From Candidatus Nitrosopumilus sp. (lineage in GTDB: Archaea > Thermoproteota > Nitrososphaeria > Nitrososphaerales > Nitrosopumilaceae): a stretch of 64,000 nt of DNA. Of the stretch, positions 1 to 64,000 are shown in pieces (the first letter of the stretch is position 1; the number at the start of each line of letters is the position of its first letter). The notes under the pieces are model-generated. The model had not been told where the DNA came from. It saw only the letters and a program-made list of their open reading frames with translations, and did not search any database. Made by a program: the position numbers and the translations under genes. The stretch covers positions 1 to 64,000 of the forward strand of contig NZ_JANQTA010000013.1 of the NCBI RefSeq assembly GCF_028278985.1, written 5' to 3'.

Positions 1-66
1 CCTGTAACTTAGGAGGCTACCACGCTATCCATGTTTCGCGTCAAATTGACTCTGCGCCACAAGCCC
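1..66 (-). tRNA. tRNA-Arg(CCT), 3' part cut off by the window edge; D-loop carries an extra ~20 nt (intron-like)
   Basis: Reverse complement GGGCTTG-TG-GCGC-AG...GGATA-GCGT-G-GTAGC-CTCCTAA-GTTAC-AGG: acceptor 5' strand, D-stem GCGC/GCGT, anticodon stem GTAGC/GTTAC, anticodon CCT. Confidence 0.75.
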
Positions 67-90
67 AGCAAAAAAAACATTCTTAATTAT

Positions 91-801
91 TTAAGCGTAA
101 TCAAGATTTTCTTTAATTAATTTTGAAATATTATCCCAATCAGAATTTTTTTGTTCATTCCATTTTTCAAAGTATACAACATCCTTGAGTTCTAATCTTG
201 GTAACCATCCTGCAGTTTCAAGATCTGGCTTCTCTGCAAATTCGTCAACATAACCTAGACACAAGTATGCAACAGGAACAACATGTTCAGGTAATTCTAA
301 AACATCTTTCAAAGTATCATTTGATAAAATACTTACCCATCCTAATCCGATTCCTTCTGTTCTAGCTGCTAACCATAAGTTTTGAATTGCACAACATACA
401 CTGTATAATCCAGCCTCAGGAATACTTGAGCGACCTATAACAAATGGACCAAATTTTGATGGATCATATGTAACACAGAGATTTACAGGAGATTCTAAAA
501 TTCCTTCTAGTTTGAATGAAAGATATTTTGATTTTTTTGGTTCTTCAACTAATTGTGATGAACGGTCTTTTTCTTTTTCAAATGATTCTTTAATTTTCTT
601 TTTAGTTTCAGAATTTTTGATTAAAATAAAATTCCAAGGTTGAGAAAATCCTACAGATGGAGCATGATGTGCTGCATTTAGAATTTTTGATAATTTTTCA
701 TCTTCTATAGCCTTTGAGACAAAATGAGATCTAACATCCCTTCTAGAATAGATTGCCTTGTAGAATCCATTTTTCTCACTTTCAGTAAAATCTTCAGTCA
801 A
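91..801 (-). CDS. bluB: BluB-like 5,6-dimethylbenzimidazole synthase (nitroreductase fold)
   Basis: YSRRDVRSHF, AAHHAPSVGFSQPWNFI, LEGILESPVNLCVTYD, IQNLWLAARTEGIGLGWVSI, VPVAYLCLGYV, AGWLPR match BluB. Confidence 0.85.
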   Translation of the reverse strand: MTEDFTESEKNGFYKAIYSRRDVRSHFVSKAIEDEKLSKILNAAHHAPSVGFSQPWNFILIKNSETKKKIKESFEKEKDRSSQLVEEPKKSKYLSFKLEGILESPVNLCVTYDPSKFGPFVIGRSSIPEAGLYSVCCAIQNLWLAARTEGIGLGWVSILSNDTLKDVLELPEHVVPVAYLCLGYVDEFAEKPDLETAGWLPRLELKDVVYFEKWNEQKNSDWDNISKLIKENLDYA

Positions 802-884
802 CTATTTCACGCCTTTTTCTCTTTTTATTCACTCTTTCTTTTGTTAAACGTTAATAATGCCAGTATCTAGTTTTGTACTTCAAT

Positions 885-958
885 GGGCCGGTAGTCTAGC
901 TGGTTAGGATACCGCCTCGACACGGCGGTGATCGTGAGTTCGAATCTCTCTCGGCCCA
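885..958 (+). tRNA. tRNA-Val(GAC)
   Basis: Acceptor GGGCCGG/TCGGCCC, D-stem GTCT/GGAT, anticodon stem CCGCC/GGCGG with loop TCGACAC, T-loop TTCGAAT, discriminator A; CCA not encoded. Confidence 0.85.
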
Positions 959-962
959 CTTT

Positions 963-1502
963 TTACTTTAATTCAGATTTGAATTCACTTTCAATGACAC
1001 TCCAAGAAGTTTCAGTTGTTAGACTTCCATCTGCCATGAAATTTGCGATTTCATTATTTATCATAGAATTGTATACTCCTGAATTTTCTTCAGACATACT
1101 AAGAACAAATGTACTTTTCAGAGGAACTGATGCTCCAGAATAAAAAATTGCTCTACCTGGTAGTGCTATATCTGCAGTAGAATATTGTCCTGAACCTAAT
1201 AATTCCCCATCTCCATAAAGCTGATAACCAATTTGTGAAACGGTAAATGTTTTCTCACTTGGATTTGTAACTAGAAAAGTTACATCAAATTTTGCTTGAT
1301 TTTTCAGAGAATTAACATCTCTTAATTCTATATTTACTAGTTCAATTTCAGCTTGCTCAAGCGATTCATTATCTAAACTTGCATAGTAAACAATTCCACC
1401 CATTAATCCTAAAACACCTGCAATTGCAGCATATACTGTCATTTTGCTTTGAAGTGCCATTTCAATGGTATCAGATTGTGTACAACTAAAAAAGGTTGTC
1501 AA
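963..1502 (-). CDS. Membrane-anchored LEA-14/WHy-like domain protein
   Basis: One N-terminal TM segment, then a beta-rich domain (FDVTFLVTNPSEKTFTVSQIGYQLYGDG); architecture as 29109..29663. Confidence 0.55.
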   Translation of the reverse strand: MTTFFSCTQSDTIEMALQSKMTVYAAIAGVLGLMGGIVYYASLDNESLEQAEIELVNIELRDVNSLKNQAKFDVTFLVTNPSEKTFTVSQIGYQLYGDGELLGSGQYSTADIALPGRAIFYSGASVPLKSTFVLSMSEENSGVYNSMINNEIANFMADGSLTTETSWSVIESEFKSELK

Positions 1503-1542
1503 GATCCAAATACATAATATTTGATTTGAAGTATCTTATTTC

Positions 1543-2040
1543 ATGGCTGCCATAGAACAGGCGATAATTACTTGGATTCATCTTGTTTCAGCAGCTATTT
1601 GGGTTGGTGGTTCGCTGTTTATTGGAATTGTATTTTCTCCAATTCTCAAAACCATGTCAAATTCTATTGAAGAAAGAATGCAAATAATGATTCGTGTAGG
1701 AAGACGATTTAACAAAATTGCTGTTCCTTCACTAATTATTTTGATGGCTACAGGACTTTATACATCACATCAGCTATTAAGTAAACCAGATATCCTAGTT
1801 GAAACTAGTTATGGAAATTTTCTAATCATAAAAATCATTTTAGTAATCTTACTTATCATCACATATGCAGTACATGTTAGAGTAATTCGAAAAGATGTAG
1901 AAGATAAAATCATGTCAAATAAAATGCCTGAAGAACAAATTCAAAAATTAAGAAAAAAAATTATCATTCTTGGTGAAGTCACAGTTGTCTTATCTGTAGC
2001 CATTTTGTTCTTTGCAGCGTTACTTGATGCTGGAGTATGA
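1543..2040 (+). CDS. CopD-like integral membrane protein
   Basis: Four hydrophobic segments, WIHLVSAAIWVGGSLF motif. Confidence 0.55.
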   Translation: MAAIEQAIITWIHLVSAAIWVGGSLFIGIVFSPILKTMSNSIEERMQIMIRVGRRFNKIAVPSLIILMATGLYTSHQLLSKPDILVETSYGNFLIIKIILVILLIITYAVHVRVIRKDVEDKIMSNKMPEEQIQKLRKKIIILGEVTVVLSVAILFFAALLDAGV

Positions 2041-3087
2041 TATTCCTTCTATAATCACTTGATAACCCTTTGGCAGTTTACCTATTCCGTATCTGCATCC
2101 AGTAATTTTTGATGTAACAAACAGATTTGTCTCTAAATGTGAAGTCATCTCTTTTACTTCAAAAGTTGTTTTTCCTGAGGCTAAACTAGCTGGTAATACG
2201 AGCATATCTGCTAGATTTTCATCTATAGCCGATGAATTTTCCAAAAATTTTTCTACATCAAAATCAAATTTTTTATTTTTTTTGTCAAATAATGAGTCTA
2301 TTCCAAAAATTGTTTTTTCATCAATACTGTATGCTAATAATGAAGAACCTGAATCGATTGCTTTCTCTTCTTTAATTTCTATATCAACTGTAAAATTTTC
2401 ATTTATTTTACTTTCAATTTTTTCAATTTCTTTTGAAATTAGTTCTAGAGGAATTTTTGAATATGTACACAAAATTGAAATGTCATTTGAAGTTCGTTTA
2501 GATAATGAAATTGAATTTACTTTAGAAGAAAAAACTTCTAACTCTACTTCCCCTTCCCCCTTTGGAAAATATCCTCTTTTTGTAATTTTTAATGAAAATT
2601 TTAAACCCATTCTTCTAAAAACTTCTTTCAAAATTTTTTCTGAATAATTAATAGTTGGACTCCACAAAACATCTGTTCCACCTCTAATTTTCACCTGTAA
2701 TTTTTCCTTGAGAACTACTGCAAGAGGAATAATTGTTTGTAAAATTAATGATATGCTTCCAGCAGTTCCTACATCTTCATTTAATTTTTGACTCTTGATG
2801 TCTTTTGGAATAAATTTTAATTCTGTTGATCCAATATAATTCCCAATTACCTCTGCATTTGAAATTTTTTGTAAAATTTTGATAGCTGTAATATGTTGTG
2901 GCTTAAGTCCAGAAACTTTTCTATACTTTCTAATATTTACAATATGTACTGGCTTTTTTGTAATACAAGATAATGTAGTTGCTGAACGAATAATTTGGCC
3001 TCCACCTTCTCCATGTCCACCATTAATTTCTACAAAATCCATATTTTTTTTGGAAAAACACCATTTATGATAGTTTTTTAAAAACAA
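2020..3087 (-). CDS. rtcA: RNA 3'-terminal phosphate cyclase
   Basis: INGGHGEGGGQIIRSATTLS; likely start MDFVEINGG inside the ORF. Confidence 0.88.
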   Translation of the reverse strand: MFLKNYHKWCFSKKNMDFVEINGGHGEGGGQIIRSATTLSCITKKPVHIVNIRKYRKVSGLKPQHITAIKILQKISNAEVIGNYIGSTELKFIPKDIKSQKLNEDVGTAGSISLILQTIIPLAVVLKEKLQVKIRGGTDVLWSPTINYSEKILKEVFRRMGLKFSLKITKRGYFPKGEGEVELEVFSSKVNSISLSKRTSNDISILCTYSKIPLELISKEIEKIESKINENFTVDIEIKEEKAIDSGSSLLAYSIDEKTIFGIDSLFDKKNKKFDFDVEKFLENSSAIDENLADMLVLPASLASGKTTFEVKEMTSHLETNLFVTSKITGCRYGIGKLPKGYQVIIEGISYSSIK

Positions 3088-3103
3088 TTTTCTTATGTAA
3101 AGT

Positions 3104-3598
3104 ATGGATGGTCTACTAATTGGAAGATTTCAGCCATTTCATCTTGGCCATCTTGATGCATTAAGATTTGCGCTTACAAAAGTTGAAAATTTATGGTTAG
3201 GTTTGGGAAGTTCTAACAAACCTATGGAGAAAAATAATCCATTTTCAGCTGAAGAAAGAAAACAAATGATTTTATCTTCTATTGATGATTCGTTGAAAGA
3301 AAAAATTTCAATCTATTTTATTCCTGATTTAGATAATCATGTAAAATGGATTGAAATGATAGACGATATCGTTCCCCAATTCAAAATTGTCTTTTCAAAT
3401 GATCCATTGACAGATCATCTGTATTCAAAAAGATCTGTTCAAGTTATTCCAATACCTTTTTTGAATCGAGATGATCTATCTGGAACAAATATTCGAGATT
3501 TGATTCTCAGCGATCAAAAATGGGAGCATTTAGTTCCTGAAGGAACAAAAAATTTCTTGATTCAAAATAGTGCCAAAGATCGTTTGAAAAATCTCTAA
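3104..3598 (+). CDS. nadM: Archaeal nicotinamide-nucleotide adenylyltransferase
   Basis: GLLIGRFQPFHLGHLDAL nucleotidyltransferase motif; SGTNIRDLIL. Confidence 0.85.
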   Translation: MDGLLIGRFQPFHLGHLDALRFALTKVENLWLGLGSSNKPMEKNNPFSAEERKQMILSSIDDSLKEKISIYFIPDLDNHVKWIEMIDDIVPQFKIVFSNDPLTDHLYSKRSVQVIPIPFLNRDDLSGTNIRDLILSDQKWEHLVPEGTKNFLIQNSAKDRLKNL

Positions 3599-3637
3599 TT
3601 ATAAATAAACCCCGCATACTACCCATTCTAGACAATC

Positions 3638-4783
3638 ATGGAATACCTTTCAATGCTTCCAGGCCCAACAAATGTACCTAATAGAGTAATGAGGGCAATG
3701 CTTGCACCAATCATTAACCATCGTAGTGATGATTTTGTAGAATTATACACTGACGTAGTAGACAAAACTCAACAAGTTTTTGAAACTAAAAATGATATTG
3801 TTGCACTATCAGCATCAGGAACTGGAGCAGTTGAAGCCGGCGTTGTAAATCTTGTAAAGAAAGGTGACAAAGTTATCATTCCTGTAAATGGTGAATTTAG
3901 TAATAGATTATCTCAATTAATTGAAGGCCAAGGTGCAAACGTTGTAAAACTTGAAACCCCACCAGGTCAAAATGCAACATTTGATCAAGTTAAAGAAGCA
4001 TTTGATAATAACAAAGATGTTAAAGCATTCTATGTAGTTCACAATGAAACATCAACCGGTACTATGGTAAATTATCTCGATAAAGTATCTGATTTGACTT
4101 CAAGAAATGACGCATTCTATGTAGTTGATTCCGTTTCCCTTTTGGGTGGAGCACCACTTCCAGTTGATAAATGGAATATTGATGTATGTATGACAGGTGC
4201 ACAGAAAGCAATCGCTGCACCTCCAGGAATCTCACCAATTTCTGTTAGTGCTAAAGCCAAAAAATACATGATAGAAAATCCTCCAAATACAATGTACTTC
4301 AATTTAGCAAGATACTTCAAATATTATGATGAAGAAAAACACACTCCCTTCACACCAGCATTACCATTACTCTATGCATATAGAGAAGCACTAGCAATTC
4401 TATTAGAAGAAGGATTACCAAATGTCTTTAACAGACACAAAATATGTTCTGATGCTTTGTATTCTGGTTTAAGTGCCATGGGTCTTTCACCATTTGCAAA
4501 AGAAGAAGATCGTTCAATTTCAATTGTTGCATTAAATTACTTGGATGGTCTTGAAGACAAGACATTTAGAAACACTCTTGCAAACAAATTCAAAGTTTTA
4601 GTTGCAGGTGGATTTGGAAATCTTAAAGGTAAAGTTTTCAGAGTTGGATGTATGGGTGAAGTAAGTCCATATCATGTTATGAGAACCATCTCTGCAATTT
4701 CATCAACCCTAGCAATGATGGGTTATGATATAGATGCTAAAGCAGGATTCAATGCTGCTGAAGAAAAACTCAAAGCTCTCTAA
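3638..4783 (+). CDS. Class V aminotransferase (serine/alanine-glyoxylate type)
   Basis: LPGPTNVPNRVMRAM, SGTGAVEAGVVNLV, VDSVSLLGGAPLPVDKWNIDVCMTGAQKAIAAPPG. Confidence 0.85.
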   Translation: MEYLSMLPGPTNVPNRVMRAMLAPIINHRSDDFVELYTDVVDKTQQVFETKNDIVALSASGTGAVEAGVVNLVKKGDKVIIPVNGEFSNRLSQLIEGQGANVVKLETPPGQNATFDQVKEAFDNNKDVKAFYVVHNETSTGTMVNYLDKVSDLTSRNDAFYVVDSVSLLGGAPLPVDKWNIDVCMTGAQKAIAAPPGISPISVSAKAKKYMIENPPNTMYFNLARYFKYYDEEKHTPFTPALPLLYAYREALAILLEEGLPNVFNRHKICSDALYSGLSAMGLSPFAKEEDRSISIVALNYLDGLEDKTFRNTLANKFKVLVAGGFGNLKGKVFRVGCMGEVSPYHVMRTISAISSTLAMMGYDIDAKAGFNAAEEKLKAL

Positions 4784-4824
4784 ATCCTGTTAACTTAATA
4801 TAAGGAAATTCGAGACCGATCACA

Positions 4825-5556
4825 TTGACTTTCGATAAAGGTTCACTTATCCTTGTAGATTACACTGCAAAAGTGAAAGATAGTGAGGAAGTATTTGACA
4901 CAACAATTGAAGAGGATGCAAAAAAACATTCAATTCATGAACAAAATGTCAAGTATCAACCAAAACTAGTTTCAATCGGCGAAGTATCTTATCCTGTTCT
5001 AAAAGGTCTTGATGAGGCATTAGCAAAAACTGCAGTTGGTGATAAACTAACAGTTGAAGTTACTCCTGACAAAGGATTTGGTGAACGTGATTCTGGCAAA
5101 GTTAGAATGATTCCTATTAGAAAATTGGGTGAAGATGCAGAGAAAGTTTCAGTTGGAGATACAATTGAAGTAGATAACAAAAGAGGAATTATTCGATTTA
5201 TCGGATCTGGAAGAGTTCAAGTAGATTACAATCACAGATACGCTGGAAAAACCATCCTCTTTGATGTTAACGTCATTAAATCACTTGATTCTCCAAATGA
5301 CAAAGTTGATGGAATTCTAAAAAATAGATTACCAGTTGAAGATTCTAAAATTTCATTTGATTTGAAAGATAAAGAAGCAAACATTTCAGTACCTGAAGAG
5401 ATTTTACGTGCTGATGGTTTACAAATCATGAAACACTTTATCCAACTTGATGTTTTCAAATTTGTTCCAACACTTGAAAAAGTAAGTTTTGTTGAGACAC
5501 ATGTCAACAAACAAACTCAAGAAAAGAAACCTGAAACAAAAGAAAAAGCTGCTTAA
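4825..5556 (+). CDS. FKBP-type peptidyl-prolyl isomerase (SlyD-like)
   Basis: LVDYTAKVKDSEEVFDTT...GLDEALAKTAVGDKLTVEVTPDKGFGERD; TTG start. Confidence 0.85.
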   Translation: MTFDKGSLILVDYTAKVKDSEEVFDTTIEEDAKKHSIHEQNVKYQPKLVSIGEVSYPVLKGLDEALAKTAVGDKLTVEVTPDKGFGERDSGKVRMIPIRKLGEDAEKVSVGDTIEVDNKRGIIRFIGSGRVQVDYNHRYAGKTILFDVNVIKSLDSPNDKVDGILKNRLPVEDSKISFDLKDKEANISVPEEILRADGLQIMKHFIQLDVFKFVPTLEKVSFVETHVNKQTQEKKPETKEKAA

Positions 5557-5558
5557 AC

Positions 5559-6623
5559 TTAGATTACTTTAGTACTCTTTGCAAGATTTTTTGCTTTGAT
5601 ATTTGTCATTTTAATTTCTTTTAATATTGTATATCTCTCAGGTCTAAGTTCTTGAGCAATTGTTAGTGCTTCTATTACCATATCTTCAGTTAATCCAATT
5701 TCTTTAGCAGTAGTTGGTGCTCCAACATTTTTTAATGTACTAACAATTTTTTTCCAATCTTGTCCTTGTAACTTTCCTATCAAAATGGAACCAATCCCAC
5801 ATTTTTCACCATGTAATCCAATTCCAGGTGCAATTTTATCAAGTGCATGTGAAAACAAATGTTCTGCACCAGAACATGGTCTACTGCTTCCTGCAATACA
5901 TGAAGCTACACCTGCACTGATTAATCCCTCTACAATGACTCTTGCATCTGGACCTTTTTTTGCAAATTCTGATGAATTTTCCATTACTATTTTGGCACTC
6001 ATCAAAGCCAAATCTGCTGCATATCTTCCATAGTACTCTTTTTTCTTTTCATGACCAAGTTGCCAATCTTTTACTGCGATAATATTTGCAATCAAATCTC
6101 CACATCCACTAGCAAGTAATTTTTTTGGTGCTTTTTTGATAATATCTATATCTACAAAAACTCCCATAGGTGCTGTTGCTACAATTGAATGCGGCTTGTC
6201 GCTTTTTACAGAAACAAATGGACTAGCCATTCCATCATGAGAAGCAGCAGTTGGCAAACTAACAAATGGTATTTCTAAATTATAAGAAATTAATTTTGCA
6301 GTATCAACAGACCTCCCACCTCCGATTCCAGCAATTAGATCTGCTTTGTCTTTTTTTACATTTTTTTGAATTTGGTTAAGTGATTCTATCTGGTTATCAA
6401 TTGAAGTATGCCAAACAAATTTAATTTTATTTGAGTTTAGAGATTTTTCTATTTTTTTCCTTAATACTTTCTGAACATTTGTTCCAGAAATCAACGAAAC
6501 TTTTTTTGGCTTGTTTAGAGTTTTCAAGAACTTTCCAAAATCAGCAATATTCTTTTCACCTATTTCAATGAGCCTGGGTAATTCCATTGTATGTGAATGC
6601 ATGCGATCTTGATTTTTTCTCAT
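5559..6623 (-). CDS. egsA: sn-glycerol-1-phosphate dehydrogenase
   Basis: GIGGGRSVDTAKLISY, SLPTAASHDGMASPFVS, HGEKCGIGS. Confidence 0.88.
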   Translation of the reverse strand: MRKNQDRMHSHTMELPRLIEIGEKNIADFGKFLKTLNKPKKVSLISGTNVQKVLRKKIEKSLNSNKIKFVWHTSIDNQIESLNQIQKNVKKDKADLIAGIGGGRSVDTAKLISYNLEIPFVSLPTAASHDGMASPFVSVKSDKPHSIVATAPMGVFVDIDIIKKAPKKLLASGCGDLIANIIAVKDWQLGHEKKKEYYGRYAADLALMSAKIVMENSSEFAKKGPDARVIVEGLISAGVASCIAGSSRPCSGAEHLFSHALDKIAPGIGLHGEKCGIGSILIGKLQGQDWKKIVSTLKNVGAPTTAKEIGLTEDMVIEALTIAQELRPERYTILKEIKMTNIKAKNLAKSTKVI

Positions 6624-6691
6624 TATTTATGATTTCAACGGATCAAAAAGTTATTTAAAAGGGTGACATGCCACTTACTTTATCTTAATAG

Positions 6692-7333
6692 GTGTATTTT
6701 TTGTCAAATAATGTCGAAGAAAAAATTCTGCACGGGACTACCACAGTAGGTATCAAAGCAAAAGACGGTATCGTCTTGTGTGCTGATATGAGAGCAAGCG
6801 CAGGCTATTTTATCGCAAACAACAATACTATGAAAATCCAAAAAATTGATCATCATGCTGGTTTAACCTTAGCCGGTGGTGTAGCTGATGCACAAAATAT
6901 TGTTGATATCTTACGTTATCATTCTAACTTACACAGAGTGGAAAAACAAGGACCCATCTCAATTCACTCTTTAGCAAGACTATGTTCGTTGATATTTCAT
7001 CAGAATAGAGGCTATCCATTTATGGCTGATATTTTGGTTGGCGGTTATGATGCACAAGGACCTGCATTGTTCAATATAGACATGTTCGGTTCAGTTGAAG
7101 AGAAATCATATGTAACAACAGGAAGTGGATCTCCAGTTGCTTATGGTTTACTTGAAGACGAATATAGAGCAGACCTTACTGTAGAAGAAGCAAAGAAAAT
7201 TGCTTTACGTGCAGTTAAAGCTGCTATTGTTAGAAATATTGGTACAGGCGATGGAATTAATGTCGCCATCATGGATAAAGACGGCTTCCGTCTTTTGACC
7301 GATGAGCAAAAGAAAGCTGTCATCGAACTTTAG
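6692..7333 (+). CDS. psmB: Proteasome beta subunit
   Basis: Propeptide-TTTVGIKAKDGIVLCADMRASAGYFIA; GTG start as called. Confidence 0.9.
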   Translation: MYFLSNNVEEKILHGTTTVGIKAKDGIVLCADMRASAGYFIANNNTMKIQKIDHHAGLTLAGGVADAQNIVDILRYHSNLHRVEKQGPISIHSLARLCSLIFHQNRGYPFMADILVGGYDAQGPALFNIDMFGSVEEKSYVTTGSGSPVAYGLLEDEYRADLTVEEAKKIALRAVKAAIVRNIGTGDGINVAIMDKDGFRLLTDEQKKAVIEL

Positions 7334-9278
7334 TGATTTAATGCAAAGAAAACAACCATCTAAAGAATTACCTTCTAGCCAAAATATAATGGCCACCATA
7401 CTGCAAAGTATTCCTAAAGAAGCTAGTGTTACAAAAATAGAATATGAAGGACCTAGAATTGCACTTTATACAAATTCTCCACGATACTTGATGGAAAATA
7501 ATGAAACAATCTCAAATCTTGTTAATGTAATTAAAAAAAGAATTGTAGTTCGAACCGATGAATCAATTCGTAAACCTGAAGATGAAGCTAGAAAAATTTT
7601 AGCAGACTGTGTTCCAAAAGATGCAAATCTACAAGGAACAATATTTGATACAGCCACTGGTGAGGTTTCAGTTGAAGCTAAACGACCCTGGTTATTGCAA
7701 AGAGATGCAAAAGAATTCAATCACGCAGAAATAACTGAGAAAATTGGATGGAAATTAAGAGTTAGAAAGGCTACTACAGTACCTTCCAGAACAATTCAAA
7801 CCATTAATGCTACACTCAAACAAGCCTCATCTGAGCGTAGTAAGCAGCTAAAACAAGTTGGAGATGAAATTTTTAGACCTAGATTATCACAAAGAACTGA
7901 AGTTTCATTATACACTCTAGGTGGATTTGGTCAAGTCGGGCGTTCCTCATTACTTCTTTCAACTCCAGAAAGTAAGATTTTGATAGATTGTGGAATTAAT
8001 CCAGGTGCTCGTTCTCCTATGGATGCATTTCCAAGATTAGATTCTCTGAATATGACATTAGATGAAATTGATGCAGTTGTAATTGGACATGCTCATTTAG
8101 ATCACACTGGCTTTTTACCAACACTTTGTAAATACGGATACAAAGGACCAATCTATTGTACTGAACCAACTTTACCAATGATGAACTTGATTCAGTTAGA
8201 TGCAATCAAAGTAGCAGCTGCACAAGGAAGAACTCCAATTTACTCTGAACGTGATGTAAAACAAATCATGAGACAAACAATTACGTTGCCTTATGGAACT
8301 GTAACTGATATTTCACCTGACATCAAATTAGTACTTGCAAATGCTGGACACATTTTGGGTTCTGCATTATGTCATTTCCATATTGGAAATGGTGATCACA
8401 ACTTTGTTTATTCGGGAGATATCAAATTTGGAAAAAGTATTTTGTTTGAAGCAGCTAGTTGGAATTTCCCAAGAGTTGAAACATTACTAATTGAAAGTAC
8501 TTATGGTCTTAAAGAAGACATTCAGCCTAGTAGACAAGAAGTTGAATCTGCTTTTATCAATGCTGTAAACAACACATTAGCAGATGGAGGTAAAGTTTTG
8601 ATTCCAATTCCAGCTGTTGGACGTGCACAAGAATTGATGATGGTAATTGATCATTACATGAAATCTGGTGAAATGATTGAAGCACCAGTATTTACAGAAG
8701 GAATGATTTCTGAGGCATCTGCAATTCATGAATCATATCCAGAATATTTAGCCAGGGAATTAAAACAAAAGATTCTTGAAACTGATGATAATCCATTTGA
8801 TTCTGAATATTTCACGAACATTGAGCACGCAGATGCAAGAGAAGAACCAATGAGAGAAGATTCGCCATGTATTATTTTAGCCACATCAGGTATGCTTGAA
8901 GGTGGGCCTGTCTTAGAATATTTCAAAAATATTGCACCTGATAAAAAGAGCAAAGTTTTGTTTGTATCTTATCAGGTAAATGGTACTCTTGGAAGACGAG
9001 TTTTAGATGGATCTAAACAAGTTTCAATGCTTGGAAAAGAAGGAAAGGTTGAAGTTGTCACAATTAATTGTGGAGTAGAAAAATTAGATGGATTCAGTGG
9101 TCACAGTGATTACAACCAACTGATGTCTTTTGTACAACGTCTCAGACCAAAACTAAGAAGAGTCTTAGTTAATCATGGTGAACGTAAGAAATCTGAAAAT
9201 CTTGCAATGAACATTAGACGTATGCACCGAGTTCCTGCACATTATCCTCAAATTCAAGAAGCAATAAAATTATTTTAG
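7302..9278 (+). CDS. aCPSF1/FttA-like KH-domain beta-CASP ribonuclease
   Basis: GHAHLDHTGFLP, YSGDIKFG, SGHSDYNQL, NHGE motifs after an N-terminal KH region; overlaps psmB by 32 nt. Confidence 0.9.
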   Translation: MSKRKLSSNFSDLMQRKQPSKELPSSQNIMATILQSIPKEASVTKIEYEGPRIALYTNSPRYLMENNETISNLVNVIKKRIVVRTDESIRKPEDEARKILADCVPKDANLQGTIFDTATGEVSVEAKRPWLLQRDAKEFNHAEITEKIGWKLRVRKATTVPSRTIQTINATLKQASSERSKQLKQVGDEIFRPRLSQRTEVSLYTLGGFGQVGRSSLLLSTPESKILIDCGINPGARSPMDAFPRLDSLNMTLDEIDAVVIGHAHLDHTGFLPTLCKYGYKGPIYCTEPTLPMMNLIQLDAIKVAAAQGRTPIYSERDVKQIMRQTITLPYGTVTDISPDIKLVLANAGHILGSALCHFHIGNGDHNFVYSGDIKFGKSILFEAASWNFPRVETLLIESTYGLKEDIQPSRQEVESAFINAVNNTLADGGKVLIPIPAVGRAQELMMVIDHYMKSGEMIEAPVFTEGMISEASAIHESYPEYLARELKQKILETDDNPFDSEYFTNIEHADAREEPMREDSPCIILATSGMLEGGPVLEYFKNIAPDKKSKVLFVSYQVNGTLGRRVLDGSKQVSMLGKEGKVEVVTINCGVEKLDGFSGHSDYNQLMSFVQRLRPKLRRVLVNHGERKKSENLAMNIRRMHRVPAHYPQIQEAIKLF

Positions 9279-9548
9279 ATCGTACTCTGGTTTCCAGATC
9301 TTTATACTAGATGGGGCTACGATGATTCTTTCTTCTCCTAATCTAGCTATGTCTGCACCAGCTGTTTTTGCAATAGAATACAATTCTTCAACCACTTTTC
9401 TGAGCTGCTCTACATCTTTTTGTGCCAGTGGTGTAACCCTGAGAATCAAAATCATATCTTTTTTGATATCCTCTTTGATTGAATGAACATCACTAACGTC
9501 TCTGATTGTAATTGCTTTCAGATATGTTGGATTTTCTTGTTTTTGCAT
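9270..9548 (-). CDS. SepF-like (DUF552) protein
   Basis: DVHSIKEDIKKDMILILRVTPLAQKDVEQLRKVVEELYSIAKTAGADIARLGEERIIVAPSSIKIW. Confidence 0.7.
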   Translation of the reverse strand: MQKQENPTYLKAITIRDVSDVHSIKEDIKKDMILILRVTPLAQKDVEQLRKVVEELYSIAKTAGADIARLGEERIIVAPSSIKIWKPEYDLK

Positions 9549-9621
9549 TCTATTTCGAAATGCGATCTACTTCCTCAAAAACTCTTCCTTAGTTTTAACT
9601 AATTTTTTTAAAATTTCACGC

Positions 9622-10680
9622 CTAGATTCTAAACTTTAGATAATCTTCTTCTAGAGCTCTTTTGGTTGAAATTTCTTCAGAATTATTTTCTGATTTGATT
9701 AAAACTATGCCTGATTCGTTTTTTGGAGCATCAGAATATCTTAGAGTTACTGATGATGCAAAGTTAAGATGTTCTTTTGCATTTTTACCACGAATAATTG
9801 AAATTGGTCCAACGTGATCTTTTGCTTCAAGTAAAATATCTCCTGGCATTGCAATTGCTTTAATCATCTCATTTTCATCTTTATTTCTTCCAACAACAAA
9901 TTTTGTTTGTTCATCTAATCTGAAATGTCTTCCAATCTTTAACAAATCAATATCATTAATTGTAGGAGTTTTAGTATGTTCAAACAAATCTTTAGCTTTA
10001 ATTCCAAATGCGGGATCTGTTAATAGACATCCACCACCAGCATTTGGTGGATTTTCTATCCCGTATTGTTTTGCCATTTCTAACTGAGTTCTTCTTGTTC
10101 TTCCTTTAATCATTCCTAAATTTTCTCTTTTGATCAAGCCCTCTTTCTCTGGATCTGTTGGTGGTAGCAGTCCTGCTGATAGTGGTCTAACAATTTTTCC
10201 AACCAGGTTTGATTCTTTTTCAATTGTTCTAAGTGAAGGTGCATGTTGACTCATAGGTCTTTGTCCTAATACTTCTCCAGAAATAATAAACTCTGCACCA
10301 ATTTCTTCCATGTGTTTTTTTGCAGCATCAAACATCATTGAACGACAATCCACACATGGATTGAATCCTGCACCTATTCCATGTTTAGGATTTTTTAACA
10401 TCTCAATATACTCATCACCAAGATAAACTGTTTTCAAATTTACATTAAGATCATCTGCACGCTCTCTAATTTCAAAACCACAACCTCTTCCACAATCAAA
10501 ATCACAAAATGGTGTTTTTATTGCAACAGCTGATACATCAAATCCTTGTTCTTGCATCATTCTAACTGCTAACTGACTATCTAATCCGCCTGATAGCAAT
10601 GCAACAACTTTTTTCTTTTCTTTTTCTTCTGTCACAAGAAATTCCTCTGAATTTCCATATACAAACTTTGCATCATACAT
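9622..10680 (-). CDS. MnmA/ThiI-like tRNA thiouridylase with C-terminal NFACT-like RNA-binding region
   Basis: ALLSGGLDSQLAVRMM PP-loop, CVDCR, GGGCLLTDP. Confidence 0.7.
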   Translation of the reverse strand: MYDAKFVYGNSEEFLVTEEKEKKKVVALLSGGLDSQLAVRMMQEQGFDVSAVAIKTPFCDFDCGRGCGFEIRERADDLNVNLKTVYLGDEYIEMLKNPKHGIGAGFNPCVDCRSMMFDAAKKHMEEIGAEFIISGEVLGQRPMSQHAPSLRTIEKESNLVGKIVRPLSAGLLPPTDPEKEGLIKRENLGMIKGRTRRTQLEMAKQYGIENPPNAGGGCLLTDPAFGIKAKDLFEHTKTPTINDIDLLKIGRHFRLDEQTKFVVGRNKDENEMIKAIAMPGDILLEAKDHVGPISIIRGKNAKEHLNFASSVTLRYSDAPKNESGIVLIKSENNSEEISTKRALEEDYLKFRI

Positions 10681-10707
10681 AAATTGAGAAAAGTCAGATG
10701 ATTTGTT

Positions 10708-11772
10708 GTGAAGCAGCGTCGAAAAAATCTTCTAAAACACGCACAAAAGATCGGTTGTGATACTCTAGTCACATTCGAGCCTGAAAATCTCTTCTATTTG
10801 ACAGGATTTTGGGGAGAAGCAATAGGGCTGTTAGAAAAAAATGGTAAAACAACCATCATTGCACCTGAACTAGAGGTAGGTAGGGCAAAAGATGAATCTG
10901 AAGATTGTGATGTAATTACTGCTGAACGTGGAATAGGATTAATCACATCTCTAATCAAAAAAATCAAGAAAAACAAAGTTTGTACTGATTGTCAGAATTA
11001 TCAAATAATGACTAGTCTGAAAAAATCAATTCCAAAAATCAAATCTTCCACTGAACCATTTTACAATGCTAGAATAATTAAAGACGAAAATGAGATCAAA
11101 ATTCTCAAAAAAGCATCAAAAATCATAGATGAAATGTTCGAATTATGTACAAAAAAGATGAAAGTAGGCCAAAAAGAATCAGAACTACAAACAATTCTAA
11201 TGACATATGCTATGGAACAAGGAATGTTTGATACTGGATACAAATCCACTTTGAATCCCTTAATTATTGCTGGAGGTCCAAATGGTGCACTTCCTCATGC
11301 ACAAGTGACTCAAAGAAAATTCAAAAAAGGAGATCTTGTAGTTACTGATCTAACTTTAAGATACAAAGGATATGTTTCAGATGCTACTAGAACATTTGCA
11401 ATAGGAAAAATTTCTACTGATGCCAATGAAGCTTATGAAATTGTTAAAGAATCACAAAAATTAGGGTTAAAATCTGTAAAACCAAACATAAATTGTAAAG
11501 ATGTTGATGCGGCTTGTCGAAAATTTATTGATGACAAAAATTTTGGTCAATACTTTATTCATTCAACAGGTCATGGAATTGGATTAGAAGTACATGAATT
11601 ACCTACTGTCTCATACAAAAGTGATACGAAATTGAAAAAAAATATGGCAATAACTGTTGAACCAGGAATTTATATCGAAAATAAATTTGGAATACGAATT
11701 GAAGATTCTCTAATTGTAAGGGATCGTGGACTTGTAATGCACAAATTTACTAAAGATTTAGTCACAATTTGA
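10708..11772 (+). CDS. M24-family Xaa-Pro aminopeptidase
   Basis: HSTGHGIGLEVHELP, VTDLTLRYKGYVSDATRTF, VEPGIY. Confidence 0.85.
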   Translation: MKQRRKNLLKHAQKIGCDTLVTFEPENLFYLTGFWGEAIGLLEKNGKTTIIAPELEVGRAKDESEDCDVITAERGIGLITSLIKKIKKNKVCTDCQNYQIMTSLKKSIPKIKSSTEPFYNARIIKDENEIKILKKASKIIDEMFELCTKKMKVGQKESELQTILMTYAMEQGMFDTGYKSTLNPLIIAGGPNGALPHAQVTQRKFKKGDLVVTDLTLRYKGYVSDATRTFAIGKISTDANEAYEIVKESQKLGLKSVKPNINCKDVDAACRKFIDDKNFGQYFIHSTGHGIGLEVHELPTVSYKSDTKLKKNMAITVEPGIYIENKFGIRIEDSLIVRDRGLVMHKFTKDLVTI

Positions 11773-11774
11773 GG

Positions 11775-12305
11775 CTAATCATAAAAATCTACTAAATCTA
11801 AAATGTATTTTGAATCATCATTGTTTGCATCTATTTCATTAGAGTTTACATTAACATTCCAGTCATAATTCATTTCTCCTTTATGTGACTTGAAATCAAA
11901 CATTACTTGATATTCTTCTGAATTAATTTTTGAAACGATAAGATCTACACTAGTTTTTTTATTATCATAAATTTTTTCATCAGGATATTCTTCTGCTATT
12001 TTATTTGATAATGCCTCCATAACAGTTAGTCCAGCTCCATTTGGACCATTATAGCCCATCAAGATATCAACTACTTGTTTATCTTCAGCTGAAAGTTCTG
12101 GTAATGAACCTTCTAGGTCTCCTTTGGTTAATTCAGGAACTGCAAAAATGATGAATAATCCAATTAATCCAAGATAAATGGGTGCTCTTTTTTTGAGAAA
12201 TGCCTTAAAATCATTCTTTTTTGGTTTTTCTTCCTCTTTTTTCTTTCTATCTTTTCCCATCTTTCTCTCATCTAGTTTTTTGCAGTTAGAATTAAAACTT
12301 CCCAA
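11775..12305 (-). CDS. Hypothetical single-TM protein with charged N-terminus
   Basis: ORF; likely start MGKDRKKKE; one hydrophobic segment. Confidence 0.6.
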   Translation of the reverse strand: MGSFNSNCKKLDERKMGKDRKKKEEEKPKKNDFKAFLKKRAPIYLGLIGLFIIFAVPELTKGDLEGSLPELSAEDKQVVDILMGYNGPNGAGLTVMEALSNKIAEEYPDEKIYDNKKTSVDLIVSKINSEEYQVMFDFKSHKGEMNYDWNVNVNSNEIDANNDDSKYILDLVDFYD

Positions 12306-13114
12306 GGGAAATGAATTACTCCATTTCTGTTTGTAAATGGTTTAGTATTTTCTTTTACCATGTCTCTGAGTTCCTTTCGTTGTGATCTATCTAATGTTGA
12401 TAATTTTTCTTTGATTGGTTTTGCAACATATTTTATGTAATTTGTCCAATAATCATCAAATTTTCCTGGACTGTATTTGAAAACATATTCGTGAATTGAA
12501 ATATTTGAAAATCCTGATTTTTTTACTTCATTTCTTAGAGATTTTTTTGTTCCAAATCTATCTAAATCTGGAGTTCCTCGAGGGATGTAATCTGGAATAA
12601 ATTGAGTTACTGCATCATATATTGCTCCAAAAAATGGCACATTATCCCTATGCCCATGAACAGATATGCCTAATTTTCCTGATTTTTTGAGATTTTTCTT
12701 CATATTTTTGAGAGCCTTGACTGCATTTGGAAAGAAAAACAAAGCGTATTGACAAGTAATTGCATCAAATTTTTGATTAAAAGAAAAATTTTCTGCATCA
12801 GAATTTACAAATGAAATATTTGAATTTTCTTTATTGTATTTTTTTGCAATTTTAATTGCTGTCACTGATGTGTCTGCAGCAATGACATGACCAAATTTTC
12901 CAACTTTTTGACTTAATCTTTTAGTAACTACTCCAGTTCCACATGCAACATCCAATACATTGAATCCTTTTTGAACATTAACATGTTCAACTAATTTTTT
13001 TGTACTTTGAAATGGACCATAAGTTGCAGTAGCCCATCGTTTATGATATCTAGGAGCAACTTCATTCCAAATTTTCATATTTCTTTTTTTATAATCAAAT
13101 GAATTTAATTTCAA
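12272..13114 (-). CDS. SAM-dependent class I methyltransferase
   Basis: VLDVACGTGVVTKRLS motif I; TTG or internal ATG start. Confidence 0.8.
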   Translation of the reverse strand: MKLNSFDYKKRNMKIWNEVAPRYHKRWATATYGPFQSTKKLVEHVNVQKGFNVLDVACGTGVVTKRLSQKVGKFGHVIAADTSVTAIKIAKKYNKENSNISFVNSDAENFSFNQKFDAITCQYALFFFPNAVKALKNMKKNLKKSGKLGISVHGHRDNVPFFGAIYDAVTQFIPDYIPRGTPDLDRFGTKKSLRNEVKKSGFSNISIHEYVFKYSPGKFDDYWTNYIKYVAKPIKEKLSTLDRSQRKELRDMVKENTKPFTNRNGVIHFPWEVLILTAKN

Positions 13115-13290
13115 TTCTCTTTCAAATCTTTTAATTCTGATTTTAATGTTCTTCCTGTTTCATGATAAAATCTATGCTCAATTTCTTTAAGTTGTTCAGA
13201 AAGTTTGAAAGTATTTGCATTTTTCTTTTTCATCTTTTGTTTTGTTTCAAAATATTGTGAAATCAATTTTTTTAAATCAGAATTTTTCAT
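13111..13290 (-). CDS. 59-aa basic coiled protein, not in the supplied ORF track
   Basis: Manual translation MKNSDLKKLISQYFETKQKMKKKNANTFKLSEQLKEIEHRFYHETGRTLKSELKDLKEN*; 4-nt overlaps with both neighbours. Confidence 0.7.
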   Translation of the reverse strand: MKNSDLKKLISQYFETKQKMKKKNANTFKLSEQLKEIEHRFYHETGRTLKSELKDLKEN

Positions 13291-14546
13291 TTTAATTTAT
13301 TTTCAATCTCTTTTTTGATAAATTTCACAATTGATTCTTTTTTCTTCCAACCTGATATCTTGACATAATTTTTATCAATGATCAAAACTTTATTCATACT
13401 TGGATTTTTTTGATATTTTTTACCAATATCATTTGCAATAATCATATCTGCATCTGACTCTCTCATCTTTTTTTGAGCTGATTTTATAAGATAATTCTGA
13501 GAAATATCTGTCTCTGCTTTGAATCCAATAAGAAAAGTGTCTTTTTGATACTTTTTTACCAAATCAATGATTTTGGGTGCTTTTTTGAGCCTAATATTTA
13601 GAGAATTTTTTGTACTTTTGATTTTTGATTTAGAGAAATTTTCTGGAGTATAATCAGATGCAGCAGCTGCCATGATAACAGCATCAAATTTTTTCTTTAG
13701 TTCTTTTTTTGTTGCATCAAACATTTCTTTACTTGTCTTTACATTTGTTATCTTTGCACCTTTTGGTGGTTTTTCATTTCCTGGTCCGTAAATCATAGAA
13801 ACTTTGGCTCCTGCAGAAATTAATTCTGATGCAAGTAGAACTCCAGTTTTTCCTGTACTAACATTTGTGATAACTCTAACAGGATCTATGTATTCAATTG
13901 TAGGCCCTGCTGTTATCAGAATTTTTTTATTTTTAAGAATTGGCGATGAACCAAATTTGTTTAGAACATTTTCTAAAACATATTCAGGCTCAGGAGCTTT
14001 AGCTTTTCCTTCAATCATTTGTGGACTGACAAACTGAATCTTGTTTTTCAAAAACTCAATGTTCTTTTTTACTGCAGAATTTTCATACATTGATTCGTGC
14101 ATTGCCAAACACATCATTATTGGTATTTTTGAACCAAATCCAACTGTAAGAACAGTGGAAATTGGTGTATCATCAATACCATTTGCTAATTTTCCAAGAG
14201 TATTTGCTGTCCCTGGATAGACAATTAGTAAATTTGATTGCTTGTAATCAGCTAATTTGATGTGTTCTAATTTTCCAGTAAGTTTTGTAATGACATTATT
14301 ACCTGTTGCCCATTTGAAATAATCGGGTTGAATTAATTTTGTAACAGCACTACTTGCTACACATGTTACATCTGCTCCATGTCTCATTAACAATCTAGCT
14401 AATTCAATTGCTTTGTATGCAGCAACACTTCCTGCTACACATAGAACAATTTTCTTTCCTGATAGTTCTGTTCCATGAGATGAAACAATATCTAATGATG
14501 GATGATCATTTTTTTTGATTTTTTTCTTAGCTACCAAAGTGATCAC
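13287..14546 (-). CDS. coaBC: Bifunctional phosphopantothenoylcysteine decarboxylase/phosphopantothenate-cysteine ligase
   Basis: KIVLCVAGSVAAYKAIELARLL; ILITAGPTIEYIDPVRVITNVSTGKTG. Confidence 0.9.
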   Translation of the reverse strand: MITLVAKKKIKKNDHPSLDIVSSHGTELSGKKIVLCVAGSVAAYKAIELARLLMRHGADVTCVASSAVTKLIQPDYFKWATGNNVITKLTGKLEHIKLADYKQSNLLIVYPGTANTLGKLANGIDDTPISTVLTVGFGSKIPIMMCLAMHESMYENSAVKKNIEFLKNKIQFVSPQMIEGKAKAPEPEYVLENVLNKFGSSPILKNKKILITAGPTIEYIDPVRVITNVSTGKTGVLLASELISAGAKVSMIYGPGNEKPPKGAKITNVKTSKEMFDATKKELKKKFDAVIMAAAASDYTPENFSKSKIKSTKNSLNIRLKKAPKIIDLVKKYQKDTFLIGFKAETDISQNYLIKSAQKKMRESDADMIIANDIGKKYQKNPSMNKVLIIDKNYVKISGWKKKESIVKFIKKEIENKLK

Positions 14547-15366
14547 GTAATTTTTTCAATTCTGTCTCATCCATTGAAAACCAATTTTCTTCTGCAGGAA
14601 ATGTACCTGATGAAACATCATTTTTGTAATTCTCAAGAGACTTTACAATATCTTCAGACAAATTCATGTATCTTTTTGCAAATTTTGGCTTGATCTTATC
14701 ATACATGCCCAACAAATCATGAACAACCAATACCTGCCCGTCACATCCTACCCCTGAACCAATTCCAATAATTGGAACACTAACTGTTTCAGAAATTATT
14801 TCTGCAACTTCGTGACTTACCATCTCTATTGCAATACTAAACACACCTGCTTCTTCAAGCTCTTTTGCGTCTTGAATCAACTTCATTGCAGCCTCTTTTG
14901 TTTTTCCTTGTACTTTGTATCCTTGTGATAGCATTGTTGTTTGTGGTTGTAATCCAATATGTCCCATCACTGGAATTCCAACATCTACAATTGCACTAAT
15001 TGTTTCAGCCATAATTGATCCTCCTTCTAATTTTACTGCATCTGCTCCTGCTTTGATTAATTTGCCTGAATTGTTTATTGCATCCTCTATGCTTGCTTGA
15101 TATGACATAAATGGTAAATCAGCTACTAGTAAGGAGGATTTTCTTGCATTACTTACTGATTCAGTAAACATACACATTTGATCCATAGTTACTGGAATTG
15201 TATTTTCATATCCAAGCATTACCATTCCTGCACTATCACCAACTAGCAAAATATCAATTCCTGCTTTATCGCAAAGTGAAGCTAATGTGTAATCATAACT
15301 AGTAATTACAGAAATTTTCTTTTTTTCTTTTTTCATATTTAGAATATCTTGAACTGATTTATGCAA
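14527..15366 (-). CDS. panB: 3-methyl-2-oxobutanoate hydroxymethyltransferase
   Basis: VITSYDYTLASLCDKAGIDILLVGDSAGMVMLGYENTIPVTMDQM; GHIGLQPQ. Confidence 0.92.
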   Translation of the reverse strand: MHKSVQDILNMKKEKKKISVITSYDYTLASLCDKAGIDILLVGDSAGMVMLGYENTIPVTMDQMCMFTESVSNARKSSLLVADLPFMSYQASIEDAINNSGKLIKAGADAVKLEGGSIMAETISAIVDVGIPVMGHIGLQPQTTMLSQGYKVQGKTKEAAMKLIQDAKELEEAGVFSIAIEMVSHEVAEIISETVSVPIIGIGSGVGCDGQVLVVHDLLGMYDKIKPKFAKRYMNLSEDIVKSLENYKNDVSSGTFPAEENWFSMDETELKKLRDHFGS

Positions 15367-16123
15367 TTCTAGCTCTCCTTGTTAAATTATTTTTTATTTG
15401 AACTACATTTTCAGAAAGATTATTTTTATTATTAAAATCAGAGATGATTTTTTCTAATCTTTTTGGATTTGATTTTGACAGTTTTTTGCATTCAACAATT
15501 AACAAATCAATTGCTCTTGTGACATTATCTACAATTGTTATATTTGCAGTTTGCGAAGTTCTGGAGAGTGGATTTAGATCAAATGTGATTACAGTTTTTC
15601 TAGCATTTCTTAATGCCATTGTTCTATCACCATCTTCTAATGGAACTATAACAACATCAGCTGCAAAAATTCCATTTTTATCAACAATTCTTCTTTCTGA
15701 ATCAATTCCAACTAGTTTTGTTGATGATTTTGGATTAGTACCGAGAATTTCTTTGGCACCGTTCTTCTTTAGAATTTTAACAATAGCTTTTTTCCTGTTC
15801 TCATTTGCATAAAAGAGATTTACCTCAATCTTTGCCTTTGTCTGATTTGCCAGTTTGACTATCTGTTTTGGGCACAAAGCTGCAATGTTTCCGTTAACTG
15901 AAATTACTGGGTTTTGTGCCTGGATTATCTGAGCTGCTGCTGCCTTTATGGCTTTTTTGGCTGCTTTTCCTGTTTTTTCTCCAAGTAAATAATCAAATGC
16001 CTCGCCCCTGCCCTGAGCCAAAAGTCCTTCTTTTGCAACTAAACCGTTATCAAAACCATCAACTAGTTTTTCTCTTATTAACAGTGATTTTGCTCTTGGA
16101 TGAGATTTTGGAATAAGTGGCAT
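15359..16123 (-). CDS. Archaeal 4-phosphopantoate-beta-alanine ligase (phosphopantothenate synthetase)
   Basis: HPRAKSLLIREKLVDGFDNGLVAKEGLLAQGRGEAFDYLLGE; CoA operon context. Confidence 0.85.
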   Translation of the reverse strand: MPLIPKSHPRAKSLLIREKLVDGFDNGLVAKEGLLAQGRGEAFDYLLGEKTGKAAKKAIKAAAAQIIQAQNPVISVNGNIAALCPKQIVKLANQTKAKIEVNLFYANENRKKAIVKILKKNGAKEILGTNPKSSTKLVGIDSERRIVDKNGIFAADVVIVPLEDGDRTMALRNARKTVITFDLNPLSRTSQTANITIVDNVTRAIDLLIVECKKLSKSNPKRLEKIISDFNNKNNLSENVVQIKNNLTRRARIA

Positions 16124-16133
16124 ATGATTTCAA

Positions 16134-17045
16134 TTAGTTATTTAGAATTCTTGCTCCAATGTTATCTAATTCTGATTTTATAATAATTCCATCAGAATAT
16201 TTTTCTAAAATTTTTAACACCTCATCTTGCTTATCTTTTGGAATCATTGTAAAAATGGTTTCACCAAATAATGCTATCCCACATTTGATATTATTATCTG
16301 ATAATTCATTAACTAGCTTTTGCATTTTTGGTGTCATGACATCAATATATTCTGCAAATTCTAATGACATATCTTGAAAATGTTCATAATTTTTTGATTC
16401 TAATAATCTGTTAACCATTTTTCCACCAAGTCCATTGATTTGTGATAATCTTTCTTTGATGAATTTATTAGTAGAAATTGGAGAAAAGCAAATCATAATT
16501 ATGGAAATTTTTTCAGTTGAAATTTTTTCAACGCTTCCTATTCCAGGAGCTCCGGGTTTAACTCTAATTTCAAAACCACCGTGGTATGAAGCCAACACAT
16601 CACCCAAACCTGTTTTACAATTTACTTCTGCATTGTGAGCAATTTTTCCAATGAATGTTTTATCTAGTTTAGTTTCTAGTGCTTCATCTAATGCAAATGA
16701 AAGTGATAAAGCAACTGCACTACTTGATCCTAAACCATAACCCACTGGAATTGTAATTTCGTGTTTTATATCAAAAAATCTATCTGAAAAATCTCCTAAT
16801 TTTAGAAATTCATTTAGAACAAATTCTGACACATCTGTTTTATCTGATTCATAACCAATTGTTGAAATTTTAAAATTTGATTTTTGTCCTTTTTTTTCAC
16901 TTACACTTACACTAGTTGTAACCCCTTGTTTGATCGAAAATCCTGCTCCCATTGAACCAAGATTTTCAGAAATTTTTTGAGAATCATCTAAATGAGCTGT
17001 GAAAAAACCTGTGATATGTGCAGGACAAAATGCCTTTGCCTCCAT
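16134..17045 (-). CDS. Pantoate kinase (GHMP family)
   Basis: PAHITGFF, PVGYGLGSSSAVALSLSFAL GHMP motif; adjacent to the ligase. Confidence 0.82.
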   Translation of the reverse strand: MEAKAFCPAHITGFFTAHLDDSQKISENLGSMGAGFSIKQGVTTSVSVSEKKGQKSNFKISTIGYESDKTDVSEFVLNEFLKLGDFSDRFFDIKHEITIPVGYGLGSSSAVALSLSFALDEALETKLDKTFIGKIAHNAEVNCKTGLGDVLASYHGGFEIRVKPGAPGIGSVEKISTEKISIIMICFSPISTNKFIKERLSQINGLGGKMVNRLLESKNYEHFQDMSLEFAEYIDVMTPKMQKLVNELSDNNIKCGIALFGETIFTMIPKDKQDEVLKILEKYSDGIIIKSELDNIGARILNN

Positions 17046-17110
17046 TGATCTGAGTTTAAATTTAACACAAAATATAAGAATATGGCTTAAATTAATTAAA
17101 TTAGTATAAA

Positions 17111-18091
17111 TTGACTAAATTCATTCGTCGCCTACAAAGAATCGGAAGCAGCATTCTAGTTTCACTTCCAAAAGAATGGGTTGATGCAAATAATTTGGAT
17201 AAAAGTAGTCAGGTAGAACTTGAAACTGGACAAGACAGCATTTCTATTTCTGCTAACAAAGAAATCCGCCCAACAAAAGAATTAGTAATTTCATATCCCT
17301 TGCCAAAGGAGGAAAATATAGTTGCAGACATTACTGGTGCATATCTTTTAGGATATGATATTATTCAAATTAATTCAAAATCAATAATTCCAGGGGAAGA
17401 TCGAGAACAAATTCGTAATTCGATGAGACGTCTTGTTGGAATGGAAATCATTGAAGAAGATGCTTATCATATAAACATGCAATTTCTTTTAGATGCTACA
17501 ACACTTAATCCACAAAAAATTCTCAAAAGAATGAGTTCAATTGCTTTGGGAATGTATGATGATGCAACAAATGGCTTGACATCAGATGATAAATCAAATT
17601 TGCAAACAATTCCTAATCGTGATGTAGAAGTTAATCGACAATATTTCTTACTAGTTAGATTAATTCGAAGTACTCTTGTAGATAGAAGATTAGCAACTAC
17701 TTTTAATCTAGAAAATATTGATATTTTGGATTACAGAGTTGCTGCAAATCTATTGGAAAATGCAGGTGATTCAATTGTTGAATTATCTAATTTGATTTAC
17801 AACTCATCATTATCAAAAGAGCACACAAAGAAAATTTTCATTGTTGTAAAGAATTTTAGTATTTTAGCTGAAAAATCTATTGATGCTTTTACAAAGCCTG
17901 ATAGATTATTAGCAATTGAAACAATTTCATCTTACAAAGAATTAGAAGATAAACTTGGTTCTTTGCGTGCTAGTTTAGATAAGAAAAAAGAAATTCCAAT
18001 TGATTTCCTTGATTTAATCTATATGTTTGAAAAAGTAATTCAATCATGGGCCGATGTTGCAGATCTTGTAAAACCTATTTACAACGAATAA
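17111..18091 (+). CDS. AbrB-PhoU-like phosphate uptake regulator
   Basis: RRLQRIGSSILVSLPKEWVDANNLDKSSQVELE SpoVT/AbrB-like N-terminus plus PhoU-like helices. Confidence 0.75.
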   Translation: MTKFIRRLQRIGSSILVSLPKEWVDANNLDKSSQVELETGQDSISISANKEIRPTKELVISYPLPKEENIVADITGAYLLGYDIIQINSKSIIPGEDREQIRNSMRRLVGMEIIEEDAYHINMQFLLDATTLNPQKILKRMSSIALGMYDDATNGLTSDDKSNLQTIPNRDVEVNRQYFLLVRLIRSTLVDRRLATTFNLENIDILDYRVAANLLENAGDSIVELSNLIYNSSLSKEHTKKIFIVVKNFSILAEKSIDAFTKPDRLLAIETISSYKELEDKLGSLRASLDKKKEIPIDFLDLIYMFEKVIQSWADVADLVKPIYNE

Positions 18092-18607
18092 TCAATAGAG
18101 TTTTTTCTTTGATGCATATGTCAAAACAGCGCAAATAGTTTTAGAATCTTGGATTTTACCTGTTTTGATCATTCTTAGAACTTTTTTCAAATCTATTTTT
18201 TCTACTGATAGAATTTCATCCTCATCGAGCTTCAAATCGGCAATTTTCTTTAATCCTGAGGCTAAAAAGCAGTGAATAATCTCTGAATTGTAGCCTATAG
18301 AGGGATAGAATGTGATTAATGGTGTCATTTTTTTTGCTCTGTATCCAGTCTCTTCTTCTAATTCTCTAAATGCACATTTTATGGGCTCCTCATTTTTCTC
18401 TAATGTACCTGCTGGAATTTCTAAAACATAACCATGTGGAAATCTATGTTGTTTCACTAAAATCAACTTTTTGTCTTCATCAAATGCAAGCATTGCTGCT
18501 GCACCTCTGTGTTCTATTACTTCTCGTTTTACTTTTCTTCCTTCAATTTTTCCATCATATACACTTAATCCTAAAATTTTTCCATCATAGATCTTTGTTT
18601 TTTTCAT
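18092..18607 (-). CDS. NUDIX hydrolase (ADP-ribose pyrophosphatase-like)
   Basis: IPAGTLEKNEEPIKCAFRELEEETGY Nudix box. Confidence 0.88.
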   Translation of the reverse strand: MKKTKIYDGKILGLSVYDGKIEGRKVKREVIEHRGAAAMLAFDEDKKLILVKQHRFPHGYVLEIPAGTLEKNEEPIKCAFRELEEETGYRAKKMTPLITFYPSIGYNSEIIHCFLASGLKKIADLKLDEDEILSVEKIDLKKVLRMIKTGKIQDSKTICAVLTYASKKKLY

Positions 18608-18632
18608 TGATTTAATGAAAAATTCTTATTAT

Positions 18633-19535
18633 TTAATTTGTTTCATATGCTAAGTGTAATGTTGGCGATTTCTTGAAATCCTCTATTGCTCTTTCTAACC
18701 ATTTATCATAAAATGATATTTTTTTAGGAATAAACAAATCTGCTGATTTTACATTTTTGATGTTTCTTACCTTTTGAGTAATTTCATCCATCTTGAAAAT
18801 ACTGTCACTATACATAAACAAAACAATTTGATTTTTTGCAATAAATGGAATTTGTAAATAAGAATCTGAAAATACTTTATTCATATTTTCTAATGTACCT
18901 TTAAGATCATTTTCAATCCATGTAAGAACAGCATGTGGAATAAAATCTTCAATTTTTTGTGGATCATAAACTAATGTGAATTGAATTCCATCATTTTCTT
19001 GAAGCTTTTCTATACATCTTGTAATTGTCTTAGTTGAAAGATTTGTATTTTTTGCAATATCTTCAATTTTTTGTCTTGGTTCATTGATCAATTCACCTAA
19101 AATTTCTAAATCTGTTTTTGTGAGATTTGAATTAAATCCAGTATTATCAGCTTCAAAAATTGTTAATACTCTAACATCCTTCATTAGTTTTGATGCCAAT
19201 TCGACTTTTTGCTCCAAATTCTCTTTAATCACAATTCCACAAACAGTAATCCCTCCAACACATGGAACAACAATGAATGGCTCACCTACAAGACTAACTT
19301 GTTCTAAAATTTCTTTGATATCTTCTCCAGATACTACAAAGTACAAAATCCCATATCCTAAAACTGGAGGTTCGACTTTAATGAAAAAATCCTCAATAAT
19401 TCCATTTTTTTCCATTTTTTTGATTCTAGCACGAACTGCACCACCTGAAATACCTAGTTCTAAGCCTATTTGCCTATCAGATTCTCTGCAATTATTCAGA
19501 AGCCTGCTCAAAATTTTCATGTCTAAAATGTCCAT
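18633..19535 (-). CDS. Lrp/AsnC-family regulator with two winged-helix segments
   Basis: MDILDMKILSRLLNNCRESDRQIGLELGISGGAVRARIKKMEKNGII and TKTDLEILGELINEPRQKIEDIAKNTNLSTKTITRCIEKLQ. Confidence 0.8.
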   Translation of the reverse strand: MDILDMKILSRLLNNCRESDRQIGLELGISGGAVRARIKKMEKNGIIEDFFIKVEPPVLGYGILYFVVSGEDIKEILEQVSLVGEPFIVVPCVGGITVCGIVIKENLEQKVELASKLMKDVRVLTIFEADNTGFNSNLTKTDLEILGELINEPRQKIEDIAKNTNLSTKTITRCIEKLQENDGIQFTLVYDPQKIEDFIPHAVLTWIENDLKGTLENMNKVFSDSYLQIPFIAKNQIVLFMYSDSIFKMDEITQKVRNIKNVKSADLFIPKKISFYDKWLERAIEDFKKSPTLHLAYETN

Positions 19536-19609
19536 TTTGTCACCTAAAGTATCTCCATGAAATATATAAAAAACTAATTTTATATAAAATTGTCTACTAT
19601 GTTAGCACT

Positions 19610-19624
19610 ATGTATCCTATACAT
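19610..19624. promoter_or_regulatory. Candidate operator ATGTAT-CCT-ATACAT
   Basis: Perfect 6-bp inverted repeat in the divergent intergenic region between the Lrp-like gene and the ABC exporter. Confidence 0.35.
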
Positions 19625-19652
19625 TAAATACTAGACTATTTTATTCTGATCG

Positions 19653-20840
19653 TTGGAATACAGATTAACCCTAGCAAAAAGAATGCTGTTTAACAAAAAA
19701 GGGAGTTTGATTGGAGCAGTTTTAGCTGTCACCATTGGAATTTTAGTTATTCATGTCAATTTTGTAATCTTTCAAGGACTCTTTGATGCAATTGTCCGGG
19801 ACATTAGTGATTATAGAAATGGAGATATTCTTGTTACAGATGATGCTGATTATATCGATAAATCTGATTTGTCTTTAGTAAATTGGTTTGAAAGAATTCC
19901 ATATGTTGAAGCGGCGACACCGCGGCTTTCATCAACTGCCGAAATGAATATGACAAAATATGGAAAACTAGTTGAAGAAACACGTGTCCCAATTGTAGGA
20001 GTTGATCCTTTTACTGACATTAGAGCTTCAACAGTTCATGAAACTGTTTCAGATGGATCCTATGTATTTTCTAGAAATTCAATTGTCCTAGGTTCTAATG
20101 TTGCTAGAGATCTAGGTGGAGCAGAAGTTGGAGACAGTGTTAAAGTTTTAGTTGTTGATAGATATGGTGAAGATCAACTTAGACGATTTACTGTTGTTGG
20201 AATTGCAGCATCTCCAGGTGGTCAAGGTTTTGATTATACTGCTGTAATTCATATTGATACACTACGAGATATGATGAGTCGTCAAGGTGATACTGGTTCA
20301 TTAATGGTAAAACTAAATGATCCTACAAAAGCATTCGAAGTGAAAGAATTCTTTTTACGTTCATTTCCTAATGATGACTTTTTAGCTGAAACTATAGAAG
20401 AATCTGCTGAAGAACAATTAGCCGGATTTAGATCTGGAATTGCAATGATCAATATGATTGGATATTTTGGAATGATGTCATCTGCATTTGCAATTGTTAC
20501 TATTCAAATGATGCTAGTAAATGGCAAAACTAGAGAGATAGGTGTAATGAGATCAATTGGTGCAAAAAGAAAAGACATCTTAATTATTTTTATCTTCCAA
20601 GGAATGATTATTGGAGCAATTGGAGCAGGAGTGGGTACTGCTGCAGGATTGGGATATACATTTTATGCAAAAGAAACCAAAATGTCATTCAATAACAGTT
20701 TGCCTCTAGAGGTAAGTTATGATTGGGGCAAAATTACTCAAACAGCCTTAACATCATTTACTCTAGCCATAATTGCTTCGTTATACCCGTCGTATAGGGC
20801 AACCAAATTACTACCTGTGGAGGCGATGAGAACTGTCTAA
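19653..20840 (+). CDS. MacB/FtsX-family ABC transporter permease
   Basis: N-terminal TM, large extracellular domain, C-terminal TM cluster; REIGVMRSIGAKRKDIL. Confidence 0.85.
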   Translation: MEYRLTLAKRMLFNKKGSLIGAVLAVTIGILVIHVNFVIFQGLFDAIVRDISDYRNGDILVTDDADYIDKSDLSLVNWFERIPYVEAATPRLSSTAEMNMTKYGKLVEETRVPIVGVDPFTDIRASTVHETVSDGSYVFSRNSIVLGSNVARDLGGAEVGDSVKVLVVDRYGEDQLRRFTVVGIAASPGGQGFDYTAVIHIDTLRDMMSRQGDTGSLMVKLNDPTKAFEVKEFFLRSFPNDDFLAETIEESAEEQLAGFRSGIAMINMIGYFGMMSSAFAIVTIQMMLVNGKTREIGVMRSIGAKRKDILIIFIFQGMIIGAIGAGVGTAAGLGYTFYAKETKMSFNNSLPLEVSYDWGKITQTALTSFTLAIIASLYPSYRATKLLPVEAMRTV

Positions 20841-21537
20841 AGTACTTGAAATCAATAATGTTAGCAAGATATATGGAGAGGGCGAAAATCAAGTAAAAGC
20901 TCTTGATAATGTTTCATTTTCAATTGAACAAGGAGAAATTGTATTAATTGTTGGAAGTTCTGGTTCAGGAAAATCTACATTACTCAATATGATTGGATTA
21001 CTTGACAGACCTACAAATGGTAAAATCTCTATTGATGGTATTGATACTACAACATTAAATGATGATAACATCTCATCATTTAGAAATAAAAAATTAGGAT
21101 TTATTTTCCAATTTTCCAATCTTCTAACTGATCTTACCGTTCTAGAAAATGTTCTATTACCTAGACAAATTGGTGGAAGTACTCAGACAGCAAAATCTGA
21201 TGCAATTGACTTGTTAACTTCTGTAGGATTAGAATCTCAAATTAAAAAACGAGCAAATAAAATCTCTGGTGGACAAGCTCAAAGAGTTGCCATTGCACGA
21301 GGTTTAGTAAATAAACCATCAATAGTTTTAGCTGATGAACCTACTGGAAATCTTGATTCAGTTACTTCCCAAACAATTGTTGACTTGATGAAATCAATGG
21401 CAAAAAAACTTAATCAAACTTTCATTATTGTTACACATGATAGACATCATTTTGGAGATGTTGATAGAGTAATTACAATTAAAGATGGTAAAGCATTTGA
21501 AGGTGATCAACCATCTGAGATGGAGGTTTTAGCATGA
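20833..21537 (+). CDS. LolD/MacB-type ABC ATPase; N-terminus extended from the supplied ORF
   Basis: In-frame LSKVLEINNVSKIYGEGENQVKALDNVSFSIEQGEIVLIVGSSGSGKSTLLN precedes the called start; Walker A GSSGSGKST, signature ISGGQAQRVAIARG, ADEPTGNLD. Confidence 0.85.
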   Translation: MSKVLEINNVSKIYGEGENQVKALDNVSFSIEQGEIVLIVGSSGSGKSTLLNMIGLLDRPTNGKISIDGIDTTTLNDDNISSFRNKKLGFIFQFSNLLTDLTVLENVLLPRQIGGSTQTAKSDAIDLLTSVGLESQIKKRANKISGGQAQRVAIARGLVNKPSIVLADEPTGNLDSVTSQTIVDLMKSMAKKLNQTFIIVTHDRHHFGDVDRVITIKDGKAFEGDQPSEMEVLA

Positions 21538-22835
21538 TAAATCAAAAAATATTACTATCAATTATGTTGATTGGATTTTTACCATTAATTGTAAATGACT
21601 CATATGGTCAAATAACCTCAGGTGGATTTGGTCAATCACCATTTGAACGTGATTTTGGTGATGTAAAATTCCTTGATTCATACTTTGGTACATTAAATCA
21701 AAAAATCGAAGTTGAAGCTGGAGACAGAAATGTCCCATTTACTGTAGTTTTTGCAAATGTTGGAACTCAGGATATTACTGGAATCAAAGGACAATTATCA
21801 TTACCATTTGGTTTTAGTCCTGCAGATGGACCAGGTTCAATTATTCTTGCTGATAGTGATTCAAATTCACTTGCAGGAGACAATTTCCATCTAACATTTT
21901 TTGTAAACATTGCTGATAATACTCCAAATCAACAATTTCCAGGTACAGTTAAAGTTGATTACTCTAGATTACGAGAGTCTGGAGTTAGAACAGCCTTTGC
22001 TGATTTCCAGTTCAAAGTTACTGGAGATAGTGTCATCAATGTAAGAGCACTAGAACCATTTTTGACATCATTGACAACAAATAATGTTGTTATAGAAATT
22101 GCAAATGATGGAACTGCACCAATCTCTGGTGTTGATATTGTTTCAACAAATACACAAACAGAGCGTGCATCCACAGCAGCTTCAACTACAAATGTTGAAA
22201 ATGTTGTAATCTTAGAATCAAATTGGGACATTGGAACAATAGAACCACAATCTGCAAAATTCCTAACTGCTACTGTATATGTTCCAGAATCTCTTAAAGG
22301 AGATACATTACGAATTCCATTATCTATTTCATATTTTAACGCACATGGAGATCAGGAAATTATTGCAAAAGTTGTAGACTTCTATATTAAGGGATTAATT
22401 GATCTAACAGTGTTCAATGTAGAAGTTATTGAATTATCTGGAACTCAAATGGTAGTTGGTGAAATTATTAATGAAGGAAATCAAGATGGATTATTTGGCT
22501 TTGCATCAATTCAATCACGAGGAGATTCTAACATTAAACCCCAATCTCAATTTATTGATGAAATAGAAGTTGATGCTCCAGTTCCATTCAATCTTCCTTT
22601 AGAATTCGATGGTGAACCGAAATATGGAGAACATGAAGTAACAATTACTGTAAGATACAAAGATGGAGTTCGTGATGAAATCTTTCTAAATCATGATACC
22701 ACAATCTTCATTGAAGAGATTTCAAATGAAGAAGAAAATGGTTCAGATGCTTCCTTAGTGATAATCCCAATTGTTATTGCCATTGGAGTGGGTTTCTTCT
22801 TGATGCGCAGGCGTAAAAAACAGTCAATTACATAG
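21534..22835 (+). CDS. Secreted/membrane-anchored CARDB/COG1361-like protein linked to the ABC exporter
   Basis: Signal peptide, repeated beta-domains, C-terminal TM followed by RRRKKQ; ATGA overlap with the ATPase. Confidence 0.7.
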   Translation: MINQKILLSIMLIGFLPLIVNDSYGQITSGGFGQSPFERDFGDVKFLDSYFGTLNQKIEVEAGDRNVPFTVVFANVGTQDITGIKGQLSLPFGFSPADGPGSIILADSDSNSLAGDNFHLTFFVNIADNTPNQQFPGTVKVDYSRLRESGVRTAFADFQFKVTGDSVINVRALEPFLTSLTTNNVVIEIANDGTAPISGVDIVSTNTQTERASTAASTTNVENVVILESNWDIGTIEPQSAKFLTATVYVPESLKGDTLRIPLSISYFNAHGDQEIIAKVVDFYIKGLIDLTVFNVEVIELSGTQMVVGEIINEGNQDGLFGFASIQSRGDSNIKPQSQFIDEIEVDAPVPFNLPLEFDGEPKYGEHEVTITVRYKDGVRDEIFLNHDTTIFIEEISNEEENGSDASLVIIPIVIAIGVGFFLMRRRKKQSIT

Positions 22836-22880
22836 TGATTAAATTTTTAATCTAAAACTAGGGAATAACTACTGATAAAA

Positions 22881-23222
22881 TTGAGAATTACAATCATTGC
22901 ACTCATCATTGTGGTTGTCGGAGGTTCAATCTTTGCAGCCTTTGGTTATTTTACAAATCAAGAACTGGGAGATATTGCTGAATTACCTGAAATCAAAAGT
23001 CAATATGAGAAATTAGAAAATTACAAAATAGAATTAGAAAAAATTAACCAAAATAATCAGAAAATTCTTACAGATTTAGAAAGTCAAATTACTAATTCAG
23101 ATGATGAAAATCTTGCAAAAATTAATGAAGAAATTGAAGTCATTAAACGAGTCATAAATGAGAATAAGAAGGAATTAGAGCAAGTAATCGAGAAATTGTC
23201 TGAAATGGAAAGCGATCAATAA
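22881..23222 (+). CDS. Membrane-anchored coiled-coil protein
   Basis: N-terminal TM plus heptad-like helix; TTG start. Confidence 0.55.
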   Translation: MRITIIALIIVVVGGSIFAAFGYFTNQELGDIAELPEIKSQYEKLENYKIELEKINQNNQKILTDLESQITNSDDENLAKINEEIEVIKRVINENKKELEQVIEKLSEMESDQ

Positions 23223-23290
23223 ATTTTCATTTCCACATATGGGAAATAATCAGTATTATTATATCATATCTTAAGTAAGTAATATTGGGT

Positions 23291-23359
23291 ATGGCAAAGG
23301 GTGTATTTCTCTTTCTAGTAGGTAGTATCGTTGGATTTATCACGACTCCTCTTCTTTGA
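23291..23359 (+). CDS. Possible 22-aa hydrophobic microprotein
   Basis: MAKGVFLFLVGSIVGFITTPLL* by manual translation. Confidence 0.3.
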   Translation: MAKGVFLFLVGSIVGFITTPLL

Positions 23360-23408
23360 GAGTTTTAGATTTTTCTAAATTCATATAGTTTCTAGTAATG
23401 AAAATTTT

Positions 23409-23597
23409 GTGGAATTACACAGAAAATTAACGTACATTGGAGCCATATTGTTAGTTGCAACATTTCTGATAAACCATTATCATGAAACAGATCATCCCGG
23501 AGTTGGTTTCAATTATGCATATGTCACTGGAATTGTAATGGTGCTTTGTTTTGGAGTTAGTTTTGTATTGTTTACAAAAGATAAGATAAATGATTAA
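23409..23597 (+). CDS. 62-aa two-TM protein
   Basis: ORF with two hydrophobic segments. Confidence 0.5.
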   Translation: MELHRKLTYIGAILLVATFLINHYHETDHPGVGFNYAYVTGIVMVLCFGVSFVLFTKDKIND

Positions 23598-23605
23598 AAA
23601 TTTTC

Positions 23606-23656
23606 AATAGATGGTGTGAGGTCTTTTTTTGGGAAAAAGCCTCCATCCTATCTATT
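23606..23656. other. Imperfect hairpin (candidate terminator or ncRNA)
   Basis: AATAGATGG-tgtg-AGG-t-CTTTTT-ttggg-AAAAAG-CCT-CCATC-ct-ATCTATT arms pair. Confidence 0.45.
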
Positions 23657-23803
23657 TGAATTTGATGTTGAAAAATTCAATAAAAGAAAAACGTAGAACT
23701 TGTTCGAATATTCTAAATACAATGTTTATGTCTAGTTAACCTTAGCCTCAAAATATTTTGCAGTTTACCGTAAGATTATAAACAATTACTGGATCTTGCG
23801 ATC

Positions 23804-24184
23804 ATGCCAGGGAATGAAATTGAAGTCCCAAAGGAATTACGTGAATTCATGCTTGATGGAGCTGAAGAAACATTCCTAGGACAAAAAAATGGAGCCAAGA
23901 AACAATATCGTTATGGTAATTTACACATTAGAGAATATGATGACAAATTTTTAGTTCATACTGATAAAATTGATCCTAGAATAGATCCAATGGGTCATCT
24001 TGTAAAAGATGCTCCTGAATTTTTGATTGGTCTGGCTTGTGGAATATTTGGTGGTACACAAGTTGCAAAATTTTTAAAGAAAAAATCTAACAAATCTTCA
24101 ATTTCTGCTACTTTACTTACTTCGCTAATCTCCGGTTATGTGGGATATGCAGCTACAAAGAAATTAAAAAATTACTTGGAGTGA
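23804..24184 (+). CDS. Hypothetical protein with C-terminal hydrophobic region
   Basis: ORF; 4-nt overlap with the downstream kinase gene. Confidence 0.6.
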   Translation: MPGNEIEVPKELREFMLDGAEETFLGQKNGAKKQYRYGNLHIREYDDKFLVHTDKIDPRIDPMGHLVKDAPEFLIGLACGIFGGTQVAKFLKKKSNKSSISATLLTSLISGYVGYAATKKLKNYLE

Positions 24185-25734
24185 TTATTTTGTCAAAAAT
24201 TAGAACAATCAAAGTGTTAGTAAAACTTCTACCTTCAATTCTAGCTCTAAGAAAAGATAGAAAGACATGGATTAAACAATCAAAAAATGAAATAGACTCT
24301 GAGCAATTTAGAAAAAATGCCAGAAAAGTTCTTGATACCTTTATTTCATTAGGTCCAGTTTACATCAAACTAGGTCAATGGTTGTCTTCTAGAGCTGATA
24401 TCTTACCCCAACCTTACTTGGAAGAATTAGCTAAACTTCAAGATAGTGTTCCTCCAGCTCCCTTTGAACAAGTAAAACCGATCATAGAAAATGAAATTGG
24501 TCCCATTAATGAGAAATTTGATAATATAGATCCTAATTCAATTTCTGGTGCATCTCTAGGTCAAGTTTACAGAGGTTCTATCTCTGGACAACAAATTGTT
24601 GTTAAAGTAAAAAGACCTGGAATTGAAAAAATAGTTGCTGAAGATTTAGAAGTTTTAAAAAAAATTCTTCCATTAGCACTACGATTTGTTGATCCAAACT
24701 TACGCTATTCTGCAAAAGCTATGCTTTCACAATTTATTGAAACCATTCATGAAGAAATGGACTATACAAATGAATCATCAAATCTAAAACGAATAAAATC
24801 TGATATGGAAAATTCTAGCAAAGTTGTAGTTCCTTCAGTTTATGATGATTTTTCCTCAAAAAATGTTCTAACCATGGAATATTTGCCAGGAATTAAGGTC
24901 ACAAATGTTGAAGAACTGAACCAGGTAGGAGTTGATAGAGAACAGCTAGTCATTGATGTGCATAAAGTCTTCTTTACCATGCTTCTAAAGCACTCCATTT
25001 TCCATGCTGACCCTCATCCTGGAAATATCTCAGTCACAGATGATGGAAAACTAATCTTGTATGATTATGGGATGGTTGGACGAATCAATAATGAGACCAG
25101 ATTCAAGCTTATTCGACTTTATCTTGCTTTAGTTGAACGTAATCCTCCAAGAGTTGTTAATGCAATGAATGAACTTGGAATGCTTACTCCTGGATACAAT
25201 CGTGAAGTAATTGAAAAAGGAATTGAACTTTCAATTCGTGCTATGCATGGAAATAAACCTGATGAAATGGAAGTTCAAAGCTTGATGGAACTAGCAAATC
25301 AAACAATGAGTAAATTTCCTTTTGTTTTACCAAAAAATCTAGCTCTGTATATGAGAATGGCATCAATCATTGAAGGAATTTACAAAACACATGATGTAGA
25401 TTTCAAATTTGTTAAAGTTCTAAAAAATATCTTACAAGAAGAAAATTTGATAACAAGAGCATATGTAGAAGAATTAAAAATTTCATTTGATAATTTCTCA
25501 AAATCCATTGATTCTGCATTACGAATGGGACCTGAAATGAAAAAACTGATGGATGAAGCTCAAATTTTTATGAAAAAAGGAAAACCAATGGTTTTGATAA
25601 GTGGAAGCATCTTTGCATCTGCTCTCTTTATTGGATCTGTATTTTTAATTCAATCACATGAAATTCTTGGATTAGCAGGAATGATTTCTTCAGGAATTAT
25701 AATGGCAGTTTCAGGATTTTTCAGAAAATACTAG
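24181..25734 (+). CDS. ABC1/UbiB-family atypical kinase
   Basis: LGPVYIKLGQWLSSRADILPQPYLEELAKLQD, SGASLGQVYRG, HADPHPGN. Confidence 0.9.
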   Translation: MIILSKIRTIKVLVKLLPSILALRKDRKTWIKQSKNEIDSEQFRKNARKVLDTFISLGPVYIKLGQWLSSRADILPQPYLEELAKLQDSVPPAPFEQVKPIIENEIGPINEKFDNIDPNSISGASLGQVYRGSISGQQIVVKVKRPGIEKIVAEDLEVLKKILPLALRFVDPNLRYSAKAMLSQFIETIHEEMDYTNESSNLKRIKSDMENSSKVVVPSVYDDFSSKNVLTMEYLPGIKVTNVEELNQVGVDREQLVIDVHKVFFTMLLKHSIFHADPHPGNISVTDDGKLILYDYGMVGRINNETRFKLIRLYLALVERNPPRVVNAMNELGMLTPGYNREVIEKGIELSIRAMHGNKPDEMEVQSLMELANQTMSKFPFVLPKNLALYMRMASIIEGIYKTHDVDFKFVKVLKNILQEENLITRAYVEELKISFDNFSKSIDSALRMGPEMKKLMDEAQIFMKKGKPMVLISGSIFASALFIGSVFLIQSHEILGLAGMISSGIIMAVSGFFRKY

Positions 25735-26109
25735 TTATTCAATTGAAATATCTTTTCCTGAACTTTTTACAGGAATGATTAATGTCAAAACACCATTTTC
25801 GTATTTTGCAGAATCAATTTGTTCTTCTCCTTGTTTGATTTCAATAGGAAGTTTGATTTTTTTATCGATAATGTTTGGACGTTGATTTGAAATCAATGAT
25901 TCATCTTCTTTGATTTCTTTTTGTGCTTTGATAGATAAGATGTCTCCACACAAGACTAGTTTGATATCTTTTTTTGAGAAACCAGGAATATCAATTACTA
26001 ACTTGAGACTATCTTTGCTTAGATACATGTCAATTGGAGGTAGAACAAATTCATAGAATTCTCTAGATTTATTTCCAATTTCTTTAATGACTTCTTTTAC
26101 TAATCCCAT
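25735..26109 (-). CDS. Hsp20-family small heat shock protein
   Basis: LVIDIPGFSKKDIKLVL...ENGVLTLIIPV. Confidence 0.82.
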   Translation of the reverse strand: MGLVKEVIKEIGNKSREFYEFVLPPIDMYLSKDSLKLVIDIPGFSKKDIKLVLCGDILSIKAQKEIKEDESLISNQRPNIIDKKIKLPIEIKQGEEQIDSAKYENGVLTLIIPVKSSGKDISIE

Positions 26110-26186
26110 TTTGAGATAATTGCTTGATTTTTGGTTATAAACCTTGATAGATTTTTAATTAATTGATTACCCTGATTCTATAACTT

Positions 26187-26768
26187 ATGATAGTTGTTAT
26201 TGAGGGTGGAGACCAAGCAGGAAAATTAACCCAGTCTACAATGCTTGAGAAAGCTTTGAAAAAAAGAAAAATTAAAACAAAATTATTTCATTTTCCTGAC
26301 TACAAAACTCCAATTGGAAAAGAAATCAGAAAATATCTAGATGGTAAAAGGAAATTTCCCCCACAAGTAATTCACTGCCTTTTGTCAGCAAATAGATGGG
26401 AAAAATTACAGGAAATCACCTCTGCCCAAGAAAAAAATTCTGTTCTAATAATGAATAGGTATTATCATTCTAATCTTGTTTATGGAATTGCAAACGGAAT
26501 GAAGCCAAAATGGCTTGAAAGTCTAGATGATGGACTACCCAAGGCTGATTTAGTTATCTTACTTGATGTCTCACAAAAGGAATCATTTAGAAGACAAAAA
26601 ACCAATCGAGACAAATTTGAAAAGAATGAAGAATTTCTGAGACGAATTTCGAAAATTTATCGTAAAGTTGCCATGAATAAGCGATGGAAGATTATTGATG
26701 CAACTAAATCCAAAGATGAAGTTCACGAAGAAATTCTAAAAGCATTCTCCAAGAAAATAGGATTATGA
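26187..26768 (+). CDS. tmk: Thymidylate kinase
   Basis: IEGGDQAGKLTQ P-loop variant; LLSANRWEK, MNRYYHSN. Confidence 0.85.
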   Translation: MIVVIEGGDQAGKLTQSTMLEKALKKRKIKTKLFHFPDYKTPIGKEIRKYLDGKRKFPPQVIHCLLSANRWEKLQEITSAQEKNSVLIMNRYYHSNLVYGIANGMKPKWLESLDDGLPKADLVILLDVSQKESFRRQKTNRDKFEKNEEFLRRISKIYRKVAMNKRWKIIDATKSKDEVHEEILKAFSKKIGL

Positions 26769-28000
26769 AAAAAAATTATCTTGACATAATTGATCCTATT
26801 CATGATTTCATTAGAGTATATGACTATGAACTTCCAATAATTGAAAGCTCTATTTTTCAGCGATTAAGAAGAATCAGACAACTTTCAGGTGCACACCTAA
26901 CATATCCTTCAGCGCAACACACTAGATTTGAACACTCTTTGGGCGTAATGCACATTGCAAGTCAAGCAGGTTTTGTTCTAAATGAAAAAGGATATCTGAA
27001 TTCAGATGATGTCCAAGTTCTAAGATTATCCGCTTTGTTACATGACATTGGTCATGGACCTTTTTCTCATCTTTTTGAAGAAATTATTCAAGAAAAAAAA
27101 ATTTCTCATGAAGATTATGGGAAAAAAATTATTCTTCAATCTGATATTGGAGATATCTTATCTAAAACTGGATTTGACAAAAAACTTGTAGCAAAAATTG
27201 CATTTGGAGAATCCAAATTCCAGTATCTCAATGAAATTGTTTCTGGTGTGTTAAGTGCAGACATGATGGATTACTTACTTAGAGATGGATACTTTACTGG
27301 AGCAGAACATGCCAAAGTAGATCATAAAAGAATTACACAATCATTTGATATTCACAAGAAAAAATTAGCATTAGAGCGTTCAGCACTATACTCCTTTGAA
27401 TCTATGATGCATTCAAGATACCAAATGTTCAAAGCAGTGTATTTTCATAAAACAGTAAGAGCTGCTGAGGTCATGTTACTTGAAGCACTAAGATTATCTG
27501 ATGACGAATTTGGTTTTTCCAATTTTAATTTAGATGAATTTGTGAATCTAACTGATGAATATGTTTTATCGTCTTTGATTTCTTCAAAATCATCAAAATT
27601 AAAACGTGCTAGAGAATTTGCAATAGATTATCAAAATCGTAAATTACTCAAATGTGTATATGAGAGAATTCTAACTAGCCCTAACAATTTGAAGAATAAC
27701 CGTGTGAATGAAATTAGAGATGAAATTTCAAAAAAATCTAAAGTTAGTGAAACTGAAATTTTTGTAGATAGTTCTGTAACTCCTTCAATCCCCCTGGCAC
27801 CTTCGAAAAATGAATCGAAATCTATTGTTCTTGTGACTAATGAAAATGGAAAATCCAAGGCTCAGGAAATGCCTATTTCTGAAATCCCTGTGGTTTCGGC
27901 GATTTCTGGATTTATGAACATACTTAGAGTCTATACACATCAGAAAAATAGAAAAAAAGTTGAAATTGCCGCAAAATCGATACTTGGTGAGTTAAAGTGA
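26765..28000 (+). CDS. HD-domain phosphohydrolase
   Basis: [30 protein letters not shown]. Confidence 0.88.
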
Positions 28001-28680
28001 AAAAACGAATTGTAATAAAATTATCTGGAAGAGTTTTTGGAATTGATAATGTCAAAGTTCTAAAGGATTATGCACAATTTTTGGTGAAAATCAGCAAAGT
28101 TTGTCAGCCAATTGTAATTGCTGGTGGAGGAAATATTGCCCGACATTATATTTCCCATGCACGTTCATCTGGTGCAGATGAATCTACTTTAGATGAATTA
28201 GGAATTGAAATTTCTAGACTAAATGCAAAATTGTTAATCTATGCTCTAAAAAATAAAGCATATTCTCATCCACCAACTACTTTACAAGAAGTTAGACATG
28301 CAGTTGATGATGGATTAATTGTAGTTGCAGGAGGATTACATCCAGGACAGAGCACTAATGGTACTGCTGCCTTGATTGCTGAAAAAGTAAAGGCAGAACA
28401 GTTTCTTAATGCAACTGATGTTGATGGTGTTTATGATATGGATCCTAACAAATACAAAAAAGCCAAAAAATTCAAACGAATTGATATGAAAAATCTCAAA
28501 AATATGCTTGTTCAAGAAGATTCAGTTGCTGGCGGTTATGATCTAATGGATATTGTTGCTCTAAAAATTATTGAACGCTCAAAAATTAAAACTAGAATTC
28601 TAAAAGCAAATCCCAAAATTATTGAAAAAGCAATTAAGGGAAGCGACGTAGGAACAGAAATTATTCTTCCTTCAAAATAA
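27997..28680 (+). CDS. pyrH: UMP kinase
   Basis: [42 protein letters not shown]. Confidence 0.9.
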
Positions 28681-28683
28681 TAT

Positions 28684-29037
28684 TCAAGAATCTTCGTTTT
28701 GAATTGTAGGTCTTGATTCAGACCAAATCTGGATTTCTTTCCCAGGATATTCATCCATGCCTGAATCCCGTAATTTTTTGAATATTGATAATGCCTCTTC
28801 TTTTTCTACAGCCTTTGACTGTGCTTTAGTAAATCCATCATTATCTACAATAATTGCAACATATCCATCTGGAGAATTTATCACAGCTGCCAACTCTTCT
28901 TCTCCAACTGGTTGAAAGCTCCCATCAATCTTTTTTGTAGTTAGAGTTAGCATTGAAAAACCTGCTAAATCAAACATTTTCATTTGTGATTTTGCAGCAC
29001 GTTGTTTTCCTTTCTGAACAGCTTGAAAATATTGCAT
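28684..29037 (-). CDS. Hypothetical protein
   Basis: Intact ORF between pyrH and the LEA-like gene. Confidence 0.55.
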   Translation of the reverse strand: MQYFQAVQKGKQRAAKSQMKMFDLAGFSMLTLTTKKIDGSFQPVGEEELAAVINSPDGYVAIIVDNDGFTKAQSKAVEKEEALSIFKKLRDSGMDEYPGKEIQIWSESRPTIQNEDS

Positions 29038-29108
29038 AATTTTTTTGAATCTGACATGGTATAATAACTATCTCAACATTTAAGATATCTAGGGATGGGG
29101 CTAAAGTA

Positions 29109-29663
29109 TTGAATCCTAAGATTTTTGTCGGAGCTGCAGTTGCAGCACTAGCTGTAATTCTTGGAGGAATACTGATGATGGGACCTTCAATAACTATTGA
29201 AGATCAAATTGGAACTACTGATGAACAAATCATTCCTCAAGCAGAACCTCTTCAGATAGAATTAGATGATATTTCAGTGACAAAAATCTCAGAACGATCA
29301 GCCACAATAGAAATAGCATTTAAAATTTTTAATCCAAATCAACGTTCTATGATTGTTCAAGTAATGGATTACCAATTATTTGAAACTGGGTATTCAGATA
29401 CTGAACAAATTTCTGGTGGACAAATTGGAAGTCGTCCTGAAGGAATGGTTGAGTTTGGATCAAATTACTATACTTTACTTGGTGAGAATTCAATTATTTT
29501 GAGAGATAAAATTACTTTGAAGAATTCTGGAAATACCCCTGAGCTATGGTCTGCATTAGAAAGTAATACTGCAACATGGAGAGTTTCTGGAGATGTATTT
29601 TACAACTTGAGTTCTATGACAAGTGGACAAGAAAATGAATTGTCCTTTGAATTCACAAAATAG
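29109..29663 (+). CDS. Membrane-anchored LEA-14/WHy-like protein
   Basis: N-terminal TM plus IEIAFKIFNPNQRSMIVQVMDYQLFETG; similar to 963..1502. Confidence 0.55.
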   Translation: MNPKIFVGAAVAALAVILGGILMMGPSITIEDQIGTTDEQIIPQAEPLQIELDDISVTKISERSATIEIAFKIFNPNQRSMIVQVMDYQLFETGYSDTEQISGGQIGSRPEGMVEFGSNYYTLLGENSIILRDKITLKNSGNTPELWSALESNTATWRVSGDVFYNLSSMTSGQENELSFEFTK

Positions 29664-29728
29664 ACCTATTGTATCATAAAATTTGAATATTGTGATAATT
29701 TGTTTTTAGAGAATAATTATTGGCAAAG

Positions 29729-29737
29729 TTATAAAAG
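29729..29737 (+). promoter_or_regulatory. Archaeal TATA box for the 36-aa ORF
   Basis: TTATAAAAG centred about 27 nt upstream of ATG 29760. Confidence 0.5.
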
Positions 29738-29759
29738 CACGTTTCATGGGCTTTTAACA

Positions 29760-29870
29760 ATGGCAGAAGCAGGAATGGCCGCATATGGCGCAGCAGCCGG
29801 AGTTGCAATTGCATTAGCAGTAGTAACCTTCGCATTACGTGGTAAAGGACATCCAGAACCACTAGACTAA
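29760..29870 (+). CDS. 36-aa single-TM microprotein
   Basis: MAEAGMAAYGAAAGVAIALAVVTFALRGKGHPEPLD*; GC-rich codons unlike surrounding DNA; good TATA box. Confidence 0.7.
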   Translation: MAEAGMAAYGAAAGVAIALAVVTFALRGKGHPEPLD

Positions 29871-29902
29871 AAAAAGGAATTTTCCTTTACAATATTTTTC
29901 AT

Positions 29903-30559
29903 TTATTCATTCAAATCTTTCTTGCCAAGTCCCAACATTTCAGCAAGAGTAACTTGTTTGGTGTTGGTCTTCTTTGTATAACACTTTGAATAGTATTGAC
30001 ATTCACTGCATTCTACAGATGGCTCTAAAATTGGAGCCTTTTGCTCTTTTAACAAATTGTTAAGGACTCTGACTCTTCGAATGACCTCTTCAAACATCTT
30101 TTTGTTTCTCGTAAGTGAAAATGTTGTTTCTTTTCTATCTCCAGTAATGTAGATAATCATTCCATCTAGTTTGTCATATATCCACAAACAGGCATTAAGA
30201 TACAGAAGATCATTTGCCAGAGGATTTTCTAATTCTTCATTTGCTGATCTGAAAAGCAAAATTGAATCATCAACTATCATATCTGCTTGAGCTTTTATCT
30301 GAATGTCATCTAGTGAAAATTCTTTTGGGTCACTACCATATTGTAGCTTTCTTAGTAATCCTGAAAGTAACTCATTGAATCCTCTTCTCTCAATTTCTCT
30401 AGGTTCAATTCTGTCATAATAAGAACGTCTTAGACATCTGACAACTTCTTGAAGGTGGATTTTTTGAATATCTTTTGGGTCGATTTCAATGTCTAATTCT
30501 TTACCAATCGAATCAAGTGAATTTTTGATAATTGTTCGAAAATCTCTATCTCCCATCAT
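29903..30559 (-). CDS. Cas4/Dna2-like PD-(D/E)XK nuclease, no CRISPR context
   Basis: CLRRSYYDR, SIQ-type nuclease region IKAQADMIVDD, C-terminal CSECQYYSKC cluster. Confidence 0.65.
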   Translation of the reverse strand: MMGDRDFRTIIKNSLDSIGKELDIEIDPKDIQKIHLQEVVRCLRRSYYDRIEPREIERRGFNELLSGLLRKLQYGSDPKEFSLDDIQIKAQADMIVDDSILLFRSANEELENPLANDLLYLNACLWIYDKLDGMIIYITGDRKETTFSLTRNKKMFEEVIRRVRVLNNLLKEQKAPILEPSVECSECQYYSKCYTKKTNTKQVTLAEMLGLGKKDLNE

Positions 30560-30591
30560 GATAATCTACCTTCTCCTTTTTCCTCTTATTT

Positions 30592-30828
30592 TTAACTCAT
30601 TATCTGGGTCAAAAATTTCGATATTTTGCCTGCAAAGGCTAAAGTGACAAAGTGAACCCCAAAGCCAAGAACTGCTCCTACGATAAGATTTCCTGTTCCA
30701 AAATAGATGCCTAAGAAAATCCCTAGTGGTGGCAAGGAGAAAATCATACCCATAAAGGCACTAATCCAAATTGTATTGATTACAACCTCAGTGGAAATAT
30801 CGTTCTTTTTCTTGGGAAATCTAATCAT
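30592..30828 (-). CDS. 78-aa two-TM protein next to A-ATPase subunit C
   Basis: Two hydrophobic helices; 8 nt from the subunit C gene, same strand. Confidence 0.6.
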   Translation of the reverse strand: MIRFPKKKNDISTEVVINTIWISAFMGMIFSLPPLGIFLGIYFGTGNLIVGAVLGFGVHFVTLAFAGKISKFLTQIMS

Positions 30829-30835
30829 TTTGAGA

Positions 30836-31867
30836 TTATTCTTCCAAAATCATTTTTGACATTGTAGTTTCAGTTGGAATCTTTTGCTCAACTGCATAAG
30901 CAATTGCTGCCATATTTCTGACCTCAAATGCTGTTAATTTTGTGATGCCGATAATTGTGGCAAAGCTGAACATCTTGGTAAATGCTCTTGCTGAAGAATG
31001 ATACAATGACATTTCAAATGCTCTCTCAAATTCTGCTACAGCGTCTAATTCGTTTTCAACTTCTGGGATTAGAGATTTGTATTTTGTATTTGATAACTCA
31101 GCAAATGCATCTCTAACTGATGCTGCAGACATCATTCTTCCTAGAAGTTCTCTTGGAACAGATGGTGTTTGTGTAACAATCAAGTCTTCAATTTGTGAAT
31201 CATCAAGACCCCAAAACTTACCTCTAATTACACTTAGAAGATTGTAAAAATCTACATCGGTTCCAACTAGTTTGATGACATCCCTGTCTCTAGTATTTTT
31301 TAGAGCACGTCCTAATTGTTGGTATAATATTTTATCAAAATATGTGTCAAAAATTTGGATATTCTTCTTTTCGTTGTAAAGTGCTGCTGCTTTAGAAATC
31401 TCTTCTCCAAATTGTACAGAGTTTAGACTCGCAACAGTTTCCTCAAGATCTTTTGAAACTAGGGCTTTAACGATAATGTCTCTTTGTTTTATCAATTCTT
31501 CAGCTCGCAAATTGATATGAGTTTCAATCTCTTCTTGGGATTTTCCAAGTACTTTACCTTTGAGAATTTGTTTAAGATTTGAGATGATAAATTTCATGTA
31601 ATATGCATCTAAGATGTCTGAATCTCCTGCAGTCTTTGCAATTGAATAATGAACATCTGCTAAATGACCTCTAAGTGCTGATTCAATGCCTTGTGAAGTG
31701 TATGGTTTTTGGACATCAGAAACAGCCTCTCCGTAAATGGTATTTTTGATTCTAGTCATTAATTCCTCAAGATCTCTTGATTCTGCCAAAGTCTGAAAAT
31801 CAGCCTTTTTCAGTAATTTTCCTCTCTGACTGTATGACTTTACAGATGCATAGACGTTTTTGCCCAT
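30836..31867 (-). CDS. atpC: A-type ATP synthase subunit C
   Basis: YASVKSYSQRGKLLKKADFQTLAESRDLEELMTRI...YYMKFIISNLKQILKG. Confidence 0.85.
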   Translation of the reverse strand: MGKNVYASVKSYSQRGKLLKKADFQTLAESRDLEELMTRIKNTIYGEAVSDVQKPYTSQGIESALRGHLADVHYSIAKTAGDSDILDAYYMKFIISNLKQILKGKVLGKSQEEIETHINLRAEELIKQRDIIVKALVSKDLEETVASLNSVQFGEEISKAAALYNEKKNIQIFDTYFDKILYQQLGRALKNTRDRDVIKLVGTDVDFYNLLSVIRGKFWGLDDSQIEDLIVTQTPSVPRELLGRMMSAASVRDAFAELSNTKYKSLIPEVENELDAVAEFERAFEMSLYHSSARAFTKMFSFATIIGITKLTAFEVRNMAAIAYAVEQKIPTETTMSKMILEE

Positions 31868-31911
31868 TTAAAAAATCTGAATGAGCAACGGATTTTAATG
31901 TTTGGCGATCA

Positions 31912-32589
31912 CTATTTCTCAGAAGTTATCTCATTTAGGAATCTCAAGGCGTCATCTTTGTCTTGTTTGGATAATTTTGTAAATGCCTCTAGAATCTCTT
32001 TTTGGATTACTAACGACTCATCAGAAATTTCTTTTAATTTAGACAGTTCAAATGGGAGTAAATCTTTGAATTTATTGTCACAAAATGCCTTTACATATTT
32101 CTGAAAAATCGAGTATGTGAAATTTGGGCTAGTTTGAAGTAGAGTAGATAGAATTTTCTCAAACTCTTTTTCTGATGGTTCAGACTGTGAGAAAAACATC
32201 TTTAGCAAATCTCCTCTATTTTTTACCTCACTAATTGACAAAGCGATCAGAATCCCTTTCTTTGTTAAATGATAAAATGGAATTCCCTTTTCTTGAAGGG
32301 CTTTTGGACCTCGTTTTAATGGTAATCTTCCATCTTCTTCTGCTATCTCCATTGGGAGCAGAATTTCATCCAGATCTCTGAAAATTCCTGAATAGATATT
32401 CTTCCAAGTAATCCCATGTTTTTTGGCAATTTTTTGAGAGATTCCTGTTCTTGTTCTTTCAGCTGGATTTGCACTATTTGCAAGGATCATGATAATTGCT
32501 CTCTGTCTATTTGCCTCTCCTGTAAGATCTCCATCTTTAGTCTTGAAAGTATCAAAAATCGCTAGTTTGGAATTAGATTTCACTTTCAT
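31912..32589 (-). CDS. Hypothetical protein, winged-helix-like
   Basis: ORF with helical DNA-binding-like N-terminal region. Confidence 0.4.
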   Translation of the reverse strand: MKVKSNSKLAIFDTFKTKDGDLTGEANRQRAIIMILANSANPAERTRTGISQKIAKKHGITWKNIYSGIFRDLDEILLPMEIAEEDGRLPLKRGPKALQEKGIPFYHLTKKGILIALSISEVKNRGDLLKMFFSQSEPSEKEFEKILSTLLQTSPNFTYSIFQKYVKAFCDNKFKDLLPFELSKLKEISDESLVIQKEILEAFTKLSKQDKDDALRFLNEITSEK

Positions 32590-32715
32590 GCGATCACCAT
32601 ATCATAATTTTTTATTTCTATGTTACTATCAGAATATACTAAAATATAATAATTTACATTTTTGGTAGTTTTTCAGTCTCGAAGCCTTAAATAATTTTCA
32701 ATTTCGATAAATTTA

Positions 32716-34281
32716 ATGAATTCTAGGAACCACAAGTATGCTCTATTACTTGTGGCCGCAGTAGCCATTACAGCAACTGGTGCTATGTCTCAAGCATATG
32801 CACAACAAGTTACTGATGGAATGGACGGATATGCAGAACACGGAATTTACACAGGCAACCCTAACGAATGTTGGGTTGGTAACGATGCAGATGGATACTT
32901 ACCATGTTACATCGATACTGGTGATACCGCCTGGATGTTAACCGCAACATCATTGGTACTTTTCATGAGTCCTGGTGTAGGATTCTTCTACGGCGGACTG
33001 GCACGTTCAAAGAACATCACAAATGTTCTCGGAATGACCCTAATTGTTATGGGTTTGATGGCAGTTCAGTGGGTGCTATGGGGATACTCTCTAGCATTTG
33101 CTCCAAACGCTGATGAAGGAGCCAACATGTTCATGGGAAGTCTTGATTATGCAGGATTTAACATGGTTTCAAACTATGCACCTCTAGGTGCTCCAACAGC
33201 CTGTGACGGCGACATTTGGTCGAATGCGTACCAAATGCAGCAGTTCAAAGCTGAAGAAGCATGTGGAGATAGTTGGCCTAGTACAGTTCCACACTCTATG
33301 TTCGCAGCATTCCAAGGTACTTTCGCAATCATTACTCCAATTCTAATTATTGGTGGTTTGATTGACAGAATTAAGTTCAGTGCACTGGTAATCTTTGTTC
33401 TCCTATGGGGTACATTCGTTTATGACCCTGTTGCCCACTGGGTATGGGGAGGCGGATTCATCGGTGGCGGTGGAATCGATCTCAACCCTGAAATCGAAGA
33501 AGCTTCGTTCGCACTAGACTTTGCTGGTGGTACTGTAGTACACATTACTTCTGGATTCTCTGCATTGGCAGGTGCCATGATCCTTGGCAGAAGACTCGGA
33601 TATGGTAAAGTTCCAATGGAACCACACAACATTCCAATGGTTGTTCTCGGAGCAGCTATTCTCTGGTTTGGTTGGTTCGGTTTCAACGCAGGAAGTGAAG
33701 TAATGGTTGACGGTATTACTGTCAGCGCATGGGTTGTAACTAATACAGCAACCGGCATGGCAACTATTACCTGGGTACTAATGTCCTGGGCACATACTGG
33801 TAAACCAAGTATTGTCGGCGCTGCAACAGGTGCAGTAGCAGGATTGGTAGCAATCACACCAGCTTCTGGTTGGGTTGGTCCAATGGCAGCTATTATCATC
33901 GGTATCGCAGCCGGAACAGTCTGTTATGGTTCAGTAGCTTTCAAGAATGCAAGAAAGTGGGATGACGCACTCGATGTATGGGGAGTACACGGAATGGGTG
34001 GTCTTACAGGTGCAATTTTGACTGGTACTTTAGCAAGTCCTCACATCTGGGATACAGGTGATGGTTGGGGAGCATGGACTGGTACACCACAAGGATACGA
34101 ACAACAAGCAATCAGTATCATTGGTGCAGTAGTCTCAATTGCATACGCCTTCGGTGTTACAGTTGTAATCCTCAAAGTAATGGACGCAGTATGGCCTGGC
34201 GGAATCAGAGTCACTCCAAAAGAAGAGGAGATTGGTCTCGATTTGGCCCAACACGGCGAAAGAGCATACGTAAACGAATAG
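32716..34281 (+). CDS. amt: Ammonium transporter (Amt)
   Basis: MSPGVGFFYGGLARSKN, GGLIDRIKFSALVIF, DFAGGTVVHITSGFSALAGAMILGRR, WFGWFGFNAGSE; signal peptide. Confidence 0.95.
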   Translation: MNSRNHKYALLLVAAVAITATGAMSQAYAQQVTDGMDGYAEHGIYTGNPNECWVGNDADGYLPCYIDTGDTAWMLTATSLVLFMSPGVGFFYGGLARSKNITNVLGMTLIVMGLMAVQWVLWGYSLAFAPNADEGANMFMGSLDYAGFNMVSNYAPLGAPTACDGDIWSNAYQMQQFKAEEACGDSWPSTVPHSMFAAFQGTFAIITPILIIGGLIDRIKFSALVIFVLLWGTFVYDPVAHWVWGGGFIGGGGIDLNPEIEEASFALDFAGGTVVHITSGFSALAGAMILGRRLGYGKVPMEPHNIPMVVLGAAILWFGWFGFNAGSEVMVDGITVSAWVVTNTATGMATITWVLMSWAHTGKPSIVGAATGAVAGLVAITPASGWVGPMAAIIIGIAAGTVCYGSVAFKNARKWDDALDVWGVHGMGGLTGAILTGTLASPHIWDTGDGWGAWTGTPQGYEQQAISIIGAVVSIAYAFGVTVVILKVMDAVWPGGIRVTPKEEEIGLDLAQHGERAYVNE

Positions 34282-34354
34282 GAAAATCCTTTTCTTTTTC
34301 TTCTTTTTATTATTCAATCCAAATCAATTTAGATTTGATCATTTTATCCAAATC

Positions 34355-35131
34355 ATGTTAATCTCTACATCTGAACTAAATTCCATTTTAGATAATCCAA
34401 ATTTGATAATCGCTGATACTAGATCTTTCAAGGAATATTCTGAGTACCATATTCCAGGGGCTGTCCATCTTGATGTTTTTGCATTTCATTGGATTGACAC
34501 ATCAAAAGAAGGAATTGAAAATTTCAATAAACAAACACAAAACATCCTTTCAATTTTGGGAGTAACCCCAGAGAAAAAAGTAGTATTCTATGATTCAGTT
34601 TCTGGAATGCTAGCTGCAAGAGGAGTTTGGATGTTGATGTATTTTTCTCATCAAGATGTTGCAATGTTAGATGGCGGTCTTTCAAAATGGCTAAATGAAA
34701 ATCTGCCAATTGAGACAAAACCAAATGGATTCAAACCATCAGATTTTACTGGTAAAATAAATCCAGAAATTATTACTGGATATGAGAGTATTCGAGATAA
34801 CCTAGATTCTCTGAAAATCCTTGATGCACGTTCTCCTGGTGAATATGATGGAAGTACAGTTAGAGCAGCCCAATCAGGCCACATTCCAAACGCATTCAAT
34901 ATTGATTGGAGCAAAAACCTCAAAGAAGATGGGACTTTCAAAACTGATGAGGAATTATCAAAAATGTATGATTTTCCAAAAGATACTCCAGTTGTAACTT
35001 ATTGCCAAGGAGCATATCGAGCAGCTAATTCTTTTTTGATTCTCAAAAAACTAGGTTTTGAAAATGTCAAAGTCTACCTTGGTTCTTGGGGGGAATGGGG
35101 AAATCGAATGGATTTGCCAGTAGAAAAATAG
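34355..35131 (+). CDS. Two-domain rhodanese sulfurtransferase
   Basis: LIIADTRSFKEYSEYHIPGAVHLD; ILDARSPGEYDG; active-site VTYCQGAYRA. Confidence 0.88.
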   Translation: MLISTSELNSILDNPNLIIADTRSFKEYSEYHIPGAVHLDVFAFHWIDTSKEGIENFNKQTQNILSILGVTPEKKVVFYDSVSGMLAARGVWMLMYFSHQDVAMLDGGLSKWLNENLPIETKPNGFKPSDFTGKINPEIITGYESIRDNLDSLKILDARSPGEYDGSTVRAAQSGHIPNAFNIDWSKNLKEDGTFKTDEELSKMYDFPKDTPVVTYCQGAYRAANSFLILKKLGFENVKVYLGSWGEWGNRMDLPVEK

Positions 35132-35227
35132 TTCATGTTTCAGACAAATTGAAATAAAATTAGTTGATCTTTTCTGAAAAACATCTGACGTAACGTGTAT
35201 TTAGTTTAGTAAAATGGGGATGATTTT

Positions 35228-35491
35228 ATGGCAACAAAAAAACGTGCTGCTAAAAGAAAGACTACAAGAAAAACTGCTTCCAAAGCCAAGAAAACTGTAA
35301 GAAGATCAAAACCAGTTAGCAAGGCAAAACGAAAAGCAACTCAAGTAGCAAACAAAAGAAAACGTGAGCTACTAAAAGCAAACAACAAAGTCAAGAGTCT
35401 CAAAAAAGCACTAAGAACTGCTGAAAAATCTGCTAGAAAGAAGAAAGCAGCTCACATAAAAGCCGCAAAACGAGCTTCAAAAACTCAGTAA
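35228..35491 (+). CDS. Lys/Arg/Ala-rich H1-like basic protein
   Basis: KKRAAKRKTTRKTASKAKKTVRRSKPVSKAKRKATQ...AAKRASKTQ. Confidence 0.7.
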   Translation: MATKKRAAKRKTTRKTASKAKKTVRRSKPVSKAKRKATQVANKRKRELLKANNKVKSLKKALRTAEKSARKKKAAHIKAAKRASKTQ

Positions 35492-35532
35492 ACGAGTTTT
35501 ATTTTTCATTTTTTTAATTATTTTTCAAAAAT

Positions 35533-37632
35533 TTATTTTCTTTTCCAGATGAATTGATTGTAAATCATTTCAGGTCTAATTTGTCTAAATGGTTGAGCAC
35601 CACCATCATACCACTTTGTGAAGTATTCATACAAGTGCAATCTGAGAGACTGAATGTATACAATCAAACCTTCAATCATCATGATTCCCAAGTTACCACC
35701 GATAATCATTGCCCATGCTCCAAATGATTCAGGTCCACCTAGTGATTTGAATGCATTATTGACTGTGAGCAAAAGTGCTGCGTGCACCAGTAACATAATT
35801 CCCAATCGAGCATAACTAATTGTATGTGCTAAACTCTCAACTGTTTTTCCTAAGAATACTTCCATTACGACATTTGCAGCCGAACCTCCATCTTCAGGAT
35901 GTTTCTTTGCATGCAAAATTCCTCCTACCATCATCATAGCCATTGATGCAATTACAATTACAACTGCAATTCTTGTAACAATCCAAACTTGGGCCCAATC
36001 ACCGAGGAAAATTGTTACCCAAGGAACAGCTTCAGTGTGTACTTTGGAATACATGTTCATTACATCATATTGTGAACCAATTGCACACATCATGATTACA
36101 ACGATTCCGCCGTAAAGTGTGATGTTTGGAATTGCTTCCATGTACATTACAATCTTGTGTCCTTCTTTGGCTAATCTCTGAATTCTAAGAATCATAGCCC
36201 AAACCAAGTGAATGATTCCGATGAATAATGAAACCTTTAGGATGTTGATTACTTGTTCAAATGTTAATTCTGCAACACTAAGAATTCCTACAATCCAACT
36301 AAGTGAATGCAAAGCTCCACCTTCATCCAATAATGTTCCTATTGGACCAAAGTATTCCAAGTGATATCCAAATGCTTCTCCGGCACCAACACCCGCAATT
36401 GCAGATGCCCCTCCAGAAATTGCAATGAGCATTCCCCATCTTGAAAGATTACCTTGTCCTTTGACTTTGAATAATAGTCCCATTCCCATTAAGAGCAATC
36501 CGTGACCCATATCTGCAAACATCAATCCATAGAAAATTGGCCACATGAGAGCAATCATTGGAGTTGGGTCAGATTCTCCCTTTCGAGGAATTCCCTGACT
36601 TTCGGTAATTACTTCAAATGTTCTTACGAATTTTTTATTATCAAATAATGTAGGAATTTGTGCCTGTAGTTTGGGGTCTGTAATTTCTTCTGTTACTGAC
36701 ATCCATTGTTTGGTTGAGTTCTTGAATTTCTCTTCCATTTTACTTGGAATGAAGCCTTGGATAACTGCAAAGTTTTTGGTTCCACCTGGTTTTCTCACAG
36801 TCTCTAGAACATCTTTTGCAATTTGTGCTTCTTCAAATAATACGAGAATATCTCTTCTAATGCTTTTAGTAACTTTTGCAATTTCTTTTGCATTTGCTTT
36901 TTGTTTTGCTGTAAGTTCTTTGATTTTTGACTCTGCAAGTGCATATGCTTCAGATGGGACTTGAGGAAATCCTTGAGGAATAGCAAATGGATTGGCATTG
37001 AAACTTCTAAGAACTTTTAATGTTTTTTCAGAATCACTAGTTCCTGCAATAACTAGAATTGCAGCTTTCTCTTTGCTAGCAAGATCATATTTGTAAAATG
37101 TAATTCCTTCAAGTGCACGACTAATTTCTTCATAGTCTGAAGAGTTGATGACAAATAGATTTGTGTAAAAATACTTCATTAATCCAAATCCAGAAAGATC
37201 AATGTTTAGTTTCTTGGCAACTTCAAGAGTCTCTTTTAGTGATGTGTATTCATCAAGAGAACGTTTTGTGTCTGCTCTCTCTTCAAGTAATTTTGCTGGT
37301 CCATCAATAACACCTGGAGTTCTCTTTTGGAGATCAGCTACCATATCCTCAATTTCGTCAATTTCATAGTCTTTTTTCTTGATAATAGTTCCTTTGAAAA
37401 GAATCTCTAAAATTCCAACAGTTGGTGGAACACCTAATCCTTTGACCACATCATCTATCGATTGGTAAGTTTTTTGAGCCTCTAATAGCAAATCATCAAT
37501 TTCTGGGGTGACTATGTCATTTTCTGTATCAATTTTGTGAAACCACTCAAATTCAGTAAGTCTAGAAATTGCTCGTGGAGATTCACTCCTTGGTAAAATC
37601 ACACTTCCAAGTTTTAGATCGGCTACTCCCAA
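35533..37632 (-). CDS. atpI: A-type ATP synthase subunit I (a)
   Basis: Cytoplasmic coiled region plus TM region with MWPIFYGLMFADMGHGLLL, SYARLGIMLLVHAAL. Confidence 0.92.
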   Translation of the reverse strand: MGVADLKLGSVILPRSESPRAISRLTEFEWFHKIDTENDIVTPEIDDLLLEAQKTYQSIDDVVKGLGVPPTVGILEILFKGTIIKKKDYEIDEIEDMVADLQKRTPGVIDGPAKLLEERADTKRSLDEYTSLKETLEVAKKLNIDLSGFGLMKYFYTNLFVINSSDYEEISRALEGITFYKYDLASKEKAAILVIAGTSDSEKTLKVLRSFNANPFAIPQGFPQVPSEAYALAESKIKELTAKQKANAKEIAKVTKSIRRDILVLFEEAQIAKDVLETVRKPGGTKNFAVIQGFIPSKMEEKFKNSTKQWMSVTEEITDPKLQAQIPTLFDNKKFVRTFEVITESQGIPRKGESDPTPMIALMWPIFYGLMFADMGHGLLLMGMGLLFKVKGQGNLSRWGMLIAISGGASAIAGVGAGEAFGYHLEYFGPIGTLLDEGGALHSLSWIVGILSVAELTFEQVINILKVSLFIGIIHLVWAMILRIQRLAKEGHKIVMYMEAIPNITLYGGIVVIMMCAIGSQYDVMNMYSKVHTEAVPWVTIFLGDWAQVWIVTRIAVVIVIASMAMMMVGGILHAKKHPEDGGSAANVVMEVFLGKTVESLAHTISYARLGIMLLVHAALLLTVNNAFKSLGGPESFGAWAMIIGGNLGIMMIEGLIVYIQSLRLHLYEYFTKWYDGGAQPFRQIRPEMIYNQFIWKRK

Positions 37633-37709
37633 GATAATCCTTCGGAGAATTCTTAGTTTTTAATATCTTTCTGAATCATCTCAGACATTCCCAAACATTA
37701 AAATCTATT

Positions 37710-38324
37710 ATGAATGAACGGCACCCATTGGCAAATTCTGCTCTAGAACAGACTATTGATAAAATCCTTAATCAAACAGAAAAAGAGATCTCATCAAATA
37801 TTGAATCTGCCTTGACTGATTCCTATCAAACATTAGATGATTCTGTTCCTAAATTAGAGCAGGAATATGACAAAATCGTTGCTGATGGCAAAAAAGAAGC
37901 CGACAAAATTGAAAAACAAATTATGGGAAGTTCTGATATTGAAGCCCGAAACAAGCACTTGATGGCCTTAGAAGAAGCAGTTGACAAGGTCTTTACACAA
38001 GCATTAGATCAAATTGCAAATACTGATCGCAGTGGTGATTATTCTAATCTAATCAAATCTTTACTTGATGAATCAACAAAAATCTTGGGAACTACTGAAG
38101 TCGTTGTCTTTACAAATGCAAAAGATAAAGATGCAGTTCAATCAGCATTACCAAATTATCCTGGTTCAGAATTATCATCTGAAACAATTGATTGTCTTGG
38201 TGGTGTAAAGATCCAATCCAAAGATGGTACTATGACTTTTGATAATACGATCGATGCAAGAATTGAACGTCTGAAGCCTTTAATAAGGAAAGAAATTGCA
38301 GCAAAATTCGGGGTAAGTAATTAG
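37710..38324 (+). CDS. atpE: A-type ATP synthase subunit E
   Basis: Coiled N-terminus plus [25 protein letters not shown]. Confidence 0.85.
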
Positions 38325-38325
38325 A

Positions 38326-40104
38326 ATGGCTGCACAAGGTAGAATCGTTTGGGTCAGTGGTCCTGCTGTTAGAGCAGATGGAATGGCTGATGCAAAAATG
38401 TACGAAACAGTTGTTGTAGGCGATTCTAAACTAGTCGGTGAAGTAATTAGATTAACTGGCGATGTCGCATTTATTCAAGTATACGAATCAACAAGTGGAT
38501 TAAAACCAGGTGAACCAGTTCTTGGTACAGGTAACCCACTTAGTGTTATGTTAGGTCCTGGAATTATTGGACAACTTTATGATGGAATTCAAAGACCACT
38601 AAGAGAATTATCAAAAGCATCAGGTTCTTTCATTGGCAGAGGTATTACAACATCCCCTGTTGACATGGAAAAAAAATACCACTTTGTTCCAACTGTAAGT
38701 AATGGTGATGAAGTTGCTGCAGGTAATGTAATTGGTACTGTTCAAGAAACTGATTTGATTGAGCATTCAATCATGGTTCCACCAGATCATCAAGGTGGAA
38801 AAATTACAAACATTGTTTCAGAAGGAGATTATGATTTAGAAACTGAACTAGCTACAACTGAGAAAGATGGTCAAACTATCTCTCTTAAGATGTATCACAA
38901 ATGGCCTGTTAGAAAACCAAGACCATACAAGAATAGATACGATCCAACTGTACCTCTTCTTACTGGTCAAAGAGTTATCGATACTTTCTTCCCAATTGCA
39001 AAAGGAGGAACTGGTTCTATTCCAGGAGCATTTGGTACAGGCAAAACTGTAACACTACACCAAATTGCAAAGTGGGCAGATTCCCAAGTTGTAGTTTACA
39101 TCGGTTGTGGTGAAAGAGGAAATGAAATGACAGAAGTACTTGTTGAATTCCCACATCTTAAAGATCCAAGAAGTGGAAAACCACTCATGGACAGAACAGT
39201 CCTTGTAGCTAACACTAGTAACATGCCAGTAGCAGCAAGAGAAGCAAGTATCTACACTGGTGTAACAATTGCAGAATATTACAGAGATATGGGTAAAGAC
39301 GTAGTTCTTGTAGCAGACTCTACTAGTAGATGGGCAGAAGCACTCAGAGAAATGAGTGGTAGACTCGAAGAGATGCCTGCAGAAGAAGGTTATCCATCAT
39401 ATCTTGCATCAAGATTAGCAGAATTTTATGAAAGAGCAGGACGTGTTAGAGCAGCTGGAAGTCCTGACCGTGATGGTTCAGTTACACTGATTGGTGCTGT
39501 ATCTCCATCTGGTGGTGACTTTACAGAACCAGTAACAACTCACACCATGAGATTTATCAAAACTTTCTGGGCTTTGGATGCAAAGCTAGCATACTCTAGA
39601 CACTATCCATCAATTAACTGGATGAACAGTTACTCCGGATATCTTGCAGATATTGCAAAATGGTGGAGTGAGAACATCAGTGAAGAATGGTTTAACATTA
39701 GAAGTGAAACTTATGGTGTCTTACAAAGAGAAGATACACTAAAAGAAATTGTCAGACTCTTAGGTCCTGAAGCATTACCAGATGAAGAAAAATTAATTCT
39801 TGAAGTTGCAAGAATGGTAAAAATTGCTTTGTTACAACAAAACTCATTTGATGATGTTGATACTTACTGTAGCCCAGAAAAACAATTCAAATTAATGAAA
39901 TTATGTGTTGACTTTTACAAGAAAGGACAACAAGCACTCAAAGAAGGAGCATCATTATCTGACATTCGTGAATTAGGAGTTGTAAGCAGTTTACTCAAAG
40001 CAAGAATGGATGTTAAAGATGATGAAATGCCAAAACTAGATCAACTAGACAAAGACATGCAAGAACAATTCAAATCAATCTCAGGAGTAAAGGTATCAAA
40101 TTGA
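38326..40104 (+). CDS. atpA: A-type ATP synthase subunit A
   Basis: [14 protein letters not shown]-loop, [16 protein letters not shown]. Confidence 0.97.
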
Positions 40105-41486
40105 GCGCTGAAGGTGGAGTTCAATACAGTAAGATTGCCGAAATCAAAGGCCCTCTAGTAATTGTAGATGATGTAGATAATGCAGCATTTGACGAACTAG
40201 TTGAAGTTGAAACTAAAGACGGTGAAAGAAGACTAGGTAAAGTTCTCGAAGTAGGAAACGGTAAAGCAATCGTTCAAGTCTTTGAAGGAACCACAGGATT
40301 ATCAATTTCTGGAACAAATGCAAAATTTGTTGGAAAAGTTATGGAAATGCCAGTATCAAAAGAAGTACTTGGTAGAGTATTTGATGGATTAGGAAGACCA
40401 AAAGACGGACTCCCAGATCCAATTGCTGATAAATTTATTGACATTAACGGTGAACCAATGAACCCAGAACAACGTGAATATCCAAAAGATTTCATCCAAA
40501 CTGGTGTATCTGTAATTGATGGTTTGATGACTCTTGTAAGAGGACAAAAACTTCCAATCTTTTCAGGTTCAGGTATGTCTCACAACTTACTAGCAGCACA
40601 AATTGCAAGACAAGCAAGTGTTGTTGGAACTGATGATGACTTTGCTGTGGTCTTTGCAGCAATTGGTGTGCAATACAGTGAAGCAGAATATTTCAGAAGA
40701 AGTCTTGAAGAATCTGGTGCACTAAAAAGAAGTGTTCTATTCTTAAACACAGCAGATGATCCTGCAATTGAAAGAATCATCACTCCTCGTGTAGCATTAA
40801 CAGTAGCAGAATATTTGGCATTTGAATTAGGAATGCACGTTCTTGTTGTAATTACTGATATGACAAACTATGCAGAAGCACTTAGAGAAATTAGTGCAGC
40901 AAGAGAAGAAGTACCAGGAAGAAAAGGATATCCTGGATATCTTTACACTGACCTTTCCACACTTTATGAAAGAGCAGGAAAACTCAATGGCAAAAAAGGA
41001 AGTGTTACACAAGTACCAATTTTGTCAATGCCTTCTGATGATATTACTCACCCAATCCCAGACCTTACAGGTTACATTACTGAAGGACAAATTGTAGTTG
41101 GTAGAGACTTGTTTAGACAAGGAGTTTATCCACCAATCAACATTTTGATGAGTCTTAGTAGATTGATGAAAGACGGTATTGGTGAAGGAAGTACTAGAGA
41201 AGATCATGGTGAAATTTCTAACCAAGTTTATGATGCCTATTCTAGAGCACAAGAGGTTAGAGCATTAGCAGGTATCGTTGGTAAAGCAGGTCTTACTGAA
41301 ATTGACCTAAAATATTTGGACCTTGGTGATACATTTGAGAAAGAATTCCTTACACAGGCAACTGATGAAAACAGAACAATTGAAGAAACATTAACTTTGA
41401 TGTGGAAGATTGTCTCAAAACTACCAAAGAACGAGATTACAAAAATCAAAGACAAGTACGTAGAACAATATTACAAGGAAGAGTAA
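40101..41486 (+). CDS. atpB: A-type ATP synthase subunit B
   Basis: [41 protein letters not shown]. Confidence 0.97.
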
Positions 41487-41490
41487 CTAA

Positions 41491-42123
41491 ATGTCATTTG
41501 GACAAAACGTTGCAGCAACTAAGATTGAACTTTTCAAATACAAAAAATCAAGCCAAATTGCTGTTATGGTTCAGCAAATTTTAGATGATAAGCGTAAAGT
41601 TCTCTTAAAAAATATTGAAGAAATGATTCAAGAAGCCTCTAAAGCAAGAGGTGGAATTTGGGATCCCTTACAAGACATCTACAAATCAGTTAATGAAGCA
41701 TATCTTGCATTAGGAACAAACACTGTTGACTCTGTTGCAGAGTCTACTCCTCCAGTCATGGAAGTAGATGTTAATGTAAGAAGAGTTGTAGATGTAAAAA
41801 TTCAAGCACTAACTGTTACTGAAAAAGATACAAAATCAATGCCTTACGGATTTGCTGATACCAATTCCTCAATTGATAGAGCATCAAAACAAATCAAAGA
41901 ATTATTACCAAAAATTTGTAAAGCTGCAGAATACGAAAATTCAATCTTTAGTCTTGCAAAAGCATTAGAAAAGACCCAAAAATTACTAAATGCTTTAGAA
42001 AATGTCATTATTCCTCAATACAAGGACAACATTCGATTCATTCTTGCCACTCTTGAAGAGCGTGAAAGAGAAGAATTCGCAAAGTTAAAAAAAGTGAAGG
42101 AAAAGATGGAAAGTGGAAACTAA
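41491..42123 (+). CDS. atpD: A-type ATP synthase subunit D
   Basis: TKIELFKYKKSSQIA..., C-terminal ALENVIIPQYKDNIRFILATLEEREREEFAKLKKVKE. Confidence 0.9.
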   Translation: MSFGQNVAATKIELFKYKKSSQIAVMVQQILDDKRKVLLKNIEEMIQEASKARGGIWDPLQDIYKSVNEAYLALGTNTVDSVAESTPPVMEVDVNVRRVVDVKIQALTVTEKDTKSMPYGFADTNSSIDRASKQIKELLPKICKAAEYENSIFSLAKALEKTQKLLNALENVIIPQYKDNIRFILATLEEREREEFAKLKKVKEKMESGN

Positions 42124-42254
42124 TGGGAAAAGAAGAAATTAAAAAATTAGTTGAAAATTCTAAAAAAGTAATTGAACAAGATCACGATAACTTTTCAAAA
42201 TCAATCAAAGATGATTTATCATCTTTCAAAAAGAAAACCCTAGATCGAATTTGA
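42123..42254 (+). CDS. 43-aa charged protein between ATPase D and K
   Basis: MGKEEIKKLVENSKKVIEQDHDNFSKSIKDDLSSFKKKTLDRI*; overlaps atpD stop (TAATG). Confidence 0.65.
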   Translation: MGKEEIKKLVENSKKVIEQDHDNFSKSIKDDLSSFKKKTLDRI

Positions 42255-42267
42255 TGATTTTTCATCA
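42252..42267. terminator. TGATGA-TTTT-TCATCA perfect inverted repeat, possible terminator or operator
   Basis: At the 3' end of the 43-aa ORF, just upstream of the atpK promoter region. Confidence 0.3.
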
Positions 42268-42308
42268 TCATGATTTAAATATGGAACTAAAGGGGACGAG
42301 ATCATAAA

Positions 42309-42617
42309 ATGAAACCTATCGTCTTGCTACTTTTGGCAGCCGCAGTAATATCCATTTCAGGATCTACTGGACTTGCATACGCAGCAGAAGATGATGCAGC
42401 AGGAAGTTCTGACTCACTGAAAATTCTCGGTGCAGGTTTGGCCTTCGGTCTTGCAGCTTTTGGTGCCGGTATAGGTTTAGGTCAAGTAGGTGCAGCCGGT
42501 CTTGCTGTAATTAGTGAGAATCCAGCCTTACAGTCAAAAGTATTCATCTTCGTAGGAATGGTCGAATCAATCGCTATCTACGGTATAGTCATGATGTTCA
42601 TCATCCTGGGACAATAG
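42309..42617 (+). CDS. atpK: A-type ATP synthase subunit K (c-ring) with N-terminal signal-like peptide
   Basis: GAGLAFGLAAFGAGIGLGQVGAAGLAVISENP; FVGMVESIAIYGIV ion-binding Glu. Confidence 0.93.
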   Translation: MKPIVLLLLAAAVISISGSTGLAYAAEDDAAGSSDSLKILGAGLAFGLAAFGAGIGLGQVGAAGLAVISENPALQSKVFIFVGMVESIAIYGIVMMFIILGQ

Positions 42618-42660
42618 ACCCAGTCGCACATCTTTTTCAAATTTTTCAATTTTTTAATAA

Positions 42661-43122
42661 TTAATTGTATTTTAGCTTGTTTACATCTAAGACTCTTGCA
42701 CAGTATCTGCACTTGAGAACTCTTCCTTCTTTATCAATTACATCCATAACTGGCTCAATGTGTTCTGTACTGTTAGTTATACAGTCAGGATTGGAACATT
42801 GGAAAATTCTATCAATTTCATTTGGGAGTGAAACTCTTCTTTTTTCAACTAACTTGTAGTCTTTTATCATATTGATTGTGGCTTTTGGAGCAATCAAAGC
42901 AAGTTTGTTTGTGTCATCATCTTTGAGGAATTTATTTTCAACTTTGATAATGTCTTTTTTCTTGAATTTTCCACTTGGAACATTTAGAGCAATTGTAATC
43001 AAACTTCCGTCTCCTCCGTCAATTCTTAAAGCACTAAGGACTTTGAGACCTTTACCCTCATCAATATGGTCTATTACAGTACCTTCTTTGATACGTCGAA
43101 CCAGAAGTTCAGACTGCTCCAT
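42661..43122 (-). CDS. pyrI: Aspartate carbamoyltransferase regulatory chain
   Basis: IKEGTVIDHIDEGKGLKVLSAL; CSNPDCITNSTEHIEP...CRYC zinc site. Confidence 0.93.
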   Translation of the reverse strand: MEQSELLVRRIKEGTVIDHIDEGKGLKVLSALRIDGGDGSLITIALNVPSGKFKKKDIIKVENKFLKDDDTNKLALIAPKATINMIKDYKLVEKRRVSLPNEIDRIFQCSNPDCITNSTEHIEPVMDVIDKEGRVLKCRYCARVLDVNKLKYN

Positions 43123-43162
43123 CAGAATACTTTGTATAGTGACCTGTATATATTATTGAAAG

Positions 43163-44092
43163 ATGAACGAGTTCTTCAACAAAGACATCATATCAATTAA
43201 GGATTTTAACAAAGATCAACTTGAGAAAATCTTCTCATCTACTGACAAAATTATGCAATTGAGTCCTACTGAAAGAAGAGAAATTTGTAAAGGAAAAACT
43301 CTCGGCTATTTGTTCTATGAGCCAAGTACCAGAACTCGACTTAGTTTTGATTCTGCAATGGCTTCAGTTGGTGGGAATTCACTAGGAATCGCAGATGTTT
43401 CCTCATCATCAACCCAAAAAGGAGAGAGTCTTGCTGATACTGTAAAAATTATGTCTATTTATTCAGATGTTCTCGTTTTACGTCATACACTTGATGGTTC
43501 TAGTCGTTTTGCTGCAGAGGTTTCTGAAAAACCAGTAATCAATGCTGGTAGTGGAACTGAAGAACATCCAACTCAGGCAATTCAAGATTTGTTTACAATG
43601 AAAAAAGAAAAGAAAAAGATTGATGGACTAAAAATTGGAATTGTAGGTGATTTGAAATATGGTCGAACAGTTTACTCTTTGTTGTATGGACTAGGAAATT
43701 ATGATGTTGATGTTAGACTAATTTCTCCTGAATCACTTCGAATACGTTCTGATTCTGTTTATGAAATTAAAAAGAAATTAGATTTTACTGAATCTACCAA
43801 ACTTGAAGATCATATTGATGACCTTGATGTCTTGTATGTAACAAGAATCCAAAAAGAAAGATTCCCTGATGAAGAAGAATATCTCAAAGTTAAAGGAAGT
43901 TATGTTGTTGGATTAGATTTACTTAAACAAATGAAAGATGATTCAATCATCATGCACCCCCTTCCAAGAATAGATGAAATTTCAACTGATGTTGATTCAA
44001 CTAAAAATGCAAAATATTTCCAGCAAGCTGAATACGGAATGCATACAAGAGCAGCATTGTTGGGCCTAACGCTTAATGAAAACGGATTCTAA
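43163..44092 (+). CDS. pyrB: Aspartate carbamoyltransferase catalytic chain
   Basis: FYEPSTRTRLSFDSAM, HPTQAIQDLFTM, HPLPRIDEI. Confidence 0.96.
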   Translation: MNEFFNKDIISIKDFNKDQLEKIFSSTDKIMQLSPTERREICKGKTLGYLFYEPSTRTRLSFDSAMASVGGNSLGIADVSSSSTQKGESLADTVKIMSIYSDVLVLRHTLDGSSRFAAEVSEKPVINAGSGTEEHPTQAIQDLFTMKKEKKKIDGLKIGIVGDLKYGRTVYSLLYGLGNYDVDVRLISPESLRIRSDSVYEIKKKLDFTESTKLEDHIDDLDVLYVTRIQKERFPDEEEYLKVKGSYVVGLDLLKQMKDDSIIMHPLPRIDEISTDVDSTKNAKYFQQAEYGMHTRAALLGLTLNENGF

Positions 44093-44131
44093 TCCGTATT
44101 CCATATATCTAGAAACATTTCATTAAATCTA

Positions 44132-44842
44132 ATGACTCAAACCAAAGTAATTCCAATTTTCCCACTTGACCTTGTATTGTTTCCAAGACAAGAATTACCT
44201 TTGAGAATATTTGAGCCTAGATACAAGCAATTAGTTGATGATTGCATGCTTGGTGATGGATTGTTTGGCGTTTGCCTAATTGATGAAACTGGTTCTGTAA
44301 AGGGTTGGAATGCACCAAAAACTATTGGAACCGTTGCAAAAATAACTAAATGTGAAGACGTTGAACTAGATGGCCTTCAATTACATATTGAAACTCTAGG
44401 AAGAAATTCATTTAAAATTAAAAAAATTATTGAACCTGCAATTTCACAACCTGAAAACTATGATCCATTATCTGTAGAAGGTCATTCACAAGTTTCTGAA
44501 TTACATGAAAAGATTGGAACTGAAGAAAAAATGTACATTCAAGCTGAAGTTGTAATGATCCCTGAAATTGACGAAAATATTTCACTTGAAAAATGGCAAA
44601 GCCTTGTTGAATTATGGAAAAAGAAGATTGTACAACAAGCTTTACCTCAAGTTGTTGAACCTCATGCATTAGATCATGTTTTACAACAATACTACCTAAT
44701 TACAGATACCCCTACAATTGATTACATTTACTCTCTTTCTGCATTGGGTGCAAAGGATCCAAATGATTTACAGCCATTGCTAGAAGCTACTAACATGGAA
44801 GAATTGGTTCAAAAAACAGAGACATTGTTGACAATAAAATAA
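44132..44842 (+). CDS. Stand-alone LON substrate-binding-domain protein
   Basis: IPIFPLDLVLFPRQELPLRIFEPRYKQLVDDCM. Confidence 0.85.
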   Translation: MTQTKVIPIFPLDLVLFPRQELPLRIFEPRYKQLVDDCMLGDGLFGVCLIDETGSVKGWNAPKTIGTVAKITKCEDVELDGLQLHIETLGRNSFKIKKIIEPAISQPENYDPLSVEGHSQVSELHEKIGTEEKMYIQAEVVMIPEIDENISLEKWQSLVELWKKKIVQQALPQVVEPHALDHVLQQYYLITDTPTIDYIYSLSALGAKDPNDLQPLLEATNMEELVQKTETLLTIK

Positions 44843-44858
44843 TGGAACAATTGGAATT

Positions 44859-46610
44859 ATGATGATGTCTTACAAACAATTTGCAATACTATTTCTTGCT
44901 ATTACAGTATTTTTTCCAGCAAACAGCGTGTTTGGACATGGTCTGGGTTTAGATAAAATTTCATCAATTGATATTCAAGGAAAAGAAATTTCTATTTCTG
45001 TTGAAATGCCATTAAGTTTTGAAAATGGTGAAGATCAAATTACTTTAACTGCAACTGAAGATGAAACCAAAGAAAATGCAAAAAATGTGACCTTTCTTAT
45101 TGGCTTGTTTCATGATAATACAATGATTTTTAGAAATTACTTTTTTGCAGAAAATGGAGTTTTACCTCTCAAAATTTCATCTCAATCAGGATATGATAAT
45201 TTTGTAATTAATGGCAAACAAGATTCTCTTCTTGGAGCCTATCATGGAACTGAATCTTCTCCTATTGAGATTGCAGGACCAATATTTGATGAAGGTGGAT
45301 TATACACATTTGAAATTGAAGTAAGAACAATTGATGAGCCTACAAACATCATTGAAAATTCTGGTGTTCATGTGGCTGATTTGAGTGTAGCAACTACATC
45401 ATCATACATTGAAAAAGATTCTGAAGCAAATGATGTTGAATTTAGAATGAAATCATATTTTGATAAAATCTCAGCTTTTGAATACAATCCTGAAACAAAA
45501 CTAGTTACATTTGAGATGCCATTTGATTGGAGCGAAAATAAAATGTCACATATTCCCGTTGTTCATGAAGAAGTACATTTCCCTAAAGACTTTGTTGAAT
45601 TCTTGTCACCAAGCTATACTGGACATGCAAATGGAATAGAGTTGTTCAAAGCTTCAGTAACAATTGATGATTATTCTAAAGAAGATGAAAGGATTGTTCA
45701 TTTTGTTTTATTGCAAGATCATTTGAGATTTATAAAAAATGAAATGAAAAAATCTGGAGATCCATTACCAGAAAATATTGTATTTACACTAGCTACAAAT
45801 GAAGAAGTATCTTTTCCATTAACTGCATATACAAAAAGTGAAGATTTTCAAATAAATCTCTCATGGGATCCTGTTGAAATAATACCTGGATTAAATACAA
45901 ATTTTGTATTTACTGTTCGTGATGGTCCAACTGGAGAACCTCTTAGAAATTCTGACTATACATTTGTAATTCTTCAACGTGGTCAGGAAATTCATAGAGC
46001 ATTAGGTCAAGCCCAAGTAGGCGGAGAATTTGAAAAATTCACTTTTGATCAAACCCAAACAGGTCCTACAATAATTAAATTTGAAAATATTAGAAACACA
46101 GGTCAAGAAACTGAATTTGGAATTGTGATAGCACCTACTTCGGTTTCATTAAACAATGCTCCAAATGAAATTGAAGATTCTTCAGAAACTATTCAAAATG
46201 AAGGACAGAAATCAGATAATCTTCAAGTTGAAGCAGAAGGCGGAGGTTGTCTTATTGCAACTGCAGCATATGGAACAGAATTAGCCCCTCAAGTGCAATT
46301 CTTGAGAGAAGTTAGAGACAATACTGTAATGAGCACTTCATCTGGAATATCATTCATGACAGGCTTTAACCAATTGTACTATTCATTCTCACCAACTATT
46401 GCTGATTGGCAAAGAGGTAACCCAATGTTCCAAGAAGCAGTTAGAGCATTCATTACTCCAATGGTATCAACTTTATCGATTATGACAATAGCTGATAGTA
46501 GTTCAGAAATTGAAGTGTTAGGAATAGGAATTTCAGTAATTGTACTAAATTTGGGAATGTATATTGTAGCACCTGTAATTGTTGCATGGAAAGTCAAAAA
46601 GCGATTTTGA
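44859..46610 (+). CDS. Secreted FGHGLG-family protein with CFI-box-like C-terminus
   Basis: Signal peptide then FGHGLGLDKISS; conserved VVHEEVHFPKDF; C-terminal GGGCLIATAAYGTELAPQVQFLREVRDNTV...FNQLYYSFSP. Confidence 0.75.
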   Translation: MMMSYKQFAILFLAITVFFPANSVFGHGLGLDKISSIDIQGKEISISVEMPLSFENGEDQITLTATEDETKENAKNVTFLIGLFHDNTMIFRNYFFAENGVLPLKISSQSGYDNFVINGKQDSLLGAYHGTESSPIEIAGPIFDEGGLYTFEIEVRTIDEPTNIIENSGVHVADLSVATTSSYIEKDSEANDVEFRMKSYFDKISAFEYNPETKLVTFEMPFDWSENKMSHIPVVHEEVHFPKDFVEFLSPSYTGHANGIELFKASVTIDDYSKEDERIVHFVLLQDHLRFIKNEMKKSGDPLPENIVFTLATNEEVSFPLTAYTKSEDFQINLSWDPVEIIPGLNTNFVFTVRDGPTGEPLRNSDYTFVILQRGQEIHRALGQAQVGGEFEKFTFDQTQTGPTIIKFENIRNTGQETEFGIVIAPTSVSLNNAPNEIEDSSETIQNEGQKSDNLQVEAEGGGCLIATAAYGTELAPQVQFLREVRDNTVMSTSSGISFMTGFNQLYYSFSPTIADWQRGNPMFQEAVRAFITPMVSTLSIMTIADSSSEIEVLGIGISVIVLNLGMYIVAPVIVAWKVKKRF

Positions 46611-46681
46611 ATTCTTAGTGGTACATACATCAAACTATCAAGAACTATTTAGATTCATAAAATCCAAATTCAAGTAAGAAT

Positions 46682-48277
46682 TTGAAAAGAAATATCATAA
46701 TATTACTTCTGGGACTTTCAGGCGTTACTGCATTATTTTATGAAATTATTTGGATTCGTCCATTATCACTAGTTTTTGGAACAACTGTTTACGCTGTATC
46801 TACTATTATTGCGTCGTTTATTCTTGGTCTAGCAATTGGTAGCTGGCTTGCAGGAAAATACTCACATAAAATTTCTAATCCACTAAAGTTTTTTGCATTT
46901 GTTCAAATTGGCATCGGAACTTATGGTGTTTTGTTATTACCTGTTTTTAGTTCATTACCTCCAATTTATTTGGCAATTTATCAAGCTGTTCTTCCAAATC
47001 AAATATTATTTTTCATTGTACAAATTCTTCTGTCAATTCTTTTGATATCTATTCCTGCAATTTTGATGGGTACCACATTACCAATTATGATTAAAGCATA
47101 TGCAAAGAAATTTGAATCAATTGGTTATGACGTTGGAAAGTTAGATGCTGCAAATAGTATTGGTGCTGTAATAGGCACACTGGTTGTTGGATTCATTTTG
47201 ATTCCGTTTTTAGGTATTCAAGCCAGCTTGATAATTACTGCTTTAATTAATTTAGGAATGGGAACAATCATAATTGGAACAAATAGATTCATCAAATTTC
47301 GATGTTTGTCGGCAATAGCAGTAATTTTGGTTCCTTTTTTCATAATTTTTCCAACCTATGATGTTGAACCTCTTACTCTACCCCTTTATCAAATTCTGAA
47401 TGAAGGTAAAATGAGCGTTAATTCCTATCAACATATGATTGATAATCAACAACTACTTCATTATGATGAGAGTGCTTACTCAACAATTACTGTAATTGAA
47501 ACTGATCTCAAAAGATTACACATTAATGGAAAATCTCAATGTGCGATTGGACCAATGGGTATTTTTCGAGATGGTGTAAATCTTGCCAAATTACCAAGTG
47601 AACTTTATTATCATAATTTCAAAACCTTTCCAAAAACTGCGTTAAATGTAGGATTAGGATGTGGGGACACTTCTCAATGGTTTGCTATTCATGGAATTGA
47701 TGTAACTACTCTTGAAATTGATCCTGCGGTAATTGAGGTAAATGAAAAGTTCTCACCAAAGTACATTGATCATAATCTAGTCATAGATGATGGTAGAAAT
47801 TGGTTGTTGAGGACAAATCAAACTTTTGATGTTATTACTGGGCAACCATATGAGCCCTATGATAGTCATAGTAGTTTGTTTACCAAGGAATATTTTGAAC
47901 TTCAAAAACTTCGTTTATCTGAGAATGGAATATCTTCCCAATGGGTTCCAATGTATACTATGACAATGGATGATTTTTTTATTTTCTATAACACATACAA
48001 TTCAGTTTTCCCCCATGTTCATATTTACAATAATCTTGATTCAACTGTTGACTCATTGTTGTTTATAGGAAGTAAACAACCAATTTTGCCAATTTACGAT
48101 AAATATTACATCGGAAGTGATTATGATATTGAACCAAGAAAAACTGAATTAAACACAGATGATAAGACTGTTTTAGAAACAAATACTGCACTAAATCTTT
48201 ACACTCCAGATAGAGAAAGAATTACAGAAAAAGAATTTCTTGTAGAATTATTTTCTCCATCCTCAGAAAATTCTTAA
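46682..48277 (+). CDS. Multi-TM protein fused to a spermidine-synthase-like domain
   Basis: N-terminal TM helices; LNVGLGCGDTSQW...VTTLEIDPAVIEV; LVIDDGRNWL. Confidence 0.78.
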   Translation: MKRNIIILLLGLSGVTALFYEIIWIRPLSLVFGTTVYAVSTIIASFILGLAIGSWLAGKYSHKISNPLKFFAFVQIGIGTYGVLLLPVFSSLPPIYLAIYQAVLPNQILFFIVQILLSILLISIPAILMGTTLPIMIKAYAKKFESIGYDVGKLDAANSIGAVIGTLVVGFILIPFLGIQASLIITALINLGMGTIIIGTNRFIKFRCLSAIAVILVPFFIIFPTYDVEPLTLPLYQILNEGKMSVNSYQHMIDNQQLLHYDESAYSTITVIETDLKRLHINGKSQCAIGPMGIFRDGVNLAKLPSELYYHNFKTFPKTALNVGLGCGDTSQWFAIHGIDVTTLEIDPAVIEVNEKFSPKYIDHNLVIDDGRNWLLRTNQTFDVITGQPYEPYDSHSSLFTKEYFELQKLRLSENGISSQWVPMYTMTMDDFFIFYNTYNSVFPHVHIYNNLDSTVDSLLFIGSKQPILPIYDKYYIGSDYDIEPRKTELNTDDKTVLETNTALNLYTPDRERITEKEFLVELFSPSSENS

Positions 48278-48318
48278 AAATCCCTCAACTTTTTATTACA
48301 AGTCTAGTATTACTCAAT

Positions 48319-49389
48319 ATGACCAAGACTGATAATTTATTAAAAAAAATTCAAACTCTTATCTTACAAAACAAATTCAAACAAGCATTAACCACATGTG
48401 ATTCCATTTTAAAAATAGATAAAAAAAATTTTCAGGCAAATTTTAACAAAGCAAATCTTTTAGCAGAAATTGGATTTCATAAAAAATCATTATCCTATTA
48501 CAATAAGGCACTAAAGATTATTCCGAATGAACCTTTGACTTTGTTTAATCTTGGTACAACTTTGTATGATTTGGACAAGTATGATGATGCCATCGAAATC
48601 TTTGATAAATTAATAAAAATTCAACCAAAAAATTCTGATGCAATATGTAACAAGGCAAATACACTTGTGGCTCTTGGCAAACATAAGCAAGCAATATCAA
48701 CATATGATAAAGCTTTGAAAATAAATCCAAATGACATTATAATTCTTAACAACAAAGGAATCGTTTTTGCTGGAAAATCAAGACATAAACAAGCAATAAA
48801 GTGCTTTGATGCATCTCTGAAGATTAATCCTGTAGATATGGATACTTTATGTAATAAAGGAAATTCTTTGGCAGAACTTGACAATTTTAGTGAGGCTGCT
48901 GTATGTTTTGAATCTGCTTTAGAAATAGAACCCTCTGATATTGATGCATGTTTTAGATTGGGGGTTGCTTATTCAAATACAAATAGACCAAGAGAGGCGA
49001 TTTTATGTTTTAACAAAGTTCTAAAAAAAGATCGTTCTAATACTGACGCACTAATTAACAAAGGACTTGCATACATTACATTAGAAAAATTTAAGCATGC
49101 AATTTCATGTTTTGAGAAAGCTTTGGGAATTGACAAGCAAAATACTGATGCAATGTACCATAAATCACAATGCCTAGTTGAAATTGGCAAACATACTCAA
49201 GCAATATCTTTACTTCGCAAGATTGCTAAAAAAGAAAATACTCATGATCATCATGATCATGAACATCATGATCATGAACATCATGATCATTCACATTTGT
49301 CCCTAAAAGACAAAATTCTCAAAGACACACATTTTGCAAAAGTGAAAAAAGAAAAAATCTATTCATCCTTTATTCAGAATCTTCATTAG
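48319..49389 (+). CDS. TPR-repeat protein with His-rich C-terminal tail
   Basis: At least seven TPR-like units; tail THDHHDHEHHDHEHHDHSH. Confidence 0.85.
   Translation: MTKTDNLLKKIQTLILQNKFKQALTTCDSILKIDKKNFQANFNKANLLAEIGFHKKSLSYYNKALKIIPNEPLTLFNLGTTLYDLDKYDDAIEIFDKLIKIQPKNSDAICNKANTLVALGKHKQAISTYDKALKINPNDIIILNNKGIVFAGKSRHKQAIKCFDASLKINPVDMDTLCNKGNSLAELDNFSEAAVCFESALEIEPSDIDACFRLGVAYSNTNRPREAILCFNKVLKKDRSNTDALINKGLAYITLEKFKHAISCFEKALGIDKQNTDAMYHKSQCLVEIGKHTQAISLLRKIAKKENTHDHHDHEHHDHEHHDHSHLSLKDKILKDTHFAKVKKEKIYSSFIQNLH
49249..49290. repeat. 15-bp tandem repeat CATCATGATCATGAA (~2.8 copies) encoding the His-rich tail
   Basis: Copies at 49249-49263, 49264-49278, 49279-49290 (partial). Confidence 0.9.
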
Positions 49390-49828
49390 TTGAAATTCTG
49401 TTTGGATTAGATGGAATAGGTTTTCCATTTGGAGATATTTTTGGATCTCCGAGAATTGTTGAAAGTGAATTTGTAAATTCATCATTCATATGATGCTCCA
49501 TACCGCAGACAATTTTATCATCTGGTTTGATCTTAAGGTGATTTACCATAAGAACTTCTAACAATCTACTTTTTCTAACAATGTTAGAACCAATTTTTTC
49601 CCCTTTGTCTGTTAACTGAATGTCTAGTTTAGTGTATTTTATCAATTTCATATCATTTAGTTTTTTCATCATTTGTACAACACTTGGTTGTCTGATTCTT
49701 AACAAATTAGCAATTGTACTTACTCTGATTGGTTTACTGCTTTCCTTTGTTAACCACATTGCTTTTAGATACATCTCAACATGCTCTTCTGGAGCAGTTC
49801 CAACATAGAGCTTTTCTTCATTAGTCAT
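49370..49828 (-). CDS. DtxR/MntR-family metal-dependent regulator
   Basis: EMYLKAMWLTKESSKPIRVSTIANLLRIRQPSVVQMMKKLNDMKLI; CGMEHHMNDEF. Confidence 0.85.
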   Translation of the reverse strand: MTNEEKLYVGTAPEEHVEMYLKAMWLTKESSKPIRVSTIANLLRIRQPSVVQMMKKLNDMKLIKYTKLDIQLTDKGEKIGSNIVRKSRLLEVLMVNHLKIKPDDKIVCGMEHHMNDEFTNSLSTILGDPKISPNGKPIPSNPNRISTNEDSE

Positions 49829-50075
49829 CTTTACAGTCAGTTGCCTCTTCGTTAATCTTTAGAATGTAAGTAGACCTAACATTTTTGATCTTTCTAATCT
49901 TCCAAGTTATAGTCTCATTAAGCTCCTCTAATGTTGCTGCTTCTACTTTAACAAAAACATCATATGGTCCAGTAATACATTGTGTTTCCTTGACCTGAGA
50001 AATTCCTTTAAGAATTGAGATGACTTCTTTTTCATTATTTTCTGTGCAATTCAATAAAACAAATGCTGCTGGCAA
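49821..50075 (-). CDS. Stand-alone Lrp/AsnC ligand-binding (RAM) domain
   Basis: AAFVLLNCTENNEKEVISILKGISQVKETQCITGPYDVFVKVEAATLEELNETI; no HTH. Confidence 0.8.
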   Translation of the reverse strand: MPAAFVLLNCTENNEKEVISILKGISQVKETQCITGPYDVFVKVEAATLEELNETITWKIRKIKNVRSTYILKINEEATDCKDD

Positions 50076-50289
50076 TTTTTTCCTCCATTAATTTTCAAAC
50101 ATTATTTAGTTTTGATAATATTAATTATTTTTGTATTAAATTAAATATTATTAAAATTAGGATAATTTTTAATAACTAGTAAATGATATGTTTTTCTGTA
50201 GAAGCTGAAATGATTGCCATTCCTTCATATTGTCAACCACATGTATTTTACACGGCAAGATTTTCAGTTTTTAACATTATGGTGATACA

Positions 50290-50487
50290 ATGAAATTAAC
50301 CAAACAAGATGATCAAGATAATACAATTGCAAATGAGATCAGAATCGAAATAAATGATTCATCTTCAACTCATAACAATAATTTTGCAATTACACTCAAA
50401 TCAAAAAAAGTAGATGTTGATGAACTACTTCCTATGGCAAAAGAATGGGTAGTGGAACATAAACAGAAAACTTGGCTAGAAAAATAA
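50290..50487 (+). CDS. 65-aa hypothetical protein
   Basis: Intact ORF. Confidence 0.5.
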   Translation: MKLTKQDDQDNTIANEIRIEINDSSSTHNNNFAITLKSKKVDVDELLPMAKEWVVEHKQKTWLEK

Positions 50488-50576
50488 TTTTAATTATTTC
50501 AAAGAAATTCAAGCTAGACAATTATTTTTGAATGAAAAAAGAATGATTGATGGTTTTTTCTTTTTTGAAATTGATT

Positions 50577-50756
50577 CTACTGAGATTTGAAAGTTTTAGC
50601 ATCCTCAGGACCAATGATCCTAAAGAGTGAAATTCCAGTCTCTGCACTTGTACCCTTTAAAGCCATTTTACCATTCTTCAAGGTTACAAGTTTAGGGTCT
50701 ACCATCTTGACTTTCTTTCTTGCTTTTACATCGTAAGCAATCCATTCTTTAGCCAT
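50577..50756 (-). CDS. 59-aa protein resembling a zinc-ribbon family but without cysteines
   Basis: MAKEWIAYDVKARKKVKMVDPKLVTLKNGKMALKGTSAETGISLFRIIGPEDAKTFKSQ*; not in the ORF track. Confidence 0.7.
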   Translation of the reverse strand: MAKEWIAYDVKARKKVKMVDPKLVTLKNGKMALKGTSAETGISLFRIIGPEDAKTFKSQ

Positions 50757-50870
50757 GCCCTCTTCAAGCGTGCATGCGTATATTAAAATGATGCATAATT
50801 AATATTAACAATTATTAAAAATAAAATAATTCTTAATAAGAGATAAATAGTTCAAGTGCTAAATCAGAGC

Positions 50871-50931
50871 ATAATGCCATGCTTCAACCAGATGCAGCCC
50901 TGACAGAATGCGCATTTTCGCATGGCATTAT
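50871..50931 (+). promoter_or_regulatory. Leader-like inverted repeat (12/12 bp arms) with competing internal hairpin
   Basis: ATAATGCCATGC 50871-50882 and GCATGGCATTAT 50920-50931; local ATGCG 50908-50912/CGCAT 50919-50923. Confidence 0.7.
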
Positions 50932-50953
50932 CTAATAATTTGGAGGTAACAAA

Positions 50954-51364
50954 ATGGATGAAAAATCAAGATATCATGTCTATAAGTTAGAACGAGAAAA
51001 GGATCTCTTTTGTAGTGTTCTAAATGTTAGTGGCACAGGAAGTGCAAATATTTACCAAATTGAGGATTCTGATTATTTTTATTCTGCGTATTATTTTTCT
51101 GATGGAAATCTTACTGATGTCAATCTATATTATATTAGAAGTAAGATGTTGCAAGATTTAGTTGCTCGAAAAGGAAATGTGATAAGATTTCAACCAGGTA
51201 CAGGGGAATGGGATTCTCATCAAGGTGAACTAAAAGATATCTATTGTTGGCTGTTTGTTCTTAGAATCATGTTTTCATCAGCTAAAGAGATTAAAGAAAT
51301 TTACAAACTTGAAGAAGATTATGAAAGAGGATATCGAATAAAGCAATTAGCCATTACAGAGTAG
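50954..51364 (+). CDS. Hypothetical protein preceded by a strong Shine-Dalgarno
   Basis: ORF preceded by GGAGGT. Confidence 0.6.
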   Translation: MDEKSRYHVYKLEREKDLFCSVLNVSGTGSANIYQIEDSDYFYSAYYFSDGNLTDVNLYYIRSKMLQDLVARKGNVIRFQPGTGEWDSHQGELKDIYCWLFVLRIMFSSAKEIKEIYKLEEDYERGYRIKQLAITE

Positions 51365-51374
51365 GTAGAGAATT

Positions 51375-51590
51375 ATGTATCTAGATAAAAAAACAATATA
51401 CTTTGATCATGAAGGTGACTTTGAAATTTTAGTTGAAGATGAAGCCTTGGAAGTAGACATGCAATTAATTCAAAAAATAGTCTTTACAGATCATGAAAAC
51501 AAGATTCGATACCTATTTTCAAAATTTAGAACTGAAATGATAGATGATGATCTGATTCAAATTGATAATACAGGCTTACAAAGCAACTAA
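51375..51590 (+). CDS. Hypothetical 71-aa protein
   Basis: ORF just downstream of 50954..51364. Confidence 0.55.
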   Translation: MYLDKKTIYFDHEGDFEILVEDEALEVDMQLIQKIVFTDHENKIRYLFSKFRTEMIDDDLIQIDNTGLQSN

Positions 51591-51959
51591 TTTTACTGAA
51601 TCCATTTTCTTGTCAGTAAGAAATCCTTTTGTGACTGCTTGAATTTTTTTTGAATCTCCGTCCAAGAAAAACATCTCCATACATCTCTCTCCATCAAGTT
51701 TGCTGTGAAGATGTGTTTTAATCAAGTCTTCATAATCATGTTTTATTCCTGAAACTCGATCATCGTACTCATCAGCATGAAGTACAATTAGTACTGCATT
51801 CTGTTTTCCTTTTAATTCTCTTTTTTGCTTTTCTTCTTGTACAAAAGTTCTGATACCTGCCCGAATAATTTCAGACCTACCAGTAAATCCCATTGAGCCC
51901 TGCAATTTATCCAGTTCTTTTAAAATTTCATCGTTAAGTGAGATTGAAACAATTGGCAT
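51576..51959 (-). CDS. NikR-like ribbon-helix-helix metalloregulator
   Basis: VSISLNDEILKELDKLQGSMGFTGRSEIIRAGIR RHH; metal-site pattern KHDYEDLIKTHLHSKLDGERC. Confidence 0.82.
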   Translation of the reverse strand: MPIVSISLNDEILKELDKLQGSMGFTGRSEIIRAGIRTFVQEEKQKRELKGKQNAVLIVLHADEYDDRVSGIKHDYEDLIKTHLHSKLDGERCMEMFFLDGDSKKIQAVTKGFLTDKKMDSVKLVAL

Positions 51960-52014
51960 TAGATTGAATGTTATTAATCATTATTTAAATTTAAATGGAT
52001 TTCTTAATAATTTC

Positions 52015-52029
52015 GGCAAAATTTATGCC
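52015..52029. promoter_or_regulatory. Candidate operator GGCAAAATTTATGCC
   Basis: GGCA/TGCC inverted repeat between divergent nikR-like and znuA-like genes. Confidence 0.3.
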
Positions 52030-52115
52030 TGTTGAATTAATAACATCAAAACCCACTTCTCAAATATTATTAAATTTATATTGTATTATTATTAATTGCA
52101 CAATTAAGTGATTTA

Positions 52116-53459
52116 ATGAAGGGCTCGTCAATTGCTGCTATAGGTGGAGGAATTGCTGCAGCCATAGTTATTGCAGTTGTTTTGACAATGTCAGGAGGAA
52201 TTTCTGAAAGTCCACAAGTTTCTGAAAATTTTATGGGTGAGACAACTGAAACTAGTGTTACTGAACAGGTTGAAAAGATCCAAGTTCTAGCTTCGTTTTA
52301 CCCATATTACGAGTTTACCAAAAATGTAGCAGGAGACTCTGCAACAGTTTCTCAGTACATGCCATCAGGTGTAGAAGCTCATGATTGGGAACCAAGACCT
52401 CAAGAGATTAAATCGTTGCAAGATGCAGATGTTTTTGTCTATAATGGATTAGGAATGGAACCTTATATTGATAAAATGATTGATTCAGGTGAATTTGACA
52501 ATGTTTTGTTTGTCAAAGTATCTGAAGGAGTTGAACTGATAAAACCTGAAGAAGATCATGATGACCATGATGATCATGGAGACGAACATGATGATCATGC
52601 AGAAGAAGGCCATGATGCACATGCTGAAGACTTTGCAAAAGAGATTGAACATGTTGTAGAAGAATTTGAGCATGGTCACATTGATTCCACTAAAGCACTT
52701 ACTGAACTAGAAGAGATTCTAGGTGAGCATGAAGGAGATGGACATGATCACGGAAATGAAACTATTGAAAAAATTGAAGCAGTCATACATGAAATTGAAG
52801 ATGGACATATGAGTGCAGAAGAAGGATTTGAAGAGATTCATCATATTGTTTTAGAAATTAAAGAAGAAGATCATGATGACCATGATGATCATGGAGACGA
52901 AGGTGGACATCACCATCATCACCACGACTTTGAATTTGATCCACACATTTGGTTGGACCCAATCTTGGTAAAACAACAAGTAAACAATATTCGTGATGCA
53001 CTAATTGAAGCCGATCCACAAAACAAAGAACAATATGAACAAAATGCTATGACATACAATCAAGAACTAGATGACTTAGATATGAAATTCAAGTCATCAT
53101 TAGCATCATGCAATAAAGATACCTTTGTACCATATCATAATGCATTTACATATCTTGCAGAAAGATATGATCTCAAAGTAATGGCTCTTGGTGGATTAGC
53201 TCCTAGAGCAGAGGCCACAGGTGCTGAGATTAAAGAGTTTGTTGACTTTGTAAGAGAAAATGATGTTAAAGTAATTTTTAATGAAGAGTTAGTTGACCCA
53301 AGACTAGCAGAAATCATTGCAGAAGAGTCTGGCGCAAAAGTAATGCTGTTCAGTCCATTAGAGGCATTAGCACCTGAAGAAGTAGGGAAAAACATATCAT
53401 ACATCGAAAAGATGGAACAAAATATGGATTCCCTAAAGGTGGCCCTTGAGTGTCAATGA
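52116..53459 (+). CDS. ZnuA-like zinc-binding ABC component with long His/Asp-rich insert
   Basis: ASFYPYYEFTKNVAGDSATVSQYMPSGVEAHDWEP; FDPHIWLDP; FVPYHNAFTYLAERY; insert with DHDDHDDHGDE and HHHHHH. Confidence 0.88.
   Translation: MKGSSIAAIGGGIAAAIVIAVVLTMSGGISESPQVSENFMGETTETSVTEQVEKIQVLASFYPYYEFTKNVAGDSATVSQYMPSGVEAHDWEPRPQEIKSLQDADVFVYNGLGMEPYIDKMIDSGEFDNVLFVKVSEGVELIKPEEDHDDHDDHGDEHDDHAEEGHDAHAEDFAKEIEHVVEEFEHGHIDSTKALTELEEILGEHEGDGHDHGNETIEKIEAVIHEIEDGHMSAEEGFEEIHHIVLEIKEEDHDDHDDHGDEGGHHHHHHDFEFDPHIWLDPILVKQQVNNIRDALIEADPQNKEQYEQNAMTYNQELDDLDMKFKSSLASCNKDTFVPYHNAFTYLAERYDLKVMALGGLAPRAEATGAEIKEFVDFVRENDVKVIFNEELVDPRLAEIIAEESGAKVMLFSPLEALAPEEVGKNISYIEKMEQNMDSLKVALECQ
52548..52586 (+). 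repeat. 39-bp exact direct repeat, copy 1
   Basis: gaagaagatcatgatgaccatgatgatcatggagacgaa. Confidence 0.9.
52863..52901 (+). repeat. 39-bp exact direct repeat, copy 2
   Basis: Same 39-mer 315 bp (105 codons) downstream. Confidence 0.9.
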
Positions 53460-54259
53460 CAAGTGTTTTAGAAGTAAAAGATCTCGTAATAGGATACGAC
53501 AATCATTTAGCAGTTGATAAAATTAGTTTTGATGTTCAAGAAGGTGATGTTCTTGGCATTGTAGGCCCCAATGGTGCTGGAAAAACAACATTGTTCAGAG
53601 CAATTTTAGGCTTGCAGAAATATTCTGGAAAGATCAAAATGTTTGGGTTAGAGGATTCAAAGTATCATTCAATAATTCCATTGATTGGATATGTTCCACA
53701 AAAGGTAATTTTTGAGCCAAACTTTCCTGCAACAGTTTTTGATGTTGTATCTATGGGAATAATACCTAACAAAAAACTTCTCAAAGGTGCAAAGATTGTG
53801 CAACAATGTGGTTGCTGTTGGAATCGTTTTTACAGTGATCTTGGAAGCAACTACAAGAAGGTTATGGGATCTCTTAAAACTGTAGGAATTGAATCTCTGA
53901 AAAATAGAAGAATTGGAGAACTATCAGGAGGAGAATTACAACGTGTCTTTATTGCAAAATCTCTTGTCAAGGATCCCTTGTTGTTAATTCTCGATGAACC
54001 TGTAACAAGTGTAGATGCAGAATCACAGAAAAAATTCTATGAATTGATTAAAAAAATCAATCAAGAAAATCAAATTACAATTGTTTGGTCATCGCATGAC
54101 TTGGATGCAATATCAAAATATGCAAGTAGAGTTGCATGTATGAATAAAAAATTATTTTTCCATGGAGAAAAAGAAGAATTTTTCTCAAACAAAGATCTTC
54201 TAAGAACATATACTGAATCATCAATGCAAATGCACATGCATAATCATGACATGCATTAA
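53456..54259 (+). CDS. ZnuC-like ABC ATPase with Cys-containing insertion
   Basis: GPNGAGKTTLF, LSGGELQRVFIAKSL, LDEPVTSVD; insert QQCGCCWNRFYSDLGSNY; ATGA overlap with the znuA-like gene. Confidence 0.88.
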   Translation: MTSVLEVKDLVIGYDNHLAVDKISFDVQEGDVLGIVGPNGAGKTTLFRAILGLQKYSGKIKMFGLEDSKYHSIIPLIGYVPQKVIFEPNFPATVFDVVSMGIIPNKKLLKGAKIVQQCGCCWNRFYSDLGSNYKKVMGSLKTVGIESLKNRRIGELSGGELQRVFIAKSLVKDPLLLILDEPVTSVDAESQKKFYELIKKINQENQITIVWSSHDLDAISKYASRVACMNKKLFFHGEKEEFFSNKDLLRTYTESSMQMHMHNHDMH

Positions 54260-54274
54260 CTACAGGTGAAATGA

Positions 54275-55129
54275 ATGGTTCTTGAAGCTCTATCTTATGG
54301 ATTTATTCAGAAAGCACTCATTTCAGGAATTGCTGTTGCAATAATTTGCTCTTTTATGGGAACATTTCTTGTATTGAGACGTTATTCTTTGTTTGGAGAT
54401 GGAATTGCTCATGTTTCATTCGGTGGAGTAGCAGTTGGATTATTCTTAGGAATATTTCCAATTTGGACTGCGTATCTTCTTGCAATAGCTGGAGGAATAG
54501 GACTTCAAAAACTTCGACAGAGTACAAAGATTTCAGGAGATGCTGCTGTAGCTGTTGTTTTAGTCACAGGATTGTCTGTAGGCGTAATTCTGGTAAGCTC
54601 ATCTGGTGGTTTCTCAGTAGATTTGTTTAGTTTCTTGTTTGGAAGTATACTGCTAATTGGCAATGATGATACTATGATAATTCTAACAATTAGTACAGGA
54701 ATTATTGTGACGCTTGTGGCATTACGAAAACAATTCTTACAGATTACATTTAATGAAGAGCAAGCAAAAATTTCAGGATTACCAGTCACTCTGTTAAATT
54801 ATGCCTTTGTAATTTTGGCTGCTGTAACAGTTGTAACTTCTATGAGATTGGTTGGAATCTTGTTGATATCCGCATTAATTGTAATTCCTAACATTAGTGC
54901 AATGATGTTTGGTAAAGGATTCAAACAGACAGTTGGAATATCGATGCTAATTTCAGTTGTATCTGTGGTTAGTGGAATTCTTTTGTCATACTATTACAAT
55001 CTTGCACCATCAGGAATTATTGTGGTTGTTGCAGTTTCAATACTGGTAGGAATTCTTATAGCAAGATCTGCAGGAATAATAAGAAAGGTCGACATTAAGA
55101 AAAAATCTGAAATTTCACATAACAGCTAA
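54275..55129 (+). CDS. ZnuB-like ABC permease
   Basis: GTFLVLRRYSLFGDGIAHVSFGGVAVGLFLG; SMRLVGILLISALIVIP. Confidence 0.9.
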   Translation: MVLEALSYGFIQKALISGIAVAIICSFMGTFLVLRRYSLFGDGIAHVSFGGVAVGLFLGIFPIWTAYLLAIAGGIGLQKLRQSTKISGDAAVAVVLVTGLSVGVILVSSSGGFSVDLFSFLFGSILLIGNDDTMIILTISTGIIVTLVALRKQFLQITFNEEQAKISGLPVTLLNYAFVILAAVTVVTSMRLVGILLISALIVIPNISAMMFGKGFKQTVGISMLISVVSVVSGILLSYYYNLAPSGIIVVVAVSILVGILIARSAGIIRKVDIKKKSEISHNS

Positions 55130-55135
55130 ACTAAT

Positions 55136-57916
55136 CTAAGAATCAATCAAATCGTTTAGTCTTCGCTTGTCATGTATGCTCTTTACATAAAATAATGAAG
55201 TTGCAATTATTCCTGCAGCTATTAGTGGTGATGCAAGTTCTGTATACTTTATTTCAGTTCCATCTGTTGATTGTATTTTTGTTGAAGATACTGGAATTTC
55301 TGTCATTTTAATTGTACCAATCTTACTTTCTTGTTGTTCAACAAACCAAACATTACCATTTCCATCTGATGTCATAAATTGAGTAAATGATGTTTCAGTT
55401 GGAATAGGAATTTCTAATAAATTATTGTTATCTGGATCATAAACTGCAATTGAATCAATGACATGTTGAGCAAACCAAACATTACCATATCTATCAAATG
55501 TCATTCCAAATGGAAGTGATTCACTATCTGGAACTGTAACTTTTTCAAAAGTCTCTAAAACTGGATCAAATCTACTTAAGGCTAATCCAGTGTGCTCTGT
55601 TACCCATATACTTCCATCTTCATCAAATAGCAATGCTTCAGGACCTTGAAGAATTGTATCTGATGAAATTTGGGTTAATTCATTATTTTCAGGCTCAATA
55701 TAGCCTATTTTTCCTGAACCAGTTGCTGTATACCATATTTTTCCTTCACTGTCAATACCCAAGGCAAATGGCAATGATTCTTTTTCAGGTAAAGTAATCT
55801 CATCAAAAGTATCACTTTGAGGAGAATATTTCAAAATCTTATCCTTGTTTACAATTGTAATCCAGATGTTTCCATCAAAATCAGCTTGAATAAAGAGAGG
55901 AGTGTTATCTGAAATTACAGGATCTAATTTTGGAAGTGTTTTAGTTGTTATTTCTTTTGTTTGAAGATTTAGATATCCTATTTGATTTCTTGGAGTATCA
56001 ACAAACCAAATGTTTTCGTTATTGTCTTGTGTAAGAAAAGTTGTTCCCAATCCATCAAAAGAATATGGTGTAAACTCTTGAGTATCAAGTGAGAATTCCC
56101 AAAGTCTTGGAGATGATGCATCACTTACCCATAAGGAATTTTTTCCATCATACAATGCGTAAAGTGGTTTTGATTCTTCTGGTAATTCATATTCTACAAC
56201 TTGCATTTGAATATCTCCAAGTCGTGGCTTTACAAGTAAATTGAGAATTTTTGATTCATTTGCGTTTTCGGTTCGTTGAGCTTCAACTTCTACTAACCAT
56301 TCACCAGAAAATCCAAATGTAATTTCTCCTTGGAATTCGATTGGTTTGTTTTCAGTTTGTTTAACTATTTCCATAGGAATTTCAATTGGAGAAATATTTT
56401 TTGATGGATTTGAAATTTTTACTTTTACTTGTTCTGAGTCATAAAGCTGATTTCCATCAAAGTCCGTTGCTTTTACAGTAATTGTGTTTGAACCGCTTGT
56501 AAATGGTGAAATTTCAATGTTAAACTTTGTATTCTCAGTAAATTCAATTGTGTTAAAACCATATACTGCTTCCTGTGCATCAACTCTTTGAATCTCTCCT
56601 GCAGGTAGTGTTCCATTAGTTAGTAATGCAACTACCCCTAGCAAAATTATTCCTAAAGCAGCATCAACTTTGAGAGATTTTTTCAATTTTTTATGTACAG
56701 TAATTTTTCCTGATGAGAAATTCTTTTCAGCATTTTTTTGTAGTCTAAATTGGAAGAATCCCCCTAATCCAACCATGGCTGCAGCGATTGCAATTTTCAG
56801 CATGATTAGTTGTCCAAATACTGATGCAGTGATTAATCCAACGTCACTTTCAACAAACCACATCAGAGTTGGGCCTGTAATAATTACAATTCCTACTGAT
56901 ATGATAAATGCAATTGAAAATCTTGGAATCATTACTAAACTCATTTTTTCTCGATTTTTTTCTTGTAATTGAGAAAATGTTGGAAGTAAAGTAAATACAA
57001 AATAGATTATTCCTCCAATCCAAACTGCTGCAACTAAATTGTGAATGTAATCTAATACGACTGCTCCAAGCTGCTCAGTTGAAGCACCATGACCTATCAA
57101 TGTAGTTGTTGAGATTAATACAAGAGAAACTGCAAGCATTGGAATTTGATTTTTTATTGATAATGATTTTCTTCTATCCATTCCAAACCAAATACCTAGT
57201 AATACAAGAGTGAGAATCATTCTTGCAAACCAAACTGTTCCAAAGTATGTTTGAATTACATCAATAGGTGACGCTTCTAGTCTGATTGTTTGAACAGCAA
57301 TCATTAGAATATCTGAAATGAAAACAAGTATCAGTCCAATTCCTGTTACTGACATAAATTTATCATGATAGAAACTATGAACTTTTCCCAATTCTTCTCT
57401 GATTAGATTTTTGTTTTGAGTACCCCAGATGATTAGCGAAGCAATTACAGAACCTAACACAATTGTTTGTCCAACAAGTCCAGGAAATCTTGCTCCTGCT
57501 TCAGGCAAAAATACTAACTCAGATGTACCCTCAGGAATATCTTCAACATCTATAATTACATCCCCTATTCCGAAGATAAAGGCTCCTGGGACCAAGTGGC
57601 CATCTACTTTGGAAAGAACTTTAGTTGTTGCTGTGTAGACTCCTTCTTCAAGTGGAGGAGTTGTCACAATGATTGATAGCTCACCTTCGTAGTAACTAGT
57701 GTCTCTATTGTCAATTTGATTTCCATTTTGATCAAAAACTCTCATTTCACTAAAATCAATGTCAACTGCTTCAGAAAAATACACAATTACTTCAGTTGTA
57801 CCAACTGGCCCATTTGATGAAATGTTAGGAATAGTTTGTTCAGTAAAAGGATGTGCAGCTGCAAATGGAATTGAAATTAATGATAGTGTAAATAATATGA
57901 ATAGAATTTTTTTCAT
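55136..57916 (-). CDS. CopC-CopD-beta-propeller (virginiamycin B lyase-like) triple fusion
   Basis: N-terminal AHPFTEQTIPNISSNGPVGTTEVIVYFSEAV (CopC), multi-TM CopD region, then WF-containing propeller repeats (GNIWITIV, GKIWYTATGSGKIGYI, GNVWFAQH, GNVWFVEQ). Confidence 0.85.
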   Translation of the reverse strand: MKKILFILFTLSLISIPFAAAHPFTEQTIPNISSNGPVGTTEVIVYFSEAVDIDFSEMRVFDQNGNQIDNRDTSYYEGELSIIVTTPPLEEGVYTATTKVLSKVDGHLVPGAFIFGIGDVIIDVEDIPEGTSELVFLPEAGARFPGLVGQTIVLGSVIASLIIWGTQNKNLIREELGKVHSFYHDKFMSVTGIGLILVFISDILMIAVQTIRLEASPIDVIQTYFGTVWFARMILTLVLLGIWFGMDRRKSLSIKNQIPMLAVSLVLISTTTLIGHGASTEQLGAVVLDYIHNLVAAVWIGGIIYFVFTLLPTFSQLQEKNREKMSLVMIPRFSIAFIISVGIVIITGPTLMWFVESDVGLITASVFGQLIMLKIAIAAAMVGLGGFFQFRLQKNAEKNFSSGKITVHKKLKKSLKVDAALGIILLGVVALLTNGTLPAGEIQRVDAQEAVYGFNTIEFTENTKFNIEISPFTSGSNTITVKATDFDGNQLYDSEQVKVKISNPSKNISPIEIPMEIVKQTENKPIEFQGEITFGFSGEWLVEVEAQRTENANESKILNLLVKPRLGDIQMQVVEYELPEESKPLYALYDGKNSLWVSDASSPRLWEFSLDTQEFTPYSFDGLGTTFLTQDNNENIWFVDTPRNQIGYLNLQTKEITTKTLPKLDPVISDNTPLFIQADFDGNIWITIVNKDKILKYSPQSDTFDEITLPEKESLPFALGIDSEGKIWYTATGSGKIGYIEPENNELTQISSDTILQGPEALLFDEDGSIWVTEHTGLALSRFDPVLETFEKVTVPDSESLPFGMTFDRYGNVWFAQHVIDSIAVYDPDNNNLLEIPIPTETSFTQFMTSDGNGNVWFVEQQESKIGTIKMTEIPVSSTKIQSTDGTEIKYTELASPLIAAGIIATSLFYVKSIHDKRRLNDLIDS

Positions 57917-57992
57917 TTACTGTAAAGTCCACATCTGATATTTTAACAGTTTACATATTTCCAAATTTGTACCAATTCGGATAAAGATAATA

Positions 57993-58649
57993 ATGTGCTA
58001 TTATGGTATGATGGTCGTGAAGATAGCACTTTTTGGCCTTATTGGATTATTATTTTCAATAGGTATGATTGCTCCATCATTTGCTCACACTACAGTTCAT
58101 GTAGATCCTTACGAAATTGAAGCAGGATGGGGAACTGAACCTCCAGTTGTTGGAATAAGAAACAATATTGTTTTCAAAATTATTGAACGTGGAGAAAATG
58201 AGGGTACATACACTGGTGTTACTAGTGTTTTCAAAGGTGTTGATGCAACTGTCATGTTTGGTGGTGCATCAAAAGGAATTTCTATTAATTCTGATCCAAG
58301 ACCGGGATATTATTTCTCTCCAATCATTCCAACTAAAACTGGAACATACATGGTTGATTTGAAGGGAGAAATTAGAGGAGTTCCAGTTGATGTCAAAATT
58401 CCAATTGAAGATGTAGAACCAACTGCAATTCTGGATTTTCCTCCATCAAGCAGTGCTGGAGACACTGACATTGCAGCATTAAAGAATGCAATTTCATCTC
58501 TACAACAGGATGTGACCAAACTAAAGTCTGGTGAAACTGAAGTTACAGCTTCTGATGGCGGAGCTGCATATGACTTTGCAATATTTGGATTGTCAATTGC
58601 AGCAGCAGCTATTATCTTGGCAATCATTGCTTTAGTAAAAAGAAAATAG
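57993..58649 (+). CDS. Secreted YcnI-like protein with C-terminal TM
   Basis: Signal peptide then FAHTTVHVDPYEIEAGWG; C-terminal TM followed by KRK. Confidence 0.55.
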   Translation: MCYYGMMVVKIALFGLIGLLFSIGMIAPSFAHTTVHVDPYEIEAGWGTEPPVVGIRNNIVFKIIERGENEGTYTGVTSVFKGVDATVMFGGASKGISINSDPRPGYYFSPIIPTKTGTYMVDLKGEIRGVPVDVKIPIEDVEPTAILDFPPSSSAGDTDIAALKNAISSLQQDVTKLKSGETEVTASDGGAAYDFAIFGLSIAAAAIILAIIALVKRK

Positions 58650-58663
58650 AAAAAGAGGAATTC

Positions 58664-59545
58664 CTAAAATCTTGGAACGACTCTAGATTTTGCAGTAACT
58701 GCTACGATGCTTATGATTGCAACAGCAAGTATCATCATTGCAATTGTTCCAAATTCTGGAACAACATTTGTGAATACTACTTGTTCACCAACTGGTCCTG
58801 TCATTTCATCAATACCATAACCTTGGAAGGTAATGGTAATGTCAACTGGATCAGCGGAGCTTAGTGGTGCAGTTTCGTGCATTCCTGAGCCCTCGTGATG
58901 GTGTGCACCCATATCATCTAGAACTGTTTCACCATTTTGTGTAACAGTGATGTCATGGTTGACATGTTCTGCGTCTACAAATTCTACATGAACTTGCATT
59001 CTCTCACCTGCCATTGGTTCAGAAGTCCAGACTGAAACTTGTGTTCCGTCAGACATCATACCTGTAGCAGATGCTTCTGTGATCAAGTGACCTTTGTCGT
59101 CCATATGATCACCGTGGTCATCATGACCGTGATCATCATGATCATCTTCAGCAGCTCCTACCTCTTGTACAATGATTACTCCTTGCATCCAAGGATGAAC
59201 CATACAGAAGTAATGTTGTTCACCAACTTCAGTTGGAGACCATTCAAATGAACCTCCTGCCATAACTAAACTGCTATCAAATACACCATCTGGTCCATCG
59301 CCTGGATTTCCTGATGTGTAAGTGTGTGCAGCAGTATCAGGGTTTGTAAATATTACAACTCCTCCTACATCAACTGTAGCTGTACTTGGAATGTAACATC
59401 CTTCATCTGTCTCCTCACATCCTGGAGCTCCCGAACCATCGGCAGCTGCAACAGTAACTTCTGAGTGATCTGCAAAAGCTGGTGATCCAACACCTACTGC
59501 TAATGCAAATAGTACGAAGAAAGAGCTAATTGCTATAGTCTTCAT
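58664..59545 (-). CDS. Plastocyanin-like blue copper protein with His-rich linker and PEFG-CTERM
   Basis: HTYTSGN...QHYFCMVHPWMQG copper ligands; DDHDDHGHDDHGDH linker; VVPEFGTIAMMILAVAIISIVAVTAKSRVVPRF. Confidence 0.88.
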   Translation of the reverse strand: MKTIAISSFFVLFALAVGVGSPAFADHSEVTVAAADGSGAPGCEETDEGCYIPSTATVDVGGVVIFTNPDTAAHTYTSGNPGDGPDGVFDSSLVMAGGSFEWSPTEVGEQHYFCMVHPWMQGVIIVQEVGAAEDDHDDHGHDDHGDHMDDKGHLITEASATGMMSDGTQVSVWTSEPMAGERMQVHVEFVDAEHVNHDITVTQNGETVLDDMGAHHHEGSGMHETAPLSSADPVDITITFQGYGIDEMTGPVGEQVVFTNVVPEFGTIAMMILAVAIISIVAVTAKSRVVPRF

Positions 59546-59604
59546 TAGACAGTTTACTAGTTCGGATACATAAAAACCTCACTGGAATTTCCAGTTACTG
59601 GATT

Positions 59605-60459
59605 CTAGTTTTTTCTAAATTGATATAATTTTACAATTCCAAATATAGGAATTCCAGCATACATTCCAATGTTTAGCAGGATTAGAGATATTCCGTATCC
59701 GAGCATTTCTTCTTCTGAATCAATTTCTACATTGTTTAGCAATGATAATGATGAAAGCATGGGTGTTAGTGCTATTTTCATAACTTCTTTGAACATTGGA
59801 TTTTCTCTTTCATAATCAGCTACTGCTGGTGAGAATGAATAATAGAATTGATTAAATCCAGTCATAAATGCAGCACCAGAATTGGTATGCAATACAGTAT
59901 TGTCTCTAAGTTCTCTTAATTGTTGAACTTGTGGTGCTAATTCAGAACCAAATGCTGCAGTTGCAATTAGACAACCACCATTTTCTCCATTTGTATTTTC
60001 ACTTGGTTTTTCTTCTGGAGGGGAAACTGGTTTTTCTTCTGGAGGTGTAACAGGTTGTGCATTTGCTTCTCCTACTTTGATATCAAACGATACAACTTCT
60101 TTTGGAATTGGTTGGAACAAAATTCCTTCAACTTCGAAATCCATTGTATAGATTCCTTCTCCTAAATTAAATTCAATCGGAATTTTTACAGTGCCAGGAG
60201 ATGTGTGTGTTAATGGAATTGGACCAAAAACAGTTTTACCATCTTTTGAAACGGCAATTGTATAATCAATATGTTCTTGAACTTTTTGCGTTTGTGGATT
60301 TATGAAATCTACATTAATTCTAGCTAGAGCATTTGGTTCTATTGGATCGTGATATAATTTTACATCCAAAGTCCCTTTGTCTGTTGGTAAAGTTTGTGTT
60401 TCTGCATATGCAGGAATTAGTAAAAATGGAACTAGTAATAATGCAAAAAGGAGTTTCAT
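59605..60459 (-). CDS. Secreted protein with CFI-box-like C-terminus
   Basis: NGGCLIATAAFGSELAPQVQQLRELRDNTVLHTNSGAAFMTGFNQFYYSFSPAVADYE; PPEEKP linker. Confidence 0.78.
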   Translation of the reverse strand: MKLLFALLLVPFLLIPAYAETQTLPTDKGTLDVKLYHDPIEPNALARINVDFINPQTQKVQEHIDYTIAVSKDGKTVFGPIPLTHTSPGTVKIPIEFNLGEGIYTMDFEVEGILFQPIPKEVVSFDIKVGEANAQPVTPPEEKPVSPPEEKPSENTNGENGGCLIATAAFGSELAPQVQQLRELRDNTVLHTNSGAAFMTGFNQFYYSFSPAVADYERENPMFKEVMKIALTPMLSSLSLLNNVEIDSEEEMLGYGISLILLNIGMYAGIPIFGIVKLYQFRKN

Positions 60460-60574
60460 ACATCAATTCCTAATTTGGCAAATAAAAATTCTACTCCAAT
60501 TTCTAAATCAGAAAATTTTTCATGCGTAGAAATACTGTACCAGCTTTAAATATGGATATTACATAATTTTATCA

Positions 60575-62293
60575 TTGTACCATAAGTTTGGATTATTCAT
60601 TACAATAATTGGAATCTTTACTATTCCAGCTTTAATTCCTGACGCATTTGGTCATGGACTTGGTGGAGATCAAGCACCTCCAATTAGTTTTGAAGGAATG
60701 GAAGTTACTGTAAGAACTGATCTAACTCCCTCTGATATTACAGTAGAGGATATTGATGATGTAAACATGAAAGTTAGATTCTTTGATACTTTGACTGATA
60801 CGACTTTAGAGAAAGTAACGTATAGAATTGAAATCTGGAGAAGTGGAGATTTACTTGCTAGAAATCTGTTTTATGATCTTGATGGACGATTAGATGTTGA
60901 GATTAGACCTGAAGCAAACTGTAATGAAGCAGACTTGTGGAAATGTAGTGTTTACGGTGGTTCGGAGCATGTAACTGCTCCTGGTGCACTTTTCGTATTT
61001 GGTGAAGATTGTAATGATGATAATCTAGAAATTTGTGCTCGACCAACTATTACTGGACCTATATTTGAAAAAGGTGGTTTGTATAATATCCGAATAGATA
61101 TTGAAGGAGCTACTAGTCCAAAAACACTCTTGCCAATCTTGTTAAGTTATGACACTTTTGTCAGTGTTGCTCAAGAACAAAATTTCCTAGTTCAAACTGC
61201 ATCTGCTGAAGAACTTCCAATTATCGTTAAAACTTACTATGATGATGTTGAAAATTTCCAGTTTGATACTTCTGATAATTCAATTAATTTTGATATGGCT
61301 TTTGATTGGAGTCCAGACTATGTTGATTTAGTTCAAGTAGTACATGAAGAAGTTAGAGTTCCAAAATCATTTGTTCCATATGCAGAAGGTAAACAATTCA
61401 AAGGATATGTAAATGGAATAGAAGTTGATCAACGTGCATTACTAAATGATCCATATTCTTATGATGATACAAATGTAGTTCACTTTTTGATAACTAATGC
61501 TGAGTTAACAAGAATTAACGAAGAACTTGGTCCTGAGAATTTTGATTCTAAAAACATGAATTTGAAATTAGTTCCATTAGATGAAGCATCAAAAAGTTCT
61601 ACAGAATTCTATCTTGTAGACACTACAAACTTTGAAGAAGTTGCAACAACTGTAAACATTTCTTGGGATGGAAAATATGGTGCAAATGGAGAAATTCCAT
61701 TTGAATTTACTTTCTTCAAAGAAGATAGACAGTTGCTAAGAGATGTTAGATATTCATACATTGCATTAGATGAAAATAATAACGAAATTGCCCGTTACGA
61801 TGGAGATGATCCTAATAATCCTGGAATTTTCGCAACTGAAGGAATTGACATTCAAAGAATTTTTGTTCCTTCTGAAGGTCAAATGAGAATTGACATTCTA
61901 GTTTATGGAACTGGCTTGGATTATGATCCAACTTATTCTGGAATTGGTTCAGCAATTATTGAAATTGGTCCAGGTGCACCAAGTTCTATTGTAACTCCAC
62001 CTCCTACAACTGAAGAAAAATCTATTCCTAATTGGATAAAAAATAATGCAGAATGGTGGGCAGATGGCGCAATTGATGATGCATCCTTTGTACAAGGAAT
62101 TCAATTCTTAATTGAAGAAGATATTCTAAGAATCCCACCAACTACACAAGGTTCTGGTGATGGCTCTAATGAAATCCCTGGATGGATTAAAAACAATGCA
62201 GGATGGTGGGCAGAAGGATCTATCGATGATGACTCTTTCATTCAAGGAATTCAATTCCTTATCAAAGAAGGAATAATGAGAATCCAATCATAA
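60575..62293 (+). CDS. Secreted FGHGLG-family protein with two WIKNNAxWW repeats
   Basis: [24 protein letters not shown]; two 39-aa C-terminal repeats; TTG start. Confidence 0.78.
62024..62140 (+). repeat. WIKNNAxWW protein repeat 1
   Basis: [39 protein letters not shown]. Confidence 0.9.
62174..62290 (+). repeat. WIKNNAxWW protein repeat 2
   Basis: [39 protein letters not shown]. Confidence 0.9.
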
Positions 62294-62323
62294 GTTTTTA
62301 AATAAATTCTGACAAGTGATAAT

Positions 62324-62530
62324 ATGAAAGACATCAACGACATTATGCCAAAAGTTCCTAACATGAAATGGGGAGCTTTAATGAACAAACCACCTACAAA
62401 TGAAAAATTTGAAGAAATGAACAAAATTTTTCCAAGTAATGGTAAATGGCATACAGTTTTTGAAGAAAACGATTCTGTCACAATAGATGGAAAACAAATT
62501 TGGAAAAAAAATTCTGACAAGTGGACCTAG
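62324..62530 (+). CDS. 68-aa hypothetical protein
   Basis: ORF between two family members. Confidence 0.5.
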   Translation: MKDINDIMPKVPNMKWGALMNKPPTNEKFEEMNKIFPSNGKWHTVFEENDSVTIDGKQIWKKNSDKWT

Positions 62531-62531
62531 C

Positions 62532-64000
62532 TTGAAAATAATTCTTTTATTCACAATCCTTACATTATCACTGGGATTAACATCTAGTATTGATGATGTG
62601 TTTGGTCATGGGGTAGGAAGCGAAACATTTCCTCCAGTTGATCTTAATGGAAAACAAGTAACACTAGAAGTATCTTCTTCTCAAAATGATCCAGAAGCAA
62701 ATGACGATCAACAGATTTCAATTTCTTTTATTGATTTTGATTCTAAAATCACTCTAAGAGATGTAAAATTTTTAATTTCAGCTGAACGTGGAGAAAAATT
62801 TCTTTTTGAAAAAGAATTTGATGCAGACAATGGATTTCTAGTGTTTAATTTTGTATCTGAAGATACAGATAAAATAATTGTAGAAGAAGAAACTGGTGGC
62901 AATTTCTTTGGTTCATTATTAGGCTTGGAAAGTAGAATGATTCACGTTAAAGGACCTAATCTTAGTAATGGAGGATTGTACAAATTTGATGTTTATGTCC
63001 TTGCTGCAGATGGATATTCTAATGTCCTTGCAGAGCCCCTTGTCTTTAATGCCGGAATATCAATAGCTCAAACTACAAGTCATACAATCAATGATGAAAA
63101 TTTTGGATCTCAAACAGTTGATGTTATTACATACTATGATGAAATCTCAAATTTTGAATACAATTCTGACTTGAGAGAAATTAGTTATACAATGCCATTT
63201 GAATGGACTGAGACTAACATTAACCAAACATCTGTAGTTCATGAAGAATTATCCATTCCAAAGTCTTTTGGAGACTTGCTTGCTTCAGGCTTTATCATGA
63301 ATGTTAATGGTATAGACCTATCTGAAGACATTGTAAATATTGATGATTTTTTCACTGACGATAGAGTAGTTCATTTTATCATATATCAGAAAGAACTTTT
63401 GAACATTTTAGAAAATGGTTCTAATGACGATAAAATGAATTTCAAAATTAGACCTAACCTAGAATATTTTCATCTAAGTTCTGTTACTGAGAATGGTCAA
63501 TTTAGAATTCTTGTTTCTTGGGAGCCAAATAATTTACAATCAAACTCTAATGCAAAAATAAATTTTGATGTAACTGATATTTTTCTAAAGAATAGACCTG
63601 TCTCCGCGAATTATGATTTTTCAATTTCACAAGGCAACAAAATTTTACATCAACAAAGTGGAATTAGTACTGATTCAAAAGATGAACATAATGTAGCAGA
63701 ATTCTTTATTCCAGAAGATGTAACTGGAATAATAAATCTAAATTTTTATAATTTGGATGGAAATGATCTAGCACGAACAACAATTCCGGTTGTAGTTGAT
63801 AGAGAAATTGGTGAAACTCCAATTACAATTCCTGAGTGGATTCGTAACAACGCATTGTGGTGGTCTGACAACCAGATAGATGATACAACATTCATTCAAG
63901 GAATTGAATATCTCATAAAAAATGAAATTATTCAAATCCCTCCAACACAACAGCAAGATTCAGAATCAAAAGACATCCCTGAATGGATTCGCAACAATGC
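62532..64000 (+). CDS. Third FGHG[LV]G-family protein, runs off the window
   Basis: TTG start LKIILLFTILTLSLGLTSSIDDVFGHGVGSETFPP; VVHEELSIPKSF; absent from the ORF track because no stop lies in the window. Confidence 0.8.
   Translation, partial: MKIILLFTILTLSLGLTSSIDDVFGHGVGSETFPPVDLNGKQVTLEVSSSQNDPEANDDQQISISFIDFDSKITLRDVKFLISAERGEKFLFEKEFDADNGFLVFNFVSEDTDKIIVEEETGGNFFGSLLGLESRMIHVKGPNLSNGGLYKFDVYVLAADGYSNVLAEPLVFNAGISIAQTTSHTINDENFGSQTVDVITYYDEISNFEYNSDLREISYTMPFEWTETNINQTSVVHEELSIPKSFGDLLASGFIMNVNGIDLSEDIVNIDDFFTDDRVVHFIIYQKELLNILENGSNDDKMNFKIRPNLEYFHLSSVTENGQFRILVSWEPNNLQSNSNAKINFDVTDIFLKNRPVSANYDFSISQGNKILHQQSGISTDSKDEHNVAEFFIPEDVTGIINLNFYNLDGNDLARTTIPVVVDREIGETPITIPEWIRNNALWWSDNQIDDTTFIQGIEYLIKNEIIQIPPTQQQDSESKDIPEWIRNN
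63828..63944 (+). repeat. WIRNNAxWW protein repeat, followed by a second copy cut by the edge (63975-64000)
   Basis: IPEWIRNNALWWSDNQIDDTTFIQGIEYLIKNEIIQIPP; then IPEWIRNNA. Confidence 0.88.

Follow-up and report, generated by a model that had tools for sequence, protein, structure and literature searches.

We describe a previously undescribed family of exported proteins that our searches found only in families of ammonia-oxidising archaea (AOA), and that is best explained, on balance, as an AOA-specific surface copper-acquisition family of the copC/D locus, with a site at a predicted mature N-terminal histidine (His1) and a separate internal site. Three members (P1, P2 and P3; Table 1) are encoded in the window, i.e., the whole stretch of 64,000 nucleotides from Candidatus Nitrosopumilus sp. 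that was analysed here. They are true paralogs, with a pairwise identity of 25–32%. The first-pass annotation had grouped them by a signal peptide directly before HG(L/V)G, a common VVHEE[VL]..PK(D/S)F and a later VHF[VLI], and this grouping is borne out, as the Sec peptides end with [AV][FY][GA] and all motifs are present in the three proteins (NSVFG|HGLG, VVHEEVHFPKDF and VHFVLL in P1; DDVFG|HGVG, VVHEELSIPKSF and VHFIIY in P3; VHFLIT as the later motif of P2). The third ORF had been placed at 62532; the protein itself stands, but its ORF begins at 62487, with 62532 as an alternative start, and extends beyond the window to contig position 64088. Two more members are encoded elsewhere in this genome. 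The fourth carries HGLG and lies on a different contig (C25:92836); the fifth is a divergent copy on the contig of the window (C4:74018), in which FAGGSG replaces FGHGxG and both internal histidines are kept.

When compared to Pfam and NCBIfam, P1–P3 gave no family match except for the C-terminus of P1 (NF041770 CFI_box_CTERM, residues 464–536, E = 2.3e-19), in which a transmembrane segment lies near residues 549–567, and the family profile had no match among PDB sequences at E ≤ 10. Note that the C-terminal repeat IPxWIKNNAxWWAxGxIxDxxFxxGIxxLI (window 62009–62290) is also found at about 20 other sites of the genome and is common to many exported proteins; it is probably a surface-retention module. 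Domain 3 is mobile, and follows plastocyanin-like domains in L107, L108, L115, L124 and L132.

Table 1. Family members, their key residues and the neighbouring genes, in window positions
Feature	Position	Strand
P1, family member of 583 aa; three beta-domains between the signal peptide and a CFI-box/transmembrane C-terminus	44859..46610	+
P1 His27, predicted mature residue 1 (VFG|HGLG)	44937..44939	+
P1 H236-x-E238, invariant in the family	45564..45572	+
P1 D270, also invariant	45666-45668	+
P1 H281, invariant in the family	45699..45701	+
NikR-like regulator of the metal block (identity from sequence reading)	51576..51959	-
Znu-type metal ABC importer: ZnuA 52116, ATPase 53450, permease 54275	52116..55129	+
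CopC-CopD fusion, weak YtkA-like match, Vgb/NHL-type propeller	55136..57916	-
TTCCAAATTTGTACCAAT, match with 2 mismatches to the copper-limitation motif published for N. viennensis, in the divergent copC/D promoter	57959..57976	+
His1-type exported protein (predicted, SFA|HTTVH), GWxxEPP family, relative of probable NVIE_014340	57993..58649	+
Plastocyanin/cupredoxin-like protein with PEFG-CTERM, conserved neighbour	58664..59545	-
CFI-box-CTERM exported protein, conserved neighbour	59605..60459	-
P2, family member of 572 aa; three beta-domains between the signal peptide and two C-terminal WIKNNAxWW repeats	60575..62293	+
P2 His27, predicted mature residue 1 (AFG|HGLG)	60653..60655	+
P2 H257-x-E259, invariant in the family	61343..61351	+
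P2 D292, also invariant	61448-61450	+
P2 H303, invariant in the family	61481..61483	+
P3, family member, 533 aa, architecture as P2	62487..64000 (to window end)	+
P3 His41, predicted mature residue 1 (VFG|HGVG)	62607..62609	+
P3 H252-x-E254 (mature 212, 214), invariant in the family	63240..63248	+
P3 D286 (mature 246)		
P3 H296 (mature 256), invariant in the family	63372..63374	+

The proposal that cleavage exposes a mature His1, and with it the whole family, depended on conservation among homologs, and this conservation was found in the family alignment: the −3/−1 rule is satisfied at the His/Asp site in 87/89 non-redundant homologs (G/A/S at position −1 and A/V/S/I at position −3, each in 88/89), and the internal residues discussed below are kept in at least 344/348 sequences. 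Conservation starts exactly at the predicted residue +1 in the 89 homologs, an acidic residue (Asp or Glu) occupies position 6 in nearly every one of them, and an alternative cut two residues downstream formally passes the rule too, in 85/89. The prediction that fits the family best is a mature chain starting with His; residue 1 is His in 65 homologs, Asp in 18 and Gly or Gln in 6, and His1 is its commonest and most widespread state across the four AOA families. Almost all Asp1 rows (17/18) form one old paralog clade spanning two AOA families, the remaining one being a separate case. It should be noticed that the L158, L193 and L225 members have the mature start Q-H-H-G, whose His3 would be compatible with an ATCUN-like Cu/Ni site; the L158 member is short (about 209 aa) and matches domain 1 only.

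Signal peptides followed by His at +1 are concentrated around the locus. With a home-made scan for signal peptides, which covered 520 kb (about 31% of the genome) and misses P3, they accounted for 4 of the 8–10 candidates in 44–64 kb vs 1 of the 62–90 candidates elsewhere in the genome (Fisher p = 2–4e-4 over three thresholds), and the sole candidate outside 44–64 kb is the fourth family member. On these counts, a purely random His1 cluster was rejected.

On a larger genomic scale, among 250 genomes of the order, 193 have the family and 182 have archaeal AmoA, both in the same four families and each in 33/54 genera, while neither is present in the remaining families of the order; since AOA are one clade, this co-occurrence may only mark the clade and is by itself no proof of a role in ammonia oxidation. 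In a phylum sample of 299 genomes, no family match was identified outside the AOA families. Contigs labelled Phycisphaerales and Proteobacteria (L029 and L084) carry Nitrosopumilus-type copies, probably as a result of MAG binning errors. In 16/20 genomes from the four AOA families, the copC/D fusion has a family member at a distance of no more than 10 kb, when about 0.7 genomes would be expected by chance, and His1 is kept in 22/25 copC/D-linked copies vs 16/34 unlinked copies (p = 0.002, a statistic that ignores phylogeny). Three members of the linked set are without His1, and the genomes of genus g26 carry unlinked copies, most of which have Asp1.

The conserved neighbours of the family are copC/D, the GWxxEPP His1 protein, the plastocyanin-like protein and the CFI-box protein. 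The CopC-CopD fusion matches PF04234 (E = 2.5e-8) and, in agreement with the first-pass annotation, carries a predicted His1 (AAA|HPF) together with DGH (DxH), as in CopC Cu(II) sites. The GWxxEPP protein had been read as YcnI-like with an N-terminal His. Its predicted His1 stands, H1 and one Trp being invariant in 8/8 aligned relatives, but the YcnI identity was rejected because neither the protein nor its N. viennensis relative matched DUF1775 in Pfam even at E = 1. Its comparison with PDB sequences gave no convincing relative (best 0.007, in the C-terminal part). The protein is kept beside copC/D in four AOA families and belongs to no Pfam family. In the window, P3 is followed by an HTH relative of NVIE_014280, and the NikR-like and Znu genes share the cluster of the family in the window, in G101 and in G008. 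Two further products of this region are likely metal sponges, i.e., a TPR protein (48319–49389) with a HDHEHHDHEHHDH tail and ZnuA (52116–53459) with long Asp/His-rich stretches.

A link to copper limitation is provided by the corresponding cluster of Nitrososphaera viennensis, which we infer to be genome G067 from its two adjacent copC/D genes and the positions of the promoter motif. Under copper limitation, 15/25 genes of the N. viennensis cluster were upregulated, a figure given for the cluster as a whole (PMC7785015), and NVIE_014250-014310 were highly upregulated in biofilm (PMC12448741). The G067 family member is the last gene of a same-strand run (copC/D_b, copC/D_a, 014290 and 014280) and is probably NVIE_014250 or a neighbour, the gene count being uncertain. 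The motif described in PMC7785015 occurs in G067 twice before copC/D_b, once before the NVIE_014290-like gene and once before an exported protein with a predicted His1, probably NVIE_014340; other predicted His1 starts in the run are AYA|HFFG, AFA|HNFSG, AFG|HAVP, AYA|HQRQ and SFA|HPIT. In marine Nitrosopumilaceae, the motif was detected with at most 3 mismatches in 28/44 loci having the divergent copC/D pair, with a constant offset among the loci listed, and none was obtained at 2 mismatches after shuffling. Only 4 sites of the whole genome match a close form of the motif with at most 2 mismatches.

The family resembles B. subtilis YcnI/YcnJ (ycnKJI) in that N-terminal-His extracellular proteins (His1 being predicted for the family) are encoded beside a CopC-CopD(-YtkA) importer gene, are surface-anchored and, for the AOA cluster in N. 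viennensis, respond to copper limitation; however, it has three beta-domains, is without DUF1775 and is restricted to AOA. YcnI and the YcnJ CopC domain bind Cu(II) via the N-terminal His and a carboxylate, with a second His in CopC (PMC12154828, PMC8424229), and exchange Cu(II) with each other (PMC12154828). CopC itself shares with the family a predicted mature His1 in a beta-sandwich protein of the same locus, but P1–P3 are without a Pfam match and their His1 domain lacks a second conserved histidine, and CopC occurs separately at the locus as the fusion at 55136; CopC membership was rejected, as P1–P3 do not match PF04234 at E ≤ 1. PmoB has a mature N-terminal His, in an HG start. The likeness of the family to PmoB/AmoB and LPMO lies in the predicted mature N-terminal His, whereas it has no sequence match to them and its internal His are in another domain; membership in these families was rejected on the Pfam, NCBIfam and PDB searches reported above. 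The N-terminal-His proteins of the DUF4198, DUF6702 and anglerase families (PMC12537917) are likewise secreted beta-proteins with His directly after the signal peptide and with metal-gene neighbours, but Pfam matched P1–P3 neither to these nor to any other family. The main text of PMC12537917 names no Nitroso- organism, and a literature search on a histidine brace in Nitrosopumilus or an N-terminal histidine in AOA found nothing relevant.

Within the middle domain, H212 is kept in 345/348 distinct sequences, E214 in 344/348, D246 in 345/348 and H256 in 347/348 (mature P3 numbering), including in members with Asp1, Gly1 or Gln1. The AlphaFold2 model of the whole mature core (mean pLDDT 89.7) has three beta-domains (about 1–155, 155–297 and 298–400, with boundaries inferred from the strand list), and the middle domain modelled alone reached 88.9; its structure search against the PDB gave no significant fold match (best E 0.02). 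In domain 1, no second conserved His was found, only D43 and the acid at position 6 being conserved. Mean-field covariation pairs strand 210–218 with 252–260, and 252–260 with 243–246, but the alignment of 348 sequences is shallow (Neff 174; fewer sequences gave a noisier result) and the pairing is suggestive only, as is the register that would place H212, E214, D246 and H256 on one face, without His1. These data bear on the first-pass proposal that His1, the VVHEE His and the VHF His meet in one histidine-brace copper site. The high conservation of all three positions and the clustering of His1 proteins at a copper locus are consistent with such a brace. However, the internal set is invariant whatever the first residue, lies in a separate predicted domain that the model folds confidently alone, and is grouped by the low-depth covariation without His1. 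A single brace thus becomes less likely and we consider it unlikely; the internal residues seem to form a separate site.

The same invariance, while residue 1 varies, is also in favour of another explanation: the middle-domain H-x-E...D...H would be the main site, with a structural or enzymatic function and with zinc, iron, manganese or calcium as its metal, and His1/Asp1-Gly would have no role other than to fold or cap the N-terminus. H-x-D/E...H resembles the 2-His-1-carboxylate triad, and Znu and NikR-like genes are present in the cluster; however, this explanation leaves aside both the several unrelated exported His1 proteins clustered with copC/D and the fact that His1 is kept more often in copC/D-linked copies, and appears rather improbable to us. 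The multi-Ig proteins, which are the only Foldseek matches of the whole model (with low TM-scores of about 0.2), and the C-terminal repeats common to many surface proteins would be in line with a structural surface or adhesion protein without a metal role, whose proximity to copC/D reflects a shared regulation of envelope genes. Against it stand the invariant His/Glu/Asp/His and the conserved residue 1, the copC/D linkage held over four AOA families, and a middle domain that combines high fold confidence with the lack of a solved relative; we regard this explanation as very improbable.

Our preferred reading remains that of a surface copper-acquisition family with two sites. After export and removal of the signal peptide, the chain would start with His (or with Asp, in the old paralog clade), and its free amine and His1 side chain would serve as copper(II) ligands on the outer side of the membrane, with a carboxylate or His as a partner, while the protein would be retained at the surface by the CFI-box/transmembrane tail or the WIKNNAxWW repeats. 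It may then capture or buffer copper, which would be exchanged with the importer CopC-CopD at the CopC domain of the latter, a capture and hand-over that is modelled on YcnI exchanging Cu(II) with YcnJ. The middle domain would provide the second invariant site, probably metal-binding too and independent of His1. Whereas our data show the family itself, its conservation, linkage and distribution and, by rule, its cleavage signature, it is from sequence and genome context that we infer copper as the metal, capture and hand-over, and the presence of two sites; zinc may be considered as well, because of the NikR-like regulator and the Znu-type importer in the same cluster. As a context, the surface copper-binding system suggested by the first-pass annotation is well supported by the copC/D linkage, the copper-limitation cluster and the promoter motif. 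A further idea, which we hold to be quite improbable, is that the middle domain, with its invariant H-x-E...D...H and no PDB relative, represents a new fold for a metal site and, with a switchable His1/Asp1 ligand, builds an AOA-exclusive copper centre that would either load copper into the archaeal ammonia monooxygenase or itself act as a surface redox enzyme.

Altogether, AOA are globally important microbes that depend on copper enzymes and can be copper-limited, and their copper-uptake proteins beyond CopC/D had been left unnamed. Our study defines a family found only in AOA and linked to the copC/D locus throughout this clade, pinpoints the precise residues concerned (His1, H212, E214, D246 and H256), and suggests that the copper-limitation motif described in soil AOA (PMC7785015) is common to soil and marine species. 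Through their predicted first-residue His or Asp, the proteins of this family are good candidates for catching copper.
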